Source of the DNA: Terriglobales bacterium
Lineage (GTDB): Bacteria > Acidobacteriota > Terriglobia > Terriglobales > Acidobacteriaceae
DNA: 64,000 nt
Direction of reading: 5' to 3'
Assembly (NCBI GenBank): GCA_035764005.1
Contig: DASTZZ010000065.1
Coordinates: forward strand, 1-64,000
Under the pieces are notes generated by a model that was not told the origin of the DNA, did no database searches, and worked only from the letters and a program-made list of their open reading frames with translations. Position 1 is the stretch's first letter, and each line of letters begins with the position of its first letter. Shown in pieces: positions 1-64,000 of the stretch. The translations under genes and the position numbers were made by a program.

Positions 1-92
1 TGCGTGCCGGAAAGGACGTTGCTGGTCAGCAGCCACAACAATATGGGCACACTGAAGATGCGGCTGATCGTGATGTAATTGGGCAGATTCAC
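1..92 (-). CDS. pgsA: CDP-alcohol phosphatidyltransferase N-terminus (partial)
   Basis: Reading the minus strand from a GTG at 92 gives VNLPNYITISRIFSVPILLW followed by more hydrophobic residues, and runs off the window edge. The opening NLPNYITISRI followed by a membrane helix is the classic start of CDP-diacylglycerol-glycerol-3-phosphate 3-phosphatidyltransferase (PgsA), which makes phosphatidylglycerol phosphate in the inner membrane. The catalytic CDP-alcohol phosphotransferase motif lies outside the window. The frame stays open upstream of the GTG with no clear ribosome binding site, so the start is tentative. Another CDP-alcohol phosphatidyltransferase remains possible. Confidence 0.6.
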   Translation of the reverse strand, partial: MNLPNYITISRIFSVPILLWLLTSNVLSGT

Positions 93-164
93 GGAAAGAG
101 CAGTCCCGACGCCTCGATTATCTGCTTCGCCTTGAGCCAAAGCAACGACGGCGTTCCTGCCTTA

Positions 165-355
165 CTGTCATTCCGATGCTTGCTGTCATTCCGAACCGCC
201 GCTTTTGCGGTGAGGAATCCCTATCGACTTGCATGATCCCTTCTCGTGCGAAATCCTCAAGAGAGCGACCGACAATCCGAATGCCCTTGGGTCCACGCTT
301 TCGAAGTCCGTAGGGATTCCTCGCCGCCACACACCGGCGGCTTCGGAATGACGGC
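165..355. repeat. Dispersed hairpin element, TGTCATTCCGA family, copy 1
   Basis: The left arm begins TGTCATTCCGAA (184) and carries GAGGAATCCCTA. The right arm carries TAGGGATTCCTC and ends TTCGGAATGAC (about 352). An extra partial end, TGTCATTCCGA, lies at 165. The arms can fold into a long imperfect stem of about 170 nt. Further copies lie at 19983, 20443 and 22821. The element ends just before the ribosome binding site of the DinB-family gene at 374. Confidence 0.75.
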
Positions 356-373
356 AAGTTCGAGGAGACTGGA

Positions 374-850
374 ATGAACAACTCGCCTGTGCAACAGCAC
401 CTACTTAACCTGCTCAGCTTCAAAGGCGCACACATTGATTTCGAGGGCGCCATTCGCGGACTCGCGCCTGAGCTGCGCGGCAAGAAGATCAAAGGCGCGC
501 CTCACACAATCTGGCAGCTTATGGAGCACATGCGCATCGCGCAATGGGACATTCTCGAATTCAGCCGAGACGACAAGCACGTCTCGCCGGAGTTTCCCGA
601 CGGCTACTGGCCGGATTCTGCCGCACCTTCGAGCGATGCAGCATGGAAGAAGAGCGTGGCTGCGTTTCGTCGGGACTTGGATGCCATGAAGCAGCTTGTG
701 GCCGAAGCCGATGAGCAGCAGCTTTACGCGCGCATTCCCCACGGTGATGGTCAGACTCTGCTGCGAGAGGCGTTACTCGTGGCCGATCACAACGCCTATC
801 ACCTGGGCCAGCTTGTGTTCTTGCGGAAGATGTTGGAAGGAAGGCGGTAG
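374..850 (+). CDS. DinB family protein
   Basis: This 158-residue protein has the profile of the DinB/YfiT four-helix-bundle family. A first conserved His sits in the TIWQLMEHMRIAQWD region (about residue 50) and the paired HxxxH sits in DHNAYHLGQL near residue 140. Together these form the usual His-triad metal site. Family members are metal-dependent enzymes, often thiol transferases or stress proteins, so the substrate cannot be named. The start is supported by GAGGAG at 362-367, seven bases upstream. A second, divergent DinB protein lies at 1691. Confidence 0.85.
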   Translation: MNNSPVQQHLLNLLSFKGAHIDFEGAIRGLAPELRGKKIKGAPHTIWQLMEHMRIAQWDILEFSRDDKHVSPEFPDGYWPDSAAPSSDAAWKKSVAAFRRDLDAMKQLVAEADEQQLYARIPHGDGQTLLREALLVADHNAYHLGQLVFLRKMLEGRR

Positions 851-955
851 GCAATAAGCAATAGACAATAGGCGAAAAGATCCTGCCAAGAACGAACCTG
901 TCATTCGAAGCACGTGCGTTTCGAGCCTACTGCCTATCGCATATTGCTTATTGTG
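849..955. repeat. AATAAGC inverted-repeat element, copy 1
   Basis: The left arm GGCAATAAGCAATAG (from about 850) continues to ATAGGC. The right arm is GCCTATCGCATATTGCTTATTG (about 931-952). The arms are near reverse complements around a ~50-nt loop region. The same arms recur at 16259-16331. No gene is evident between this element and 1140. Confidence 0.65.
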
Positions 956-1139
956 AGGTGCCTTCGAGAAATGCGTGAATTGGCAGCAATTCCGGCGCCA
1001 ATACAACTCGAGACGAAGAGGATCGGCGGCGTCGCAAGTCCGACAAAGACCGCAACGCCGCCCGATTTCGTTGTTGGCGCCAAATTTACATTCCAAAGGC
1101 AAGGAACTACTCGGCGACAGGCTAAGCAGCTATACAAAA

Positions 1140-1505
1140 CTAGCGTCCGCGCTCAGCTTTCTTTTCCTGTCCTGGAGGCAGCGCGCCGCCTTTCCAGCCG
1201 CGCTTTTGTCCCTTTTCCCAGCCGCGACGGTCGTGGTCGCGATCATGGCTGCGGAAATCGTGGCGGCCTTCGTGATGCTCACGGCGCATGCGTTCTTCGC
1301 GCTCATGCCGCAAACGCGCTTCGCGTTCGAATCGAGCGTGCCGCTCGCGCTCTTCGCGCAGATGACGATCATGTTCACTCTCGCGAACTCGGCGAATATG
1401 TTGTCCACTGTTGTGCTCGCCCGGATGGTCGTAAGCCGACGCCGCAATTGGCATCAGAGTCAGGCTGGCCAGTAAAGATCCTGTGACTAAAAAGTGTGAT
1501 TTCAA
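1140..1505 (-). CDS. Small secreted protein rich in His, Arg and Glu
   Basis: A TTG start at 1505, with GGAG about 8 bases upstream, gives 121 residues. They begin with a typical signal peptide (KSHFLVTGSLLASLTLM, then PIAASA and a likely cleavage site). The mature part is almost entirely charged: runs such as REERERHARFEREARLRHER and HDRDHDRR. No known domain is recognised. The composition suggests an extended or helical periplasmic protein that may bind metal or polyanions, which is inference. An opposite-strand frame (914-1486) covers the same bases but lacks a signal peptide or recognisable domain, so the minus strand is preferred. Confidence 0.6.
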   Translation of the reverse strand: MKSHFLVTGSLLASLTLMPIAASAYDHPGEHNSGQHIRRVRESEHDRHLREERERHARFEREARLRHEREERMRREHHEGRHDFRSHDRDHDRRGWEKGQKRGWKGGALPPGQEKKAERGR

Positions 1506-1690
1506 AGTGGTTTCTCCAGAGAGCAGTCGAGCACCTGACGTGCCGCAATCGGCTACTCAGAATGAGGAACTTGCGTTGATCGCTGCTCGTGTGGAGGAAA
1601 TTTTTACATCAGCAGAACGCAAAATTCTGCGGTACCAAAGGACAGGGACTAGTGGCATACCGATCGCGACAAATGCGCGATACTACTCGG

Positions 1691-2176
1691 ATGACTTTCG
1701 CGTCGATTTCCTCGGACTTACTTCAAACTGTGCGCATTGCTGAACCGATGTTGCACGAGATCGGGAACGCCGATGCAACGTTTCGTCCAGCACCAAACAA
1801 GTGGAGCAAGAAGGAGATCCTTGCTCACTTGATCGATTCTGCGTCGAACAATCATCAGCGATTTGTGCGTGCCGCTTCGCAAGAAAGTCTTGAATTTCCC
1901 GGATACGATCAGGAAAAACTCATCGCGCTACAGAATCCAAACGGCGCAAGCTGGGAGCTGGTGATCGAACTCTGGTCAGCCTACAACCGATACCTCGCGC
2001 ATGTCCTGCAGCAGCTTCGGGAATCCTCTGCGCAGGTTCAATGCAGCATCGGCGGTCGTCAGCCCGTGACGCTCCTCTGGCTCGCAGGAGATTACGTGGA
2101 GCATCTCAAGCATCATCTGAACCAGGTTCTCGGGAACAAGTTCCAGACCGGCTGGAGCCTGGCCGCGAGCATGTGA
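1691..2176 (+). CDS. DinB_2 family protein
   Basis: This 161-residue protein has conserved DinB-superfamily features. FRPAPNKWSKKEILAHLIDS carries the first metal-ligand His, and the C-terminal GDYVEHLKHHLNQVL supplies the later His pair. It is divergent from the DinB protein at 374, so the two are distant paralogues. The frame is open further upstream (from 1589), but the ATG at 1691 puts the start where the family normally begins. Function is inferred only at family level (metal-dependent transferase or stress protein). It ends 58 bases before thrS and could be co-transcribed with it. Confidence 0.8.
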   Translation: MTFASISSDLLQTVRIAEPMLHEIGNADATFRPAPNKWSKKEILAHLIDSASNNHQRFVRAASQESLEFPGYDQEKLIALQNPNGASWELVIELWSAYNRYLAHVLQQLRESSAQVQCSIGGRQPVTLLWLAGDYVEHLKHHLNQVLGNKFQTGWSLAASM

Positions 2177-2234
2177 GAGCTCGTGGCTTCGCGCCTTCTT
2201 TGCGTTATCCTGAATGATTACAGCCGGAAACGCT

Positions 2235-4202
2235 ATGTCCGACGTTGCTCAAGCCACTCAAACCATCAAAATTACTCTGCCCGACGGATCTTCGCGCGAA
2301 GCGCCACGCGGTACTACGGCCTATGAGGTAGCCAAGGCCATCTCGCCGCGCCTGGCAGATGCCGCGCTCGTCGCCAAAGTGAATGGAAAGCTTGTCGATC
2401 TGAATCGACCGATCGAAGAAGATGCCGAAGTTCGCATTCTTACCGAGAAAGATCCCGAGGCGCTCGAAGTTTTTCGCCACTCTTCCGCACATTTGTTAGC
2501 AACTGCGGTAACGGAGTTGTTCCCGGAGACCAAACTGGGACATGGTCCGCCAACCGAATCGGGTTTTTTCTATGACTTCTATCGTCCGACGCCTTTTTCG
2601 GCTGACGATCTGCAGCGCATCGAGCAGCGGATGGAAGAGGTCGTAAAGCGCGACGAGAAGTTCGTGCGCGAATACGTGCCTCGCGATCAGGCCATCAAGC
2701 AATACGAAGCTGAAAACGACTGGATGAAAGTTCATTTCATCCAGAAGCATACTGAGGGCGAGAACCAGGTTTCCTTTTATCGCAACGGCAAGTTCGTCGA
2801 TTTCTGCCGCGGTCCGCACATTCCCAGTACGGGAAGAATCAAGGCATTCAAGCTCACCACCCTTGCCGGCGCGTACTGGCTAAACGACGAGAAGAATCCA
2901 CAGCTTCAGCGCATCTATGGAACCTCGTTCTATTCAAAAAAAGATCTTGAGCAGTATCTCAATGCGATTGAAGAGGCGAAGAAGCGCGATCATCGTGTGA
3001 TCGGTCAGCAGCTCGATCTGTTTTCAATTCAGGAACTCGCCGGCCCAGGTCTGATCTTCTGGCATCCCAAAGGCGGAATCATCCGCAAAGAGATGGAAGA
3101 CTGGATGCGCGCCGAGTATCTGAAGCGGGGATATTCGCTTGTTTTCACTCCGCACGTGATGCGCGTCGATCTCTGGAAGACCAGTGGCCACGCCGGCTAC
3201 TACGCGCAGAACATGTTCACGCCGATGGAACTGGACGATGCCGAGTACCAGTTGAAGCCGATGAACTGTCCGGGACACATCCTGATTTACCAGAACACGC
3301 TGCGCTCCTATCGCGATTTGCCGGTGCGCCTCGGAGAACTCGGGACTGTCTACCGCTACGAGCGTTCCGGCGTCATGCACGGACTGCTGCGCGTGCGGGG
3401 TTTTACCCAAGACGACGCGCATATCTTCTGCACGCCTGAGCAGATTGAAGACGAGATCGTCGGCTGCATCGATTTTGCACTCGCGGTTCTGAATGCATAT
3501 GGCTTCGACAAATATGAAGTCGAGCTATCGATTTGGGATCCGAACGACACCGGCAAGTACATCGGTGCGAAGGAAAACTGGGAGCGCGCGATTTCGTCCC
3601 TGGAAAAAGCCATGCAGCGTCGCGGGATCAAGTACAAGACGATTCCTGGCGAAGCTGCGTTCTACGGCCCGAAGATCGACGTGAAGCTGGTCGATGCCAT
3701 CGGACGCCTATGGCAGCTCTCAACCGTGCAGTTCGACTTCACGCTTCCCGAGCGTTTCAAACTGGAGTACGTCGCTGAGGACGGCTCGCGCAAGCAGCCG
3801 CTGATGGTTCATCGCGCTCTATACGGTTCGATCGAGCGCTTCTTCGGCGTGCTTATCGAGCACTATGCCGGCAACTTCCCTGTGTGGCTCTCGCCGGTGC
3901 AGGTGGTGATGGTTCCCATTTCTGAACGTCATGCTGCTTACGCAGAACAGGTTGCGGAGAAGCTCAAGGCGGCCGGCGTACGCGTCCATGTGGATGCCCG
4001 CAATGAAAAGATGAACGCCAAGATCCGCGAGCATACGATGCAAAAGGTTCCATTCCTTTTGGTGGTCGGCGACAAAGAAGCGGAGGCCGGCGAGGTCAGC
4101 GTTCGTGTACGCGGCAAAGGCGACGAGGGCAAAGCAAAAGTCGACGCATTCGTCTCGCGCATTCGCCGCTTGATCGAGACGCGAGCTTCAGCTCTGGATT
4201 AA
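2235..4202 (+). CDS. thrS: Threonyl-tRNA synthetase
   Basis: This 655-residue protein charges tRNA-Thr in the cytoplasm. It has a TGS domain (about residues 5-65: IKITLPDGSSREAPRGTTAY), a second additional (SAD/editing) domain containing HSSAHLLATAV, a class II catalytic core with MNCPGH (zinc-binding Cys near residue 345), motif 2 RYERSGVMHGLLRVRGFTQD, and a C-terminal anticodon-binding domain. Length matches bacterial ThrS. The ATG at 2235 is preferred over the in-frame ATG at 2214 because CCGGAAA lies just upstream of 2235. No T-box leader is visible, as expected outside Firmicutes. infC does not follow, unlike in many bacteria. Confidence 0.98.
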   Translation: MSDVAQATQTIKITLPDGSSREAPRGTTAYEVAKAISPRLADAALVAKVNGKLVDLNRPIEEDAEVRILTEKDPEALEVFRHSSAHLLATAVTELFPETKLGHGPPTESGFFYDFYRPTPFSADDLQRIEQRMEEVVKRDEKFVREYVPRDQAIKQYEAENDWMKVHFIQKHTEGENQVSFYRNGKFVDFCRGPHIPSTGRIKAFKLTTLAGAYWLNDEKNPQLQRIYGTSFYSKKDLEQYLNAIEEAKKRDHRVIGQQLDLFSIQELAGPGLIFWHPKGGIIRKEMEDWMRAEYLKRGYSLVFTPHVMRVDLWKTSGHAGYYAQNMFTPMELDDAEYQLKPMNCPGHILIYQNTLRSYRDLPVRLGELGTVYRYERSGVMHGLLRVRGFTQDDAHIFCTPEQIEDEIVGCIDFALAVLNAYGFDKYEVELSIWDPNDTGKYIGAKENWERAISSLEKAMQRRGIKYKTIPGEAAFYGPKIDVKLVDAIGRLWQLSTVQFDFTLPERFKLEYVAEDGSRKQPLMVHRALYGSIERFFGVLIEHYAGNFPVWLSPVQVVMVPISERHAAYAEQVAEKLKAAGVRVHVDARNEKMNAKIREHTMQKVPFLLVVGDKEAEAGEVSVRVRGKGDEGKAKVDAFVSRIRRLIETRASALD

Positions 4203-4235
4203 GCAAATACCCTCGCACTCGCCGAAGAAACTATT

Positions 4236-4496
4236 GTGTTTTCTCGCAGAATCGCAGTTGCTTACGAAACAGATGGTCAGCGTCAGCCTTGCGCGCTGAA
4301 GTGGCTCGACAGCTTCTCCATGCGCAACTTCACCAATGACGCGGTCTTCGACGACACCCTTCCGCTCAGCGATGGCTTGATCGAGATCGGCGCTCGCGTC
4401 CCTCTCGAAGATCTGCGAACGGCGATGCAGGACTGGTTTCAACGAAAGGGCTACCTGCCCAAAGGCTCGCAATTGCTCTTAAAGGAGCTTGCCTGA
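4236..4496 (+). CDS. Small hypothetical protein
   Basis: A GTG-started frame of 86 residues lies 33 bases after thrS on the same strand. The protein opens with a beta-rich segment, has acidic LPLSDGLIEIGARVPLEDL in the middle, and ends with a basic amphipathic helix (MQDWFQRKGYLPKGSQLLLK). There is no signal peptide, membrane segment or recognised domain. Composition and codon use resemble the neighbours, and GAAG lies just upstream of the start. It may share the thrS transcript. Function unknown. Confidence 0.5.
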   Translation: MFSRRIAVAYETDGQRQPCALKWLDSFSMRNFTNDAVFDDTLPLSDGLIEIGARVPLEDLRTAMQDWFQRKGYLPKGSQLLLKELA

Positions 4497-4553
4497 GGTG
4501 TTTCTGGCCTCCAATTTCAGCGACTCGGCGCGGCGCGACTACACCCAAAACTT

Positions 4554-4580
4554 CTCCGTGTCCTCCGTGCCTCCGTGGTG
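4554..4580. repeat. CTCCGTG short tandem repeat
   Basis: Three copies of CTCCGTG occur at 4554, 4563 and 4571, spaced 8-9 bases apart, ending CTCCGTGGTG. Similar words occur in the hairpin at 13582-13608. It lies in the 163-base spacer between the small gene at 4236 and the gene at 4660. Confidence 0.5.
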
Positions 4581-4659
4581 AAATAGCTTTCGGCAGCCAC
4601 TCAGAATCGGGAGAAACTCCTCCGGGCATCTAATACTTAAATCCGGTGTTTACTTTGAT

Positions 4660-6084
4660 ATGGCATTCAGAAGATCGAGAGGCACGGGTGTGAGCAGCTT
4701 CCAGAGAAGCTCCCGGTCTGTCTATTCGCGTGTCTGCTGGATAGGATTGGCAATCGTTGCTCTACTGGCGTCGAGCTTTTGCCAAATGCAGGATGCGGGT
4801 GATGGCCCGCTCGACCCTTCGCTGCCCGAGGGGGTCACAGTTCGTGACATCATCAGTCGTTTTGCCGCTCAAGAACAGGTCTTTAAACAGGCACGCGAGC
4901 ACTACACCTATCGCCAGATCGTCAGGATGCAAACCATCAGCGACACAGGTTTCCCCGACGGCGAATACGACACCACCTTCGATGTAACTTTCAACGACCA
5001 GGGCGAGCGCGTCGTAAAACAGGTCTCACAGCCGCGAGACACGCTGAAGAGAATCAGCGTCACGCCTGAAGACATCGACGATATGCGCAACCGCATGCCG
5101 TTTGTGCTCACCACGGACGAGATTCCCGACTACAACATCAAATATCGCGGCCAACAGGCGACCAGCGGAACGCATGCCTACGTCTTCGATATTTCCCCTA
5201 AAGCCATGGAGGAAGGCCGCCGCTACTTTGAGGGCCGCATCTGGGTGGACGCGAATCAGTATCAGATCGTGAAGAGCTCAGGCAAAGCTGTGCCTGACAT
5301 TTACAACAAGAACGGAGAGAACCTGTTTCCCAGCTTCGTTACTTATCGCGAACTGGTGGACGGGAAATATTGGTTTCCTTCCTACACAAAGTCAGACGAT
5401 TATCTCCACTTCAGTACCGAATCGGTACACGTGATTGAGACCGTCGATTACGTTAACTACCACCGTTTTGGCTCCGAGTCGCGCATCATCTTTAATGGAC
5501 AAGAAGTCCCTGGAGCACAGGATCAAGCATCCTCACAGGCGCCAACATCGCAGCCGCAGAATCGAACCCAGCAGCCATATCCGCCGGCCGGTACACCCGC
5601 ACCCCAGCAGCAGCAGAGTAATGCTCAACAGCCGCCTCAAAGAGTCCCAGCCGCAAACCAGCAGCGGACACAAAACAGCGCGCAGGCGCCGCAAAGTCCG
5701 CCTCCGCAGCCGGTGCAATACGTCCAGCAAACGCTCATGACGCTGGAGGGAGAAATTTCCGACGCGATCAACCGTCGCGATGTGGCCATCCTGCAGCGCA
5801 TTTTGACCGATGACTACAAGCTCATCAGCGCCAATGGAGATTCCGAAGACAAGTTTGCATTGCTGGATGATATCCATCAGAACCGCGCCGGAACGTTCGG
5901 TCAGCCGGAGAACCTGCGAGTTCAAGTGAACGGCGATCGCGCCACCGTCACCGGTGAACGCGTCGAATCAATTCCAACCGGCGGCAACCGCATGCAGAGC
6001 GCGCGCGTGCGGTTCACCGACACGTTTATTCGTCGCGCGGGCGAGTGGGTTCTCATGCAAACCAAAGAAGCGGCGGCACGATAA
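4660..6084 (+). CDS. Secreted LolA-like protein fused to an NTF2-like domain
   Basis: This 474-residue protein has a long N-terminal signal/anchor (about residues 25-42). An outer-membrane-lipoprotein-sorting-like domain follows (about 50-290) with the typical FEGRIWVDANQYQIVKSSGK and GKYWFPSYTKSD strands. Next comes a Pro/Gln-rich linker (about 295-355), then a C-terminal NTF2/SnoaL-like domain (about 360-470) with DAINRRDVAILQRILTDDYK. The N-terminal half is a paralogue of the gene at 32160, which lacks the C-terminal domain. Both probably act in the periplasm or at the outer membrane; a lipid or lipoprotein ligand is inference. No strong ribosome binding site precedes 4660, and GTG 4690 is an alternative start. 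Confidence 0.75.
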   Translation: MAFRRSRGTGVSSFQRSSRSVYSRVCWIGLAIVALLASSFCQMQDAGDGPLDPSLPEGVTVRDIISRFAAQEQVFKQAREHYTYRQIVRMQTISDTGFPDGEYDTTFDVTFNDQGERVVKQVSQPRDTLKRISVTPEDIDDMRNRMPFVLTTDEIPDYNIKYRGQQATSGTHAYVFDISPKAMEEGRRYFEGRIWVDANQYQIVKSSGKAVPDIYNKNGENLFPSFVTYRELVDGKYWFPSYTKSDDYLHFSTESVHVIETVDYVNYHRFGSESRIIFNGQEVPGAQDQASSQAPTSQPQNRTQQPYPPAGTPAPQQQQSNAQQPPQRVPAANQQRTQNSAQAPQSPPPQPVQYVQQTLMTLEGEISDAINRRDVAILQRILTDDYKLISANGDSEDKFALLDDIHQNRAGTFGQPENLRVQVNGDRATVTGERVESIPTGGNRMQSARVRFTDTFIRRAGEWVLMQTKEAAAR

Positions 6085-6111
6085 AGACGAGACCTGCATC
6101 TAAGCGGAAGT

Positions 6112-6324
6112 ATGGAGCGTTGGGAACAATATGAGATTTGGGCGCCGGCCTCGGGCGAGTCGCGCTGGCAGTTTGTTGCCGCATTTCACGATTTCGATAT
6201 CGCCTCAGCGGTCGCGAAAAAGCGAGGCACTCACGTACGCTTGATTCAAGCCAAGTATGTTGACGGAAAACTGGCAGAACAGCAGGTAATCCTGGACCTG
6301 GGAAAGACGCGCCAAACTGCTTAA
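6112..6324 (+). CDS. Small conserved-looking hypothetical protein
   Basis: The frame encodes 70 residues, beginning MERWEQYEIWAPASGESRWQ and preceded by GGAAG at good spacing. It is compact, mixed alpha/beta in character and rich in aromatic residues, with no signal peptide. It starts 27 bases after the LolA/NTF2 fusion and may be co-transcribed. I do not recognise a family. Clean start, codon use and position support a real gene. Confidence 0.6.
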   Translation: MERWEQYEIWAPASGESRWQFVAAFHDFDIASAVAKKRGTHVRLIQAKYVDGKLAEQQVILDLGKTRQTA

Positions 6325-6373
6325 AGACTTCTACACAAAACTACTGGAGAACCTGCTTGTGCCAGGTACGTGG

Positions 6374-6449
6374 TGGTGAGCGCGGCAGGATTCGAACCTG
6401 CGACCCACGCCTTAAAAGGGCGTTGCTCTACCAACTGAGCTACGCGCCC
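6374..6449 (-). tRNA. tRNA-Lys (anticodon UUU)
   Basis: The minus strand folds into a complete cloverleaf. The acceptor arm is GGGCGCG paired with CGCGCTC (one G-T pair), with discriminator A and a genomically encoded CCA. The D arm is AGCTCAGTTGGTAGAGCA. The anticodon stem ACGCC/GGCGT encloses loop CTTTTAA with anticodon TTT. The T arm carries GGTTCGAATCC. It stands alone between two plus-strand genes. Confidence 0.97.
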
Positions 6450-6555
6450 ACAACTCCAATTTATCATGTAGGCCGCGCGCAAACTGGCGCGAAGCCGTCG
6501 CCACAGTCGCAAGCGAAGCCTTCCAATCTTCTCTATGCCGAACAGCTCGGAAACC

Positions 6556-7542
6556 ATGATGGCCGTAGTGATCCAGCACGCTGGCGGTCCCGAGGTGCTT
6601 CGCCTCACGTCAGTAGAGAAACCCTCCTGTGGTCCATCTGATGTGCTTGTTCGGGTACGAGCCTCCGCCTTGAATCGTGCCGACATCCTGCAACGGAAGG
6701 GCAAGTACCCCGCGCCTCCAGGATCACCTCGTGATATTCCCGGAATGGAATTTGCAGGCGAGGTCGAGGGTACGGGCTCCGCCGTCCAGCTTTGGCATGC
6801 GGGAGACCGCGTGATGGGCCTCGTCGGCGGCGGTGCGTACGCGGAGTACATTGCCGTTCACGAACGTACCGTGATGAGAATCCCCGCGAAGCTTGACTTT
6901 AAGCAGGCGGCGGCGATTCCTGAAGCTTTCATTACTGCCCACGATGCGCTCTGGGTGCAGGCTGCCGTCCGGCCCAGCGATCGCGTACTCATTCACGCCG
7001 TTGGCAGCGGCGTCGGTTTGGCTGCCATTCAACTCGCGCGAGCCATAAACGCGATCCCGCTTGGAACGGCCCGAACGCCGGATAAGCTGCAGCGGGCGAA
7101 GCAGTATAGTCTTGCAGCAGGCTTCCTGGTCTCGTCGGCACCAACTCCTGAGGACGCGAAGACCTGGTCTGCCGATGGCGCGTTCGATGTCGTCCTCGAT
7201 TTAGTGGGAGGAGCCTACACGAACGCGAGCCTGCATGCGCTCGCGCATCGCGGACGCATCATGCTGATCGGCACCATGGGAGGAGCGAAGATCGAGCTGG
7301 ATTCGTCAATCGCGCTGGGAAAACGCGCGCAACTGATCGGCACCGTGTTGCGTGCCAGACCTCTGGAGGAAAAAATTGCTGCCACGCGCCGCTTCGCCTC
7401 GGAGGTGATTCCACTCTTTGCCAATGGCACGTTGCGCGCAGTAATCGATAGCAGCTTCGACCTGCGGGATGCCCGCGCCGCTCACGAGCGCATGGAATCG
7501 AACCAGAGTTTCGGCAAAATAGTTCTTTGCATCGGCAACTAA
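6556..7542 (+). CDS. NAD(P)H quinone oxidoreductase, TP53I3/PIG3-like
   Basis: This is a 328-residue medium-chain dehydrogenase/reductase of the zinc-independent quinone oxidoreductase group. It has an N-terminal GroES-like fold (ASALNRADILQRKGKYPAPP is the family signature) and a Rossmann NADPH-binding domain with a VGSGVGLAAIQLARA-type glycine motif near residue 155. No catalytic zinc ligands are present, as expected for quinone oxidoreductases. It probably reduces quinones or activated alkenals in the cytoplasm using NADPH. The ATG at 6556 follows CGGAAACC; 6559 is equally good, while the upstream ATG at 6535 lacks a ribosome binding site. Confidence 0.9.
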   Translation: MMAVVIQHAGGPEVLRLTSVEKPSCGPSDVLVRVRASALNRADILQRKGKYPAPPGSPRDIPGMEFAGEVEGTGSAVQLWHAGDRVMGLVGGGAYAEYIAVHERTVMRIPAKLDFKQAAAIPEAFITAHDALWVQAAVRPSDRVLIHAVGSGVGLAAIQLARAINAIPLGTARTPDKLQRAKQYSLAAGFLVSSAPTPEDAKTWSADGAFDVVLDLVGGAYTNASLHALAHRGRIMLIGTMGGAKIELDSSIALGKRAQLIGTVLRARPLEEKIAATRRFASEVIPLFANGTLRAVIDSSFDLRDARAAHERMESNQSFGKIVLCIGN

Positions 7543-7646
7543 CGGTACCGCCGAACTTTCTTGCATAAGTTCCCTTTTCCGTGACACACTTCCGCGCACG
7601 AGGAGAGTTCCTGGTGGACGTGAGCACTTCCTCGTCAGGAGGTGTC

Positions 7647-7940
7647 ATGCTTTCTCCCTCTCAGGTCGAACGCCTGCAAGATGAGTTCGACAAATTCATT
7701 GCCATACTCGTATGCGGCAGTCTTATTTTCCTTGTAGGTTCCACGATGGGTGTCTTCGCCAGCCAGGACCTTCTATACGGAACCAACTTCATGATGCGCC
7801 TCGCCGGAGCCGAGCAGATGTTGGGTGTGCTGATGATCGTGGTCGGCGGGATCAAGGCAAACAGCTTGCACAAGCAGCTCAACCAGCCAGCTACGTCTCA
7901 AGCCTCCTCGCACTCAGCTGCAGCCAGGGCGGGACACTAA
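7647..7940 (+). CDS. Small inner-membrane protein, two TM segments
   Basis: The start at 7647 is set by a perfect AGGAGG (7637-7642). The 97-residue product has a short amphipathic N-terminus (SPSQVERLQDEFDKF) and two hydrophobic helices: about residues 17-37 (FIAILVCGSLIFLVG) and about 50-68 (GVLMIVVGGIKANSL). A Ser/Ala/His-rich tail follows. No known domain is recognised. The open frame upstream of 7647 is not needed. It sits between the quinone oxidoreductase and fdhD on the same strand, but neither neighbour implies a role. Confidence 0.7.
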   Translation: MLSPSQVERLQDEFDKFIAILVCGSLIFLVGSTMGVFASQDLLYGTNFMMRLAGAEQMLGVLMIVVGGIKANSLHKQLNQPATSQASSHSAAARAGH

Positions 7941-8008
7941 GCTACAGGTTTTCAGCCCGCCCGAGCAGCGTCGAAGCCATTCGTCTCTCCACTCGCTATG
8001 ATTGAAGT

Positions 8009-8851
8009 GTGCGTTCGCAATCGAAGGCGCAATCCAAACCAAGCATCGCGCTGACGTCGGTCGATCAGTGGGAGGACGGGGCCGTCTCCCACGCTCAAGA
8101 CTATCTTGCCGTAGAAGAACCGCTTGAAATCCGAATTGGGAATACTCCCATCAGCGTGACCATGCGCACCCCGGGCCATGACCTGGAGCTGACCGCAGGC
8201 TTCCTATTTACTGAAGCAATTATTTCCACCCGCGCGGAACTGAGCGCGCTCGAATCGACCAACCCGAACACCGTAGCTGCCGTGATTGCCGGCGGCAGGA
8301 GTCCTGAGGCCGATCTGCAACGCAATTTTTTCGCCGCCTCAAGTTGCGGCATCTGCGGCAAAGCGACGATCGAGTCGGTCCGCGTGCGCGGTATCAAGCC
8401 GGTGAATTCGGCGTTTCACATCGACCCCGATGTGCTGTGCTCATTGCCACAACGGTTGCGTGAATCACAAGCAGTTTTCGGGCGCACGGGAGGATTGCAC
8501 GCTGCTGCTGCATTCGATGCTGCTGGGCAGATGTTGGTGTTGCGGGAGGACATTGGCCGCCATAATGCCGTCGATAAAGTGATCGGATGGGCGCTGCTGA
8601 ACGATCGAATCCCGCTGAGCCATTTCGTGCTGATGGTTAGTGGGCGCGGCGGATTTGAAATTTCCCAGAAAGCACTTGCGGCCGGCATTCCCGTTTTGGC
8701 CTCAGTATCAGCGCCGTCGAGCCTTGCCGTGCAGATTGCCCGGGAGTTCGGAATGACGATGATCGGATTTTTGCGAGGGCGGCGATTTGTGGTGTACTCG
8801 GCGCCTTTGCGGGTGAGCGGGAAAGGCGAACACGAAGGTCACGAGGGATAA
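8009..8851 (+). CDS. fdhD: Formate dehydrogenase accessory sulfurtransferase
   Basis: This 280-residue FdhD passes sulfur from a cysteine desulfurase to the molybdenum/tungsten bis-MGD cofactor of formate dehydrogenase-type enzymes. Visible motifs are TPGHDLELTAGFLFTEAII, the sulfur-carrying Cys pair in SSCGICGKATIESVR (near residues 113-116), REDIGRHNAVDKVIGWALL and SGRGGFEISQKALAAGIPVL. The start codon is GTG. No formate dehydrogenase gene lies in the window, so its client is elsewhere. The extreme C-terminus (GKGEHEGHEG) is encoded by an AAGGTCACGA-type repeat that continues into the terminator hairpin, so the tail is probably recently acquired. Confidence 0.95.
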   Translation: MRSQSKAQSKPSIALTSVDQWEDGAVSHAQDYLAVEEPLEIRIGNTPISVTMRTPGHDLELTAGFLFTEAIISTRAELSALESTNPNTVAAVIAGGRSPEADLQRNFFAASSCGICGKATIESVRVRGIKPVNSAFHIDPDVLCSLPQRLRESQAVFGRTGGLHAAAAFDAAGQMLVLREDIGRHNAVDKVIGWALLNDRIPLSHFVLMVSGRGGFEISQKALAAGIPVLASVSAPSSLAVQIAREFGMTMIGFLRGRRFVVYSAPLRVSGKGEHEGHEG

Positions 8852-8857
8852 CCTAAG

Positions 8858-8884
8858 AGGTCACGAAGAGCGGCTTCGTGACCT
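8858..8884. terminator. Hairpin between convergent genes
   Basis: AGGTCACGAAG (8858-8868) and CTTCGTGACCT (8874-8884) form a perfect 11-bp stem with a 5-nt loop. It lies between the convergent fdhD and fibronectin-III genes and could stop transcription in both directions, although no clear T-run follows. Confidence 0.6.
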
Positions 8885-8895
8885 TCACGGATGCG

Positions 8896-10341
8896 TTATC
8901 GCCGCCCTGTTAGTTGCGCCAGCGAAACTGGTTGATCCAGGCGGATTTTCAGCTCTGTATCGGCTGGAAGTTCAACGTCTTTGCCCTTGGTCGCGAGGAT
9001 GTAGCCGCCTCCTGCAATCGCTCCGATCGCAAGCCCTTTGAACGGACCGCCGAAGATTAATCCGGCAATTGTGCCTATTCCGGCTCCTACGGCTGCGCCT
9101 TTGGCCGTTGTCGAGGCATTCGTATTCGACTGCACTTCGCCTTCGGAATTTACGGAACCATTGCCTCCCGTCTGATTCACGGAGAGCAGTGTTGCCGAAA
9201 TGGGAATCGTACTTCCATTCGGGAGAGCAACGCTGTCGAAGCGGAGATTGAGCTTGCCGCGTCCGCGCATGGAAGGCAGCGTTTTGCCTTCCTCCGACTC
9301 GGTCACCTGACCATTGATGCGCGCGCCTACCGGGATCACGATCTGGTCGTTGAAGTCGCGGACCGGTTGCGTAACCGCGGCAGTGAAGCGCTGGCCGGGA
9401 GTTGAGGTTTTTGTCGACAGCGCTGTTTCCAAACTGGCACTGATCTCGGTTCCTTCTGGAAGTTCGTTCTGGCCAGAGTGCTCGCGCCGGGTGAGCTGCG
9501 GTCCCGAATTTTGCGCCGTTCCCGACGAGATTGTCTCCGGATGCTGATCATAGAGCGGCTGCGCGCCGGCAAATACCGTGGTGAAGCTGGCAATCGGCTG
9601 TGAGGAGGGTTCGTCGAGCTGAAAGTAGTAACGCGTTCGCGGCTTCAGATTCGAGAGGTGAATGCGATGCTCGGTTGAGTCCTTGAAATCGCCGCCGGTG
9701 TAGAGAAGATTGTCGCGATCGGTGCCGTAATAAAGTGTGTTGCTCGCCGGTACATTCGTCGTCCAGGAGATCACGGCAGTGGTGTCATCCAGATACTGGA
9801 TCGATGGTCCACGCGTCACGATGATGTTTCCGAAATTCGCCGCCTGGGCCGTCTGTCCAGTTGCGGGATTCGGTTTTGGCTGCAGCGAGCCCTTGAATGG
9901 CTGCTGGTTACGAATTGGATTTGCGCCCAGCGCCGTGGTCTGGAATCCGTCTACACCATCCGAGGAATTCACTGCAGCCGTGCCCTGCCCAGTGTCAATG
10001 CGGAAGTAGTAGGTTGTGCTCGGCTGCAGATTGCGCAGATTGATCTGATGCCGCAGGCTGAGGGATTTCGTATCTTCCGAAATCTGATTCAGATTGCTCG
10101 GATCCTTGCCATAGAACACGCGGCTCGCAAACGGCTGATCGGTCGTCCAGGTAATCACGGCGAATTGGTCGTCCGCATACTGGATCGTCGGCCCTTGCGT
10201 GATGTTTACTCTTGCAGGAGCCTGCGCGGTATCAGTGTCATTTGGATTTTGATTCGTTTGCGCGAAGGCGGCGGTGCCGATGATGAGGAATAGCGAAAAG
10301 AACAGGCTCAAGCATTTGGGAATCGAAAACCTGATAAACAA
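8896..10341 (-). CDS. Secreted protein with two fibronectin-III domains and a glycine-zipper tail
   Basis: A TTG start at 10341 follows AGGAGGAGAG and opens a 481-residue protein. It has a signal peptide ending near AAFAQ (about residue 28). Two FN3 domains of the purple-acid-phosphatase N-terminal type follow (about 45-135 and 170-260), both built around ITRGPSIQYLDDTTAVISWT-like strands. A TrbI-like beta segment (about 300-400) contains VIPVGARINGQVTESEEG. The tail has a hydrophobic Gly-rich zipper (AVGAGIGTIAGLIFGG). No phosphatase domain is present. An envelope structural role is inferred. Confidence 0.8.
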   Translation of the reverse strand: MFIRFSIPKCLSLFFSLFLIIGTAAFAQTNQNPNDTDTAQAPARVNITQGPTIQYADDQFAVITWTTDQPFASRVFYGKDPSNLNQISEDTKSLSLRHQINLRNLQPSTTYYFRIDTGQGTAAVNSSDGVDGFQTTALGANPIRNQQPFKGSLQPKPNPATGQTAQAANFGNIIVTRGPSIQYLDDTTAVISWTTNVPASNTLYYGTDRDNLLYTGGDFKDSTEHRIHLSNLKPRTRYYFQLDEPSSQPIASFTTVFAGAQPLYDQHPETISSGTAQNSGPQLTRREHSGQNELPEGTEISASLETALSTKTSTPGQRFTAAVTQPVRDFNDQIVIPVGARINGQVTESEEGKTLPSMRGRGKLNLRFDSVALPNGSTIPISATLLSVNQTGGNGSVNSEGEVQSNTNASTTAKGAAVGAGIGTIAGLIFGGPFKGLAIGAIAGGGYILATKGKDVELPADTELKIRLDQPVSLAQLTGRR

Positions 10342-10536
10342 CTCTCTCCTCCTGGACTGAAACCAGAGTTCAAGGTTTCTCTATTATCTTGGACGCAGCG
10401 CTCACCTCATCGTAATCCAGAGCACCACGTGATTGCGATGATTTCAAGCGTCGAATGTTTGCAGTCACCCCCGTTGGAACGAGCGACTACCCTACAATGC
10501 GTAAGTTCCGGTTATTCGATCTGATGTTGCTTAGCG

Positions 10537-10554
10537 GTATAACCAGAGTTATAC
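10537..10554. promoter_or_regulatory. Operator-like inverted repeat of the mazEF-type locus
   Basis: GTATAAC and GTTATAC form a perfect 7-bp inverted repeat around CAGA. It ends nine bases before the GTG start of the antitoxin. Autoregulating MazE-type antitoxins bind such dyads, so this is probably the toxin-antitoxin operator. Confidence 0.6.
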
Positions 10555-10562
10555 TTACCATT

Positions 10563-10805
10563 GTGAAAACAGCAGTGTCGATTCCGGATCCGATTTTCGA
10601 AGCTGCGGAGCGTACTTCGAAACGCTTGGGCATCTCGCGGAGCCGCTTCTATGCGCTTGCCATTGAGCAGCTCATCGAACGTCAGCAGGGGCGAGGCATT
10701 CAGGAGCTTCTCGATGAGGTCTATGCAACCGAGAACTCGCACTTGGATGAGACGCTTGCGGCGATGCAATCAGCAAGCATCAGGGGAAATCGAAAGAGTT
10801 GGTGA
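10563..10805 (+). CDS. MazE-type ribbon-helix-helix antitoxin
   Basis: From the GTG at 10563 the product is 80 residues. It begins KTAVSIPDPIFEAAERTSKR, then LGISRSRFYALAIEQLIE. This is a ribbon-helix-helix DNA-binding module: a beta strand, then two helices with the SRS turn. The C-terminal half (residues 50-80) is acidic and would wrap the toxin. The stop overlaps the toxin start (GTGA), the usual translational coupling. The frame is open back to 10455, but the GTG fits the domain start and places the operator just upstream. Confidence 0.85.
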   Translation: MKTAVSIPDPIFEAAERTSKRLGISRSRFYALAIEQLIERQQGRGIQELLDEVYATENSHLDETLAAMQSASIRGNRKSW

Positions 10806-11143
10806 TTCAGCGCGGCGAGATTTGGTGGGCCTCACTTGGAGAGCCTGCAGGGTCAGGGCCTGGATTCCGACGTCCGGTTCTGGTAGTGCAGTCCGACAGC
10901 TTCAATGCGAGTCGGATTCAAACCGTTGTCGTGGTCGCCATTACTTCAAACCTGCGGCTGGCGGCGGCCCCTGGGAATGTCCTCGGCTCGCCCAAAGATA
11001 CAGGGCTTCCAAGGAAATCGACCATCAACGTCTCGCAGGTAATCACCATAGATAAAGGCTTGTTGCGCACTCGAATCGGAATCCTCCCGCCTGCTCTTTT
11101 CAGGCGGGTAGAGGACGGACTGCGCTTGGCGTTGTCACTCTGA
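10802..11143 (+). CDS. MazF/PemK-family mRNA interferase toxin
   Basis: This is a 113-residue toxin of the type II PemK/MazF family. IQRGEIWWASLGEPAGSGPG and FRRPVLVVQSDSFN match the conserved first strands, where the Arg before P is part of the catalytic site. VVVVAITSNLRLAAAPGNV and PKDTGLPRKSTINVSQVITI match the later core. Such toxins cut single-stranded RNA at short motifs, and the antitoxin encoded just upstream neutralises them. The GTG start at 10802 overlaps the antitoxin stop by four bases. The length is normal, so it looks intact. Confidence 0.92.
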   Translation: MIQRGEIWWASLGEPAGSGPGFRRPVLVVQSDSFNASRIQTVVVVAITSNLRLAAAPGNVLGSPKDTGLPRKSTINVSQVITIDKGLLRTRIGILPPALFRRVEDGLRLALSL

Positions 11144-11201
11144 ACGCAATTGCCGGGGCAGGGTTTCGGTATTGCGGGGAAGCTGCGGAGTTACTGTTCG
11201 A

Positions 11202-11306
11202 TCAGTGCTTCCACAGCTTGCGGAATTCTGCAGCGGTGGAGCGTCCGAGCACGACCACCAGAGCGAGCCCGAGGGCAACGTCGATGGCCTGTAAAACGGT
11301 GAGCAT
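11202..11306 (-). CDS. Possible 34-residue membrane protein
   Basis: An ATG at 11306 on the minus strand opens 34 residues: MLTVLQAIDVALGLALVVVL and then a polar tail, GRSTAAEFRKLWKH. This is one hydrophobic helix followed by a basic tail, the standard layout of a small membrane protein. No ribosome binding site is evident and the family is unknown. It is the only coding candidate in the 377-base gap between mazF and the GH127 gene. Confidence 0.3.
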   Translation of the reverse strand: MLTVLQAIDVALGLALVVVLGRSTAAEFRKLWKH

Positions 11307-11520
11307 AGATAGGCTGTAACTTAGCCTGAAACCTCGCCAGACGCAGCATTACTTTCGTGTGGGTTCCCAGATGCACAACCGCGACTAAAGAATCTGGCGT
11401 GCAGGACGAGCCTGCTGGGACAGCCTATTTTCGGAACGACAGCCTGCGGTGTAATCTGTCCCGTCTTTTACTTGCTACTTTGCTGGGCTCGAAACCAGCA
11501 AGTTTGCTTGGAGGAACTCA

Positions 11521-13581
11521 ATGGCTGATGGCGTCTCCCGCAGGCAGTTTCTTGCGTCCGCAATCTCGGTGGCGGCCGCTTCTTCGCTGGCAGGCGCGAG
11601 TACATTTCCGCTAAATACTGCCTATTCGCAGCAGTCCGGAATCGAAGTGCCGTTGCAGGCCTCCGACTGGAAAAGCCAAGCGATCGAGAACCTGGCTAAG
11701 TCTCCCCATGCGAAGCTGCGGCAAGTCCCAATTCGGGCAGTGACAGTCAACGATGGCTTCTGGGGGAAGCGGCGGGAAGTGAACGTTGCAAAGAGTATTC
11801 CTTCGATGCACGACTTGCTCGAAGCCAATGGAAGGATGAACAACTTTCGCCGGCTCGAAGGCAAGAGTTCTGCTGCGCAGACTGGACCTGTGTATTCCGA
11901 CTCTGACGTGTACAAGTGGACGGAAGCCGTTGGCTTTGCTTTGCAATCAGGCGATCTGCCCCAGCTCCGCGAAACGACGGAGAAGATCATCGACGATATC
12001 GTGGCCGCTCAGGAGCCGAGCGGATATCTCAACACCTACTACGTCCAGGATCGCGTAGCCTTGCGAATGACTCCGCAAACTCAGTCTACCGGGCACGAGC
12101 TGTATTGCATCGGCCACCTGCTGCAAGGCGCGATCGCCTACTATCGCGCAACGGGCGAGCGCAAGCTGCTCGATGCCGGCATTCGTTTCGTAAACGATTT
12201 CCTGATTCCGAACTACGGTCCCGCGCCGAAGAAGCCGATCATCTCCGGCCATCCGGAGATTGAGATGTCGTTAATCGAGCTTTATCGAATCACCGGCGAC
12301 AAGCGCCAGCTGGATCTCGCGGGGTACATCCTGCAAGGCGATTCGCGCGCAGAGTTCCCCGAGCGCCGCACGATTTACATGTTCAGCGGCACTCCGTTTA
12401 CCGAGCGCACCAAGCTTGAGGGTCACGCGGTCCGCGCAATGTACGCCTGCTGCGGCGCGACCGACTATTACATGGAGACCGGCGACGTTTCCTACTGGCG
12501 CACCCTGAATACCCTATGGAATGACATGGTGAGCACCAAAATGTATGTGAGCGGTGGGGTAGGCTCGCGGGCAGAGGGCGAGGCCTTCGGCGATGCCTAC
12601 GAACTGCCCAACTTCCGCGCCTACGGAGAAAGCTGTGCCGCCATCGGCAACATGATGTGGAACTGGCGCATGCTTTCGGCCACAGGTGACGCGAAGTTTG
12701 CGGATGTAATCGAACGTGCTCTGTATAACGGTATCAATTCGGGAATGTCGTTGAATGGGACTCTCTATTGCTATCGCAATCCGCTGGCGTTCGATCCGTC
12801 GACAGGCGACAAGATCCGCAATCCCTGGTACGACACCACCTGCTGCCCGCCGAATCTGGAGCGCATACTCGCCTCGCTTCCGGGATACTTTTACAGCACC
12901 AGCAGCGATGGCCTGTATGTGCATCTATACGACAATTCCGAACTCAAATGGCGCCTGGAGGATGGAACCGGCATTCAGCTCACGCAGAAAACCGATTATC
13001 CCTGGCAGGGCGTGGTCGATATCTCTCTGACGCCCGCAGAACCTGTGCAATTCACGTTGTACATGCGCATTCCCGGCTGGGCGGACAGCGCCGATGTCAG
13101 CGTGAACGGAAAGAAAATCAGTGGGGCAACCCCGGGACACTATCTTCCGATTCGTCGGCAATGGTCGTCAGGCGATGCGATTCGATTGCAGTTGGACATG
13201 AGGCCGCAAATGCTTCAAGCCAACTCGCGAATAGCCGAAGACAGTGGACGGGTTGCGGTCCAACGCGGTCCTATCGTTTATTGCATGGAACAGCTCGATC
13301 AGCCCGCCGGAACCGCGCTGCCGGACGTGGCTCTCGAAGCAGGCAAACAGGCCGACTCTGGATTCACGAGCGAATATAAACCAGATCTTCTCGACGGGAT
13401 TGTTGTGTTGCATCACGACGGAGTCGTAGAACAAAACTCCTCCGCGCAGCCTCTCTATTCCCGATATGAAGCTCGCTCGCAGAAGACGCGCCCGGTTTCA
13501 CTGACTCTGATTCCCTACTACGCCTGGGCAAATCGCCAACCCTCCGCGATGCAGGTGTGGATGCCAGTTTTGAGAAGCTAA
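11521..13581 (+). CDS. GH127-like (DUF1680) glycoside hydrolase, Tat-exported
   Basis: This 686-residue protein has a twin-arginine signal (SRRQFLASAISVAAASSLAG). The family is DUF1680/GH127, whose characterised members are beta-L-arabinofuranosidases using a zinc-bound cysteine nucleophile. The expected site is visible: Glu and Cys in ESCAAIGNMMWNW (about residues 369-381) and the Cys pair in TTCCPPNLERILASLPGYFY (about 440-460). A C-terminal beta-sandwich follows (PVQFTLYMRIPGWADSADVS). It should release L-arabinose or related sugars from plant polymers outside the inner membrane. GGAGG (11510-11514) sets the start. No transporter is adjacent. Confidence 0.9.
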   Translation: MADGVSRRQFLASAISVAAASSLAGASTFPLNTAYSQQSGIEVPLQASDWKSQAIENLAKSPHAKLRQVPIRAVTVNDGFWGKRREVNVAKSIPSMHDLLEANGRMNNFRRLEGKSSAAQTGPVYSDSDVYKWTEAVGFALQSGDLPQLRETTEKIIDDIVAAQEPSGYLNTYYVQDRVALRMTPQTQSTGHELYCIGHLLQGAIAYYRATGERKLLDAGIRFVNDFLIPNYGPAPKKPIISGHPEIEMSLIELYRITGDKRQLDLAGYILQGDSRAEFPERRTIYMFSGTPFTERTKLEGHAVRAMYACCGATDYYMETGDVSYWRTLNTLWNDMVSTKMYVSGGVGSRAEGEAFGDAYELPNFRAYGESCAAIGNMMWNWRMLSATGDAKFADVIERALYNGINSGMSLNGTLYCYRNPLAFDPSTGDKIRNPWYDTTCCPPNLERILASLPGYFYSTSSDGLYVHLYDNSELKWRLEDGTGIQLTQKTDYPWQGVVDISLTPAEPVQFTLYMRIPGWADSADVSVNGKKISGATPGHYLPIRRQWSSGDAIRLQLDMRPQMLQANSRIAEDSGRVAVQRGPIVYCMEQLDQPAGTALPDVALEAGKQADSGFTSEYKPDLLDGIVVLHHDGVVEQNSSAQPLYSRYEARSQKTRPVSLTLIPYYAWANRQPSAMQVWMPVLRS

Positions 13582-13608
13582 ACCACGGAGCCGAAGGGAC
13601 TCCGTGGT
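13582..13608. terminator. Hairpin between convergent genes
   Basis: ACCACGGAG (13582-13590) pairs with CTCCGTGGT (13600-13608), giving a perfect 9-bp stem with a 9-nt loop. It starts right after the GH127 stop codon and lies before the end of the convergent gene at 13620. It is a bidirectional terminator candidate without a T-run. Confidence 0.55.
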
Positions 13609-13619
13609 GATGGCGTTGG

Positions 13620-14084
13620 TTAGTGGCGTTTGGCGTGACGGTTGTTTCCGGAATAGTTGTTTCCCTGGAATCCGGAAGGATATCCGTACGGATCGTAAGG
13701 ACCATTATAAGGACCGCTATCAGGTCCGCTGTAGTAGCCTCCGTCGCCGTAGTACGGATCGTTGCCGTAGTAGCCATTGTCGCCGTACTGGTTGTACTCA
13801 TTCGCCCGACGCCGACGATCAATCGAATAGCCGACCGAAGCTCCAACTCCGGCGCCGACCACCGCTCCGGTGCGACCCGCCATCTTGTGTCCAATGTATG
13901 CTCCAGCCGCAGTCGAGCCGCCAATAATGGCGATGCTCTTCCAGGTATCGGAGCTCTGCGCCTGAGCAGGCTGCATCGCAACCGATGTAAACGCCGCGAC
14001 CAGCGCGAGTGCTAGCAAGCGGCTACTCTTTATAACGCGAGCAGCTAGGTTTGTGAGAACTTCAGAGACTCTGGTGTGTGTCAT
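13620..14084 (-). CDS. Glycine-zipper secreted protein with Tyr/Gly/Asp-rich tail
   Basis: From the ATG at 14084 (GAGGG five bases upstream) the product is 154 residues. A signal peptide (LLALALVAAFTSVAMQPAQA) is followed by a glycine-zipper segment, AGRTGAVVGAGVGASVGYSI, typical of membrane-inserting envelope proteins. After RRRR comes a low-complexity tail repeating GYYG, DPYYGD and GPYNGPYDPY. Its precise role is unknown. The longer upstream frame lacks a signal peptide at its start and is not favoured. Confidence 0.7.
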   Translation of the reverse strand: MTHTRVSEVLTNLAARVIKSSRLLALALVAAFTSVAMQPAQAQSSDTWKSIAIIGGSTAAGAYIGHKMAGRTGAVVGAGVGASVGYSIDRRRRANEYNQYGDNGYYGNDPYYGDGGYYSGPDSGPYNGPYDPYGYPSGFQGNNYSGNNRHAKRH

Positions 14085-14259
14085 GGGGCCCTCTACTCTG
14101 AGGGCTAAAACCCACTCATACGCACTTTGTTGCGAAGTGAAGCGCAGAGAATTTCCGCCCAACACCTTCTGCAAGTCGAATCCTCATACGGGTTTACCGG
14201 AATCTAGAGGGAACTCGCGGATGAACGGAAGTTTGGTTTCACCAGCTAAGCGGCTGCGT

Positions 14260-15072
14260 CTACTTCTTTTTCGAGTTCTTCGCTTGAATGGTCGTGGGTG
14301 GCACGAAGAGATCGTCTTTGAGGCCTTCGTTATATGAAACCTTGCTCAAGAAGCGCTGCGACACCATTTCGTCGTTCTTCATGCGCGTGATGACCATTGG
14401 CGTGCGAATCCCCTGAATCAACCGGTATTCAGAGTAGATGTCCGAATAGGTATCTTTTTCTTTGTATTTGGGATCCCGCACAGTGAAGCTCTTGCGAATG
14501 GGCAAATGGCTCGAGATATCTATGAAGAACGTCTCCTGCTGATTCGCCGCATTCGCCACCGTAACTTTCTCAACCTGGTGGTTATCCGTGAAGCCCTGCC
14601 CGTCGTAGAACAACACCGTTCCGGGGGCATGAAGCCAATTTCGCAGCACGTTGTCCATCGAGTATTGATCGCGCAATACGTATTCGCGGTTGGCGTCGTC
14701 ATCTTCAGGACGCGTGCCATGGAAAGTCGTCTCCGTGCCGCGGCCGCCGTTGTGGATCACGATCCAGTCGCGCTGCTTGGTAAGCTCCATCCGGTCCTTA
14801 TCGGGAAACTTGTAAAAGCGCCAGAACGGTGCGGTGCCGCCGGTAGGCTGCCCGTGATAAAAGCCGTTGGTCCTACCTTCCTGCGTCACGTCGGTGTAGT
14901 GCAGGTAAGCGTCGCCGCCGAGCGCCTGGATCATCTGAGCCAGGAGTTCCTTCGCTTTTGCAATGCCAGGATCCACGTTCTGTGATTGTGTTGCGCTGGG
15001 TTGTGCTGGCGACGTTGAAACTTGCCCAGGCAGGAAAGAAAAGCAAAGCAGGAAAGCAGTGATCATCAACAT
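14260..15072 (-). CDS. Secreted LolA-like protein
   Basis: This 270-residue protein begins with a signal peptide (MLMITAFLLCFSFLPGQVS). The mature part resembles outer-membrane-lipoprotein-sorting proteins common in Acidobacteriota: AKAKELLAQMIQALGGDAYL followed by DVTQEGRTNGFYHGQ, then beta strands ending FIDISSHLPIRKSFTVRDPK and SEYRLIQGIRTPMVITRM. It ends in a basic tail (AKNSKKK). A lipid or lipoprotein ligand in the periplasm is inferred from the fold. No operon partner is evident. Confidence 0.7.
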   Translation of the reverse strand: MLMITAFLLCFSFLPGQVSTSPAQPSATQSQNVDPGIAKAKELLAQMIQALGGDAYLHYTDVTQEGRTNGFYHGQPTGGTAPFWRFYKFPDKDRMELTKQRDWIVIHNGGRGTETTFHGTRPEDDDANREYVLRDQYSMDNVLRNWLHAPGTVLFYDGQGFTDNHQVEKVTVANAANQQETFFIDISSHLPIRKSFTVRDPKYKEKDTYSDIYSEYRLIQGIRTPMVITRMKNDEMVSQRFLSKVSYNEGLKDDLFVPPTTIQAKNSKKK

Positions 15073-15249
15073 AATCCTACGACAGAGCAGGACTGACGTA
15101 GAGCCGGGCGCCCTCGCCCGGGTGTTCGTTTGCGGCGGCTAAATTCTTGTCACAGGATATGTAGAGCAATCCGGGCGGCGCTCCGTTCTTCACACCAGTG
15201 ATCGTGATACACCTATTTAGTTTTAGTTTGCATTTTTACGAGGTGCTGA

Positions 15250-16158
15250 GTGCGAGTTGATCCCGTGCTGGTCGTTCACGGCGGAGCTTGGGCAATGCCC
15301 GACGATGTGGTCGAAGATCACCGTCGCGGCGTGCAGAAAGCCCTCCGTGTGGGCTGGGACGTTCTCTCCTCAGGCGGGTCAGCACTCAAGGCAGTCGAAG
15401 AGGCTGTTGTAGTCATGGAAGACGATGACACCTTCGATGCCGCGCTCGGCAGCTTTCTGACCGCCGACGGCAAGGTACAGATGGACGCCCTCATCATGGA
15501 TGGGGCAACGCTTCGTGCCGGTGGCGTCGGCTGCGTGGAACGTCTGCGCAATCCCATCCGCGCGGCGCGACTCATCCTGAGTGAGAGCCCGCATGTGTAC
15601 TTCGTCGGCGAAGGGGCCGAGCAGTTCGTTGCCGGGCTGGGGATGGAGCTGATCGAAAACTCCGAACTCGTAATTGAGCGGGAGAAAATTCGTCTGGCGG
15701 CGGCGAAGGCCTCGGCTGCCCAAGGCAAGCGCGATTTGACGTTTGCAGGGGGACACGACACCGTCGGCGCAGTAGCCCTCGACAGCGCCGGTCACCTCGC
15801 CGCCGCGACCTCGACCGGCGGGACGATCAACAAGACTCCGGGCCGCGTGGGTGACTCGTCGCTCATCGGCTGCGGCTGCTATGCCGATGATCAAAGCGGA
15901 GCCGTCTCCTGCACCGGTTGGGGCGAGCCGATCATGAAGCTCGTTCTCGGTAAGTGGGCGGCAGATCGCGTAGCCAGCGGCGCTCCTCCGGAGTTGGCCG
16001 CGCGCGAAGCCATCGGATACCTCAGTTCGAGGGTGAACGGTCACGGCGGGATGATTCTGCTTGACGCCCGGGGCCGCTACGGCATCGCCCACAACACTCC
16101 CCGAATGGCCTGGGCGGTGAAGACGACCTCGGCCGAAGAGGTCGGAATCGCAATCTAG
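15250..16158 (+). CDS. Isoaspartyl peptidase / plant-type L-asparaginase
   Basis: This 302-residue N-terminal-nucleophile hydrolase begins VDPVLVVHGGAWAMPDD, the family opening. The autocleavage site is visible in GGHDTVGAVALDSAGHLAAA, where the Thr after HD becomes the new N-terminus and nucleophile of the beta subunit. The substrate-binding STGGTINKTPGRVGDSSLIG follows. It hydrolyses isoaspartyl dipeptides and usually L-asparagine. The start is GTG 15250, with GAGGTG just upstream. There is no signal peptide, so it is cytoplasmic. It stands as a single gene. Confidence 0.92.
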   Translation: MRVDPVLVVHGGAWAMPDDVVEDHRRGVQKALRVGWDVLSSGGSALKAVEEAVVVMEDDDTFDAALGSFLTADGKVQMDALIMDGATLRAGGVGCVERLRNPIRAARLILSESPHVYFVGEGAEQFVAGLGMELIENSELVIEREKIRLAAAKASAAQGKRDLTFAGGHDTVGAVALDSAGHLAAATSTGGTINKTPGRVGDSSLIGCGCYADDQSGAVSCTGWGEPIMKLVLGKWAADRVASGAPPELAAREAIGYLSSRVNGHGGMILLDARGRYGIAHNTPRMAWAVKTTSAEEVGIAI

Positions 16159-16258
16159 CGCGATTTTCTGGTGCTCTGATCGCGAGTATCTCGTTGAAGA
16201 TACTTGTATTCGTCCCAATAACTGATGTACAAACCTTGCGGCACCTCAGAGAAAAAAT

Positions 16259-16331
16259 GGCAATAAGCAGTACGCAATAGGCTGAATGCTTCCTTCTGCA
16301 GATGTTCGCCTATTGCCTATCGCTTATTGCC
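16259..16331. repeat. AATAAGC inverted-repeat element, copy 2
   Basis: GGCAATAAGCAGTACGCAAT continuing to AGGC (16259-16282), and GCCTATTGCCTATCGCTTAT continuing to TGCC (16308-16331), are near-perfect reverse complements around a 25-nt loop. It lies 22 bases before the start codon of the TonB-dependent receptor, so it may fold in that gene's leader. The other copy is at 849-955. Confidence 0.75.
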
Positions 16332-16353
16332 TATGGCCCTTCAGGAGACGTTC

Positions 16354-19300
16354 ATGATTCGTGCGTGCAAAGCGCTGTTCCTAGCTTGGTCGATTCTTGT
16401 TTTTTCAACCATTCTGCTGGCCCAGAACATCGCTACCGCGAACTTGCGTGGCGTGGTGCACGATCAGAATGGCGCAGTGATTCAGAATGCAAACGTCACC
16501 GCGCGGTTGGCAGCGCAGAACCTGGAGCGCGTCACTCAATCCAATAGCGACGGTGAGTACGTCTTCCTGAACCTTCCTCCTGGGACGTACTCCATCGAGG
16601 CTCAGGCGCCCGGCTTCGCCAAGCTCGTGCAGAACCCGGTAGTCCTCACGATCGGCCAGGATGCCGACCTCCCGCTCAATATGCGCGTGGCAGCGGCAAC
16701 GGAAGAAGTGACGGTCGAGTCGGGTGCGGAAATCGTTGAGACTCAGCGCAGCTCGGAAGCGACGACCATCGACACGCAGCGGATCGAAAACCTGCCCATC
16801 AACGGCCGCAACTATATCAACTTCGCGCTCACGAACTCCCAACTCACACGAGACGACGCGCCCAGCATCGGCGCAGCGCCGACGTCGGGCCTGAATTTCG
16901 GCGGACAGCGCGCTCGCGCCAATCTGGTGAATCTCGACGGCATGAATAACGTCGATAACGGCGTGAATGGAATCCGATCCACCGTTTCTCAGGAAGCCGT
17001 GCAGGAATTCCAGATCATCACCAATGGCTTCAACGCCGAATACGGACAGGCCTCAGGCGGCATCGTCAACATCATCACCAAGAGCGGAACGAATGATTGG
17101 CACGGATCGGCCTATGCCTACCTGCGGAATCGCAATATTCAGGCGACGAACCCGTTCTCCACGGTGCAGAATCCCGCGTACACCCGCGTGCAGCCAGGCG
17201 CGACTCTCGGCGGCCCGATTGCGAAAGATAAGACGTTTTTCTTTTTCTCTTTTGAGACTACGCGCCGGCACGAAACCGGCTTCTCCAGCATCGGGCAGAA
17301 CAATTTTGGATTACTTCCAATCGACGTTTCCCGGTTCTTCGGCGCACCGCAAGGCGCGGTGATCTTCCAGGGAACATCCGCTCAGCAAGCCTTTCTAAAC
17401 GGTATCCCGAATGCCGCATTAGCCAATCCGGCAGTGCAGCAGTTCCTGCAAAAATATGTTCCGGTTGTTGGTGGCGGATCGGCCGTGGCTGTGAACGCCA
17501 AGCTGCCGGCCGCCCTCGGTGGCAGTCCAGCATTTATCACATCTGGCGCACCGCTGCCGGCCTCGTTCCACAGCCTTGCATCCCAAGTTGGAAACTTCCC
17601 CGTCTTTGAGGGCACCACGGTTTATAGCCTGAGGCTGGATCACAAGCTCACCAACAACCAGCAGCTCATGCTGCGCGGCAACGTCAGCCCGAGTACCGTT
17701 ACCGGAATCGAAGTTAACGGCCAAAATCAGACGTTCGGCCAAAACTCGTATTCGCGCACGTCACAGCAGACTTATCGAGACGTAGCGATCACCGCGCAGG
17801 ATGCTTGGGTGATCGGTAACAACAAAGTGAATGAACTTCGATATCAGTACTCGCGCCGTGGCCTGCTCTACAACTTTTCGTCCGGGCCCGGCGGTGGGGA
17901 TGTCGCAATCAACATTCCTGGTTTTGCCTTCTTCGGGCGTGAACCGTTCTCGTTCGTTAACCGTACTGAGCAGCGCCATGAGGTTTCTGACAATTTCACC
18001 TGGAGTATGGGCAATCACAGTGTGAAATTTGGCGGCGATGTGAATCATCTACCCCTTACCGCAGATTTCACCGTGAACTTCGGCGGGCTGTATAACTTTG
18101 GCGCACTATCGGCAACGCAGCTCGGCTTCCCTGGCAGCCTTCCTGGATTGGGAAATGTCCCGGGATTCTCTCCAGTTCAGGCCTATGGATTGGGGATTCC
18201 ACAAAGCTTTGTTCAGGGGGTCGGCAATCCGCACGACAGCTTCACGAACAACACCTTAGGCGTGTTCCTGCAGGACTCCTGGCGTGTGAGACCCAATCTG
18301 ACACTCAATTATGGCGCTCGCTACGATGTCGAGTTCACGCCCACGTTCCCCGCGACCAACGCCATTTCCGCAGCCGCGCAGAACGCATTGGGAATCACTC
18401 AGGGGATTCCAAGGGACACGAACAACGTAGCTCCACGCGTGGGACTCGCATGGGATCCGTTCGGGGATGGCAAGACCGCAGTACGCGCTTCATATGGCAT
18501 GTTCTATGACCACCCATTGCTCGCGCTCGCCTTTGACTCAGATGTTGCTGACGGATCACAAGCGCCGCAGATCATCCTCGGCGGTGGAGCATTTTGCAAT
18601 CCCTCCGTCCCGGCGACACAAGGTGTTGGAAGCCTGAACGCTACCAACGGATTCATGGGCATTCAGACCAGCGCTGCCTGTGCATTACCCCCCGCATTAG
18701 CGCAGGGCCTTCAATACTTGCCGAATGAGCAGCGCTACAACGCACTCAATGCAAACTCGCTCTGGGTGAATCAGAACTTCCTGACAGCCGGTGTTCCGCT
18801 TTCGATTCTTCCGTTTGGTTTTCCAACGGCGAGCAACTTCAAGTATTCGTATTCGGAACAGGTAAATGTCGGAGTTGAGCGTGATCTGGGCCACAACTTC
18901 TCCGGCTCGCTCACTTATAACTACAACGGCGGCCATCACATCAACCGCCCGATCAACGCTAATCCCACGCGCGGAGACTTACTGTTAAAGAACTGGCAGG
19001 CCGCGGTTGCCGACAGCGCTAACAGCGGTGCTACGCCAAGCACCCTTCCCATTCAGGTCGCCGGCTGCGGAATCGGCCCTGCAGGGCCATATGTGCCTGC
19101 AGCGGTCGCCAACTTCTTCCGCCCTTCCGGAGTAAACCCGTCACTTGCTCCCGTGGTACCTGCGCAGTGCCTGGCGCTGGTAAACGCAGTCGAGCAGGCT
19201 GATGGACTCGGCGTAGGAGTGCCGGTGCCGTTCAGCGACATGGTCGCTAATTATGCGAATGGCAGCTCCGTCTATCACGCGATGACCATGAACCTGCGCA

Positions 19301-19974
19301 AGCGATTCAGCAACCACTACGAGTTCCTGGCCTCATACACGTGGTCGCATGCGATCGACGACTCAACCGACTTGCAGTCGCTGCTTGCTCCGCAGGATAG
19401 CTTTAATCCCAATGCGGAACGTTCAGAATCGACCTTCGATCAGCGCCACCGCTTCGTACTCAGTGGTGTGTACCAAACCGGGAAAATTGCCGGGAACGGC
19501 GTGTTGGGCAAAGTACTCAGTGGATTTACTGTCGCCCCCATCATCGAAGCCAGCTCTGGGCGTCCGTTCAACATCCTCGTTGGCGACGATCGTAACTTCG
19601 ACTTCGGCCCGAACACCGATCGTCCCCTGACGGTGGCGGCGAACACGCCAGTAAACTTTTGCGGCGATGTTCCCGTTGCGTCGCAGTTTTCGCCGACCGG
19701 ATTCCTGCAGCCCGCGTGCTACCTGAATGGCACGTTGGTCGGCAACCTGAAGCGCAACGCGGGAGTCAAGCCAACGACCGTGTTCACCGATCTGCGCGTC
19801 GGTCGCACCTTCAGCCTGACCGAGAAATTCAAGCTCGACGGCACCGTTGACATGTTCAACCTGATCAACAAGTTCAATGTCGCCGACGTGAACGTACTCT
19901 GGACGAATGCCGGCCAGCCTACGGCAGCATTTGATCCAAGGCAGTTCCAGTTTGGGTTGAAGCTGTGGTTTTAG
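16354..19974 (+). CDS. Oar-like TonB-dependent receptor
   Basis: This 1,206-residue outer membrane protein has a signal peptide (about residues 1-25). An N-terminal carboxypeptidase-regulatory-like domain follows (about 25-110: ATANLRGVVHDQNGAVIQNA, NLPPGTYSIEAQAPGFAKLV). Next is a plug domain (ENLPINGRNYINFALTNSQL, FQIITNGFNAEYGQASGGIV) and a large beta barrel ending FQFGLKLWF, with the terminal aromatic expected for barrel insertion. It probably imports a glycan, peptide or siderophore powered by TonB-ExbBD. AGGAG at 16343-16347 chooses the 16354 start over the ATG at 16327. It is monocistronic. A related receptor lies at 42709. Confidence 0.93.
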   Translation: MIRACKALFLAWSILVFSTILLAQNIATANLRGVVHDQNGAVIQNANVTARLAAQNLERVTQSNSDGEYVFLNLPPGTYSIEAQAPGFAKLVQNPVVLTIGQDADLPLNMRVAAATEEVTVESGAEIVETQRSSEATTIDTQRIENLPINGRNYINFALTNSQLTRDDAPSIGAAPTSGLNFGGQRARANLVNLDGMNNVDNGVNGIRSTVSQEAVQEFQIITNGFNAEYGQASGGIVNIITKSGTNDWHGSAYAYLRNRNIQATNPFSTVQNPAYTRVQPGATLGGPIAKDKTFFFFSFETTRRHETGFSSIGQNNFGLLPIDVSRFFGAPQGAVIFQGTSAQQAFLNGIPNAALANPAVQQFLQKYVPVVGGGSAVAVNAKLPAALGGSPAFITSGAPLPASFHSLASQVGNFPVFEGTTVYSLRLDHKLTNNQQLMLRGNVSPSTVTGIEVNGQNQTFGQNSYSRTSQQTYRDVAITAQDAWVIGNNKVNELRYQYSRRGLLYNFSSGPGGGDVAINIPGFAFFGREPFSFVNRTEQRHEVSDNFTWSMGNHSVKFGGDVNHLPLTADFTVNFGGLYNFGALSATQLGFPGSLPGLGNVPGFSPVQAYGLGIPQSFVQGVGNPHDSFTNNTLGVFLQDSWRVRPNLTLNYGARYDVEFTPTFPATNAISAAAQNALGITQGIPRDTNNVAPRVGLAWDPFGDGKTAVRASYGMFYDHPLLALAFDSDVADGSQAPQIILGGGAFCNPSVPATQGVGSLNATNGFMGIQTSAACALPPALAQGLQYLPNEQRYNALNANSLWVNQNFLTAGVPLSILPFGFPTASNFKYSYSEQVNVGVERDLGHNFSGSLTYNYNGGHHINRPINANPTRGDLLLKNWQAAVADSANSGATPSTLPIQVAGCGIGPAGPYVPAAVANFFRPSGVNPSLAPVVPAQCLALVNAVEQADGLGVGVPVPFSDMVANYANGSSVYHAMTMNLRKRFSNHYEFLASYTWSHAIDDSTDLQSLLAPQDSFNPNAERSESTFDQRHRFVLSGVYQTGKIAGNGVLGKVLSGFTVAPIIEASSGRPFNILVGDDRNFDFGPNTDRPLTVAANTPVNFCGDVPVASQFSPTGFLQPACYLNGTLVGNLKRNAGVKPTTVFTDLRVGRTFSLTEKFKLDGTVDMFNLINKFNVADVNVLWTNAGQPTAAFDPRQFQFGLKLWF

Positions 19975-19982
19975 CTTACGTT

Positions 19983-20117
19983 TGTCATTCCGAGCGGATG
20001 CTCACGCGTGCTTTTCGCGCGAGCAGGAGAGAGGAATCCCTACAGTCATTCAAGCACGCGGGATTGTGAGAGTTGGCAGGGATTCCTCACGCCAACTGCG
20101 GGCGTTGGGAATGACAA
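19983..20117. repeat. Dispersed hairpin element, TGTCATTCCGA family, copy 2
   Basis: It starts TGTCATTCCGAGCGGATGCT and carries GAGGAATCCCTA. The right half has AGGGATTCCTCACGCC and ends GGGAATGACA. It lies right after the TonB-dependent receptor stop and just before the end of the opposite-strand gene at 20124. It is largely the reverse complement of copy 3 at 20443, on the other side of that gene. Confidence 0.8.
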
Positions 20118-20123
20118 TAAAGT

Positions 20124-20405
20124 CTAAGCTGTATAGGGCTGCAACTCTCTCTCGATCTCCGTTGCCTGCAAGCTCTCGCCGTTGTTCAACCGTTCCAAAA
20201 TGGAACCAAGGACCAGCTTGGCCTGATCTTTCCCTCTATTTCGAATAAAGCCGTCGTACACGTGCTCGCCATTCGCGGCCCGATTGATTTCGGCCTCTCG
20301 ATTGTGGTCGTCGAGCTCCGTGAAAAAAATCACTTCATAAGCGCCATTGCGCGACACGTCCCGATAGATTTCAAACATGATCTTGTCTGGCGGCGTGAAT
20401 GCCAT
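20124..20405 (-). CDS. Small hypothetical protein flanked by inverted repeats
   Basis: From the ATG at 20405 the protein has 93 residues: AFTPPDKIMFEIYRDVSRNG, then EVIFFTELDDHNREAEINRA, then helical FIRNRGKDQAKLVLGSILER. It has no signal peptide, membrane segment or recognised domain. It looks like a compact soluble alpha/beta protein. The start is supported by GAGG about eight bases upstream; an ATG 33 bases further out is possible. Inverted copies of one hairpin element border the gene on both sides (19983-20117 and 20443-20571), which could have helped move or preserve it as a cassette. Confidence 0.6.
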   Translation of the reverse strand: MAFTPPDKIMFEIYRDVSRNGAYEVIFFTELDDHNREAEINRAANGEHVYDGFIRNRGKDQAKLVLGSILERLNNGESLQATEIERELQPYTA

Positions 20406-20442
20406 AGCGGGAAACCTCGAACGCAGAATTATAGCCAACGCG

Positions 20443-20571
20443 TTGTCATTCCGAACGCCAGGCGTGAGGAATCCCTATCGACTCGAGAACTCACCATGCA
20501 TGGATGACGATAGGGATTCCTCTCTCCTGCTCACGCGAACAGCCCGCGTGAGCATCCGCTCGGAATAACAA
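20443..20571. repeat. Dispersed hairpin element, TGTCATTCCGA family, copy 3 (inverted)
   Basis: It starts TGTCATTCCGAACGCCAGGC, contains GAGGAATCCCTATCG and CGATAGGGATTCCTC, and ends CCGCTCGGAATAACA. Its right arm matches the reverse complement of the left arm of copy 2 over about 55 bases with few changes. The two copies thus form an inverted pair about 470 bases apart. Confidence 0.8.
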
Positions 20572-20980
20572 AACGAACGCCAGGCGAGGGTGCCCGCTTC
20601 CACCAAGAAAACCAGAGTAGATGTCGCTCCTTGACACTCCTTCACTTGCCAAAGGTTTTTCCCATATGTATCTTAAAAACCACTACGAGCATCTGACGTA
20701 AGACTTGGATGCGGTGCCATGCATGAATTTCGCTCGCTGAGCATGGACAGAAGTCGCTGTGCTGTTCGCCGTGGCAGTAACCTTCTGCGTACGTCTTCGG
20801 CGAAGCTTGCCTGCGCAACCGACCCACATTCCCAAAATAGAATCAGCCTCTTAGAGTTCCAGCCACCCGACTTTCTGCGCCTGATATCTGTTCCCCGGCT
20901 CACAAGGTTTACTGTTCGCTCATCCAGTCAACAAAAGTTAACCTTACCGCCCGCGTTCTGCGATCCCCACGGAGAACACT
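20572..20980. other. Spacer with no confident gene
   Basis: About 410 bases lie before the dehydratase-like gene. Short frames exist on both strands, but none has a ribosome binding site plus a recognisable protein. The promoter of the two-gene system at 20981 should lie here; I cannot place it. Confidence 0.5.
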
Positions 20981-22807
20981 ATGTCCGTTACGAAAATCGA
21001 TGTACCGCTCGAGGGTTTGACTAGCCATCCGCCAGTTTCTGCTGAAGAAGAGATTCGCCGCCGCCTAAACGCCGAACGCGAGCGCCTGGCGCGCGAGGCC
21101 GGGCTCGACAGCACCCACGCCAAGCACTTCCACCGCCCTGTCGAGCGTGCGTTTACTGCCTCTGAGCGCGACAAAGTCACGATTCTGATCGGCGGACTTA
21201 CATGGAAACACGAGAAAGTCATGAAGGCCGTCTTTGAGGCCTGCGGCTACAAGTGCGACGTGCTGCCGACGCCGAACGTGTCTGCGTTCCAGCTTGGGAA
21301 GGAGTACGGCAATAACGGACAGTGCAATCCGACTTACTTCACTGTTGGCAATCTGGTGCAGTATCTCCAGATTCTGGAGGCGGCAGGTATTCCAAAGCGG
21401 CAGATCATCGATAACTACGTCTTCTTTACCGCAGGTTCTTGCGGCCCATGCCGTTTTGGCATGTATGAATCCGAGTATCGCCTCGCGTTACAGAATGCCG
21501 GCTTCGATGGTTTCCGCGTGTTGCTCTTCCAGCAGAACGATGGCGTGAAAGCCGCGTCCGGCGAACCGGGCCTGAAGTTCACGGTCGACTTCGGAATGGG
21601 AATGCTCAATGCTCTCAACCTCGGCGACATCATGAACGAAATGATTTACCGCATTCGGCCGTTCGAGGTGAATAAAGGCCAGACCGATCGCGTCTTCAAA
21701 GAGTCGGTGGACATGCTCTGCACCATGCTGAAAGAGCGCAAGCCCTTTGAAGATCACGAAGATTTGCCGCAGTGGCTTTCAAACTATATGGCGAAGCACA
21801 AGAATGCGGGCTGGGAGAAAGTTGTGAATTCGCTCGGCAAGGTCTGGGAGCACCTGTATGGCAGCGCGTACAAAGACTGCCTGGAGGCTGTACACGATCA
21901 TCTCGCGACCATCGAAGTCGATCGTCTGCGCGTGAAGCCGGTCGTCAAGATCATCGGCGAATTCTGGGCGCAGATTACCGAAGGCGACGGCAACTTCAAC
22001 ATGTTTGCATTCCTGGAACGGGAAGGCGCACAGGTGCTCGTAGAACCGATCGCTACCTGGATCATGTACATGATGTACCAGGTCAAGGAGCGGTGGCGCG
22101 AGAAAAAGCCGCTCGAAGACAAATACAAAAGGCCCGCCTGGTGGGAGCTGCAAAAGCACGCTGTCAACGAGTTGAACTTCCGCAAGAAGATCGCCGGTCT
22201 CGCGGTCGGCGAGATGATCTACTCACGCCAGTATCACCGTGTAGTCGAAGCCCTCGGCGACATCGCGCACCATCTCGTCGATCAAAAAGAGATGGCCGAT
22301 CTGGCCATGCCGTTCTACAACCAGTTCGCGCGCGGCGGCGAGGGACACCTCGAAGTCGGCAAGAACATCTACTACACGAAGCACAAGCTCTGTCACATGG
22401 TGCTGGCGCTGAAGCCCTTCGGATGCATGCCGTCGACGCAGTCTGACGGCGCACAGTCGGCGGTGGCGAACGCGTTTAAAGAGATGATCTTCCTCCCGAT
22501 CGAGACCTCCGGCGAAGGCGAGATCAACGCACACAGCCGCGTGCAGATGGCGCTCGGCGAAGCCAAGGTCAAAGCGCGTCTTGAATTCGAGCAGGCGCTG
22601 CAATCGACCGGCAAGTCGCTCGATGAAATCAAGAGCTACGTCGCCGATCATCCCGAGCTGCGGCAGCTGTTCTATCCGATGCCGCATCGCGAAGGCGTCA
22701 CGGGAATGGCCGCGAATTTCGTGCTGCACGTGAACGATCTGATCAACGGCAGAAAGAAGCTGGTTCGCGTGCCGATTCAGGCGAGAGCGCTGGCCGCAGC
22801 TTCGTAG
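20981..22807 (+). CDS. 2-hydroxyacyl-CoA dehydratase (HgdB/DUF2229)-like protein
   Basis: This 608-residue protein resembles the HgdB-like half of large CoA-activase/DUF2229 fusion proteins. KVTILIGGLTWKHEKVMKAV opens an alpha/beta domain. FFTAGSCGPCRFGMYESEYR (about residues 148-167) holds a CxxC likely to bind an iron-sulfur cluster, and further Cys lie in GYKCD, GQCNPTYF, KLCHMV and FGCMPSTQSDG. GGAG precedes the ATG. Its partner is the 1,208-residue activase at 22972. By family analogy it accepts ATP-driven, low-potential electrons from the activase. The substrate is unknown and need not be a CoA ester. Confidence 0.82.
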   Translation: MSVTKIDVPLEGLTSHPPVSAEEEIRRRLNAERERLAREAGLDSTHAKHFHRPVERAFTASERDKVTILIGGLTWKHEKVMKAVFEACGYKCDVLPTPNVSAFQLGKEYGNNGQCNPTYFTVGNLVQYLQILEAAGIPKRQIIDNYVFFTAGSCGPCRFGMYESEYRLALQNAGFDGFRVLLFQQNDGVKAASGEPGLKFTVDFGMGMLNALNLGDIMNEMIYRIRPFEVNKGQTDRVFKESVDMLCTMLKERKPFEDHEDLPQWLSNYMAKHKNAGWEKVVNSLGKVWEHLYGSAYKDCLEAVHDHLATIEVDRLRVKPVVKIIGEFWAQITEGDGNFNMFAFLEREGAQVLVEPIATWIMYMMYQVKERWREKKPLEDKYKRPAWWELQKHAVNELNFRKKIAGLAVGEMIYSRQYHRVVEALGDIAHHLVDQKEMADLAMPFYNQFARGGEGHLEVGKNIYYTKHKLCHMVLALKPFGCMPSTQSDGAQSAVANAFKEMIFLPIETSGEGEINAHSRVQMALGEAKVKARLEFEQALQSTGKSLDEIKSYVADHPELRQLFYPMPHREGVTGMAANFVLHVNDLINGRKKLVRVPIQARALAAAS

Positions 22808-22820
22808 GTTTCTTTTTTTG

Positions 22821-22955
22821 TTTTGTCATTCCGAACGAAGTGAGGAATCCCTACGGATGGCCACATCGTCCGTGTTAACCGAACTTGCCCGAACTGGCTT
22901 TGCTGGACGAGGGTAGGGATTCCTCGCGCGACATCGGCGCTTCGGAATGACAAAA
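22821..22955. repeat. Dispersed hairpin element, TGTCATTCCGA family, copy 4
   Basis: TTTTGTCATTCCGAA (22821-22835) and TTCGGAATGACAAAA (22941-22955) are perfect 15-bp inverted ends. Inner GAGGAATCCCTAC and GTAGGGATTCCTC extend the stem. The element lies inside the presumed operon, between the dehydratase-like gene and the activase gene, and ends three bases before the activase ribosome binding site. Confidence 0.85.
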
Positions 22956-22971
22956 AACGGAGGAGGTTCTG

Positions 22972-25900
22972 GTGTCCGGAAATCACGATCATTCGAACGG
23001 TTGCTGCGGAAGCAAAGGCGCCATCAAGCTCGACGTCAAACTCGGTGAACTGGTCGCCACCCTTCCGCGTCCAAAACCCAAACCACGCCTGAACCCGGTC
23101 CCAAATGGGGAAACGAAACTGACGTACTACGTCGGCCTCGATGTCGGTTCAACCACGGTCAAATCCGTTATCGTGGATGCCAACAGCGATCAAATCCTCT
23201 GGCAGGACTACCAGCGCCACGAAACCAAACAGCCCGAAAAGGTCCTTGAGTTTCTGAACCGAATGCAGGCCGAAGCCGGTATTGCGACGAACAACTGCCG
23301 CATGTTCATTACCGGCTCGGGCGGCAGCACAATCGCGCCGCTGATCGGCGCGAAATTCGTTCAGGAAGTCACGGCAGTCTCACTGGCTGTCGAAAAGCTC
23401 CACCCCGAAGTGAATTCGGTCATCGAACTAGGCGGCCAAGACGCGAAAATCATTGTCTTCAAAGAAGACGAAGCCAGCGGCCGCAAAAAGAAAATCCCAT
23501 CGATGAACGACAAATGCGCCGGAGGCACCGGCGCAGTCATCGACAAGATCAACGCCAAGCTGAAAATTCCGGCCGACGAGCTCTGCAATCAGGGCTATCA
23601 CGGAATCAAGCTGCATCCAGTCGCTGGGAAATGCGGCGTCTTCGCCGAAACCGATATCAACGGACTGCAAAAGCAAGCAGTGCCTTCAGATCAGTTGATG
23701 GCCTCGTTGTTTGATGCCATTGTTTTGCAGAATCTCTCGGTACTCACGCGTGGACACACGCTGCGCCCTCACGTTCTCCTGCTCGGCGGCCCGAACTGTT
23801 TCATAAAGGGAATGCGCGAAGCCTGGCAGCACAACATTCCGAAGACCTGGGAAGAACGCAGAGTTCCAATTCCGGAAGGCATGAAGCCCGAGCAGCTCAT
23901 AAAAACTCCGGAGAACGCGCAGTACTTCGCAGCGATCGGTGCAGTCGAGTTCGGCAAGGATGAAGATCCCGATGTTGGCTGGTACCAGGGCACGGCGAAG
24001 CTCGAACACTACATCGAGGTTGGACGGCTGGAAGAGAAATCTCAGTCCGGCGCCGCCGGACTCAGCGCCTCCGATGAAGAGCTCGCCAACTTCAAGAAGT
24101 CATACACGATCCCACGCTTCAACGGCGCAAAGTTCACGCCGGGAACGGTCGTGCGTGGATTTGTTGGAGTCGATGGCGGATCAACATCAACTAAAGCCGT
24201 CCTGATGTCGGAAGAAGGCGCGCTGTTGTGCAAAGCCTATCAGCTCTCCAATGGCAATCCCATGCAGGACACCATCGATATGTTCCGCTCACTGCGCCAG
24301 CAGGTGGAATCGCAGGGTGCGACTCTCGAAGTGTTGGGTGTGGGCACTACCGGCTACGCAAAAGACATTCTGAAGGAGACGCTGCATGCCGATGTGGCTC
24401 TTGTCGAAACCGTCGCGCACACCGAATCGGCAATGCGCTTCTACCAGGATCCGCACTGCATCGTTGATGTCGGCGGGCAGGACATCAAGCTCATTGTTCT
24501 GAAAGATGGCCGCGTAAAAGATTTCAAGCTAAATACGCAATGCTCTGCGGGTAACGGCTACTTCCTACAGTCAACAGCAGAGACGTTGGGAATCAAAGTC
24601 GATGAGTACGCCGACATTGCCTTCTCTGCAAACCAGATGCCGATCTTCGGTTATGGCTGCGCGGTGTTCATGCAATCAGACATCGTGAACTTCCAGCGCC
24701 AAGGCTGGGCGGCCAAAGAGATCCTCGCGGGACTTGCTGCAGTACTGCCGAAGAACATCTTCCTGTATGTCGCCAGCATTCCCAATCTGGCAAAGCTCGG
24801 GCACCGCTTCATTCTTCAGGGCGGTACGCAGAAGAATCTTGCTGCGGTGAAATCGGAAGTCGATTTCATCAAGTCGCACTTCCGCAGCGATGCAATCGAA
24901 CCCGAAGTCATCGTTCACGAGCATTGCGGAGAGTCCGGCGCCATCGGCGCCGCAGTTGAGGCTATGCGTATCTACCGAAATGGCCATCAGACTGAGTTCA
25001 TCGGCCTCGATGCAGTGCAGAAGATCAGCTATCGCACCACGCGCAACGAGAGCACACGCTGCTATTTCTGCAAGAACAACTGCCTGCGTACCTTCATCGA
25101 CGTGCAGACTGGCGATACAGAGAACTGGAAAGCGCCGACCTTCAAATCCAAAGTTCCGTTGCAAGCCGGTGAGCAACGGCTGATTATCTCTACCTGCGAA
25201 AAGGGACAGGTCGAAGACGTTGCCGCGATGCGCGGCATCAAAGCTGGACTCGACGCGCTGAAAGAAGCCAATCCCAATTACGTCGAGATCGCGGCGAGCA
25301 GTGTGTGGCGCTCGCAAAATCCGCCGAAAGTTGCCGATCCGATTCCGAACACGAAGTGGACCTTCAAGAAAGAAATCAAAGAACGAGCCGAGCTAATGAA
25401 GAAACGGGCGAAGTTCCGCGTCGGCATGCCGAAGGTGCTGAACATGTACGTGTACGCGCCGCTGTTCAGCGCGTATCTCGAAACGCTCGGCCTGGAGCCG
25501 GAGAACATCATCTACTCCGACTACACCAGCCGCGAGATGTACAAGGCCGGCGCAGGACGCGGAGCCATCGATCCCTGCTTCCCATCGAAGATCGGCATTC
25601 CTCACGTGTACAACCTGATTTTCGTCAAGCACGTGAAAAAGCCGCTCGACGCGATCTTCTTCCCCATGATCGACGTGCTCACCACGCATTTGAAGTGCAC
25701 GACAGGTTCCAACGCCTGCCCCACGGTCACGGCCACTCCCGATGCCGTGAAAGCAGCGTTCACAAAAGAAACGAATGTCTTCGCCGACAATGGAATTGTT
25801 TACCTCGATCCCATCGTCAACCTCGCGGATCGCAAGCTGTTTGCCTTGCAAATGTATCGCGCGTGGGCGCCGATTCTGGGCGTTTCGGAAGAAGAGAATG

Positions 25901-26598
25901 AGCGCGCGCTGGAAGTCGCGTTCAAAGCGCAGGACGACTACGACGCGAACCTGCGCAAGCGGGCACGCGAAACGCTGGAGATGCTGGAGCGCGAAAATCG
26001 AATCGGCATCGTGATGCTCGGCCGACCGTACCACCACGATCCCGGCGTGAATCACGAGATCATGGACGAATTCCAGAAGCTCGGCTATCCCATCTTTTCT
26101 CAAAGCACTCTGCCGATCGATGAAGACATTCTTGACCGTCTCTTCGGCGACGAGGTTCGCGCCGGCGTGATTAGAGATCCGCTCGACATCAGCGACGTCT
26201 GGAAAAACGCCTACTCCGCCAGTACCAACCACAAAATTTGGGCGGCGAAGTTTACGGCCCGCCATCCCAATCTGGTCGCGCTGGAAATTTCCAATTTCAA
26301 GTGCGGTCACGATGCGCCGATCTATACGGTGATCGAAGACATCATCGAGAATTCGGGTACGCCGTATTTTGCGTTCAAGGATCTGGATGAGAACAAGCCG
26401 ACCGGGTCGATCAGGATTCGAGTCGAGACCATTGATTATTTCCTCCGCCGTTATCGCGAGGATTTGGTCAGGAAGCGGGAGGCCATTAGCAACATCGACG
26501 AACAACTTGCCGAGTATGAACGAAAGTTGCGGGAAGAGTTGATGACGCAGCAGTACACGCAATCCACGGAGCAGTACGAAGGCGTGGGCGCGGATTAG
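22972..26598 (+). CDS. Two-domain BcrA/BadF-type activase with DUF2229
   Basis: This 1,208-residue protein has two tandem ASKHA-fold activase domains. The first (about 50-330) has YVGLDVGSTTVKSVIVDA and the cluster-binding Cys in NDKCAGGTGAVIDKI. The second (about 395-670) has FVGVDGGSTSTKAVLMSE and LNTQCSAGNGYFLQSTAETL. A DUF2229/HgdB-like region follows (about 820-1,170) with GAIDPCFPSKIGIPHV, HLKCTTGSNACPTVTA and FKCGHDAPIY. Related activases couple ATP hydrolysis to electron transfer through a [4Fe-4S] cluster at the dimer interface. An N-terminal GNHDHSNGCCG could bind metal. The GTG start has GGAGGAGG five bases upstream. Substrate unknown. Confidence 0.88.
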   Translation: MSGNHDHSNGCCGSKGAIKLDVKLGELVATLPRPKPKPRLNPVPNGETKLTYYVGLDVGSTTVKSVIVDANSDQILWQDYQRHETKQPEKVLEFLNRMQAEAGIATNNCRMFITGSGGSTIAPLIGAKFVQEVTAVSLAVEKLHPEVNSVIELGGQDAKIIVFKEDEASGRKKKIPSMNDKCAGGTGAVIDKINAKLKIPADELCNQGYHGIKLHPVAGKCGVFAETDINGLQKQAVPSDQLMASLFDAIVLQNLSVLTRGHTLRPHVLLLGGPNCFIKGMREAWQHNIPKTWEERRVPIPEGMKPEQLIKTPENAQYFAAIGAVEFGKDEDPDVGWYQGTAKLEHYIEVGRLEEKSQSGAAGLSASDEELANFKKSYTIPRFNGAKFTPGTVVRGFVGVDGGSTSTKAVLMSEEGALLCKAYQLSNGNPMQDTIDMFRSLRQQVESQGATLEVLGVGTTGYAKDILKETLHADVALVETVAHTESAMRFYQDPHCIVDVGGQDIKLIVLKDGRVKDFKLNTQCSAGNGYFLQSTAETLGIKVDEYADIAFSANQMPIFGYGCAVFMQSDIVNFQRQGWAAKEILAGLAAVLPKNIFLYVASIPNLAKLGHRFILQGGTQKNLAAVKSEVDFIKSHFRSDAIEPEVIVHEHCGESGAIGAAVEAMRIYRNGHQTEFIGLDAVQKISYRTTRNESTRCYFCKNNCLRTFIDVQTGDTENWKAPTFKSKVPLQAGEQRLIISTCEKGQVEDVAAMRGIKAGLDALKEANPNYVEIAASSVWRSQNPPKVADPIPNTKWTFKKEIKERAELMKKRAKFRVGMPKVLNMYVYAPLFSAYLETLGLEPENIIYSDYTSREMYKAGAGRGAIDPCFPSKIGIPHVYNLIFVKHVKKPLDAIFFPMIDVLTTHLKCTTGSNACPTVTATPDAVKAAFTKETNVFADNGIVYLDPIVNLADRKLFALQMYRAWAPILGVSEEENERALEVAFKAQDDYDANLRKRARETLEMLERENRIGIVMLGRPYHHDPGVNHEIMDEFQKLGYPIFSQSTLPIDEDILDRLFGDEVRAGVIRDPLDISDVWKNAYSASTNHKIWAAKFTARHPNLVALEISNFKCGHDAPIYTVIEDIIENSGTPYFAFKDLDENKPTGSIRIRVETIDYFLRRYREDLVRKREAISNIDEQLAEYERKLREELMTQQYTQSTEQYEGVGAD

Positions 26599-26639
26599 AA
26601 CGAAATAGATCTAAGCTCGTCTGAGCATCGTTAGGACGA

Positions 26640-26760
26640 AATGCCAGAGTGCCGCCCCTACGGGCTCGGTTTGTGTGGATCCCAACCCAGCACTTACGTG
26701 CTGGGCTATCCATATGTCGGGCCTACGGCGCTTTGGGCGTCGCTTCGCTCGCACGGAATC
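26640..26760. repeat. Hairpin-string repeat region
   Basis: CCCAGCAC (26686-26693), loop TTAC and GTGCTGGG (26698-26705) form a perfect 8-bp hairpin. It is flanked by GCCCCTACGGGC-like and GGGCCTACGGCGC-like short dyads. The style matches the hairpin strings at 38155, 40414, 46217 and 49991. The rest of the 426-base gap 26599-27024 holds no gene I can support. Confidence 0.55.
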
Positions 26761-27024
26761 TTACGGCGCGCTTCGGTGCTCTAGCGATTCGTTCAGGCCT
26801 TGGGCTGCGAGAATTGCTTCGTCCGCAGTCGGAATCTTGCAACGCGATTCGACCCTGTGGTTGCGGCAAGAGAATCGCTCCACTCAATAAATTTATTCTG
26901 TGCTCGATCGTGAACTATTCGGTCTTGCCTGCTTTGATTGCGGTCAGGGTGGTTCTCTCTTTGGTAACGAAACGAAGGTTCATCGTACCGTCAGAAAGCG
27001 TCTGGGCTGTAGTAGATTCCACCC

Positions 27025-27876
27025 ATGACTACGAGTACGAAAACTGTCGTTCCTGAAACGACTTTCAATCAGACATCGCATGCATCCGGTATCAGTGCCA
27101 AATTGGCACTGGCCTTTGCTGTAGCGCTCGTTTGCTTCTGCGCTTCCGTTCCGGCATTCGCGCAATATGGGCTTACCTGCGCTTCGGAAGATGGACATCG
27201 TCATTACTGCTCCGCCGACACGCGCGGAGGCGTAACGATGCAGCATCAGCGCAGTAAATCAGCCTGCGTGCAGGGAGCAAGCTGGGGATTCGATCAGCAG
27301 GGCGTCTGGGTCGATCACGGCTGCCGAGCGGACTTCATCGTGAATACGCGTCAGGTGGATGGTCCGGGAGACCGCGATCGTGACCATTTCCACGGTCACG
27401 ATGCCGACCATGATCGCGATTTTGGTCGCGATCACCACGATTTTGATCACGACCGTCGTCCGGCGGAAACTATGCAGCTCACCTGCTCTTCTGAAGACGG
27501 TCGCCGGCACTACTGCACCAGCGATATTCAAGGCATCGCGACTCTTCTGCGGCAGCGTAGCGGCTCGCCATGTCGCGAAGGATACAGCTGGGGCAACGAT
27601 CGCAACGGCATCTGGGTTGACCATGGCTGCCGCGCCGATTTTCAGCTTCAAGGTCGTCGCACCGCATTTGTCGGCAATCCGGGATACATCGGGACTCTCA
27701 AGTGCTCTTCCGATTTCGGCACGCGCCAGTACTGCCAAGCCGATACCCGCAATCGCGTTCGCATCGCGCGCCAGGTCAGCGAGTCAGCCTGCAGACTCGG
27801 GTATAGCTGGGGATACGATAGGAACGGCGTCTGGGTCGATCACGGCTGCCGCGCCGAGTTCCAGATCGGGAACTAA
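27025..27876 (+). CDS. Secreted protein with three DUF3011 repeats
   Basis: This 283-residue protein has a signal peptide (about residues 18-47, ending VPAFA). Three DUF3011 repeats of about 55 residues follow, at about 50-105, 148-205 and 220-280. Each has the pattern CSxDGxRxYC, a Gln-Arg-Ser segment, Cys, then YSWGxDRxGxWVDHGCRAxF. The paired Cys suggest disulfides in the periplasm. Between repeats 1 and 2 lies an extreme His/Asp linker with GDRDRDHFHGHDADHDRDFG and more. DUF3011 has no defined biochemical function; cell-surface or lectin-like roles are speculation. Confidence 0.85.
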   Translation: MTTSTKTVVPETTFNQTSHASGISAKLALAFAVALVCFCASVPAFAQYGLTCASEDGHRHYCSADTRGGVTMQHQRSKSACVQGASWGFDQQGVWVDHGCRADFIVNTRQVDGPGDRDRDHFHGHDADHDRDFGRDHHDFDHDRRPAETMQLTCSSEDGRRHYCTSDIQGIATLLRQRSGSPCREGYSWGNDRNGIWVDHGCRADFQLQGRRTAFVGNPGYIGTLKCSSDFGTRQYCQADTRNRVRIARQVSESACRLGYSWGYDRNGVWVDHGCRAEFQIGN

Positions 27877-27891
27877 CGTCATACTGTGAAT

Positions 27892-27940
27892 TGAGCGCCG
27901 AAGGCGCGGCTGGTACTCGCTGCCGCTGCTTCGGCGCTCA
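27892..27940. terminator. Hairpin between convergent genes
   Basis: TGAGCGCCGAAG (27892-27903) pairs perfectly with CTTCGGCGCTCA (27929-27940) around a 25-nt loop that can itself fold. It lies between the convergent DUF3011 and amidase genes and probably ends transcription from both sides. Confidence 0.6.
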
Positions 27941-28004
27941 TCTATTTTGCAGGCGTTCGCGTCTGAATGCTTCGCGAACGAAGCCGAACGCCTCTCGATA
28001 AGCA

Positions 28005-29873
28005 CTACTCCTTCGCAGCAGCTAATTCCGCATCAAGATCGGGATGCTTCAGCTGAAACCCGGTAGCATCCTGGTAAGCCTTAGCAAACGCCAGAAGCTT
28101 CGCCTCTCCATAAAGCTGGCCAAGGAAGGTCAGGCTCACCGGAGTTCCCGGGCCGCCGATGCCATCGTCATCACCGTTGTCTTTCCGTGGAGGTTTAGGA
28201 GCATCGGCTCCGCGGAATCCGTTCGGCAGGATCAGCGCTGGATGGCCCGTAAGATTCGTAGCTACAAGCTGCTCGCTGTTGGTTGGCGCGACGATTACAT
28301 CCAAGTTTTCGAATAACTTCTTCCATAAGTCCATCGCTTCCATGCGTGCGCGGTTGGCCTGAATGTATTCGACCGCAGGCGTGAGTCGCGCGATGCGGAA
28401 CAGATTCGGCCAATCATCAGGAGACTGCTCGGTAAGCAGCTTGTCGCGGCCTGAGCGCGTGAGATCGTCGAATGCGGCGGCAGCTTCTGCGGTGAGCAAC
28501 GGGGTCATCGCGCTATAAGGAAATTTCGGAATCTCTACTGCGATGAGCTTCACGCCCATTTCGTGCAGCTTCGCCAGGGTTGCGTCGTTGAAGCGTTGAT
28601 CGTACTTGCGGCGCTCCTGCGCCTGCTCCCGCTGCCGGCGGCTCTCCTCGCGTTTCTTCAATTCTTCCGGCGACGCAGTGGTCTGCTCTGTCGGCGCTTG
28701 TGGCTCGGTCGGCGGCTTGAGTTCGAATTCCTCTTTGAAATATCCAACGCGCAGCTTGCGCCAATCGAGAGTGCCGTCCCAGTTGAACGCCACGTTGCGA
28801 ACGGTACGATCTTGACCGTCAGGGCCGTAGATCGCATTCAGCACCAGCGCAGTATCTTCGACAGCTCGGCAGATCGGGCCGAGCTTGTCCATGGTCCAGG
28901 AGAGCGCCATTGCGCCGGTGCGAGGAACTCGGCCAAAGGTGGGTCGCAAGCCTGTAGTGCCGCAGCGGGTTGATGGAGAAGAAATTGACCCAAGCGTCTC
29001 GGAGCCGATGGCGAAGGCAACACATCCCGCAGCTGTGGCTGATGCCGAGCCTGCGGAAGAGCCGCTGGAACCTTGATGCGGATTCCACGGATTGCGCGTC
29101 ATGCCACCGAACCACTTATCGCCCATCGCGAGCGCACCCAGCGTGAGCTTAGCGACGAGCACCGCTCCGGCATGATCGAGACGCTTCACGACGGTAGCGT
29201 CTTCATCGATGTTCTGCTGCTCGAATCCTCCTGCGCCCCAGGTGGTTCGGTACCCTTTCACAGCCAGCAGGTCTTTCGCGCCCCACGGCAAACCGTGTAG
29301 TGGACCTCGATAGCGGCCCGCAGCAAGATCGCGATCCGCTTCTTTTGCCTGAGCGCGCGCCCGATCTTCGGTGAGGGTGATCACGAACTTGAGCAGCGGA
29401 TCGTACTTCTTGAGGCGCGCAAGATACATGTCAGTGAGCGCAAGAGAGGACACTTTCTTGGTACGCACTAAGTGCCCGAGTTGGCGCGCGCTGTAGAAAG
29501 CTACATCTTCAATGTTCTTTGGCGCGCCGCTGATGTTCAGCGCCGGAGCGCTCGCCAGCTTTATCGGGCGCTTTACGGTTTCGAACTTCATGTCGCCGAG
29601 CACAGGATCGAAGATGTAGGCCGGCGCGACCGAATTGGGAATATGCAGTCCGTGGATCTCTTCGTAGTTCTTTTTGTTCTCGTTCAGCCCGTCCAGCATC
29701 GCCTGGACGTAGTCGTCTGGAATCGAAACATCGGCAACGTCGGCCGCGGTCTCGACCATCTCCTTGGTGACTTTGCCCTGCGGGTCGGCCATGCTCCACA
29801 GCACGCCGGGAAACAACGTAGAACTGAGTCCAAGCTGTGAACACACTGCAAGAAATCTGCGACGATCAAGCAT
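28005..29873 (-). CDS. Amidase-signature family hydrolase, exported
   Basis: The ATG at 29873, with GAGGG upstream, gives 622 residues starting with a Tat-like signal (MLDRRRFLAVCSQLGLSS). The amidase-signature triad is visible: Lys in GLPWGAKDLLAVKGYRTTWG (about residue 205), and the two Ser in the Gly/Ser-rich HQGSSGSSAGSASATAAGCV (about 275-295). The N-terminal half includes a family-type KYDPLLKFVITLTEDRA segment. A charged insert of about 40 residues rich in Glu, Arg and Gln (about 415-455) interrupts the C-terminal half. It likely hydrolyses amides in the periplasm; the substrate is unknown. It is not GatA, since it is exported and no gatCB genes are adjacent. Confidence 0.88.
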   Translation of the reverse strand: MLDRRRFLAVCSQLGLSSTLFPGVLWSMADPQGKVTKEMVETAADVADVSIPDDYVQAMLDGLNENKKNYEEIHGLHIPNSVAPAYIFDPVLGDMKFETVKRPIKLASAPALNISGAPKNIEDVAFYSARQLGHLVRTKKVSSLALTDMYLARLKKYDPLLKFVITLTEDRARAQAKEADRDLAAGRYRGPLHGLPWGAKDLLAVKGYRTTWGAGGFEQQNIDEDATVVKRLDHAGAVLVAKLTLGALAMGDKWFGGMTRNPWNPHQGSSGSSAGSASATAAGCVAFAIGSETLGSISSPSTRCGTTGLRPTFGRVPRTGAMALSWTMDKLGPICRAVEDTALVLNAIYGPDGQDRTVRNVAFNWDGTLDWRKLRVGYFKEEFELKPPTEPQAPTEQTTASPEELKKREESRRQREQAQERRKYDQRFNDATLAKLHEMGVKLIAVEIPKFPYSAMTPLLTAEAAAAFDDLTRSGRDKLLTEQSPDDWPNLFRIARLTPAVEYIQANRARMEAMDLWKKLFENLDVIVAPTNSEQLVATNLTGHPALILPNGFRGADAPKPPRKDNGDDDGIGGPGTPVSLTFLGQLYGEAKLLAFAKAYQDATGFQLKHPDLDAELAAAKE

Positions 29874-29953
29874 CGTGTAAAGTCCCTCGCATTGGTCAAT
29901 GAAAACCGGCAATTATAGCTGGCGGGACAGATCGGAACGCATTCCAGGAGTTA

Positions 29954-32002
29954 CTAAGTGGTTCTTGAGGTCTTAGTAGTCTCCAGCAGCGGGTCGGGAA
30001 CACCGGCCACCGGGAGATCAATGACGATGGATGCGCCGGAAGGATGCAGATTGTGAGCGGAGATTTCCCCGCCATGCTGCTTGATAATGCCGTAAGAAAC
30101 GCTCAGCCCTAGCCCAGGTCCCTTGCCAGGATCTTTGGTAGTGAAGAACGGATCGAAGACTCGGTCCGGATTTGGGAAGCCGGAGCCGTTATCGCTGAAC
30201 CGGACGCGCACGCTGTCTTCGTGTTGATGGGCCTCTACCGTGATGCGCCCAGCTTCGACTCCGTGTAATGCGTCCAGCGAGTTGTTCAGAAGATTCAGAA
30301 ACACCTGCTTTAAGAGATTTTCATCGACAAGAACGCCCGGAAGATCGGGCGCGATTTCGCTTCTCAGGTCCACTCCGGAACGCTTGATTTCGTAGGCCCG
30401 AAGCTTGAAGACCTCGTCCAAAATGAAGGAAAGCGACATGGAGCGGCGTTCAAACTTCGTTTGCCGCGCGAAACGCAGCAGGTTGTCGATGATCTGCTTC
30501 ATGCGCAGGGCTTCGCGGCGGATTACGTCGGCTCCTCGACGGGTGCCTTCATCATGAGCTGATCCGGAGATCATCTCGGCATATCCCAGGACGGCGGTCA
30601 GAGGATTGTTCAGCTCGTGTCCCGCGCCGGAAACGAGTTTGCCTAATCCCGCCAGCTTTTCCGAAACGACGAGCTGCCGCTGCAGATGCGAGTTCTCAAT
30701 GGAGATTGCGAGGTCCGCGCTCAGCATTTCGACCGCCGCGAGGTCTTCGGCGACAATGCGCTGTACGCTGCGCGGATGGTCCAGCGCAATGCAGCCGACA
30801 AGCACCTCTCGCGGAGAGCGCAGCGGTACGAGAATTTTGTCGCCTTCGTGCCAAAACTGCGTAGCCGGATATTTGTTATCGGGGATGGAACGTCGAATTA
30901 GCTCGTTCGCTACACGGAAGGAATGTGGCCCGACTCCGCGGCTTGTTTTGCATAGCTGCTCCAGTTTGTCCACAGTAATGTGTTGAACTTCGGCGCGCGT
31001 GGTTTCGAGCGTGGTTGCATCCATTCCGGATGCCCCGGCAACGTAGAGATTGCGCTGATCGTCAGTGAGCAGAACAACGACGCGACGGAAATTTGAGCTC
31101 TTGCCGATGACTTCAGCGATCTCGTCGCAGAAACCGGCCACGTCGGCTCCGCTCAGCAGCTTGGAAGTGACATAGAAGAAGCGCTGAATCTGCTCGCGAG
31201 TGGCGCGCTCTTGAGCTTCGGCAAGCTGCGCGGTATGGGATTTGTCCTCGAGCAAGGTGACGATCATGCCGATCGCCACCCAGAATTTCGGAAGGTTTGC
31301 CAGGGCAATGGCAATGTTGACGACATTCTGTTTCGCAGGCAGGAGGAAATAAAATGCGGGGAAGACCGCCGCCCATGTGAACAATCCAAAGGACGTGAGC
31401 ACTACTCCGGGAGAAAAACGACGATAGCAGTACCAATATAGGAATCCCGCGAGTCCGAACGTGAGCGTCTCAATGCTATAAAAGCCCAGATCGGGACGCC
31501 CCTGCACCACCTTCCACGATCCCCAACCCGCAGCGATCAAGACCGCAGCGCAGATCGCAATCATGTAAGGCTCAAGCCGGCGATGGTGGTAAATGACTAC
31601 CCAGATTACAGCTCCGATCGCAAACGTGGCTCCGCACAACACGTAAACCCAGAAGGCGGTCGAATGAAAGGCGTACAGTTCGGCGTAACCGACCGAAGGG
31701 ACAGCAAGCAGAAGAAAGAAAGGCCACCGCTGTTTCGGATCCTGGAAGATCTTGGTCATCGAAAGCAGCAGGACGAGGCCGCTCAACTGGAGCATGCCGA
31801 GATCGAGTCCGTCGACGGCGGCGATCGACATTCCCAGGTTTGGACCGATCACCTGCACGATCGCGCGCACGAAGATGAGGGTCCAGGCGATCACCCAAAG
31901 GCGTACCCGATATGAGCGATTACTGGCGTATAGGAACCAGAAAATCGGGACCAGAGCCGCGAGCAGAAGTAGCGTAGGAAGCCGGTGGAATTCGAAACTC
32001 AT
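29954..32002 (-). CDS. Membrane sensor histidine kinase with GAF domain
   Basis: This 682-residue kinase has an N-terminal membrane region with about seven hydrophobic helices (1-235) and a short coiled coil (QLAEAQERATREQIQRF). A GAF domain follows (about 270-435). The HisKA dimerisation helix has the phospho-acceptor His in LVSGAGHELNNPLTAVLGYA (about residue 460). The HATPase domain has the N box (FLNLLNNSLDALHG) and G boxes (DNGSGFPNPD, GPGLGLSVSYGI). There is no receiver domain and no response-regulator gene nearby, so it is an orphan kinase. The transmembrane sensor module is not one I can name. Confidence 0.9.
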   Translation of the reverse strand: MSFEFHRLPTLLLLAALVPIFWFLYASNRSYRVRLWVIAWTLIFVRAIVQVIGPNLGMSIAAVDGLDLGMLQLSGLVLLLSMTKIFQDPKQRWPFFLLLAVPSVGYAELYAFHSTAFWVYVLCGATFAIGAVIWVVIYHHRRLEPYMIAICAAVLIAAGWGSWKVVQGRPDLGFYSIETLTFGLAGFLYWYCYRRFSPGVVLTSFGLFTWAAVFPAFYFLLPAKQNVVNIAIALANLPKFWVAIGMIVTLLEDKSHTAQLAEAQERATREQIQRFFYVTSKLLSGADVAGFCDEIAEVIGKSSNFRRVVVLLTDDQRNLYVAGASGMDATTLETTRAEVQHITVDKLEQLCKTSRGVGPHSFRVANELIRRSIPDNKYPATQFWHEGDKILVPLRSPREVLVGCIALDHPRSVQRIVAEDLAAVEMLSADLAISIENSHLQRQLVVSEKLAGLGKLVSGAGHELNNPLTAVLGYAEMISGSAHDEGTRRGADVIRREALRMKQIIDNLLRFARQTKFERRSMSLSFILDEVFKLRAYEIKRSGVDLRSEIAPDLPGVLVDENLLKQVFLNLLNNSLDALHGVEAGRITVEAHQHEDSVRVRFSDNGSGFPNPDRVFDPFFTTKDPGKGPGLGLSVSYGIIKQHGGEISAHNLHPSGASIVIDLPVAGVPDPLLETTKTSRTT

Positions 32003-32159
32003 GTCGCTGGGTAGATACCTCGGTCCCGATCAGATCTGGCTTCAGGCCATTTGTCGGATAGTACAAAGGTTGCTAAAAAGCCGCCGATTATGGCGATTTT
32101 CCGCATTCTGCAGTTTACTGCCTGGGAAGAGCAGCTACAATGTGACCACGAGTAGAACC

Positions 32160-33077
32160 ATGAGGTCCTTCAGGCTTTCCTTTTTCCTTGTTACAGCTCA
32201 GCTATGCTCGTTTTTCCTGCTTGCCATTCCGGCAGCGGCCCAATTCACCATCGGTTCCGGCAATGCCGTGCAGGTTCCCGACATTGCAAACGAAGGCTCT
32301 GGACCGCTCGATCCTTCACAGCCGAAGGGCATTACTCCGCAGGAAATCATTCAGAAGTTCAGCGCGAAAGAAGACGACTTCAAGCGAGCTCGCGATCAGT
32401 ACACCTGGACCGAGGACATCAAATACCAGGAACTCGACGGTGATTCCATTGTCGGAGAGTTTCGCCAGGTTTCTGACATCATCTATGACGAACACGGTCG
32501 GCGTCTCGAGCAAGTGAAGTTTGCGCCGCAGACGAGCCTATATATCACCAAAGAAGACATGGACGACCTGCGCAAGCGCACGGCCTTCCTGCTCACGACC
32601 GAAGAGCTGCCTAAATACCAGGTGATGTACGTCGGCCAGCAGAAGGTCGATGAGCTGCAGACTTATGTTTTCGATATCGCGCCAAAAACGATCGAAAAAG
32701 ATCAGCGCTATTTTCAAGGTCGAATCTGGGTAGACACTCAGGACCTTGAAGTCGTAAAGACGTATGGCAAGGGCGTTCCCGACATCGGCCTAAATCTGAG
32801 CCCGAAAAAGAAAAAGAAGCATCCGGAAGACGAGCAGCTGTTCCCGCATTTTGTTACGTATCGTGAACAGATCGACGGCAAGTACTGGTTCCCAACCTAC
32901 AGCAAGGCCGACGAAGTGCTTCACTTCTATGTCGGCGATGCACACGTCAAAGCCGTAGTGAAATATACCGACTACAAGCGCTTTGGAGCTGACACCAAGA
33001 TTCTCTACGGCAAGCAGGAGATCGGTAATGCTCCACAGAGTTCTAATTCGGGAAATCAGGCGGCACAGCCGAAATGA
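32160..33077 (+). CDS. Secreted LolA-like protein
   Basis: The frame is open much further upstream, but the ATG at 32160 starts a good signal peptide (MRSFRLSFFLVTAQLCSFFL, then LAIPAAAQ). The 305-residue protein matches the N-terminal half of the gene at 4660 along its length: SGPLDPSQPKGITPQEIIQK, AFLLTTEELPKYQVMYVGQQ, YFQGRIWVDTQDLEVVKTYG and GKYWFPTYSKADEVLHFYVG. A Lys-rich insert (SPKKKKKHPEDEQ) replaces a shorter loop. It lacks the Pro/Gln linker and NTF2-like domain of its paralogue. A periplasmic lipid or lipoprotein-related role is inferred. Confidence 0.8.
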   Translation: MRSFRLSFFLVTAQLCSFFLLAIPAAAQFTIGSGNAVQVPDIANEGSGPLDPSQPKGITPQEIIQKFSAKEDDFKRARDQYTWTEDIKYQELDGDSIVGEFRQVSDIIYDEHGRRLEQVKFAPQTSLYITKEDMDDLRKRTAFLLTTEELPKYQVMYVGQQKVDELQTYVFDIAPKTIEKDQRYFQGRIWVDTQDLEVVKTYGKGVPDIGLNLSPKKKKKHPEDEQLFPHFVTYREQIDGKYWFPTYSKADEVLHFYVGDAHVKAVVKYTDYKRFGADTKILYGKQEIGNAPQSSNSGNQAAQPK

Positions 33078-33084
33078 GTGAAAT

Positions 33085-33462
33085 CTAGATCTGCTCTAAA
33101 AGCAGGCCTGAAGACCGAAATCTGCTGAAGTCGGCTACATTCGCAGTGGCTAGCGCAGCGTTCTCACCGATTGCGGTCGCTGCGATCATGCAATCAACGA
33201 ATGTTCCGCGCCGCCTCCCGCTGACATTAAAAAGCTCCGCCGCACGAGCGCTGTCTCGGTCCGTAAAAGGCACAGGTACACCAAGTATCTGGGTAAGAGT
33301 GGGTATCTGAGCGACATCGAATGGCCCGCACAGGAATTCTGCCCAGCAAATGGCGCTAGCTCCCAATGGAACGTTATTGTTGAGCCACTGTTCAAGTTGA
33401 ACAGCCTCTCGTGTCTGCGGGATCAAGCTCCGGATCAGAAAACTACTATCTAGATGAATCAT
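33085..33462 (-). CDS. vapC: PIN-domain toxin, VapC-like
   Basis: From the ATG at 33462 the protein has 125 residues. It carries PIN-domain acidic residues: MIHLDSSFLIRSLI (first Asp), ICWAEFLCG (Glu), and FVDCMIAATAIGENAALATA followed by NVADF (later Asp pair). VapC toxins are Mg-dependent RNases. The start overlaps the antitoxin stop by four bases (ATGA), confirming a coupled toxin-antitoxin pair. The longer frame from 33537 would overlap the antitoxin heavily and lacks support. Its substrate RNA is unknown. Confidence 0.87.
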   Translation of the reverse strand: MIHLDSSFLIRSLIPQTREAVQLEQWLNNNVPLGASAICWAEFLCGPFDVAQIPTLTQILGVPVPFTDRDSARAAELFNVSGRRRGTFVDCMIAATAIGENAALATANVADFSRFRSSGLLLEQI

Positions 33463-33752
33463 CGCGACGACAACTGTCGCGGTGACAAGCGCCGGGTCGA
33501 TGAATTGCGGCGTTCTTGACGTATCTTCCGACCCCATTTAGCGGCCTCGGTCTTCGAAAGTTTCATGGAGGCCTGCAACGTTTTAAAAGCCTCAAGTGGG
33601 CTGGACGTTGCAGATTGGCTTAGGCTGGCTGACCGGATCGAGCGCCGCAGTGCTTCAGACTTTGAGACTCCCCAGCGATTGGCGAGCTCGTCTAGCTTCC
33701 GGACCGTCTCAACATCTAAAGCATAGGTCGTTCGAACAATTGTGGTGGCCAT
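33459..33752 (-). CDS. vapB: Ribbon-helix-helix antitoxin, VapB-like
   Basis: This 97-residue protein begins MATTIVRTTYALDVETVRKL and continues DELANRWGVSKSEALRRSIR. That is a ribbon-helix-helix domain: a DNA-contacting strand, then two helices with the GVSKSEAL turn. The C-terminal half is basic and polar (SKTEAAKWGRKIRQERR) and would contact the PIN toxin encoded directly downstream with a 4-base overlap. A palindrome at 33747-33772 spans the start codon and is likely its own operator. Confidence 0.85.
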   Translation of the reverse strand: MATTIVRTTYALDVETVRKLDELANRWGVSKSEALRRSIRSASLSQSATSSPLEAFKTLQASMKLSKTEAAKWGRKIRQERRNSSTRRLSPRQLSSR

Positions 33753-33772
33753 ACATTATGGTATGGCCATAC
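33747..33772. promoter_or_regulatory. Operator-like palindromes at the vapBC start
   Basis: GGCCATAC (33747-33754), then GTATGGCC (33761-33768), which overlaps the perfect palindrome GTATGGCCATAC (33761-33772). Three half-sites thus alternate in orientation over 26 bases. The first contains the antitoxin start codon, so binding would block initiation. This fits VapB autoregulation. Confidence 0.6.
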
Positions 33773-33818
33773 TCATGGAGAGGTCAACGTGTTTGCCAGG
33801 CGAGTCGCTCGGAAGACA

Positions 33819-34838
33819 CTACGCTGCTGGAGCTAACGATCTGCTCGCGGCCTGCTGGATGAACCGCTTCATTACCGTTGCCCACATCACTTTCTTGCGG
33901 ACGGCGCTCTCTTTCACTCCGCGTCCTCGGGCGAACATTGACAGCAGAGCTTTCATCTTGAGCACGCGCAGAATGGCCTGCTCGGACGCGCTCGCGCCAT
34001 AGGCTTCCATAAAGCTTTCCTGCACGCGCTGGGTGATGTTGCGATCGCAGAATGGATACTTCTCGAGCGCCTCGACCGAGGCCAAGAAAGTGGCCGCATC
34101 GTTGAATGAAGCGCCGCGCATGGCCATCTTCCCGTAGTCGCATACACCGACGCCGTCTTCTGCCACGACGATATTCAGAGGGGTAAATTCATTCAACACT
34201 GCGGAACTCGGAATCGACTTTTTCGCCTTGCTAAGCCAGGCGCGCGCGCCGGTGAGGATCATCTGAATGGCGTCATCATCGAGCCCCTCTCCTCTACAGT
34301 TCGTGCAGAGCGTCTCCAACTCCCCCAGCAACTGCTGGGGATCGAAGATCTGTGGTGCATCGGCCGTGAGGTGATGGAAATTGCGAAGCCATTCCCCAGC
34401 CTTTGCGGCTGCGTCGCGCAGGGTCGCACTGTCGTCGTAGCCGGGAAGCAGCGCCGCCTTCATCATCATGGACTGCAGCGGCAGCCCCTGAATCTTCTCC
34501 GTCACGACTGCGCCGAGAGCACTGAAATTCCCGAGCGGCCGAGGCACGCCATGCAGCCCCTTCTCCGAGAACTTCCCGTATGCGTATTCAACATTTCTGT
34601 ATTCGGTCTCCGCCTGGTTGCGCGAGTGCTGGGCACCTAATTTTCCGGGACGGTACACCTTGGCTGCGATGCGCTCTGAGCAGTTCGCAAAATCTGCTAC
34701 CAGGTCATAGATAAAGTGGTCAGACTTCGGCGTGTGCCCGACGACGCGAATATTGCGAAGCTCACCGCGTCGAGGAAAAAGCTGAACAGCACGTTCACGA
34801 AGGTCGGCAACAATCTGGTCGGTAACACTCTCAGCCAT
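33819..34838 (-). CDS. APH-like small-molecule kinase family protein
   Basis: This 339-residue protein has the aminoglycoside phosphotransferase/protein-kinase-like fold. RIAAKVYRPGKLG holds the likely ATP-binding Lys. ALGAVVTEKIQGLPLQSM is the hinge region. AAAKAGEWLRNFHHLTADAP leads the C-lobe, and VCDYGKMAMRG is the Mg-binding DFG equivalent. The catalytic loop, normally HGDxxxxN, reads LNEFTPLN, so His is lost and the catalytic Asp is replaced by Glu. GGGAG precedes the ATG. It may be a lipid or sugar kinase with altered chemistry, or a pseudokinase. A TMK-like gene lies upstream on the same strand. Confidence 0.72.
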   Translation of the reverse strand: MAESVTDQIVADLRERAVQLFPRRGELRNIRVVGHTPKSDHFIYDLVADFANCSERIAAKVYRPGKLGAQHSRNQAETEYRNVEYAYGKFSEKGLHGVPRPLGNFSALGAVVTEKIQGLPLQSMMMKAALLPGYDDSATLRDAAAKAGEWLRNFHHLTADAPQIFDPQQLLGELETLCTNCRGEGLDDDAIQMILTGARAWLSKAKKSIPSSAVLNEFTPLNIVVAEDGVGVCDYGKMAMRGASFNDAATFLASVEALEKYPFCDRNITQRVQESFMEAYGASASEQAILRVLKMKALLSMFARGRGVKESAVRKKVMWATVMKRFIQQAASRSLAPAA

Positions 34839-35181
34839 TCATACTCCCAAGGGTCGTTCGAAAAGGGGATCAGGCGCGCAGGAGGCACACCAAGGCTTTC
34901 AACACAGACAGCAGCAGTTTTGCTTCCAACAATTCAGCCCATTACTTCGATGTAAACGTGTGGAAAGAGGTGGTCTGCTGCGCACCAGAGCAGCAACCTT
35001 AGAACTGCCGAGCGCAAAAGTGAGAACATCGATACTCACATTCGGCATGTCGGACCTCAGGCGCAAGCTGACGCTCTTTCGCGAAATTGTGCACCGTCCA
35101 AAACAGAAGCAAGCGGCGCTACCGGGATTCTCATGACTTTGTGCCTCGGTTTTCTCTTGTTGCGGAGCCATTACCTCGCAG
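34839..35181. other. Spacer between kinase genes, no gene seen
   Basis: These 343 bases separate two minus-strand kinase-like genes. No frame with a ribosome binding site and a plausible protein was found on either strand, and no strong hairpin was seen. The promoter of the APH-like gene may lie at the 34839 end. Confidence 0.45.
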
Positions 35182-35892
35182 CTACGCCGCGGGAGCGCCC
35201 AGGCGGCGATCAGGAGATTCCGTTGCGAGCGCCAGCTCGCGCGCAAGAATTGTCTTGTCGCACGCCGTCACAACCGCCAGTTTCGCTTCGGGAAGCGGTA
35301 AAGGCGGGATGATCGTCATCGTTCCCAGCAGCGCAGCGAGCCGATGATAGGCAGCGCGGCATTTGTGCATGAAGTCCACTGGATACTCCGGTTTGCGTTT
35401 GTGCGCAGCCTCGGGATCGGCGTCGAGCAGGTAGGCAATGTCGGGCAAGGGCGCGAGCTTCTCAATAGAGCGAACAAAGTTGCGCGTCATCGTGCGGTCC
35501 AGCGGCAGATTCGCCAGTTCATCGTAGATGTAGCGATCGACGATCACGACGTCATTGCCCGATTTCATCGCCTCGCGAACCACGATGCGCAAATGCAGGG
35601 CATCGAGCAGATAGAGTGCATGGCGCGCCATAGTCAGATACCAGGCGCGAACGTTTTTGTCGCGCCGATTTACCGGCTTGTTCGGCGCACCGACTCCTTT
35701 TTCGCTGCCATACACCGTGTGGACAAAGCTTTCGCGATAGCGCGTCATGACTACGACGTTGTCCCAAAAAGTAAGGAGTTTCACTTTGAGTCCGGCGGCT
35801 TCGAGGCGCTCGCGGAGATTGTCGATCTGTGTGCTTTTTCCGGATCCATCGAGTCCGGAGAAGCTGATCAGCAGCGGACGTTTAATACTCAC
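35182..35892 (-). CDS. Thymidylate-kinase-like P-loop protein
   Basis: This 236-residue protein has Walker A LISFSGLDGSGKSTQIDNLR near residue 8. A DRY-type motif lies in VVIVDRYIYDELANLPLD, followed by a lid and AYLLDADPEAAHKRKPEYP. This is the thymidylate kinase superfamily pattern. It has an atypical middle region (WDNVVVMTRYRESFVHTVYG) and a C-terminal extension after residue 210. It need not phosphorylate dTMP; similar proteins sit in polysaccharide and secondary pathways. The start codon is GTG with a weak ribosome binding site. The APH-like kinase downstream suggests a possible two-kinase function. Confidence 0.75.
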   Translation of the reverse strand: MSIKRPLLISFSGLDGSGKSTQIDNLRERLEAAGLKVKLLTFWDNVVVMTRYRESFVHTVYGSEKGVGAPNKPVNRRDKNVRAWYLTMARHALYLLDALHLRIVVREAMKSGNDVVIVDRYIYDELANLPLDRTMTRNFVRSIEKLAPLPDIAYLLDADPEAAHKRKPEYPVDFMHKCRAAYHRLAALLGTMTIIPPLPLPEAKLAVVTACDKTILARELALATESPDRRLGAPAA

Positions 35893-35923
35893 TGTGGCCC
35901 CAGGTCCTTATTGATGTTCGTGA

Positions 35924-36472
35924 TTAGCGCACTGCGCCTGGCGGTACACTCGACGTGCCTCGCGTGAGTCCCACAACGGCACCTATCGCAGCAGCGCCGG
36001 CGGCAATCAGGCCCACTTTGATCAGCAAAGAATGCACCTGCCGCTGTTTCGCGGGCGCGATTGCCTCACCTGCTGGCTTAGATGCAACACCGCCGCGAGT
36101 CGCACCCTCTTGGGCCGTCGCCGTGCCCAGCGGAGCCGCGGGCTGCTGTTTCGCAGGTTGGGTCGCGGGAGCCGCCTGCTCCTGCTGTGCCTGCTGGCTG
36201 CGCTGCACTTCGCTGGGAGCATCCGGAGGCACGCTGTTGTTGTCCGCCGGACGCGCGGTCGGCACCGGCGCAAGCGGAGCCTGCGATGGATCGGGACGTG
36301 TCGACTGCGTCTGTGCAGCGGTCCCGGCGTTCTGATCGGGCTGTCCTTGCGCTTGTGTCTCCTGCGTGCTTTGGCTCGCGGGAGTCTGCGCCGAGGCGTA
36401 TTGCGGAACATTGCACAGCAGTACAGATAAAACCATTGCCAGACTATTCGAGCCGATTTGCTTCAGGGTCAT
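35924..36472 (-). CDS. Secreted Gln/Pro/Ala-rich low-complexity protein
   Basis: This 182-residue protein has a signal peptide (SLAMVLSVLLCNVPQYASA). A long disordered segment rich in Gln, Pro, Ala and Thr follows (about 30-145, e.g. QTQSTRPDPSQAPLAPVPTA). It ends with a hydrophobic helix, HSLLIKVGLIAAGAAAIGAV (about 148-170). A Gly/Ala-rich terminal helix after a disordered stretch is common in secreted proteins of Acidobacteriota. GGAG precedes the ATG. Function unknown. Confidence 0.65.
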   Translation of the reverse strand: MTLKQIGSNSLAMVLSVLLCNVPQYASAQTPASQSTQETQAQGQPDQNAGTAAQTQSTRPDPSQAPLAPVPTARPADNNSVPPDAPSEVQRSQQAQQEQAAPATQPAKQQPAAPLGTATAQEGATRGGVASKPAGEAIAPAKQRQVHSLLIKVGLIAAGAAAIGAVVGLTRGTSSVPPGAVR

Positions 36473-36610
36473 GAACTACTCCGGTGAGTTCCGATGAACG
36501 CATCAGGCGCTCTTGAGAAAAGATGCCGGAGGAGAGCTGCGGGTTGGAAGCACTAAGGGACCGATCCAAAGTAGAAGCCGGCGTTTACTTCTTAACTAGT
36601 AGCTCTTTAA

Positions 36611-37015
36611 TTATGCGTGCTGCGACAACGAGAGCACATTGCCATCCGGATCTTTGAACCAGGCCACGCGATCGCCTCCGGGAAAAGTGCAGATCGCATT
36701 CTCATCCTGCGGCATTCCCGGATAGCGCTCGAAGTTGACGCCGCGCTCATTCAGACCTTTTACAGCGCGGACGATGTCCTCCACCTCCCATCCCAGAACG
36801 GTGTACTGAGCAGGAGTAAACTCGCGCATTTTGCTCACGCGCAGCATGGTTCCGTGCGCGTCAAAGACGAGCGCGAATCCGTCATCTCTGAGAAACGCGA
36901 AGCCAAGCTTGTCGCTATAGAACGACTTCGCTTCTTCCGGCTTAGTGGTGATGGCGAAGCCAACGAACTTTGATAAACGCGGCGCGTTGATCGATTGCAC
37001 TGGCGAGGTGGACAT
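36611..37015 (-). CDS. VOC-family (glyoxalase/bleomycin-resistance-like) protein
   Basis: This 134-residue protein is a single VOC module pair. FVGFAITTKPEEAKSFYSDK and LGFAFLRDDGFALVFDAHGT form the first half. YTVLGWEVEDIVRAVKGLNE and DRVAWFKDPDGNVLSLSQHA form the second; the latter ends with the usual WFKDPDGNxLSL signature. VOC proteins are metal-dependent lyases, dioxygenases or binding proteins, and the substrate here cannot be told. AGGAGGTG lies just upstream of the ATG. No signal peptide. Confidence 0.9.
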   Translation of the reverse strand: MSTSPVQSINAPRLSKFVGFAITTKPEEAKSFYSDKLGFAFLRDDGFALVFDAHGTMLRVSKMREFTPAQYTVLGWEVEDIVRAVKGLNERGVNFERYPGMPQDENAICTFPGGDRVAWFKDPDGNVLSLSQHA

Positions 37016-37233
37016 AGAGCACCTCCTCGATGAGCACAGGAGTCTATCACCGATTTCGCCACGAGGATCGACCGACGGCCGCCCCCGGCCGGGTGTTGCC
37101 GTTCGCTGGTGATCTCCAATAATGCTGACCGACCCACCAGAACCCGCGCGAGGGCGCGCGTCGGTCCGAATTGATGGCCCGAACTGATCGTCCAGAGCAT
37201 CGATCCAAGCGGATAAAATAGCTGCACCTCCTC

Positions 37234-38010
37234 ATGTCTAAATCGCTTTTTCAGAAGCTCACGCACAAGCACCCGAGCCTGCACAACTTCCGTTATTACG
37301 ACATCCTCGTGCACATCTTCGTTGTGGTGCTACTGATCTCGAATCTGGTCGGATCAAAGATCTGCGCCATCGGCCCATTCCGCATCTCGGGCGCACAGCT
37401 TCTGTTCCCAATTACCTACATCTTCGGCGACGTCTTCACCGAGGTCTATGGCTACTCCGGCTCGCGACGCGCGATCTGGATCGGTTTCTTCGCTTCAGGA
37501 CTGATGGCGCTCATGGGCCTGGTCACAGTACATATTCCGCCGGCTCCTGACTGGCCGAATCAGCATGCCTTTGAAGTCGTCTTCAACTTCGTGCCACGCA
37601 TGGTTGCAGCGAGCCTCGTCGCGTTCTGGTGTGGGGAGTTTGCTAATTCGTACACCCTTGCCAAAATGAAACTGCTCACCGACGGGCGTTGGCTGTGGAC
37701 CCGCACCGTTGGATCGACTGTGGTCGGCCAGGCTGTGGATTCGACGATTGTCATGTTTCTTGCCTTCGGAGGCACGCAAAGCGTTAGGACCATTTTGATA
37801 CTCATCGTTTCGGGCTATTTGGGAAAAGTCCTGTACGAAGTAGTTGCCACGCCACTGACCTATGCAGTCGTCAATTTCCTCAAGCGTTCGGAAGGCGTCG
37901 ATGTGTACGACACCCATACCGATTTCAATCCTTTCGCGAAGCAGAAGATCGGAGAAACAGATGCCGCAGTACTGTCGGAAGCGAACGCAGCAACCGTTGG
38001 ACCGAGTTAG
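37234..38010 (+). CDS. yhhQ: Queuosine precursor transporter, YhhQ family
   Basis: This 258-residue integral membrane protein of the vitamin-uptake-like DUF165 family imports queuosine precursors (preQ0/preQ1) for tRNA modification. About six hydrophobic helices are visible, with family motifs SNLVGSKICAIGPFRISGAQ, LLFPITYIFGDVFTEVYGYS and VGQAVDSTIVMFLAFGG. The C-terminal tail is polar (about 230-258). No preQ1 riboswitch was recognised in the 218-base leader. It stands alone and its ribosome binding site is weak. Confidence 0.9.
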   Translation: MSKSLFQKLTHKHPSLHNFRYYDILVHIFVVVLLISNLVGSKICAIGPFRISGAQLLFPITYIFGDVFTEVYGYSGSRRAIWIGFFASGLMALMGLVTVHIPPAPDWPNQHAFEVVFNFVPRMVAASLVAFWCGEFANSYTLAKMKLLTDGRWLWTRTVGSTVVGQAVDSTIVMFLAFGGTQSVRTILILIVSGYLGKVLYEVVATPLTYAVVNFLKRSEGVDVYDTHTDFNPFAKQKIGETDAAVLSEANAATVGPS

Positions 38011-38154
38011 CGACGCTTTCGCCGTACGACTTCATCTCGATTATTCAGTCCTGCCTAACAGAGTGAGAGGATCGCGAATGATCGCTAATTGGAAAACTCA
38101 AGCTTTAAGAAACTTTCGATACTCTGCAAATTCAGGCCCAACGAGCCGAAATAA

Positions 38155-38311
38155 GCGCAGCCCAGTGGCGTCAGCCCTGGGTTAGAGCAGCAAAAGAATA
38201 CGAGCCCTGAAGGGGCGACACCCGATGCGCCGCTGAAGAATTATGCCGTCCCTGTCGGGACTCATCTCGATATGGAACCTCTGACCCAGGGCTCACGCCG
38301 CTGGGCTGCGC
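38155..38311. repeat. Inverted-repeat hairpin element
   Basis: The 33-base arm at 38155-38187 (beginning GCGCAGCCCAGTGGCGTCAG) and its reverse complement at 38279-38311 differ at only three positions. The 91-base interior contains CCCTGAAGGGGC-like and GTCCCTGTCGGGAC short hairpins. It sits between the convergent yhhQ and acs genes and could act as a transcription barrier. Confidence 0.75.
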
Positions 38312-38392
38312 TTGTTCCGGCCCGTTGGGCCTGCGTGCTTTTTCCCAAGCCATCTGTGCAGACACTAACTGCAACAACGCTTTGGCATCCGG

Positions 38393-40363
<1,971 letters not shown>

Positions 40364-40413
40364 GGATCACCTGATGGGAATTGGAGTTTTCGAGCGCAAC
40401 GATTTTATAAGGT

Positions 40414-40626
40414 GGAAGCCTCGGACTTCCAATGCGGAACAGAACCGGCGCCAGTAGGCGCTGGGGCAGCCGCGGTTCCAGCCGCGGTTTTTGCGGCTGC
40501 GCTTCTCGTGACTGCTTACATCAACTTCACAGCGTGCGGCATCGTTGCAGCTCGGAGCTGGCCATTCGGCCAGCTCTGACCCACCGGCTATCACCCCATC
40601 AGACGCAAAGTCGGCGTCTGTTGGGG
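40414..40626. repeat. Hairpin-string repeat region
   Basis: Four separate hairpins lie in about 210 bases: GGAAG/CTTCC (40414-40430), AGCCGC/GCGGCT (40480-40498), the perfect 9-bp GAGCTGGCC/GGCCAGCTC with loop ATTC (40555-40576), and CCCCATCAGACGC/GCGTCTGTTGGGG (40594-40626). They fill the space between acs and the LacI-family gene. Confidence 0.7.
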
Positions 40627-40652
40627 ACCCCGATCTACCGCCGACGGTTCCG

Positions 40653-41747
40653 TTACGTCTTTGCGGCTCGCGCCTCATGCAGCTCCTCCAGTACCGAAAT
40701 GGGAGGAGGCGCCGTTGACTCGCGCACGATCAGCTCCGGTTCTACGGCGAGGATCTTCGGGAACTCGGCGCCGCGAATCCGTTTCAGCAGCATCTCAGCA
40801 GCGAGTTCGCCCATGCGCCGCAGCGGCTGCCGAATCGTGGTGAGGCGCGGGTTTTGGAAGGCGGCGCTCTGGATGTCGTCGAAGCCGATCACTGAGACCT
40901 CGCCCGGCACCTTGACTCCCGAATCGAGCAGAGCGCGCACCGCGCCGATCGCCGAGATGTCGTTGAACGCGAACATCGCGGTGAAATGACGATGCTTCGC
41001 CAGTAGCGACTTGGTCACGTCGTAGCCCGGCTCGGGCGTCGGCGTGTCGGCCTGGAGCTGCGTTACCAAATCGGGATCGACTGTCAGCCCCAGCTTGCGC
41101 GCCGCCTCGCGAATCGAGGCCCAGCGCGTTTCCGTATCGGAACTGAATGGCTGGCCCTTGATGAACGCAATGTGACGATGCCCAAGCTGGAGCAGGTGTT
41201 CGAGAGCCAGAATCGCCGCCTGGCGATGATCGAGCACGACGTTCGTGATCCCTGGCAAACGGCGGTGTCCGGACACCACCGTCATCGGCACATTCGGCAC
41301 GAACGGAAGCTCCGCCGTATCGAGCGCGATGATGCCCTCGACCAGCCGCTCCATAAACAGCCGCGGATACTGCTCGAGCAGATGCGTCTTATGCCGGTGG
41401 CTGACGACGAAGTAGAAGTACCCAGCCTGCAGCAGATAATCTTCGATGCCCGCCAGCACCAGCGCCGCATAGCCTTCACTCACTTCGGGGACAAGCACTC
41501 CAATGGTGAACGTCTGCTGCTTCCGCAGCGAGCGCGCGACGAAGTTGGGCCGGTAATTGAACTTCGCCGCCGCCGCGAGAATGCGCTTCCTGGTCTTCTC
41601 AGGAAAGCGTTTGGCCTTCGGCGTCGAGTTCAACACCATCGAAACCGCCGCCGGCGAGAGCTTGAGATACTTCGCGAGGCTGCGAATCGTGACCGGCTGA
41701 TTCGAGCTTTCCAGAGTGCGCTTGCGCGAATGCTTTTCGTGACTCAT
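40653..41747 (-). CDS. LacI-family transcriptional regulator
   Basis: This 364-residue regulator has the N-terminal HTH VTIRSLAKYLKLSPAAVSMV, then LNSTPKAKRFPEKTRKRI and the hinge YRPNFVARSLRKQQ. A periplasmic-binding-like sensor follows (IGVLVPEVSEGYAALVLAGI, MFAFNDISAIGAVRALLDSG, SVIGFDDIQSAAFQNPRLTT). Such proteins repress sugar-utilisation genes until a sugar binds. The ATG at 41747 is preferred to a TTG 30 bases further out. It is divergent from the TonB-dependent receptor at 42709, across the palindrome arrays at 41840-42402. Likely targets are the nearby receptor and glycosidase genes, by inference. Confidence 0.92.
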   Translation of the reverse strand: MSHEKHSRKRTLESSNQPVTIRSLAKYLKLSPAAVSMVLNSTPKAKRFPEKTRKRILAAAAKFNYRPNFVARSLRKQQTFTIGVLVPEVSEGYAALVLAGIEDYLLQAGYFYFVVSHRHKTHLLEQYPRLFMERLVEGIIALDTAELPFVPNVPMTVVSGHRRLPGITNVVLDHRQAAILALEHLLQLGHRHIAFIKGQPFSSDTETRWASIREAARKLGLTVDPDLVTQLQADTPTPEPGYDVTKSLLAKHRHFTAMFAFNDISAIGAVRALLDSGVKVPGEVSVIGFDDIQSAAFQNPRLTTIRQPLRRMGELAAEMLLKRIRGAEFPKILAVEPELIVRESTAPPPISVLEELHEARAAKT

Positions 41748-41839
41748 TTTGGATGATCGATCTGCAACTTCAAGCAACTCCTGCTTTCATCGCATTGACT
41801 GCGCAAGCTTTACAGCCCAAATCTGCGATTCTGAGCCTT

Positions 41840-41943
41840 GGGGTTAACGCCGTTTTTTCCACGGCGTTAACCCCAGATTTCCACGGCGTTAACGCCGAAT
41901 TTTCCACGGCGTTAACCCCGTCTGACTCCGGCGTTAACGCCGA
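41840..41943. promoter_or_regulatory. Five regularly spaced GTTAAC palindromes
   Basis: GTTAAC cores sit at 41843, 41866, 41888, 41911 and 41933, so centres are 23, 22, 23 and 22 bases apart, about two helical turns. Each has GC-rich symmetric flanks: CGGCGTTAACGCCG in copies 3 and 5, GGCGTTAACCCC-type in copies 1, 2 and 4. Spacers 1-3 share TTTCCAC. It lies 93 bases upstream of the LacI-family gene. It looks like an array of sites on one DNA face. Confidence 0.6.
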
Positions 41944-42100
41944 CAGAATCGACCCCGCGACGCCGTCATTGGATCTCATATTTATCAAGACAAGGCATGA
42001 CCTGGTCGGATTGGCTCGAGATGCGGCACGCCAGTTGAGCAATCATGACGAGTCCGGCCCCCATCGCCGCCGTGCGCGGACTAAACGTAGCGAGCTTGCC

Positions 42101-42217
42101 TAATCCCATCAAATCTCATCCGATCTCATCAGATATCTCATGGAGAGTGATGAGATATCTCGTGTCCCGATCTCATCTGATCTCACGCGATCTCGCCTGA
42201 TCTCATCAACTCTGACG
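42101..42217. promoter_or_regulatory. Phased GATCTCATC decamers around an 11-bp dyad
   Basis: Ten-base units of the form GATCTCATCN start at about 42101, 42111 and 42121, and again at 42168, 42178, 42188 and 42198. Between them AGATATCTCAT (42131-42141) and ATGAGATATCT (42150-42160) form a perfect 11-bp inverted repeat with an 8-base spacer. The decamer spacing equals one helical turn. No coding function is apparent. Confidence 0.55.
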
Positions 42218-42260
42218 AAAAATCCATCTTCCTGATCCCACCTTGCTGGCCATCAGCGCT

Positions 42261-42275
42261 GGGCATTTTATGCCC
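42261..42275. other. Short hairpin
   Basis: GGGCAT, loop TTT and ATGCCC form a perfect 6-bp hairpin in the long intergenic region. It could be a minor structure in the receptor leader; nothing more can be said. Confidence 0.35.
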
Positions 42276-42385
42276 GCAAAGCGGCCTCATGGCCCGCGAA
42301 TACGGCGCGCTGACGCATTCCAAGCCCCTACTTCTGTGCTATGACGAAACCGGGCGAAAGTCAAGCGAAATTTGGCGCCCGCTTT

Positions 42386-42402
42386 AGTTCCATAATGGAA
42401 CT
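42386..42402. promoter_or_regulatory. 17-bp palindrome upstream of TonB-dependent receptor
   Basis: AGTTCCAT and ATGGAACT flank a single A, giving a perfect 8-bp-arm palindrome. It lies 306 bases before the receptor start, and no gene intervenes. It is a candidate operator. Confidence 0.45.
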
Positions 42403-42708
42403 GCGTCGGTTCTCAGGCAGTCGAGGTGTTCCCGGCGCAATTGCGTCGTTGAACAAACCCGAATGATCTGTTTGCGAACGACTCTGATTTTGAGAAGCCG
42501 GGGACGGGTTCTGTTGAGAGCATCGCTGCAGAATGCCGCTAACCGCCGGCTCTCCATTCGTCCCGCCCTGTCTTGACTTCGTTTGTCGCTCGGTGCTACG
42601 AATTACAGGTTTGCTGGTTAATCGTTTCACCAACACTGCTTGCGCAGTTCATCCATTCGAAATTTGCACTCGCGTGCAAGTTCAACCACGCGCCTTCGGA
42701 GGTAGAGA

Positions 42709-45700
42709 ATGTCTCGTTTGCGTGCGCTGTCTCTCTCGGTGTTCTCGTTTTTCTTCTGCGGATGTTTTTTCTTCACTCCCGTCGCGCAGGGACAATACCG
42801 CGCGTCGCTGCATGGAACTGTGACTGATCCTTCGGGTGCGGTGGTCAGCGGGGCAACGGCCACTCTGCTGAATCCGGCAACCAATCAAAAGATGGTATCG
42901 ACCAGCGACCCTTCGGGGATTTATCACTTCAATGCGCTGCCGCCGGGAAGTTATCAGCTCACCGTAGATGCTGGGGGCTTCAAGAAGAAGGTCCTCGACA
43001 ACATCCGCATCATTCCGGAGCAGGCGAATGCGTTAGATGTGCAGCTCGAAGTGGGCAAAGTCGAAGAAACCGTGACAGTCACGGATGCCACGCCGCCGAT
43101 CGACACTGCTACAGGCAACATCACCGGCACGATCAGCACCAACCAGGTGCAGAATATGCCTTCTTTCGGGCGCGATGTGTTCAAGCTTCTTCAGTTGACT
43201 CCGGGAATGTTCGGTGACAACTCCCAGGCGGGAGGCGGAGGCGGCTTTAGTCTTCCAGGGACTCAAGGCCCTGGCGCAACCGGAGGCAGTACCGGGATCT
43301 TCCAGACAGAAAATGGTCCGCAAGCTCTCGCCGCCGGTCAGCAATATGAGAACAACAGTTACTCGATCGATGGAGTCGATACCACCAGTGCCGTATGGGG
43401 CGGCACGACGGTCATCACACCGAACGAGGAATCGGTCCAGGACGTTAAGGTTCTTTCCAACGCTTACGACGCCGAATACGGCCGATACAGCGGAGCGCAA
43501 GTACAGGTCACATCAAAGAGCGGTACGGATAAGTACCACGGAACACTCTTCGTCACTGCACACCGGCCTGGACTAAACGCATATCAGCGATTCAATGGGC
43601 AGAACAACAAGGTTCTGCGCGATAACAACTTCTATACGCAACTCGGCGGAAGTGTCGGCGGCCCGATTTGGAAGAATAAGGTGTTTGCGTTCTTCTCCTA
43701 CGAGACCACGCGTAGCCCCAAGGCACAAACCAGCACGGCCAATGGATGGTATGAGACTCCCGCGTTCGAAAAGCTCGCGCCAAATGGGAGCATTGCCTCG
43801 ACCTATCTAGGCTTTCCTGGGGGATCGGTTCAGAGCATCGGGCTCAATAATTCAACTTGCGCGAACGCCGGTTTGACTGAGGGCGTGAATTGCCGAACCA
43901 TTCCGGGACAAGGGCTGGATATTGGTTCGCCTCTGACTTCAGCCCTGGGAACGCAGGACCCGGGATGGCAGAGCGCGTCGAACCCAGGACTAGGCAGCGG
44001 ATTGGATGGCGTGGCGGACATCGCCAACTACGTGACGCAGAGCACTTCCCATTTTGGGGCCGCGCAGTACAACGGTCGCGTCGACGCCAATATCACCAGC
44101 AAAGATCGGCTGGCATTCAGCATGTACTGGGTGCCTCTATCGAACACGTTTCTCAACGGACCAGCGCGTGCTTATGACCTCTTCAACCATTCGCAAATCA
44201 ACAACGCATTTGCTGGAATTTGGGATCGCACCTTCTCCCCAACTCTGGTGAACGAATTTCGTGTGAATGCGTCGGGATGGCGCTGGAACGAGGTAGCGTC
44301 GAATCCGCAATCGCCGGTTGGTTTACCGACGGACAGAATTGATCAAATCGGGAGCATCACGCTTCAGCAGTTCGGTCCCAACGTCGGCAGCATACTGAAT
44401 CAATGGACCTATGCGATTAAGGACGTAGCAACCAAGTCTGCCGGGCGCCACACGCTGAAATTCGGCGGAGAAGTTACGCGTCTCTACTACTTGAATGAGA
44501 ATGCGGGCGGCACCGTTCCGAGTTACAACTTCTTTAATCTTTGGGACTTCCTGAATGACGCCCCGCACAGCGAAAGCGGCAGATTCGATCCCAGCACCGG
44601 TGTGCCAACGCTCGCGCGGCAGGACGATCGCGAAAGCCTGGTCGGTGTGTTCGGACAAGACGACTTCAAAGTCACCAGGAATCTCACCCTCAACCTCGGA
44701 CTGCGCTGGAACTATTTCGGGCCGCTCACTTCGAAGCAGGGCAATATGTTCGTTGCTATTCCAGGAAGCGGTTCGAATTTTCTGACTGGTCTGACTGTGA
44801 AACGTGGAGATTCGTGGAATGCGCAGAAAAACAATTTCGGCCCAGAGATCGGATTCGCGTGGAGTCCGGGAAGGTCAGAGGGCAAGCTGGCAATTCGGGG
44901 CGGCTATGGCCTGAATTACAACCAGCTGGAACTGGCGCTCTCGGCTAACGTCGCCAACAATCCTGGGCTGGTGGTGAATCCGTCATTCACAATGGCCACG
45001 CCGAGTTCGCCGAATCCCGGCATTGTGTATGCAGTGTCCTCAAATTTGCGCTCGCTCACTAATTTCCCTGCTAATCCGAACGCAGTATCTTCGTTTGCCT
45101 CGAATGGATTGCCCGCGAGTGGCGCGCCGGTGAACGTGGTCATCTTCCCACAGGACTTGCCGACGTTGCGCGTTCATCACTACTCTCTGCAAACCGAATA
45201 CAACTTTGGCGATAACTATGTGATGTCGCTGAGTTATCAGGGAAGCTTGTCGCGCAATCTGGTGTTCCACGAGAACCCGAATGCGACTCCGGCAGCCTCT
45301 GGATTCGCATTAAATCCGCAGATCGGCGGCGGCGACTTCTGGAACATGAACGGCTATGGTAACTACAACGCCATGATCGCCGAGCTTCGTCACCAGTTCT
45401 CGCGGCAGTTCATGGCCGATTTTCAGTTCACCTGGTCCAAGAGTATGGACACGGCATCAGGACCCTACTACGAGAATCCGTATCCCTATAATCCGAGCCT
45501 CGACTACGGACGCTCAGATTACAACGTCGCCCACGCATACAAGATCTATGCGCTGTGGCAGCCGAGATTCTTTCATGGAAATAATGTGCTCGATAAAATC
45601 GCCGGCGGATGGTCAATCAGCGGAATCTTCAATTACCACACCGGTTTTCCATGGTCGCCAACTGTTAGCGTGGTTGGCGGCAGCCTGTATTGCGGGACAT

Positions 45701-46134
45701 GCGGTTATGGCAGCCTGTATCCAGCTGCATACTTGGGTGGAGCTGGGACCAGCACAAGCAACGATCAATTCAAGACAGGTTCGAACTACGTGAATGGAGG
45801 AACGGCGTACTTCTCGAATCCGAGTTACACGCCATTCAACGGCAACAGCTTCGGGCCAGCCCTCCCGCAGACTGGACTGCATCGCGGCTTCCTCACAGGT
45901 CCTAACTACCGGGATTTGGATATGACGCTGACGAAAGCTTTTGGCCTGCCGGTGATGCCAGTGCTGGGAGAGAACGCCAAGATCGAATTCCGTGTGGACG
46001 CGTACAACGTGTTCAACAACTTGAACTTCAATCCACTGAACATCTCCAACAACATCGCTAACTCGAACTTCGGGCAGGACACCGGAGCACTCGCAGGACG
46101 CGTAGTCACGCTCGGAGCTCGATTCAACTTCTAA
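42709..46134 (+). CDS. Oar-like TonB-dependent receptor
   Basis: This 1,141-residue outer membrane receptor has a signal peptide (SVFSFFFCGCFFFTPVAQG). A carboxypeptidase-regulatory-like domain follows (about 28-110: YRASLHGTVTDPSGAVVSGA, NALPPGSYQLTVDAGGFKKK). Next is a plug domain with VFKLLQLTPGMFGDN and SNAYDAEYGRYSGAQVQVTS, and a beta barrel ending VVTLGARFNF with terminal Phe. GGAGG (42698-42702) sets the ATG. The neighbouring LacI-family regulator and two glycoside-hydrolase-like genes suggest it imports an oligosaccharide. The substrate is inference. Confidence 0.93.
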   Translation: MSRLRALSLSVFSFFFCGCFFFTPVAQGQYRASLHGTVTDPSGAVVSGATATLLNPATNQKMVSTSDPSGIYHFNALPPGSYQLTVDAGGFKKKVLDNIRIIPEQANALDVQLEVGKVEETVTVTDATPPIDTATGNITGTISTNQVQNMPSFGRDVFKLLQLTPGMFGDNSQAGGGGGFSLPGTQGPGATGGSTGIFQTENGPQALAAGQQYENNSYSIDGVDTTSAVWGGTTVITPNEESVQDVKVLSNAYDAEYGRYSGAQVQVTSKSGTDKYHGTLFVTAHRPGLNAYQRFNGQNNKVLRDNNFYTQLGGSVGGPIWKNKVFAFFSYETTRSPKAQTSTANGWYETPAFEKLAPNGSIASTYLGFPGGSVQSIGLNNSTCANAGLTEGVNCRTIPGQGLDIGSPLTSALGTQDPGWQSASNPGLGSGLDGVADIANYVTQSTSHFGAAQYNGRVDANITSKDRLAFSMYWVPLSNTFLNGPARAYDLFNHSQINNAFAGIWDRTFSPTLVNEFRVNASGWRWNEVASNPQSPVGLPTDRIDQIGSITLQQFGPNVGSILNQWTYAIKDVATKSAGRHTLKFGGEVTRLYYLNENAGGTVPSYNFFNLWDFLNDAPHSESGRFDPSTGVPTLARQDDRESLVGVFGQDDFKVTRNLTLNLGLRWNYFGPLTSKQGNMFVAIPGSGSNFLTGLTVKRGDSWNAQKNNFGPEIGFAWSPGRSEGKLAIRGGYGLNYNQLELALSANVANNPGLVVNPSFTMATPSSPNPGIVYAVSSNLRSLTNFPANPNAVSSFASNGLPASGAPVNVVIFPQDLPTLRVHHYSLQTEYNFGDNYVMSLSYQGSLSRNLVFHENPNATPAASGFALNPQIGGGDFWNMNGYGNYNAMIAELRHQFSRQFMADFQFTWSKSMDTASGPYYENPYPYNPSLDYGRSDYNVAHAYKIYALWQPRFFHGNNVLDKIAGGWSISGIFNYHTGFPWSPTVSVVGGSLYCGTCGYGSLYPAAYLGGAGTSTSNDQFKTGSNYVNGGTAYFSNPSYTPFNGNSFGPALPQTGLHRGFLTGPNYRDLDMTLTKAFGLPVMPVLGENAKIEFRVDAYNVFNNLNFNPLNISNNIANSNFGQDTGALAGRVVTLGARFNF

Positions 46135-46216
46135 GTCTGCTTATAGGGCCAGAGGCAGTGCAGCACTGTCTCTGGCTGATCTCATTTCTCTGGATTGCTT
46201 ACTCAGGAATTACTGA

Positions 46217-46441
46217 GTGCCGCGTTGTTTGCGGCACGCGTGGGAATAGCCCGGCATGAAATGCCGGGTCGATACAAAATCAAATCGCGAGTCCCGCGAT
46301 TTTTGCGGGACGATTGGCTCTCCTGTGGAGGCAACAACACACAGTCGTCCCGCACAAGACGCGGGACTCAGATTGCCGGAGCCAGCTTACCCGGAGTTGC
46401 ACTCCGGGCTAGTTTCAGTTGTGCCGCAAACGGCGCGGCAC
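46217..46441. repeat. Mirrored six-hairpin element
   Basis: Three hairpins on the left arm are mirrored by three on the right. A: GTGCCGC/GCGGCAC at 46217-46237 and again at 46421-46441. B: CCCGGCAT/ATGCCGGG at 46250-46268, mirrored by CCCGGAGT/ACTCCGGG at 46390-46408. C: GTCCCGC/GCGGGAC at 46291-46311 and 46347-46367. The order is A-B-C-C-B-A, so the whole element is also an inverted repeat. It lies between convergent genes (46134 and 46492). Confidence 0.8.
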
Positions 46442-46491
46442 TCTCGTGAGCACCGGCCCTGGGTGCCGGGCTTGTCCAGCTGTTGCATCTG

Positions 46492-47811
46492 CTAGTCCGG
46501 TGTGAATCCAACTTTCTTGATCGCGGATTGTGCCTCGGGATTCTTCATGAATGTCTCCCAAACGAAACCGGTGCGATGATTCTCTGCCATCAGCATCGTG
46601 ATTCCCAAATCGATACCTAGCACATCTTTGTCGTACCAGCCATTGAGAGGATTGAAGGCGTCGACGAAGCTGTAGGCGGTCCACGCTTTTTCCCGATATG
46701 GTCCGCTAATGGTTCGCAGCACCTTGATGCAATCTTCGAACAGAAACGATAATGATCCGCCTGTCGCGCAGGGGACGATGCTGCCGTCGATCGGGCCGAT
46801 GCGCGGTGGGCCTCCCCAGGCGGTGTATCCCTTTTCGTAGTCGGAGGCGCTTATGCCCCAGAGGTTATCGGAGTAATCGGGAAATTCGTCGTGCAGCGAG
46901 AGGCAGAACAGTTTGTGCGCTTTCGTTGCTTTGACTGAGTTTTCGAAGTAGTTGGCGTATTTATCGCGTTTGTGGCGGAAGTCGAACCACGCTTGTGAGT
47001 ACTGGTGGGTGAAGAGAGGGTCGTTGCCGGAGATGTACTCGATGCCTTTGTACGAGATCGTCGGACGAGTCCAGGCATCCCATGTGGCCGGCGAGACTGG
47101 ATGACTTGGTGAGCCGATGGCGAGCAAGTAGATCATCATCAGCTCGCAATAGTGCTCCCAGCGTCCTTTCAGGAAACCGGTTTCCGGCCTCCAGCCCATC
47201 GAGAAGGTTTGGCCGCCATTGAGCATCCACGGCCAGTCCACACGCTCGTAGATTTTGGTTGCGAGATCCTTGATCTTCTGGTCCGAAAACTGTTGCCGCG
47301 CGGTGAGCACTCCGCAGAGCAGGAGAGACGAATCGATGGACGAGAGCTCGCAGTTCCATGCTCGCTGCCCCGTTTCCATGTCGATGAAGTGATAAAAGAA
47401 GCCATGCTCGTGCGGCATGTTGGCGATAAACTGCAGAGTCTTGCGAACGCGATCTGCAATTTCGGAGGACTTTCTGTATCCTCGCTGGTCGGCGATACAC
47501 AGCGCGGTCAGGCCGAACCCCGTCGCGGCGATGCTGGAGATGCGTCGCTGATCGCCCCCGCGAGCTAATGCGCGGTCTTTCACTTGGCCGGTTTGCGGAC
47601 TGGCTTCGTTCCAGAAGAACTCGAAGCTGCCGCGTTGAATTTCGTCGAGCAGTTGCTCGTTGGTGCCCGCGTACGGCGGCGCGGAGGGAGGATGGAAGGT
47701 TTTCTGGGCAAAGCTGCACGACGGCAACGCCAGTCCAACGGCGGCGCCAGTGGCGAGGCGCATGAGTTCTCGACGCGTCAGCAAGTATTCCTCTCTCTGT
47801 TCATTCCGCAT
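46492..47811 (-). CDS. GH144-like (glycoamylase-like domain) protein, exported
   Basis: This 439-residue protein has a twin-arginine-style signal (TRRELMRLATGAAVGLALPS) ending in Cys, possibly a lipoprotein. The mature region matches the glycoamylase-like family PF10091: LLDEIQRGSFEFFWNEASPQ, SSIAATGFGLTALCIADQRG, FYHFIDMETGQRAWNCELSS and GYTAWGGPPRIGPIDGSIVP. Characterised members (GH144) cleave beta-1,2-glucans; others are uncharacterised. Active-site acids cannot be assigned with certainty. The start is ATG 47811 or TTG 47817. It is convergent with the TonB-dependent receptor and divergent from the GH39-like gene, suggesting a glycan-use locus. Confidence 0.85.
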   Translation of the reverse strand: MRNEQREEYLLTRRELMRLATGAAVGLALPSCSFAQKTFHPPSAPPYAGTNEQLLDEIQRGSFEFFWNEASPQTGQVKDRALARGGDQRRISSIAATGFGLTALCIADQRGYRKSSEIADRVRKTLQFIANMPHEHGFFYHFIDMETGQRAWNCELSSIDSSLLLCGVLTARQQFSDQKIKDLATKIYERVDWPWMLNGGQTFSMGWRPETGFLKGRWEHYCELMMIYLLAIGSPSHPVSPATWDAWTRPTISYKGIEYISGNDPLFTHQYSQAWFDFRHKRDKYANYFENSVKATKAHKLFCLSLHDEFPDYSDNLWGISASDYEKGYTAWGGPPRIGPIDGSIVPCATGGSLSFLFEDCIKVLRTISGPYREKAWTAYSFVDAFNPLNGWYDKDVLGIDLGITMLMAENHRTGFVWETFMKNPEAQSAIKKVGFTPD

Positions 47812-47874
47812 TCTCAATCTAGTCCAAGTCTGCAGTAATCACTTCTTCAAGTTCTTTGCCGATGCCTTCAACGT

Positions 47875-48050
47875 CTGTCATCCTGAGCGCGTTTTGTGCG
47901 CGAAGGATCTCCGGCAAATGTTTAAGCATAAAATGCGGTCGCAGGCTCTTTGCCCATGAACCCGAGTTTGTGGTGAGAGCCACGCGACAGCATTTGATTC
48001 GGAAAGATCACGGGAGTTCCTTCGGCCAAAAGAGGGCCTCAGGATGACAG
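47875..48050. repeat. Variant hairpin element, TGTCATCCTGA ends
   Basis: CTGTCATCCTGAG (47875-47887) and CTCAGGATGACAG (48038-48050) are perfect 13-bp inverted ends. The inner left arm has GAAGGATCT, and the right half has a loosely matching AGATC. The layout equals the TGTCATTCCGA elements, but the end sequence differs. Confidence 0.65.
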
Positions 48051-48171
48051 CTATAGAAGCGTGAACCTTTTTCATCATTTGGATTCTTTTCCGATCCGCG
48101 CAAATACAGGCTTCGCGCAATCCGGCTGCAGTCTTGACAGTAGTCTAAGCCGAATGATACAGATTCTTCAC

Positions 48172-48189
48172 TGGTAAAACGTTTTACCA
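48172..48189. promoter_or_regulatory. LacI-family operator upstream of GH39-like gene
   Basis: TGGTAAAACGTTTTACCA is a perfect 18-bp palindrome with a central CG, the standard architecture of LacI/GalR-family operators. An extra half-site, CGTTTTACCG, follows at 48198-48207. The palindrome ends 43 bases before the GH39-like start codon. It likely mediates sugar-responsive repression. Confidence 0.7.
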
Positions 48190-48232
48190 CAAGCTCGCGT
48201 TTTACCGATTGCCCGGTACCGAGACCGAAAAC

Positions 48233-49744
48233 ATGACGAAGAGCTCTTCCGTGCTGCGCCTTATTCTGCTTCTGCTCGTAACGTTGCCGGCGATGTCGCA
48301 GCAGGCATCAAGTGGCGCCGCGAACGAAGTCGTTCGCGTAGATCTCTCTGCTCCTTCCACTCCGTTTCCCCACTTCTGGGAAGAGATGTTCGGTTCCGGC
48401 CGCGCCAATCTCACACTGCGCGACAGCTACCGGCGCGATCTCGACTGGGTGCGCGGGATTACTGGATTCAAGTATGTGCGCTTCCACGCCATCTTTCAGG
48501 ATGAGAACGGAGTTTACGACGAGGATGCGCAGGGCAATCCGATCTACAACTTCTCTTATGTCGATCAGATCTATGACGGTCTCCTGGCACATGGAATAAA
48601 GCCGTTTGTCGAAATCAGCTTCATGCCGAAGAAGCTGGCGGCGAGCCCGGTGCTGCATGCGTTCTGGTACAAGCCCTCGCCTTCACCGCCTAAAGACTAT
48701 GCAAAGTGGGATGGGCTGATCACGGCTTTTGCTCAACATCTGCTTTCCCGTTATGGGATTGACGAGCTGAGCCAGTGGTACTTCGAGGTCTGGAATGAAC
48801 CCAACATCGATTTCTGGGCGGGCGAGCCGAAGCAGGCGACGTATTTCGAGCTTTACGATCACACGGCGCGGGCTCTGAAAGCAGTGAGTCCGCGGCTGCG
48901 CGTGGGTGGGCCGGCGACGGCGCAGGCGGCATGGGCGGATGCCTTCATTCAGCATGTGGTCAGCGCCAATGTTCCCGCGGATTTTGTTTCTACTCACGTG
49001 TACGGCAACGACCGCGCGCAGGACGTCTTCGGTACCAATGAATTCATTCCGCGCGACAAGATGGTTTGCCGCGCGGTGAAGAAAGTTCACGATCAGATCA
49101 AAGCATCGGCGCGGCCGAACCTGCCGCTGATCTGGAGCGAGTTCAACGCCAGCTACGCCAATGAGCCGGATATTACCGATGCGGTCTTCATGGCGCCGTG
49201 GCTCGCCGATACCATTCGCCAGTGCGATGGACTCGTGGACATCATGTCGTACTGGACATTCTCCGATGTATTCGAAGAACAGGGCGTGGTGAAGCAGCCG
49301 TTTTATGGAGGATTTGGACTGGTAGCTAATGGTGGATTGCCGAAGCCTTCCTACAATGCGTTCAAAATCCTGCATTTCCTGGGGGATCATCGTTTGGCGT
49401 TGAGTTCCGATTCGGCACTGGCGACGACGAAGGGTGGCTTACCAGTGCTTGCGGCGTGGAATCTTGTATTGCCTGATGCCCAGGGTTCTCTGAAGACAGT
49501 CACATTCCAGTTTTCTGGCTTGCGCGGAAATCACAAGGCTTTTATTTATCGCGTCGATGCGACGCACGGCTCGCTCCTGAACGCGTATCAGCAGATGGGC
49601 AGCCCGCGGTATCCGACGCAGTCCCAGATTGAAACTCTGCGAAAAGCGGCGGAGCTACCCGCGCCGGAGCAGCGCGCGATCAATGGAAATCAGTTCAGTG
49701 TGGATTTGCCGGCGCAGAGTTTAGCGGTGATCGAAGTGAAGTGA
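48233..49744 (+). CDS. GH39-like glycoside hydrolase (beta-xylosidase-like), secreted
   Basis: From the ATG at 48233 the protein has 503 residues. A signal peptide (SSSVLRLILLLLVTLPAMSQ) comes first, then a TIM barrel of the GH39 type. WYFEVWNEPNIDFW carries the acid/base Glu (about residue 190), and LPLIWSEFNASYAN carries the nucleophile Glu (about 303). A C-terminal beta-sandwich follows (about 400-503). GH39 enzymes include beta-xylosidases and alpha-L-iduronidases; beta-xylosidase is the likelier guess. A LacI-type operator at 48172-48189 suggests sugar-induced expression. Retaining chemistry is a family property. Confidence 0.87.
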   Translation: MTKSSSVLRLILLLLVTLPAMSQQASSGAANEVVRVDLSAPSTPFPHFWEEMFGSGRANLTLRDSYRRDLDWVRGITGFKYVRFHAIFQDENGVYDEDAQGNPIYNFSYVDQIYDGLLAHGIKPFVEISFMPKKLAASPVLHAFWYKPSPSPPKDYAKWDGLITAFAQHLLSRYGIDELSQWYFEVWNEPNIDFWAGEPKQATYFELYDHTARALKAVSPRLRVGGPATAQAAWADAFIQHVVSANVPADFVSTHVYGNDRAQDVFGTNEFIPRDKMVCRAVKKVHDQIKASARPNLPLIWSEFNASYANEPDITDAVFMAPWLADTIRQCDGLVDIMSYWTFSDVFEEQGVVKQPFYGGFGLVANGGLPKPSYNAFKILHFLGDHRLALSSDSALATTKGGLPVLAAWNLVLPDAQGSLKTVTFQFSGLRGNHKAFIYRVDATHGSLLNAYQQMGSPRYPTQSQIETLRKAAELPAPEQRAINGNQFSVDLPAQSLAVIEVK

Positions 49745-49747
49745 CGC

Positions 49748-49957
49748 TCAACGCGAGCCCAATCCCAAGTCGAGTTTTAAGGAAGCCAACGATTGCGGTT
49801 TTCCCCTCTTCAGCGAGGCTCGATTGAGGGCGGAGCAGAGGCGCTCTGCGTTCTTGGGCGATCGCAGAAGATGGGCAGTTTCCATGACAGCATTCAACTC
49901 GACTGCCCCGATAGGCTGCGCGTCTTTGGAGTCTTTTTGCCGTCTCTTCACTCCCAT
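49748..49957 (-). pseudogene. Truncated Phd/YefM-type antitoxin remnant
   Basis: The frame encodes 69 residues. The stretch AVMETAHLLRSPKNAERLCS followed by ALNRASLKRGKP matches the C-terminal half of YefM/Phd antitoxins, which reads ETxYLLRSPANAxRL. The N-terminal DNA-binding half, normally about 50 residues, is missing. Upstream sequence instead runs into the hairpin string at 49991. No RelE/YoeB-type toxin gene follows: the frame stops three bases from the end of the GH39-like gene. It is most likely a dying toxin-antitoxin fragment. Confidence 0.6.
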
Positions 49958-49990
49958 TGCTCCTTCGTGCGCGCTTTCGCTCGTTTACCA

Positions 49991-50064
49991 GCGCTAAAGC
50001 GCGGCCTTACTCTCTCATCCGTAGACGCACGGCTATGCCGTGCGCCCCCGACTGAAGTCGAGGG
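49991..50064. repeat. Hairpin-string repeat
   Basis: Hairpins GCGCT/AGCGC (49991-50002), GCACGGC/GCCGTGC with loop TAT (50027-50043) and CGACT/AGTCG with loop GA (50049-50060) follow one another. This is the same style as the strings at 26640, 40414 and 46217. It abuts the antitoxin remnant and lies upstream of the M23 gene's 3' end. Confidence 0.65.
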
Positions 50065-50141
50065 CTACACCGAACCCCGGCGCATCAAAACTCGCTCTAG
50101 CAAAACTCACTCCAAATAAAAGCCGCCCACATGAATCCAAG

Positions 50142-51467
50142 CTACTGCGTGTTTGCGGGCAGCTCTACCCTGCGCGCAATGTGATCTTTGATCCAGTGCG
50201 CGTCCCACCATTCTTTCGGATCGATCTGGATGCCGTCTAGCTGCATGCTGAAGTGGATGTGATCGCCTCCGGCCATGCCCGTCATGCCGCTCTTGCCCAT
50301 TACCTGGCCGCGCTTGACCATATCGCCGTCGTGAACGTCGATCTCGCTCATGTGGCCGTAGATCGTCTGGAGTCCGTAGCCGTGATCAACGACGACGCAG
50401 TTGCCGTAGATTCCTAAAGGCGCGGCATAGACAACGCGTCCATCATTCGAGGCTTGCACGCCGACGTGCTGCGTGCTCGAGAGGTCGTAGCCGAGGTGCG
50501 TCTGCTGATCGATCTTCTTGCCGTGGTAGATGTAATTGCGGACATCGGCGAAGTTGGCTTCGACTTTTGTGTTCGGCTGTTGCTGGAACGGCTGTGACCA
50601 CAAGAACTTCGCTTCAGTCTTGTTCTGCAAATCGGCAAGAGTTTTGTTATTCGCCTTGCGCATTTCGCTGTTGATACGCACGAAGCGCTCGACAGGATCT
50701 CCGGAGCCGTTCGGCTCCAGTTCGGTGACCACCTTCTGCATGAACTTGTCGTCCACCTGGATGTCGCGCACGCGATATCGGGGTTGCTCCCCTTTCGGGA
50801 ATACCACGGAAATCTGTCCATGCGCCTCATCGCCGCCCGGACCAACGGCATAGACCAGCGGCAAGGTATCGGGCGGCATGTTCCATGCAAAAGCAAACAG
50901 CGAGAACTCGCCGGGTTTTCCGCCGGGCATCGGCCAGCCACGGAAGGTCTCGTCGCCGACGCGAACGCCTGATGCAGTCGGCGCGCCTGTCACGTTATAA
51001 GTCACGAGGTCGGCCATGCCGACGTAAAGATAGTGCTGGTCGGAATCGACGCTCACTGTGACGGGTTGCAGCACCACAGTCACATCGCGCGCTGCTTCAA
51101 CCGTTTTGCCGCGAAAATCGTTCGAGGTCGCTTCGACAATCACTCGCGCGTTTCCATCTTTGAGCTGCGGAGTGCCTTTCGAACCAGCCGTGAACTTCAA
51201 CGTGTGTTCAGCTGTATCGCTGCGCCAGCGAAAACGATGCCTGGGATGTTCGACATTCGCGAGTTGGTAGCGCTCACCATTTTGTTCGATCCACGCGACA
51301 GCGCGACTCAGTCCGTGTGGCGCGGAAATTTGTACCGCGACCGGCGTAGCCTGCCCGATAGTGTGCAGCGAATCGGGAAGCGTGATTACTGGAGTCGCTG
51401 AGAAGGCGACGAGAACAATGATGGCGACGATAACGACAGCGCAGATGAATCCGATGAAGGCTCGCAT
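50142..51467 (-). CDS. M23-family peptidase, membrane-anchored
   Basis: This 441-residue protein has an N-terminal membrane anchor (FIGFICAVVIVAIIVLVAFS). Beta-rich domains follow (about 30-230), then a C-terminal M23/LytM endopeptidase domain (about 320-425). The zinc-site motifs are visible: THLGYDLSS (HxxxD) and GGDHIHFSMQLDG (HxH), with YGLQTIYGHMSEIDVHDGDM between them. M23 enzymes cut peptidoglycan cross-links, and the motifs appear intact. It probably acts in cell-wall remodelling in the periplasm. The ribosome binding site is weak. No division gene is adjacent. Confidence 0.92.
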   Translation of the reverse strand: MRAFIGFICAVVIVAIIVLVAFSATPVITLPDSLHTIGQATPVAVQISAPHGLSRAVAWIEQNGERYQLANVEHPRHRFRWRSDTAEHTLKFTAGSKGTPQLKDGNARVIVEATSNDFRGKTVEAARDVTVVLQPVTVSVDSDQHYLYVGMADLVTYNVTGAPTASGVRVGDETFRGWPMPGGKPGEFSLFAFAWNMPPDTLPLVYAVGPGGDEAHGQISVVFPKGEQPRYRVRDIQVDDKFMQKVVTELEPNGSGDPVERFVRINSEMRKANNKTLADLQNKTEAKFLWSQPFQQQPNTKVEANFADVRNYIYHGKKIDQQTHLGYDLSSTQHVGVQASNDGRVVYAAPLGIYGNCVVVDHGYGLQTIYGHMSEIDVHDGDMVKRGQVMGKSGMTGMAGGDHIHFSMQLDGIQIDPKEWWDAHWIKDHIARRVELPANTQ

Positions 51468-51542
51468 TTTGAAAATTCAGAATAGCAGGGAGGAGGAAAA
51501 GTTTTGGGTGTTTGTTGTTACTATGGTGCGCTCGCAATAATG

Positions 51543-51587
51543 ATGGACGAAGTGGACGAAATGGACTTTATGGACGCGATGGACGCT
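51543..51587. repeat. 9-bp minisatellite (ATGGACGAA-type)
   Basis: Five consecutive 9-base units occur: ATGGACGAA, GTGGACGAA, ATGGACTTT, ATGGACGCG, ATGGACGCT. The same GTGGAC word at 9-base spacing recurs inside the gene at 51671 (52092-52187). It lies upstream of that gene's start. Confidence 0.75.
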
Positions 51588-51670
51588 GCGCCTGCCCTGA
51601 ACATTACAAGTGAGGGGCGGCCGAACTCGGCTAGAGCGCCAGATTCACCGGAATAAGCCGGCGAGATTTT

Positions 51671-52348
51671 ATGCCTGACAAACAGGAACTTATAACCAAG
51701 CACGGAGGCTACCGCAAGCTGAAGAGCTTTCAGGTTGCGCAGCTTGTGTACGACGTTACTGTGCGGTTTTGCGCCCGCTACGTCGAGAAGCGCAGCCGCA
51801 CGCACGATCAGATGGTGCAAGCGGCACGGAGCGGAGTGCAGAACATTGCAGAAGGTAGCCAGGCTGCAGGTACGTCGAAGAAGACTGAACTGAAGTTGAC
51901 AAACGTTGCCAGGGCGAGCTTGGAAGAGCTACGGCTTGACTACGAAGACTTTCTCCGGCAACGAGGGCTGCCGGTTTGGGAGCGCGACGACCCCCGCAGG
52001 AGCAGCCTTGTTGCACGCCGGTGCGCCAACGCCGATTGTGTTGCGCAGTGGGTTCGGGAACAGCGTGGAGCTAACGCACAGAGCGGAATTAGTGGACCAA
52101 CTGGACTCAATGGACGGAGTGGACGCAGTGGACAAAAAGATCTCAATACCCCGTCCACTGAGTCCACGAAGTCCACTTCGTCCACCTACCCTGAAATTGC
52201 AGCCAATGCTGCGCTGGTACTCATTGCAGTGGCATGCAGCCTCTTAGACCACCAGCTAATTTCGCTGGCTGTCGCCTTCGAGCGCGACGGCGGCTTCACT
52301 GAGCGACTTTATCGCGTGAGGGCGAAAGCCCGTACTGCCGGCCAGTGA
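51671..52348 (+). CDS. Four-helix-bundle (23S IVS-like) protein with suffix domain
   Basis: The 225-residue protein has an N-terminal four-helix bundle of the S23/IVP type (about 15-115): YRKLKSFQVAQLVYDVTVRF, QAARSGVQNIAEGSQAAGTS and RASLEELRLDYEDFLRQRGL. The C-terminal suffix (about 173-225) is ALVLIAVACSLLDHQLISLA and GGFTERLYRVRAKAR. Between them lies a low-complexity insert (about 140-172, SGPTGLNGRSGRSG, then STESTKSTSSTY). It is encoded by 9-base GTGGAC/GTCCAC repeats, so it varies by three-residue steps. Such proteins occur in rRNA intervening sequences and beside diversity-generating elements, but neither is seen here. Function unknown. Confidence 0.82.
   Translation: MPDKQELITKHGGYRKLKSFQVAQLVYDVTVRFCARYVEKRSRTHDQMVQAARSGVQNIAEGSQAAGTSKKTELKLTNVARASLEELRLDYEDFLRQRGLPVWERDDPRRSSLVARRCANADCVAQWVREQRGANAQSGISGPTGLNGRSGRSGQKDLNTPSTESTKSTSSTYPEIAANAALVLIAVACSLLDHQLISLAVAFERDGGFTERLYRVRAKARTAGQ
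52092..52187. repeat. Intragenic 9-bp minisatellite forming an inverted pair
   Basis: GTGGAC-like words recur about every 9 bases from 52092 to 52133, then GTCCAC words recur at 9-base spacing from 52153 to 52186. The two blocks are reverse complements and can form a long hairpin. Each unit adds three codons, so gain or loss keeps the frame. Confidence 0.8.
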
Positions 52349-52376
52349 GTCAAACAAACTGATCGTTCATGCACAT

Positions 52377-53654
52377 TTACGGTTTGCGCATTCCGAGCCA
52401 ATCTCGCTGGTAAAGAAAAGAAAGCGAGAGCAGCGCAATTCCGAGAATGGAAAGAGCGAGAATGCGATAGCCCTGGCCGAGGTTGGAGAGATCGTAGATA
52501 AACACCTTTAAGATCGTCACGCCGAGCAGGACCAGCGCGCTCCAGCGCACCAGCGGCAGCTTGCGCGCGAATCCAAACATGATCAGCACGATCCCGTAGA
52601 CGAGCCAGATGAGCGACGTGGTCCAGTGGCCGTCGAACGCTACGGGTATGCTGCCCGCCGATGCGGCCAGTGCGGTGATGAAATACGAAGCTCGCAGTCT
52701 TTCACGGCACCAGCGCCAGGAGGCGATTGCCAATGCCACAGCCATGATCTGCGCTGTCCAGGTGAACTCGTCGGCGTCGAGAATGCCACCGCAACCTATC
52801 AGGAAGACCAGCGCTGCGGCCGGGAGCACGAAGACGAGAATTTGCATTCGCGGCAGATCGAGCGCGTGCTGCATTAGGATCGGCGCAATGGCAAAAGCGC
52901 CGAACACCAGGCAGAAAAAGGCGAACGCCTCGGTCTGTTCCGTTTTGGAATAGTAGTTTGCGAACCAAACTGCCGAAACGGTGAGCGCTCCGAGAAAACT
53001 GGTGATCAGCAGCGCAACCCACGGCCGCCGCCGGATGGTGACCAGCATTCCGGCGCAGAGAATCAGCACATAGATGAACAATTCTGTTTCGAGATTGCGT
53101 CCGGTGGAGAGCAGGAGCGGAGTGCCGAATCCGCCGAGCGCGGCAAAGATGGCGAGAGCTTCGCTGTTGCGCAGTGTTGCGGCGAGCGCTGTTGCGGCGG
53201 TGAGCAGCACCATTGCCGCGAATCCTGCCCAGGGGAGCAGAATTCGGTAGTACTCAGAAGCTGCCCAGATGGTCAGATAGAGCGCTGCGATTCCCAGTCC
53301 CTGGAGCGAGAAGCCAAAGATGTTGTAGCTGCGGCGCAGGAACCATTCGCCCGCCATGAAGAGAGCGACTCCGGTGATCAGTCCGACGATCACGACTGCG
53401 AGCGGGCCGATCCAGTTGTTGACCAATGCCCAATTCAGGAAAAATGCTATCCCGACCAGAAGAGCAATAATCCCGGCGCGGTTCAGATATTGAGAGCCGA
53501 CTCGTGATTCGAGGCTGGCACGGGCTGGCGGAGTCGGCACAACATACGGCCTATCGCTTCTGACGGGGCGCTGAGCGAGAAGTTGCTCGAGCCGCTCGAC
53601 ACGACGAGTGAGATCTTCGAGTGCGCGGGCGAGATGGGAAATTTCCGGGTCCAT
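52377..53654 (-). CDS. DUF2339 multi-pass membrane protein
   Basis: This 425-residue protein has a short N-terminal coiled coil (ISHLARALEDLTRRVERLEQ). A polar Pro-rich stretch follows, then about eleven hydrophobic helices from residue 55 on, beginning with SRVGSQYLNRAGIIALLVGI. The layout and GSQYLNRAGIIALLVG opening match DUF2339, a predicted inner-membrane protein family with no known biochemical role. It starts 54 bases after accD on the same strand and may be the last gene of the operon that begins at 58343. No transport motif is recognised. Confidence 0.87.
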   Translation of the reverse strand: MDPEISHLARALEDLTRRVERLEQLLAQRPVRSDRPYVVPTPPARASLESRVGSQYLNRAGIIALLVGIAFFLNWALVNNWIGPLAVVIVGLITGVALFMAGEWFLRRSYNIFGFSLQGLGIAALYLTIWAASEYYRILLPWAGFAAMVLLTAATALAATLRNSEALAIFAALGGFGTPLLLSTGRNLETELFIYVLILCAGMLVTIRRRPWVALLITSFLGALTVSAVWFANYYSKTEQTEAFAFFCLVFGAFAIAPILMQHALDLPRMQILVFVLPAAALVFLIGCGGILDADEFTWTAQIMAVALAIASWRWCRERLRASYFITALAASAGSIPVAFDGHWTTSLIWLVYGIVLIMFGFARKLPLVRWSALVLLGVTILKVFIYDLSNLGQGYRILALSILGIALLSLSFLYQRDWLGMRKP

Positions 53655-53708
53655 GTTGCCGCTGTGATTGGATGCGGGTTTTCGGCGCGAGAACCGCGCG
53701 ACTCTGAG

Positions 53709-54554
53709 CTACGCCGCTGCCATAAAGCTGAGCGCGCGCGATAAGTACGCTTTCATGTCCTTGCGATGAACTACAGCATCGAGCATTCCATGTTCGAGCA
53801 GAAACTCGCTGCGCTGGAATCCTTCCGGCAGCTTTTGACGGATGGTCTGCTCGATCACGCGTGGGCCGGCGAATCCGATGAGCGCTCCTGGCTCGGCAAT
53901 ATTCAGATCGCCCAGCATTGCGTAGGAAGCGGTTACGCCTCCCGTTGTGGGATCGGTGAGCACAGAGATGTACGGCAGACCGGTGTCGTCAAGCTTGGCC
54001 AGTGCGGCGGAGATCTTGGCCATTTGCATGAGCGACGCCACACCTTCCATCATGCGCGCTCCGCCCGAGGCAGAAACAACAATCAGCGGTTTGCGCTTCT
54101 GAATGGCTTTCTCGATCGCGCGGGTAATGGCTTCGCCCACCACTGCTCCCATGCTGCCGCCGATGAAGCGATATTCCATGGCGCTGACGATGACCGGCTT
54201 GCCATCGAGCGTTCCCTCGGCGTTGATGATGGCGTCGCTGATGCCAGTTTCTTTTTGGGCTTTGGCGAGGCGGTCACGATAGCGTTTGGTGTCAACGAAC
54301 GACAACGGATCGGTGGACTTCAGATTCGTTTCCGTCTCGTCCCACTCGCTGTTGTCGAGCAGAATCGCCAGGCGGCTGCGCGCATCGAGGCGAAAATGCT
54401 TCTGGCACTTTGGGCAGACGTTGAGGTTGGCATCCAGATCCTTCTTCCAGATGATCTGGCGGCATCCATCGCACTTCTCCCAAAGGCCCTCGGTGCGAAC
54501 CCGCTTCTCGCCCGACGATTCCAGCTCCGAGCTTTCGCGCTTAAACCACGTCAT
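53709..54554 (-). CDS. accD: Acetyl-CoA carboxylase carboxyltransferase subunit beta
   Basis: This 281-residue subunit works with AccA to move the carboxyl group from biotin to acetyl-CoA, making malonyl-CoA for fatty acid synthesis. The N-terminal zinc ribbon is visible (Cys at about 28, 31, 47 and 50: EKCDGCRQIIWKK and NVCPKCQKHFRLD). The crotonase-fold core has KPLIVVSASGGARMMEGVAS, LPYISVLTDPTTGGVTASYA and GALIGFAGPRVIEQTIRQKL. The length is normal. Its ATG directly follows the cobO stop, so the two are translationally linked. accA is not in the window. Confidence 0.97.
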   Translation of the reverse strand: MTWFKRESSELESSGEKRVRTEGLWEKCDGCRQIIWKKDLDANLNVCPKCQKHFRLDARSRLAILLDNSEWDETETNLKSTDPLSFVDTKRYRDRLAKAQKETGISDAIINAEGTLDGKPVIVSAMEYRFIGGSMGAVVGEAITRAIEKAIQKRKPLIVVSASGGARMMEGVASLMQMAKISAALAKLDDTGLPYISVLTDPTTGGVTASYAMLGDLNIAEPGALIGFAGPRVIEQTIRQKLPEGFQRSEFLLEHGMLDAVVHRKDMKAYLSRALSFMAAA

Positions 54555-55091
54555 TCAGTACTCGATTCCCCGTTGAGCCAGAATACCAGCTTCGTACGCG
54601 TGCTTTACCTGGCGCATTTCTGTGACGGTGTCTGCAACCTCCACGATCTTCGCGTGAGCGTTGCGCCCGGTGAGGATTACGTGAACCATTTCGGGCTTCT
54701 GCTTGAGCGCGTCGACCACTTTTTCCGGATCGAGCATGCCGTAGCTGATCGCGTAATTAATCTCGTCGAGAATGACCAAATCCCATTTACCGGAGAGGAT
54801 TGCCTCGTGGCTCTCCTGCCAGGCTTCTTCCACCATGCGGACGTCTTCCGGATCAGTCTCAGCGCCCCCGACTTTCACGAAGCCTCGACCGAGCTGTTTC
54901 ATTATGAAATTCTCGCCGAAAGCTTTCACCGCATCCAGCTCGCCGTAGTGCCAAGAGCCCTTCAGGAACTGGAGCATTAACACCTTCATCCCATTCCCGA
55001 CTGCGCGCAGAGCTGTGCCCATGGCGGCGGTGGTCTTTCCCTTTCCGGGACCGGTGTTCACGATGATGAGACCGCGGCGTACGTCAGCCAT
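54555..55091 (-). CDS. cobO: Cob(I)alamin/cob(I)yrinate adenosyltransferase, CobO/BtuR type
   Basis: The 178-residue ATP-dependent adenosyltransferase makes adenosylcobalamin (or adenosylcobyric intermediates). The P-loop reads IVNTGPGKGKTTAAMGTALR. WDLVILDEINYAISYGMLDP is the Walker B-like region, and VHVILTGRNAHAKIVEVADT is the family C-terminal motif. The ATG overlaps the rlmH stop by one base (TAATG). No other cobalamin genes are visible, so it probably serves salvage. Its place between rlmH and accD is unusual but is fixed by the overlaps. Confidence 0.93.
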   Translation of the reverse strand: MADVRRGLIIVNTGPGKGKTTAAMGTALRAVGNGMKVLMLQFLKGSWHYGELDAVKAFGENFIMKQLGRGFVKVGGAETDPEDVRMVEEAWQESHEAILSGKWDLVILDEINYAISYGMLDPEKVVDALKQKPEMVHVILTGRNAHAKIVEVADTVTEMRQVKHAYEAGILAQRGIEY

Positions 55092-55543
55092 TAGTGTCCG
55101 CAGTGATACGGGTGCTTCCTCAATATTGTAAATGCGCGATAGAGCTGCTCGAGCAGGACGACGCGCGCAAGTTCGTGAGGAAACGTCATCTTGCCGAGTG
55201 AGATCAGCTTGCTCGCGCGGCTGCGAGCTTCGTCGGTGAAGCCGTCTGCCGGGCCGATTGCAAACAGTAGCTGCTGCACATCGGCTGATTGCTGCGATTC
55301 GAGGTAGGCAGCTAATTCTTCAGAGCTCATCTGCTTGCCTCGACTGTCGAGCAGGACGAGCGCGGGAGCAGTGCGACCGGACGAGCGCTCGAGCAGCTTC
55401 AGCAGAGCGGCCTCACTTGGAAGGTCAGAGGTCTCGATTGCCTGGTATTTCGCGATGCGCGCGATGTACTCGCGCGTGAGGGCGTCATATGCGGGTTCTT
55501 TGCTGCGGGATTTTGGGGCTATCCACGCGACCCGCAGCTTCAT
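55091..55543 (-). CDS. rlmH: 23S rRNA (pseudouridine1915-N3)-methyltransferase
   Basis: This 150-residue SPOUT-family methyltransferase modifies pseudouridine 1915 in helix 69 of 23S rRNA. Motifs are RVAWIAPKSRSKEPAYDALT (start), APALVLLDSRGKQMSSEELA, LLFAIGPADGFTDEARSRAS (cofactor knot) and FPHELARVVLLEQLYRAFTI. It ends HPYHCGH; most RlmH proteins end HPYHR or HPYHK-like. It overlaps the upstream methyltransferase by four bases. rsfS, its usual neighbour, is one gene further upstream. Confidence 0.95.
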   Translation of the reverse strand: MKLRVAWIAPKSRSKEPAYDALTREYIARIAKYQAIETSDLPSEAALLKLLERSSGRTAPALVLLDSRGKQMSSEELAAYLESQQSADVQQLLFAIGPADGFTDEARSRASKLISLGKMTFPHELARVVLLEQLYRAFTILRKHPYHCGH

Positions 55544-56301
55544 CCGATCTGCCCGAAGTACATCCTGACTTCGTAGTCGATGGCCACCCGGCCATTGCGC
55601 TGATGTGTGGCGAACAGATTCTTGAGATCGGCGAGCATCGGTTCCCGTTTTGGATTTCCTATTCCGGGAACATAGGACGAGGAGAGCAAGCGTCCACGAA
55701 GTCCATCGAAGTCGACCACCTGCTGGTTCTGCAAAACGGCGCCGTCCGGCTTGCGGCCAAAGAAGTCGCTGATGTTTTCGTATGAGCGTTCGTGGCGCAC
55801 GTCTTTATAGTCAGTTCCGTATTGAACCAGCAGCGCTTCGTAGTCGCGCAGAAACGGGCTGCTGTCCGTGAGGCGCTCATTCCAGAGCAAAACCACCCAG
55901 CCTGAAGGGCGGAGTATACGGCGGAATTCGGTTTTGGCGCGCGGCCAATCGAACCAGTGAAAGGCCTGGCCTGCAGTGACGAAATCCACGGAAGCATTGT
56001 CGAGTCGCGTGCCTTCGGCGCGTCCATCGACGCTGCGATACCCTCCGCGATTGCCCAGCGACTGCTTTCCCGCCTCGCGCATTTCCGCATTCGGTTCGAC
56101 TGCGAGGACTTCGTTCCCGTTGTCGAGAAAAAGCCGCGCCAGGTTTCCGGGCCCGGAGCCGATGTCGGCAATCACTGCGCTCGGCGTCAGTCCGCAGCGC
56201 GTGCGCAGCACCTCGATCACCTGTGGAGGATACCCGGGGCGGTACTTGACGTAATCCTCAACGCGGTCGGAGAAGCGAGTAAGCGAGTCTTTGGCGCTCA
56301 T
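55540..56301 (-). CDS. Class I SAM-dependent methyltransferase
   Basis: This 253-residue protein has a Rossmann-type SAM domain. RFSDRVEDYVKYRPGYPPQV is the family N-terminus, ADIGSGPGNLARLFLDNGNE is motif I, and VLAVEPNAEMR is the acidic-loop motif. FVTAGQAFHWFDWPRAKTEF and ILRPSGWVVLLWNE are the later motifs. This matches the 'AQAFHWF' group of small-molecule or tRNA-like methyltransferases; the substrate is unknown. It overlaps rlmH by four bases downstream and rsfS by four bases upstream, inserting itself between two genes usually found together. Confidence 0.88.
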   Translation of the reverse strand: MSAKDSLTRFSDRVEDYVKYRPGYPPQVIEVLRTRCGLTPSAVIADIGSGPGNLARLFLDNGNEVLAVEPNAEMREAGKQSLGNRGGYRSVDGRAEGTRLDNASVDFVTAGQAFHWFDWPRAKTEFRRILRPSGWVVLLWNERLTDSSPFLRDYEALLVQYGTDYKDVRHERSYENISDFFGRKPDGAVLQNQQVVDFDGLRGRLLSSSYVPGIGNPKREPMLADLKNLFATHQRNGRVAIDYEVRMYFGQIG

Positions 56302-56789
56302 TTCGAAGATTTATGGCGACGGCTGGTGCTGCCGGCTCGAGTTGAAGACTTTTTTGCAGACCTGCGTGGTCCGGAGGCTTTTGTTCCCGATCTGGAATCG
56401 CTACTCGCCTTTCTGGCACGCGCTACCGGTTTACGCAGTTCATCGACCGTGAGTTTGCGCGCCGACTTCCAGAGCCGCTCCAGGTCGTAGAACTTGCGCG
56501 TCGCTTCAGAAAAAATATGCACGACAAAATCCACGTAATCGAGCAACACCCAGTCGGCCTGATTGTAGCCTTCCACCTGGTTGGCCGGAACGCCTTCGCG
56601 TTTGAGGCGCAGCTCCACTTCATCAGCGATGGCTTGAATTTGTCTGGGATTTTTTCCGCTGCAGATTACGAAGTAATCGGTGAATGCCGAGGAGTTCTTG
56701 TCCATTTCGAGGACGCTGATGTCCTCGCCTTTTTTGTCTTCGCAGGCCTTTACGGCAGATGCTACCTGAGTTCGGATTTGCGCACTCAT
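56298..56789 (-). CDS. rsfS: Ribosomal silencing factor RsfS
   Basis: The 163-residue protein binds ribosomal protein uL14 and blocks joining of the ribosomal subunits when nutrients are low. The family core (about 1-115) has DISVLEMDKNSSAFTDYFVI, CSGKNPRQIQAIADEVELRL and EGYNQADWVLLDYVDFVVHI. After residue 120 the C-terminus is a basic, Ser/Lys-rich tail (SGTKASGPRRSAKKSSTRAG), longer than in most RsfS. It starts 53 bases after nadD, the usual neighbour. The tail is probably unstructured. Confidence 0.95.
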   Translation of the reverse strand: MSAQIRTQVASAVKACEDKKGEDISVLEMDKNSSAFTDYFVICSGKNPRQIQAIADEVELRLKREGVPANQVEGYNQADWVLLDYVDFVVHIFSEATRKFYDLERLWKSARKLTVDELRKPVARARKASSDSRSGTKASGPRRSAKKSSTRAGSTSRRHKSSK

Positions 56790-56842
56790 TCGTCTGGTTG
56801 GATTCTTCTCCGTCGCGCGAGTTTGCTGACCTGATTCTAGTC

Positions 56843-57610
56843 TCAGTGTTCTCGGCCCCGCGATTTCTTTTTCGCAGCGCTGGTGTGAGTGGGTGCGCTC
56901 GCGGTTTCAGCAGCTTTGCCGCTGCGATATAGGCGGGTTTTGCGGATGTACTCGGCCACCCCATCTCCGACGTAGCCTTCGAGTCGGCGGCCCGACGAGG
57001 CTGCCGCCGCACGGAGTTGGGTGGAGGAAACACGCTCAGAAACATCTTCCAGCAGATGCAGCACGACACCGGAGAACGCCATCACTGCACCGGATGAAGC
57101 AAGTCCGCCGGCGCCTTTGCGCGCTGCCTTCAACACTTCATCCTTAGGGCGCAGTTCTTGCGGCAATGCACCGGCGATGTCCCCCAGAGAATATCCAGGG
57201 CGATTTGCGACGATGAATTCGCATTCGCGCAGCAGATCGACAGGTCGATGCCACTTTGCAATGTCGAGAAATGCATCGATGCCTATCAGGAAATAGAGTT
57301 TGTCGGCCTTCTTCAGCTCGCTTTTCAGGCGGCGGATGGTTTCAAGCGAATAGTTCGGCCTTCCCGTCTCGGCATAGAGGCGGGCTTCCATATCGGAGGG
57401 GATAAACGCCGCATGTCCCGATGTCCCCAAGGCAACCATTGCCATGCGATGGGCGAAGCTGGCAAAGGTTTGGCTCTGCTTGTGCGGCGGGACCTCGGCA
57501 GGAACGAACAAAACTTTGCCTAATTCGAACCGCTTGGCCGCGCTGTCGGCAACAGCCACGTGCCCGCGATGGATAGGATCGAAGGTACCGCCAAAAAAGG
57601 CGAGGTTCAC
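56843..57610 (-). CDS. nadD: Nicotinate-nucleotide adenylyltransferase
   Basis: This 255-residue enzyme of NAD biosynthesis adenylates nicotinate mononucleotide. The N-terminal NLAFFGGTFDPIHRGHVAVA contains the nucleotidyltransferase GGTFDPIHxGH signature. KVLFVPAEVPPHKQ and LYFLIGIDAFLDIAKW are further family motifs, and VSSTQLRAAAASSGRRLEGY carries the ISST-like ATP loop. After residue 225 the protein has an extra basic tail not needed for the fold. The start codon is GTG. It leads into rsfS, as in many bacteria. Confidence 0.95.
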   Translation of the reverse strand: MNLAFFGGTFDPIHRGHVAVADSAAKRFELGKVLFVPAEVPPHKQSQTFASFAHRMAMVALGTSGHAAFIPSDMEARLYAETGRPNYSLETIRRLKSELKKADKLYFLIGIDAFLDIAKWHRPVDLLRECEFIVANRPGYSLGDIAGALPQELRPKDEVLKAARKGAGGLASSGAVMAFSGVVLHLLEDVSERVSSTQLRAAAASSGRRLEGYVGDGVAEYIRKTRLYRSGKAAETASAPTHTSAAKKKSRGREH

Positions 57611-57638
57611 GGAAACGAGTGTAACTGAGAGGCGGTGA

Positions 57639-58343
57639 TTATCTACCGACGGTCATTAACGCCGGAGTAGAAACGTCAAGCTGGCGGGCGATCCAGGCGT
57701 CGAGTTCCGATTTGGTACTCGGAGGCACTGTGGTAAAGCGCACGCCTACTCGTCCAGAATCGTTGGTCCACACGAACTCGCCTTTGGCTTCGAGCGAGCG
57801 ATTGCAGCCCGGCAGCTCGAATCGAAGCGAAACAGCGCCTTTCATATCCGCGGTGCGGGAGGTGGCCAGAGCCACGCCGCCTTCACTGATATTGCTGAGC
57901 GGGATGGGCACATCGCGCAGATTGCCATAGGTGACGTGGGCCGTAGTCTGCAGCGGATGGCGGTGATAGCGACGCCGTTCGCGCAGAATCAGCCCATGTG
58001 CAGCTCGCAGGCTACGGGCAGCCCGGTCCGGCGAAACCGGCTTGTCCAGCACGAAATTCGCGCCGATGGAAAAAGCGTCTTTTACGCTTGTTACCCGGTT
58101 GGTGATGGCAAAGACGATCGACTTTGCGTTGGATTTACCTTTGCGCAGCTCGCGGATAAGGTCGCAGCCGCTCTGAACGTCATCGCAGTCGATAAGGATC
58201 GCGTCGAACTTGCGCCGGTCGACGGTCTGCCGGGCGGCATCGGTGGAGGTGACGGTTTCCATCTCAATGCTCACCGTTTCCAGCACACGTCTGATAACGC
58301 GCAGGACTTCCTGATCGCGTGTGAGGAGGAGCGCTTTCAGCAT
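57639..58343 (-). CDS. Receiver-like plus PilZ domain protein
   Basis: From the ATG at 58343 (GGAAG upstream), 234 residues. The N-terminal receiver fold (about 1-115) has FDAILIDCDDVQSGCDLIRE with a phospho-acceptor Asp candidate, and NFVLDKPVSPDRAARSLRAA with the conserved Lys. The PilZ domain (about 120-220) has RERRRYHRHPLQTTAHVTYG and NISEGGVALATSRTADM. The Arg cluster and SxxG motif are those that bind cyclic-di-GMP. It probably links phosphorylation or c-di-GMP to an output such as motility. It starts the operon leading into nadD, 28 bases away. Confidence 0.85.
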   Translation of the reverse strand: MLKALLLTRDQEVLRVIRRVLETVSIEMETVTSTDAARQTVDRRKFDAILIDCDDVQSGCDLIRELRKGKSNAKSIVFAITNRVTSVKDAFSIGANFVLDKPVSPDRAARSLRAAHGLILRERRRYHRHPLQTTAHVTYGNLRDVPIPLSNISEGGVALATSRTADMKGAVSLRFELPGCNRSLEAKGEFVWTNDSGRVGVRFTTVPPSTKSELDAWIARQLDVSTPALMTVGR

Positions 58344-58489
58344 CACTTCCAAAATCTATCTTCGTTTACCGGTTGGGCACAGCTAACGAACGTAACGGCA
58401 CCTTCGATAAAGTGACTAAAGTCGAAGGCAGGCGCTGTTCCTTTTCCGCGACTAATCAATAAAGCCCGAGAAATCAGCCACTTACAGAT

Positions 58490-59152
58490 CTACTTCTTGG
58501 CGATTTTCGTGGTCTTTGCCGATCTCTTAGTCGAGGTCTTAGAGCTTGCGGATTTGGAGTTGGCGCCCGCTTCGCTCTTCATCTGATCGATGATGGCATA
58601 CAGCTTGGACCGGTCTACTACCTCGACAAACGGCTGCCCATGAGACGCACTGGACACCACGTAAATCGTCGGGGTGTGCTGGATTCCGACCCGCTCCCCG
58701 GTAGCCAAGTCCGCCTTGATCTCAGCTTCATACTTGCCGTCGGGATCGACAACGAAAGGCAGAGAGGTCTTATTGGCGGCCGCGAATTTGTCTGCGTAGC
58801 TGCGCAGGTTCTCCGGAGTAATTGCCGGCTGATTTTCAAAGCAGTAGGCGCGCCACGCGGCTCCGAGCGACTTTGACTGGCTGTCGAAGTACTTGGCGAT
58901 GACCGCAGCCTGCCGCGACCAATTGTGCTTGGCAAGCGGGAAATCGTACCGGACTACCGGGATGTTATAGGTCCTGGAAGCCGCTTCGATCAGCGGATTG
59001 GCATTGGCGCAATCCGGGCACTCGAGATCGAGGAATTCGACGATGGCCACCTTGGTTCCCGGCGGGGGTTTCAGGACGGAAGTGTCAGCGGTGTAAGCAA
59101 ATGTGGTAAGCAGCATGAGAGCAGCTGAAATTACTGAGACTCGTAAACGCAT
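58490..59152 (-). CDS. DsbA-family thioredoxin-fold protein, exported
   Basis: The ATG at 59152 starts a signal peptide (MRLRVSVISAALMLLTTFAY). The 220-residue protein has a thioredoxin fold with FLDLECPDCANANPLIEAAS (active CPDC, about residues 48-51). The helical insert includes AWRAYCFENQPAITPENLRS. The cis-Pro loop VGIQHTPTIYVVSSASHGQP follows. The tail is Lys/Ser-rich (SKTSTKRSAKTTKIAKK). Such proteins reduce, oxidise or isomerise disulfides in the periplasm; CPDC is not the classical CPHC of DsbA. The longer frame from 59236 has no signal peptide. Confidence 0.87.
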   Translation of the reverse strand: MRLRVSVISAALMLLTTFAYTADTSVLKPPPGTKVAIVEFLDLECPDCANANPLIEAASRTYNIPVVRYDFPLAKHNWSRQAAVIAKYFDSQSKSLGAAWRAYCFENQPAITPENLRSYADKFAAANKTSLPFVVDPDGKYEAEIKADLATGERVGIQHTPTIYVVSSASHGQPFVEVVDRSKLYAIIDQMKSEAGANSKSASSKTSTKRSAKTTKIAKK

Positions 59153-59379
59153 GATAGTTCGACTCGGGCGTTGGGAAAACGCTGTAAATATATTATCGCG
59201 CCTGTGAAGCGCAAGCCGGTAGCCGCGCTCCATCAAACATTACCAGCATCGAGCGAAGTGCCTGTGTATCAGCAGCTTAGGAGTGAGCGGCTGCTTCGAG
59301 ATATCCCTCCTTTTCTCAAGTCATTGCATCTCAGCCGTTAAGCACTGTTCCCTGTCCAACTGACATTTCAGAGGTGGTT

Positions 59380-61215
59380 ATGAAGATCAGAGTCTTCGCT
59401 CTCTGCCTATCGCTCTGCGCGTTTGCTGCCGCGCAGGTACCGAATCCGACATCGCAACCGCCGTCCGACCAGAACAACAACAACGGCTACGCCCAGGGCA
59501 CCACTACAAACCAGAGTGGCGAGACCGTGCCCCTGTTCAAAGTGCAGGTCGTGAGCCGCACAATCGAAGCCGTGAATTACCGACATCTCGGCGGAGAGAC
59601 AAAAGTGGGAATGGTAGGAACCACGCTGATGCCGCAGGCCAAAGGCGATGCCCATGTCGACAGCCGCCACGGCCGGGTCGTGATCAGCGCGAAGGTCGAT
59701 AAAGTCGGCGATCCGACCCAATTTGGTCCTGAGTACCTGACCTATGTTCTGTGGGCGATCACGCCTGAAGGCCGCGCGCAAAATCTGGGAGAGCTGCCGA
59801 TGAAAGGAGATCACGCGCAGCTTGACGTGACCACCGGCCTGCAGACCTTCGGATTAATTGTTACCGCCGAGCCCTACTTCGCAGTTACGACGCCGAGCGA
59901 TGTCGTCGTGATGGAAAACAAGATCCTGCCCGATACGAAAGGACAGATCGAGGAAGTCACAGCTAAATACGAGCTATTGCCGCGCGGCCAGTACACCAAG
60001 ACCGAGAGTGCAAGCGCTCTGAAGCCGCTGGTCGAGGACGAGAACCACGATCATCACAAAGTTCCCCTCGGATTGCTGGAGGCCCGCAATGCGCTCCGTC
60101 TCGCGGAAGCGGCCGGCGCAGATCAGTACGCGGCTGACTCTATCGCCAAGGCGCAGGCGTCACTCGACCGCGCCGAAGACTACTACCGTCGCAAGCAGTG
60201 GAAGCCGGTGGAAACCGCCGCGCGCGACGCCGCTCAAAATGCCGAGGACGCGCGCGTGATCACGCTGCGCCGCCGCGAGCAGGAGTCGGTAGCACAGGCG
60301 CAGGAACGCGAACGCCAGCGGGTCGAAGAAGCTCGCGCTCGTGCCGCAGAAGCGGAAGCTCAGCGGCAGAAAGAAGCTGAGCAGCGCGCCCAGGCTGAAC
60401 AGGATCTACAGGCCGCGCAGCAAGCGCGTCAGCAGGCGGAGCTAGCGCAGCAGCAAGCCGACCAGGCACGACAAGCGGCACTGCAGGCGCAGCAGGAAGC
60501 TGAGCAACAGCGCCAGGCCGCTGAACAGCAGCGAGCCGCCGCCGAACAACAGGCGCAGCAGGCTCAGCAACAAGCTCAACAAGCGCAGCTTCAGGCGCAA
60601 CAAGCCAACCAGCAAAAAGAACAACTGCGTCAACGGCTGCAGCAGCAGCTCAACTCGATTCTGCAGACGCGCGACAGCGCGCGCGGATTGATCGTGAACA
60701 TGTCCGACGTGCTGTTTGATCTGAATAAATACACGCTCAAACCAGGCGCCCGCGAGAAGCTGGCGAAGGTCGCGGGAATCCTACTTGCGTATCCGGATTT
60801 GAAAGTGCAGGTCGAGGGCTACACCGACAGCACCGGTACACCGGATTACAATCAGCAGCTTTCCGAACGACGCGCCATGACCGTTCGCGATTACCTCGTT
60901 GGCCAAGGCATCAACCTGAACAACGTAACCGCGCAAGGCTTCGGCCAGAACGATCCAGTTGCAAGCAACGCCACCGCGTCAGGGCGTCAACAGAATCGCC
61001 GCGTGCAGATGGTGGTCTCCGGCGAACCGATCGGGAACGTTGCATCGGCGCAAGGCATGCCCTCGGCCGGTCCAGCGGATCAGCAGCAATCGCAAAACGA
61101 GCAGTATCAGAGCCAGCAGCAGCCGTCCGCAACCCAGCCAAGTCAGCAGCAGATGCAACCGATGCAAACACAGCCGCAGATGCCGCAACAGCAACAATCG
61201 ACAGTCCCGCGGTAA
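59380..61215 (+). CDS. OmpA-family protein with long coiled coil
   Basis: The ATG at 59380 with GAGG (59371-59374) starts 611 residues. A signal peptide (RVFALCLSLCAFAAAQ) comes first. A beta-rich N-terminal domain follows (about 45-190), then an alpha segment with GLLEARNALRLAEAAGADQY. A Gln/Ala/Glu-rich coiled coil covers about 300-440. The OmpA peptidoglycan-binding domain (about 445-555) has VEGYTDSTGTPDYNQQLSER, then RRAMTVRDYLVGQGINL. The C-terminal tail is very Gln/Pro/Met-rich (about 560-611). It probably links the outer membrane to peptidoglycan. A strong terminator follows. Confidence 0.9.
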   Translation: MKIRVFALCLSLCAFAAAQVPNPTSQPPSDQNNNNGYAQGTTTNQSGETVPLFKVQVVSRTIEAVNYRHLGGETKVGMVGTTLMPQAKGDAHVDSRHGRVVISAKVDKVGDPTQFGPEYLTYVLWAITPEGRAQNLGELPMKGDHAQLDVTTGLQTFGLIVTAEPYFAVTTPSDVVVMENKILPDTKGQIEEVTAKYELLPRGQYTKTESASALKPLVEDENHDHHKVPLGLLEARNALRLAEAAGADQYAADSIAKAQASLDRAEDYYRRKQWKPVETAARDAAQNAEDARVITLRRREQESVAQAQERERQRVEEARARAAEAEAQRQKEAEQRAQAEQDLQAAQQARQQAELAQQQADQARQAALQAQQEAEQQRQAAEQQRAAAEQQAQQAQQQAQQAQLQAQQANQQKEQLRQRLQQQLNSILQTRDSARGLIVNMSDVLFDLNKYTLKPGAREKLAKVAGILLAYPDLKVQVEGYTDSTGTPDYNQQLSERRAMTVRDYLVGQGINLNNVTAQGFGQNDPVASNATASGRQQNRRVQMVVSGEPIGNVASAQGMPSAGPADQQQSQNEQYQSQQQPSATQPSQQQMQPMQTQPQMPQQQQSTVPR

Positions 61216-61228
61216 ACTCTGAATCGCC

Positions 61229-61260
61229 AAAAAGGCCGACGAAAATTCGTCGGCCTTTTT
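61229..61260 (+). terminator. Rho-independent terminator
   Basis: GGCCGACGAA (61234-61243) and TTCGTCGGCC (61246-61255) form a perfect 10-bp stem, preceded by five A and followed by five T. It lies 14 bases after the OmpA-family stop codon. The A-run and T-run make it usable from both strands. Confidence 0.92.
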
Positions 61261-61381
61261 CTGTGATACCTGCATGCAGGCTAAATCGGTCAGCGCTAGT
61301 TGGGAAATGTGATCAATGATCGAGAGCAACAGTCATGCATGTACGCTAATAATGCACTTAGCAGGATCGAGACTACTTAAT

Positions 61382-61412
61382 CTGTCATCCTTGTTCATAG
61401 ACAGGATGACAG
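61382..61412. repeat. Short hairpin with TGTCATCCT arms
   Basis: CTGTCATCCT (61382-61391) and AGGATGACAG (61403-61412) are perfect 10-bp arms with an 11-nt loop. The ends match those of the variant element at 47875, so this may be a minimal or remnant copy. It sits between the OmpA-family and S9 peptidase genes. Confidence 0.6.
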
Positions 61413-61513
61413 ATCTGATCGTGTTGAGATTCTCAAACCTGCGCGGCGACGGCGACTTTGGTGCTGCACTTTATTCGCAACCGGTTCCGGTTCGTATTTA
61501 TCACTGAGACGAG

Positions 61514-63505
61514 TTACTCCCCCGCTGTTCCCCCCACTGGCTGCTTCAACAAAAATTGCTTCACGAACATGATCGTCGCGTAGAACTGGAAATCCTGGTT
61601 CTTCTTTTTCGAGAAGCCGTGACCTTCATCTTTAGCGACTAAGAACCACACCGGCACGCCGCTGCCGCGAAGCTTTTCGACCATCTGCTGCGACTCGCTC
61701 ACCGGAACGCGCGGATCGTTCTGGCCGGCGACTACAAATGTGGGCTTGGTGATCTTCTGCCAGTTGTTCATGGGAGCGATGCGCTCCATGAACTCGCGCA
61801 TTTTCGGATCGCGTTCGTCGCCATACTCGACGCGGCGTAGATCGCGGCGATACGGCTCGGTATGTTCGAGGAAGGTGACCAGATTGGTCATTCCCACAAC
61901 GGGAAGCTGGCAGCAGAGTTCGTCGTCGTAGCGCGTGGCTACGTTCCAGGTCATGTGCCCGCCGTAGCTGCCTCCGGTGACCATGATGCTGCTGCCGTCG
62001 AGATCGGGATTCTGCTTGATCCAATCGATCAGCGTACCAATGTCTTTGTACGTGTCTTCACGTTGAAAGCCGTTGTCGAGCTTGAGGAAGCTCTTGCCGT
62101 ATCCAGTTGAACCGCGCACGTTGGGAAAGATCACGGCGACGCCGAGTTCGTTCACGTAGTAGTTGGTTCCCGCGCTGAAGCCCGGACGAGATTGTCCTTC
62201 GGGACCGCCGTGAATGTTGATGATCACCGGCCGCTTGCCGGTAAATTTTCCATTTGCTGGTTTGTAGAGATAGCCGGAAAGCGTGCGCCCATCGAAGGTC
62301 TTCCAGTGGATCAAATCTGGCGTGACGAAGTTCGCCGGATTCAATCCGCCGGTTTCGCTCGTGGTCCAGCGGTCGAGCTTGCCGGTTTGCGCGTCGAAGG
62401 AGTAGCTGTCGAGCGGAGACTTCGCCGAGCTGAGGCTGAAGGCCACATCGCGTCCGTTCTTGTGCCACTTGATTCCGAATACGACCCCAAGCGGAAGCTT
62501 CGGCCCGGGCCTGGACCGGCCAGAAGCCGTATCGAGCAGCCGAATGACTCCTGCCCCATCTTCATTTGCTACAAAAGCGACGGTGCGGCCATCGGGACTG
62601 ACGTCGAATTCATCGACATCCCACTTGATGTCGCTGCTCAAATATTTCGGCTGCAGCGACGCCAGGTCAAAGTAGGCGAGCCGCTGAAATTCGGACTCGC
62701 GGTCGGTTGTGGTGTAGAAGCCTTTTCCATCTTTGCTGAATTTCGCTTCTCCGTATGCAATCTGCTCTGGTCCTTTTGGAGTAAGCAGCTTCTTTTGCCC
62801 AGCGGCAACGTCGACCAGCCAGATGTAACTCTCGTTTGCCGATACTTCCTGATGGAGCAGGAGCTGCTTGTCGTCGGGAGACCAATCGGTGGGCTGCCAT
62901 CCGCCACCCTGGAGCTCAAGCAACATGTGGTCCGTTTTGGGATTGCCGGCGTCCATCAGCCAGAGATCTGTGTCTTGACCATTGCGGCGCGTCGACACGT
63001 AAGCGAATTGTCCGCTGTGGTTGGCGAAGACGGCGCTCAGGTTACGCGACTTGCCGTCGGTGAGCAGCGTGATGTTGCCGCTATCGAGATCGTAGCGGTA
63101 GTACTGGTACCACTCGCCTCCGCCGATGTCCTTGGAAAAGATGAAATAGCTTCCCTTTACCGGGTCGTAGTGAGCCGAGGTGACGCGATCAGGAAAGAAA
63201 GTGAGCTGTGTGCGTGCGGCTCCCGGCGCGAGCACGCGATGCACCTGAGGAACATCGCCGAAGCGCGTGCTGATCAGCATCTCGCGTTGTTTCGGATGCC
63301 AGTCGAGAAAGGCCGCGGAGCGTACTTGCGTGTAGCGATCGGCCTGCTGCGCGATCGAAGCGGGGATCGGCGGAATGCCTTCCACAATCAGAGCCGGGTT
63401 CGGCTGCACGGTTTGGACCGCCGACGGCGGCCCGCTGGGCGCGTTCTGCGCGATAAGAATGGACGAAAAGCTAAGGAGAGAAACAAAGAGCAATGTGCGT
63501 TTCAT
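61514..63505 (-). CDS. S9-family prolyl oligopeptidase/dipeptidyl peptidase-like protein, exported
   Basis: The 663-residue protein has a signal peptide (RTLLFVSLLSFSSILIAQN). A beta-propeller region follows (about 60-390), carrying WSPDDKQLLLHQE-, FSKDGKGFYTTTDRESE- and VSPDGRTVAFVANEDG-like TolB/WD motifs. The C-terminal alpha/beta-hydrolase (about 400-660) contains the triad: Ser in IMVTGGSYGGHMTWNVATRY, Asp in VAGQNDPRVPVSESQQMVEK, and His in FLVAKDEGHGFSKKKN. It should cleave peptides in the periplasm or outside. Substrate preference (proline or other) is not shown. Confidence 0.93.
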   Translation of the reverse strand: MKRTLLFVSLLSFSSILIAQNAPSGPPSAVQTVQPNPALIVEGIPPIPASIAQQADRYTQVRSAAFLDWHPKQREMLISTRFGDVPQVHRVLAPGAARTQLTFFPDRVTSAHYDPVKGSYFIFSKDIGGGEWYQYYRYDLDSGNITLLTDGKSRNLSAVFANHSGQFAYVSTRRNGQDTDLWLMDAGNPKTDHMLLELQGGGWQPTDWSPDDKQLLLHQEVSANESYIWLVDVAAGQKKLLTPKGPEQIAYGEAKFSKDGKGFYTTTDRESEFQRLAYFDLASLQPKYLSSDIKWDVDEFDVSPDGRTVAFVANEDGAGVIRLLDTASGRSRPGPKLPLGVVFGIKWHKNGRDVAFSLSSAKSPLDSYSFDAQTGKLDRWTTSETGGLNPANFVTPDLIHWKTFDGRTLSGYLYKPANGKFTGKRPVIINIHGGPEGQSRPGFSAGTNYYVNELGVAVIFPNVRGSTGYGKSFLKLDNGFQREDTYKDIGTLIDWIKQNPDLDGSSIMVTGGSYGGHMTWNVATRYDDELCCQLPVVGMTNLVTFLEHTEPYRRDLRRVEYGDERDPKMREFMERIAPMNNWQKITKPTFVVAGQNDPRVPVSESQQMVEKLRGSGVPVWFLVAKDEGHGFSKKKNQDFQFYATIMFVKQFLLKQPVGGTAGE

Positions 63506-63582
63506 AGCTGTACCTGAAGCGCACTATTTTTATCAGAAGAAAAGGCAGTGTGCGAAACGGTTTGATGGATCCCAGATCGGGA

Positions 63583-63771
63583 CTAACGCGAGAAGGGTTC
63601 TCCTGGCTCAGAACCATGGGTGACGGACTTCTTGAAGATGCGCTCGCGCAGATCCTCGTACATTTCGATGTCGGCAAGGCTCTTGATGGTACGGCCGAAG
63701 CCGCTGGCGAGATTGCGCAGCATTCCCCCGCAGTTCTCCCGATACGACACTGCGGTCCGTCGCATTTTCAT
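63583..63771 (-). CDS. Possible small basic protein
   Basis: From an ATG at 63771 (GGAG five bases upstream), 62 residues: MKMRRTAVSYRENCGGMLRN, then ASGFGRTIKSLADIEMYEDL and a basic end. No known domain, signal peptide or membrane segment. A plus-strand frame (63550-63939) covers the same bases but looks less protein-like. It is offered only as the best candidate in the last 495 bases; no other gene is supported there. Confidence 0.35.
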   Translation of the reverse strand: MKMRRTAVSYRENCGGMLRNLASGFGRTIKSLADIEMYEDLRERIFKKSVTHGSEPGEPFSR

Positions 63772-63930
63772 CGCTCGCTCCATAGCTGCGCCATTCACGA
63801 TCGACTTCGTGCAAACACCCGGCCATCGCCAAGTCTCTTGTTTTCAACACGGGCGGAGAGGCAAGCTGCCGAATGCGGCAAATTCTTCACGAACACACCG
63901 CAATATGTTCACTCATTCGAGCGGCAACTC

Positions 63931-63947
63931 TGTCACTGATAGTGACA
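63931..63947. promoter_or_regulatory. Operator-like palindrome at window end
   Basis: TGTCACT (63931-63937) and AGTGACA (63941-63947) flank GAT, giving perfect 7-bp arms. It lies about 50 bases from the window end, where GGAGG (about 63981) suggests a gene starting just beyond. It may be the operator of that gene. Confidence 0.45.
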
Positions 63948-64000
63948 TCTTAGAAAAGCGCCCACTCGTCAAAATAGCTGGAGGTGTGTCCCGGGGAAAT

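Follow-up and report, generated by a model that had tools for sequence, protein, structure and literature searches.

A dispersed promoter-array cassette of phased palindromes and its linked zinc-finger gene family in a genus of Acidobacteriota

Relation to described repeat systems

Palindromes that are tied to a protein gene and also occur in many copies without that gene have been described for the REP/RAYT systems, according to PMC3733652 and PMC3116915. The first of these sources records for K. versatilis a single TIR family with three TIRYT genes, and gives a GTAG tag at the palindrome end as the mark of one of two REP superfamilies, the other being marked by CGTC. As far as they are set out there, REP/REPIN-RAYT (REPtrons) and TIR-TIRYT resemble the arrays reported here, which are likewise dispersed extragenic palindromes with subfamilies tied to a linked gene and with many gene-less copies. 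The arrays differ from REP/RAYT in being phased, with 3-6 sites and a promoter, and in that the linked protein is of the CCCH zinc-finger type and not an HUH transposase. K. versatilis is itself an acidobacterium. By composition, neither the array sites nor the spacers contain a conserved GTAG. An origin from RAYT and REP elements was rejected: of the 12 Y1_Tnp matches in the genome, only one (L057) has a phased array nearby, the examined sequence reaching about 1.5 kb or more to either side where available. Several other Y1 loci show between one and four matches to GTWAC-like or GAGATC words, none of them in phase. REP with RAYT is the nearest known logic, but the transposase link that defines it does not hold here.

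Phased multi-site operators and iterons consist of similar sites at about two helical turns. The arrays share this arrangement, which would suit proteins binding cooperatively along one helical face, but differ in two respects: in many leaders they follow one fixed type of promoter, and their core length shifts by one base across whole arrays. CRISPR arrays also have partly palindromic units at regular spacing, whereas the gaps here measure 9-13 bp, most of them holding a conserved word, and the units are few. LacI-family operators are expected to have a CG centre; the likeness is that of palindromic DNA near a LacI-family gene, and the differences are a TA centre, five copies and a lack of conservation with the gene. 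The arrays were found named nowhere in a literature search that mostly stopped short of full texts, and a REP survey (PMC12306157) may cover such repeats. The presence of the cassette ahead of many genes, including those for ribosomal RNA, in one genus of soil bacteria, together with its link to a little-known family of small zinc-finger genes, suggests an undescribed system of gene control or mobility.

The array in the window and the neighbouring LacI gene

The window is a stretch of 64,000 nucleotides, and the features of interest are collected in Table 1. A first-pass annotation had described five GTTAAC-centred dyads spaced 23, 22, 23 and 22 bases apart between genes for a LacI-family regulator and a TonB-dependent receptor. 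On re-check the same sites and start-to-start distances were found, and the location was borne out by a gene-free gap from the LacI-family ATG at 41747 (minus strand) to the receptor ATG at 42709 (plus strand). All 10 GGSGTTAACSCC-like matches in the window (at most one mismatch, both strands) fall inside the array; shuffled windows contained a mean of 0.44 and a maximum of 5 such matches, and none of 100 reached 10. The description of TTTCCAC as a second conserved word stands for the first three of the four gaps and fails for the last, which reads GTCTGACTCC.

Table 1. Features of the window cassette and its flanks
Feature	Coordinates	Strand	Remarks
LacI-family regulator	40653..41747	minus	downstream of cassette
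Putative leader	41747..42335	minus	cassette promoter to LacI-family start codon; predicted from sequence
Array of five GGSGTTAACSCC dyads	41840..41941	minus	12-bp core; strand is the presumed transcribed sense
Sites of this array	41840-41851, 41863-41874, 41885-41896, 41908-41919, 41930-41941		
Second array, 10-bp repeats GATCTCATC	42099..42217	minus	central GATATC inverted repeat
Cassette promoter TTGACT-N17-TAGCAC	42336..42364	minus	reads leftwards through both arrays toward LacI-family gene
Likely LacI-family operator GGTTAATCGTTTCACC	42616..42631	plus	CG-centred dyad; putative role
TonB-dependent receptor-type outer membrane protein	42709..46134	plus	carboxypeptidase-regulatory-like domain + OMP_b-brl_4

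The neighbouring GATCTCATC array and the minus-strand promoter, absent from the first description, belong with the GTTAAC array. The former is of the type found past the stop codon of the G000 C78 zinc-finger gene, and the GTTAAC array resembles the one after the zinc-finger gene at C69 (L054/L194). A motif scan of the window revealed no member of this zinc-finger family. We read the window cassette as an ORF-less composite of promoter, GATATC array and GTTAAC array. At a helicase locus in three sister species (L143, L144, L154), a GATCCC/GATATC-like repeat was seen by eye on the promoter side, in the same order as in the window. A coding repeat was considered and set aside: one frame is open across the window array (a 90-aa ORF), yet a period of 22/23 bp is not divisible by three, and the ORFs that run into other arrays are short and stop at differing points within them. 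The DnaA-box consensus has one free position, and when TTTCCAC was considered as a DnaA box this position was C in 53 of 60 odd-core and 37 of 37 even-core 11-bp gaps.

The position of the array, about 92 bp upstream of the LacI-family start codon, would suit an operator through which the adjacent protein regulates its own gene. We give this reading almost no credence, and reject it because the array is absent at the orthologous gene in five sister species. The LacI orthologue is present in all five (G001-G005, 82-87% protein identity), and alignment of the orthologous LacI-receptor gaps shows no array in any of them, while a CG-centred dyad is kept: GGTTAATCGTTTAACC is exact in G001-G004 and one base off in G005 and in the window. 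In all six species this dyad sits after a promoter-like TTGACT and upstream of the receptor gene; in the window it directly follows the receptor's own TTGACT at 42573. The dyad at 42616-42631 is the probable LacI-family operator. The doubt expressed in the first-pass annotation, that the array is no ordinary LacI operator, was thus well placed, and a different, cooperatively binding protein is upheld as possible. A private tie between the array and the LacI/TonB pair finds no support: the sister LacI genes lack an array, and 13 further even-core arrays lie elsewhere, mostly ahead of unrelated genes. The gap in the window is several hundred bases longer than in the sister species, and the stretch between array and promoter appears to have been gained in the window's lineage, with approximate ends. 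The gap seems to collect insertions, because three sister species (G001, G003 and G004; L165, L166 and L167) hold another inverted repeat there (GTCATCCTGAGGCC...).

Dispersed arrays, their promoter and the genes behind them

The GGSGTTAACSCC pattern occurs 38 times per strand in the 5.1-Mb genome of the window, as against 3 and 2 occurrences of the reversed pattern. Its exact copies fall in 14 phased arrays of 3 to 6 sites with a 12-bp (even) core, and the same genome holds five arrays with the 11-bp core GGSGTWACSCC as well as degenerate arrays. The repeats are thus dispersed, extragenic and multicopy palindromes, and their regular spacing near two helical turns is conserved across copies. 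The period tracks the core, being mostly 23 for the 12-bp core and 22 for the 11-bp core, and the gap is 11 bp in 97 of 128 cases; where an array has five sites, the gap most distant from the downstream gene is usually 9-10 bp long and lacks TTTCCAC. The first-pass annotation had held that scattered, unphased and unconserved copies would mark a simple dispersed repeat. The copies are indeed dispersed, but the exact ones all lie in the 14 phased arrays, and orthologous loci are kept.

The 16-base word CCACGGSGTTAACSCC was found at 37 places in the window's genome and in none of 60 relatives, and a looser three-unit pattern matched two of 120 genomes, namely this genome and one congener. When one mismatch was allowed, clustered 11-bp-core matches appeared in four congeners, from which 18 loci were taken for analysis; single unphased matches from this search were left out, and one locus, L158, has no array. 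One 30-letter two-unit pattern matched a single contig in a collection of 84,980 species genomes, from Acidobacteriota bacterium isolate CP_BM_RX_2; this is a lower bound, given the strictness of the pattern and the possible absence of the window's own genome from the collection. Regular arrays are kept at four orthologous loci, each shared by two to four species, and at a fifth locus a variant array is found in two. Several irregular copies were also encountered: L056 carries at 4304-4380 a second, degenerate 11-bp-core array about 200 bp from its even-core array, and L141 (G004) and L150 (G003) hold orthologous variant arrays that are irregularly spaced, lack the usual TTTCCAC spacers and have no promoter by pattern.

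A sigma-70-like promoter reads into the array from within 700 bp on the right (in the TTTCCAC orientation) at 32 of 37 array loci, as judged by the pattern TTGACH-N16-18-TAGCAN/TATAAT/TATAGT, which was picked after examples had been viewed. With the strict pattern, the other strand and the left side each gave none in 37, and a loose pattern gave 32 toward the array, one on the other strand and one on the left side (n=37). The five loci without a promoter by pattern are L059, L141, L143, L150 and L152. The narrower motif TTGACWN16-17TAGCAC has 22 copies in the genome, 16 of them beside counted arrays; the remaining six adjoin degenerate GTAAC arrays (two), GAGATC arrays (two), a zinc-finger ORF (one) and a contig end (one). 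The conserved block begins about 7 bp before the -35 box and ends just left of the array. Left-flank stretches are held in common by the 11-bp-core cassettes L066, L070 and L157, as if co-duplicated.

The gene beyond the array is codirectional in 29 of 34 loci (binomial p 4e-5). These assignments were made by hand; L066, L147 and L157 have no left gene and are left out, and at L059 and L062 a nearer small ORF was passed over or a choice was made among ORFs. Since the next gene is usually codirectional, the arrays lie in leaders. The genes behind them include 16S rRNA (four species), rimP followed by nusA (the latter recognised by eye), GAPDH, ruvC, tldD/pmbA, recO, a class II tRNA synthetase (read as ProRS), GH3 and a DEAD/DEAH helicase, and no common pathway is evident among them. 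The 16S genes begin 0.85-1.06 kb beyond the array and may have their own separate promoter.

In orthologous arrays, substitutions number 7/203 in the fixed core, 15/147 in TTTCCAC, 19/84 in the first four gap bases and 23/87 at the free S/W/S positions, as against 372/1049 in the left flank and 273/612 in the right flank, a divergence of 35-45%; these counts come from eight orthologue pairs at four loci, which are not independent, with gaps excluded, and the alignment of the L143/L154 pair slipped by one unit. The rRNA-locus pair L140/L148 is an exception, with 3/144 positions changed in the left flank and 6/77 in the array. The free positions remain S or W in nearly all sites (67 even, 98 odd).

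The linked zinc-finger genes and the nature of the cassette

At four loci (L054, L140, L148 and L151) an ORF between promoter and array encodes a protein of about 200-240 aa with the motif C-x9-C-x2-PA-x6-C-x2-H, of the CCCH zinc-finger type. A profile search of six genomes of the genus identified 18 genes of this family, and palindromic repeats were seen by eye after all 18, clearly in 14 and weakly in four (L201, L206, L207, L209). The clear repeats mostly overlap or touch the stop codon, that of L195 lying about 36 bp past it; the palindrome of L206 is found about 100 bp downstream of its stop. By eye, the words of these 3' arrays are GTWAC/GTTAAC in five cases, GATC-type in eight and CAAGAT-type in five (four of these weak). 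Several genes of the GATC and CAAGAT types (L199, L200, L202, L203, L204, L206) have a box TAAGTCCTTTRRA, or one close to it, downstream of their 3' arrays.

When repeats were scored over 180 bases at the stop, the median was 14 for 39 family genes and 3 for 48 control stops (p 1.5e-9), and the score reached 10 in 16 of the 18 genus genes (L196 and L207 fall below) as against 6% of the 48 control stops. Among 70 genomes from other genera, 29 also contain the family; nine of 30 loci there were dropped for want of the finger motif by script and 21 were scored. Eight of these 21 reach a score of 10, and because the group as a whole also exceeds the control stops (p 6e-5), the score fails to isolate the effect; by eye, none of the 21 is followed by a comparable phased array, the repeats there being of other kinds. 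Mapped on the protein tree, array types assigned by eye for all four groups require four changes, against a mean of 16.6 after shuffling, with none of 200 shuffles as low. The GTWAC group forms one starred clade, and the CAAGAT group is weakly supported. This link between clade and word could come from common descent of the whole unit alone. None of the curated protein families, phage families or PDB sequences searched identifies the linked protein. Weak local similarity was found to HGGxSTG (NF041373), DUF5763 (PF19067), zf-primase (PF09329) and phrog_3678, below the curated cut-offs wherever these were shown, and plasmids gave no match to one zinc-finger protein used as query. A dedicated cognate is not always present, as G001 (99% complete) has three good 11-bp-core arrays and none of its four matches is a zinc-finger ORF from that clade.

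The rRNA locus is informative about copies with and without the gene. In G002, G003 and G004 it consists of promoter, whole zinc-finger ORF and array. In the window's genome the promoter is followed by a frame of 81 aa, which begins like the C69 protein, and by an even-core array of six sites. This suggests how ORF-less copies arise. At this orthologous place the array thus has 12-bp in place of 11-bp cores throughout, by conversion, replacement or concerted change.

Several explanations can be weighed against these observations. We tentatively prefer, short of firm confidence, the view that the array is the recognition part of a dispersed promoter-array cassette of this genus, bound by protein in the leader and tuning the gene behind it. 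The phased dyads would be bound as duplex DNA, cooperatively and on one helix face, most likely by a zinc-finger protein of the linked family, the candidate for the even core being the one at G000 C69 (L194). Occupancy of the leader would then tune how far the cassette promoter transcribes the following gene, which in the window is the LacI-family gene, and ORF-less copies, the window's included, would be derivatives that keep both ends, promoter and array. Against this stand the G001 arrays that lack a zinc-finger ORF of matching clade, the absence of an evident common pathway downstream, the distance of the 16S genes and their possible own promoter, the five of 37 loci without a promoter by pattern, and the L140/L148 left flank that is better conserved than the array. 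The association of clades with words is moreover explicable by common descent alone, and zinc-finger genes of other genera also exceed control stops in repeat score. The mixed functions of the downstream genes would fit an insulator or nucleoid-structuring array, at which an architectural protein separates transcription units without regulation specific to the gene behind; the arrays between zinc-finger gene and rRNA operon in three species, with only the short frame in a fourth, are consistent with it. Such an array needs neither the orientation bias nor a fixed promoter partner, and we regard this explanation as improbable. Slightly more doubtful still is an RNA element, in which the transcribed array would form tandem hairpins in a leader or 3' UTR and act as a riboregulator, sponge or attenuator. 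The promoter pattern makes transcription of the array probable, and as a single strand the window array folds much more strongly than shuffled sequence does (z -9.3), but palindromes fold by construction. Complementarity within sites at the variable S positions is not above chance (31 observed against 32.3 expected for even cores, 47 against 53.2 for odd), and 16 tests between sites gave a lowest p of 0.07, the even set here comprising 11 arrays, with L061 and L063 out (one E/O label each judged wrong) and L067 (three sites) unused. Furthermore, the commonest even-core site, GGCGTTAACCCC, carries a mismatch, and no Rfam family reaches its gathering score over the array, the other matches being at chance level. 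Because complementarity within and between sites is no higher than chance despite the strong folding, the DNA duplex, and not an RNA hairpin, seems to be what is read.

Mobile spread in some form is likely, and would be compatible with host regulation. The narrower proposal that the cassette is a miniature mobile element, with promoter and array as its two ends for movement and ORF-less copies as non-autonomous derivatives like MITEs or REPINs, we consider rather unlikely; its mover would be the zinc-finger protein or an unlinked enzyme. In its favour, the orthologous LacI-receptor gap is occupied in the window and empty in the five sister species (with approximate boundaries), conservation stops about 7 bp past the -35 box on one side and immediately left of the array on the other, both ends are common to ORF-bearing and ORF-less copies, and one subfamily has reached 14 arrays in one genome. 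However, no transposase or recombinase domain was identified in the linked ORF, cassette ends are approximate, with no exact ends and, as far as an unsystematic comparison reached, no target duplications definable, and the orientation bias to the downstream gene (29/34) and orthologous conservation point to host use. Of much the same modest likelihood, if marginally higher, is a new genetic system in which zinc-finger genes carry cognate 3' arrays, promoter-array ends seed ORF-less copies into leaders, and protein and DNA word co-diversify into a self-spreading regulon. The recipient leaders would be those of the rRNA operon, rimP-nusA, the tRNA synthetase and metabolic genes, and co-diversification would include the concerted one-base-pair change of the dyad over whole arrays. 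If true, regulation would be spreading via copied promoter-plus-operator cassettes and would have reached core genes such as the rRNA operon in some members of this genus of Acidobacteriota. The matched clades and words, together with the one-base dyad change, would allow coevolution of protein and DNA to be tested directly on a small set of purified proteins.

Elsewhere in the window, positions 26686-26732 (plus strand) match the Acido-Lenti-1 RNA (RF01687) with 42 bits, the gathering score being 37.
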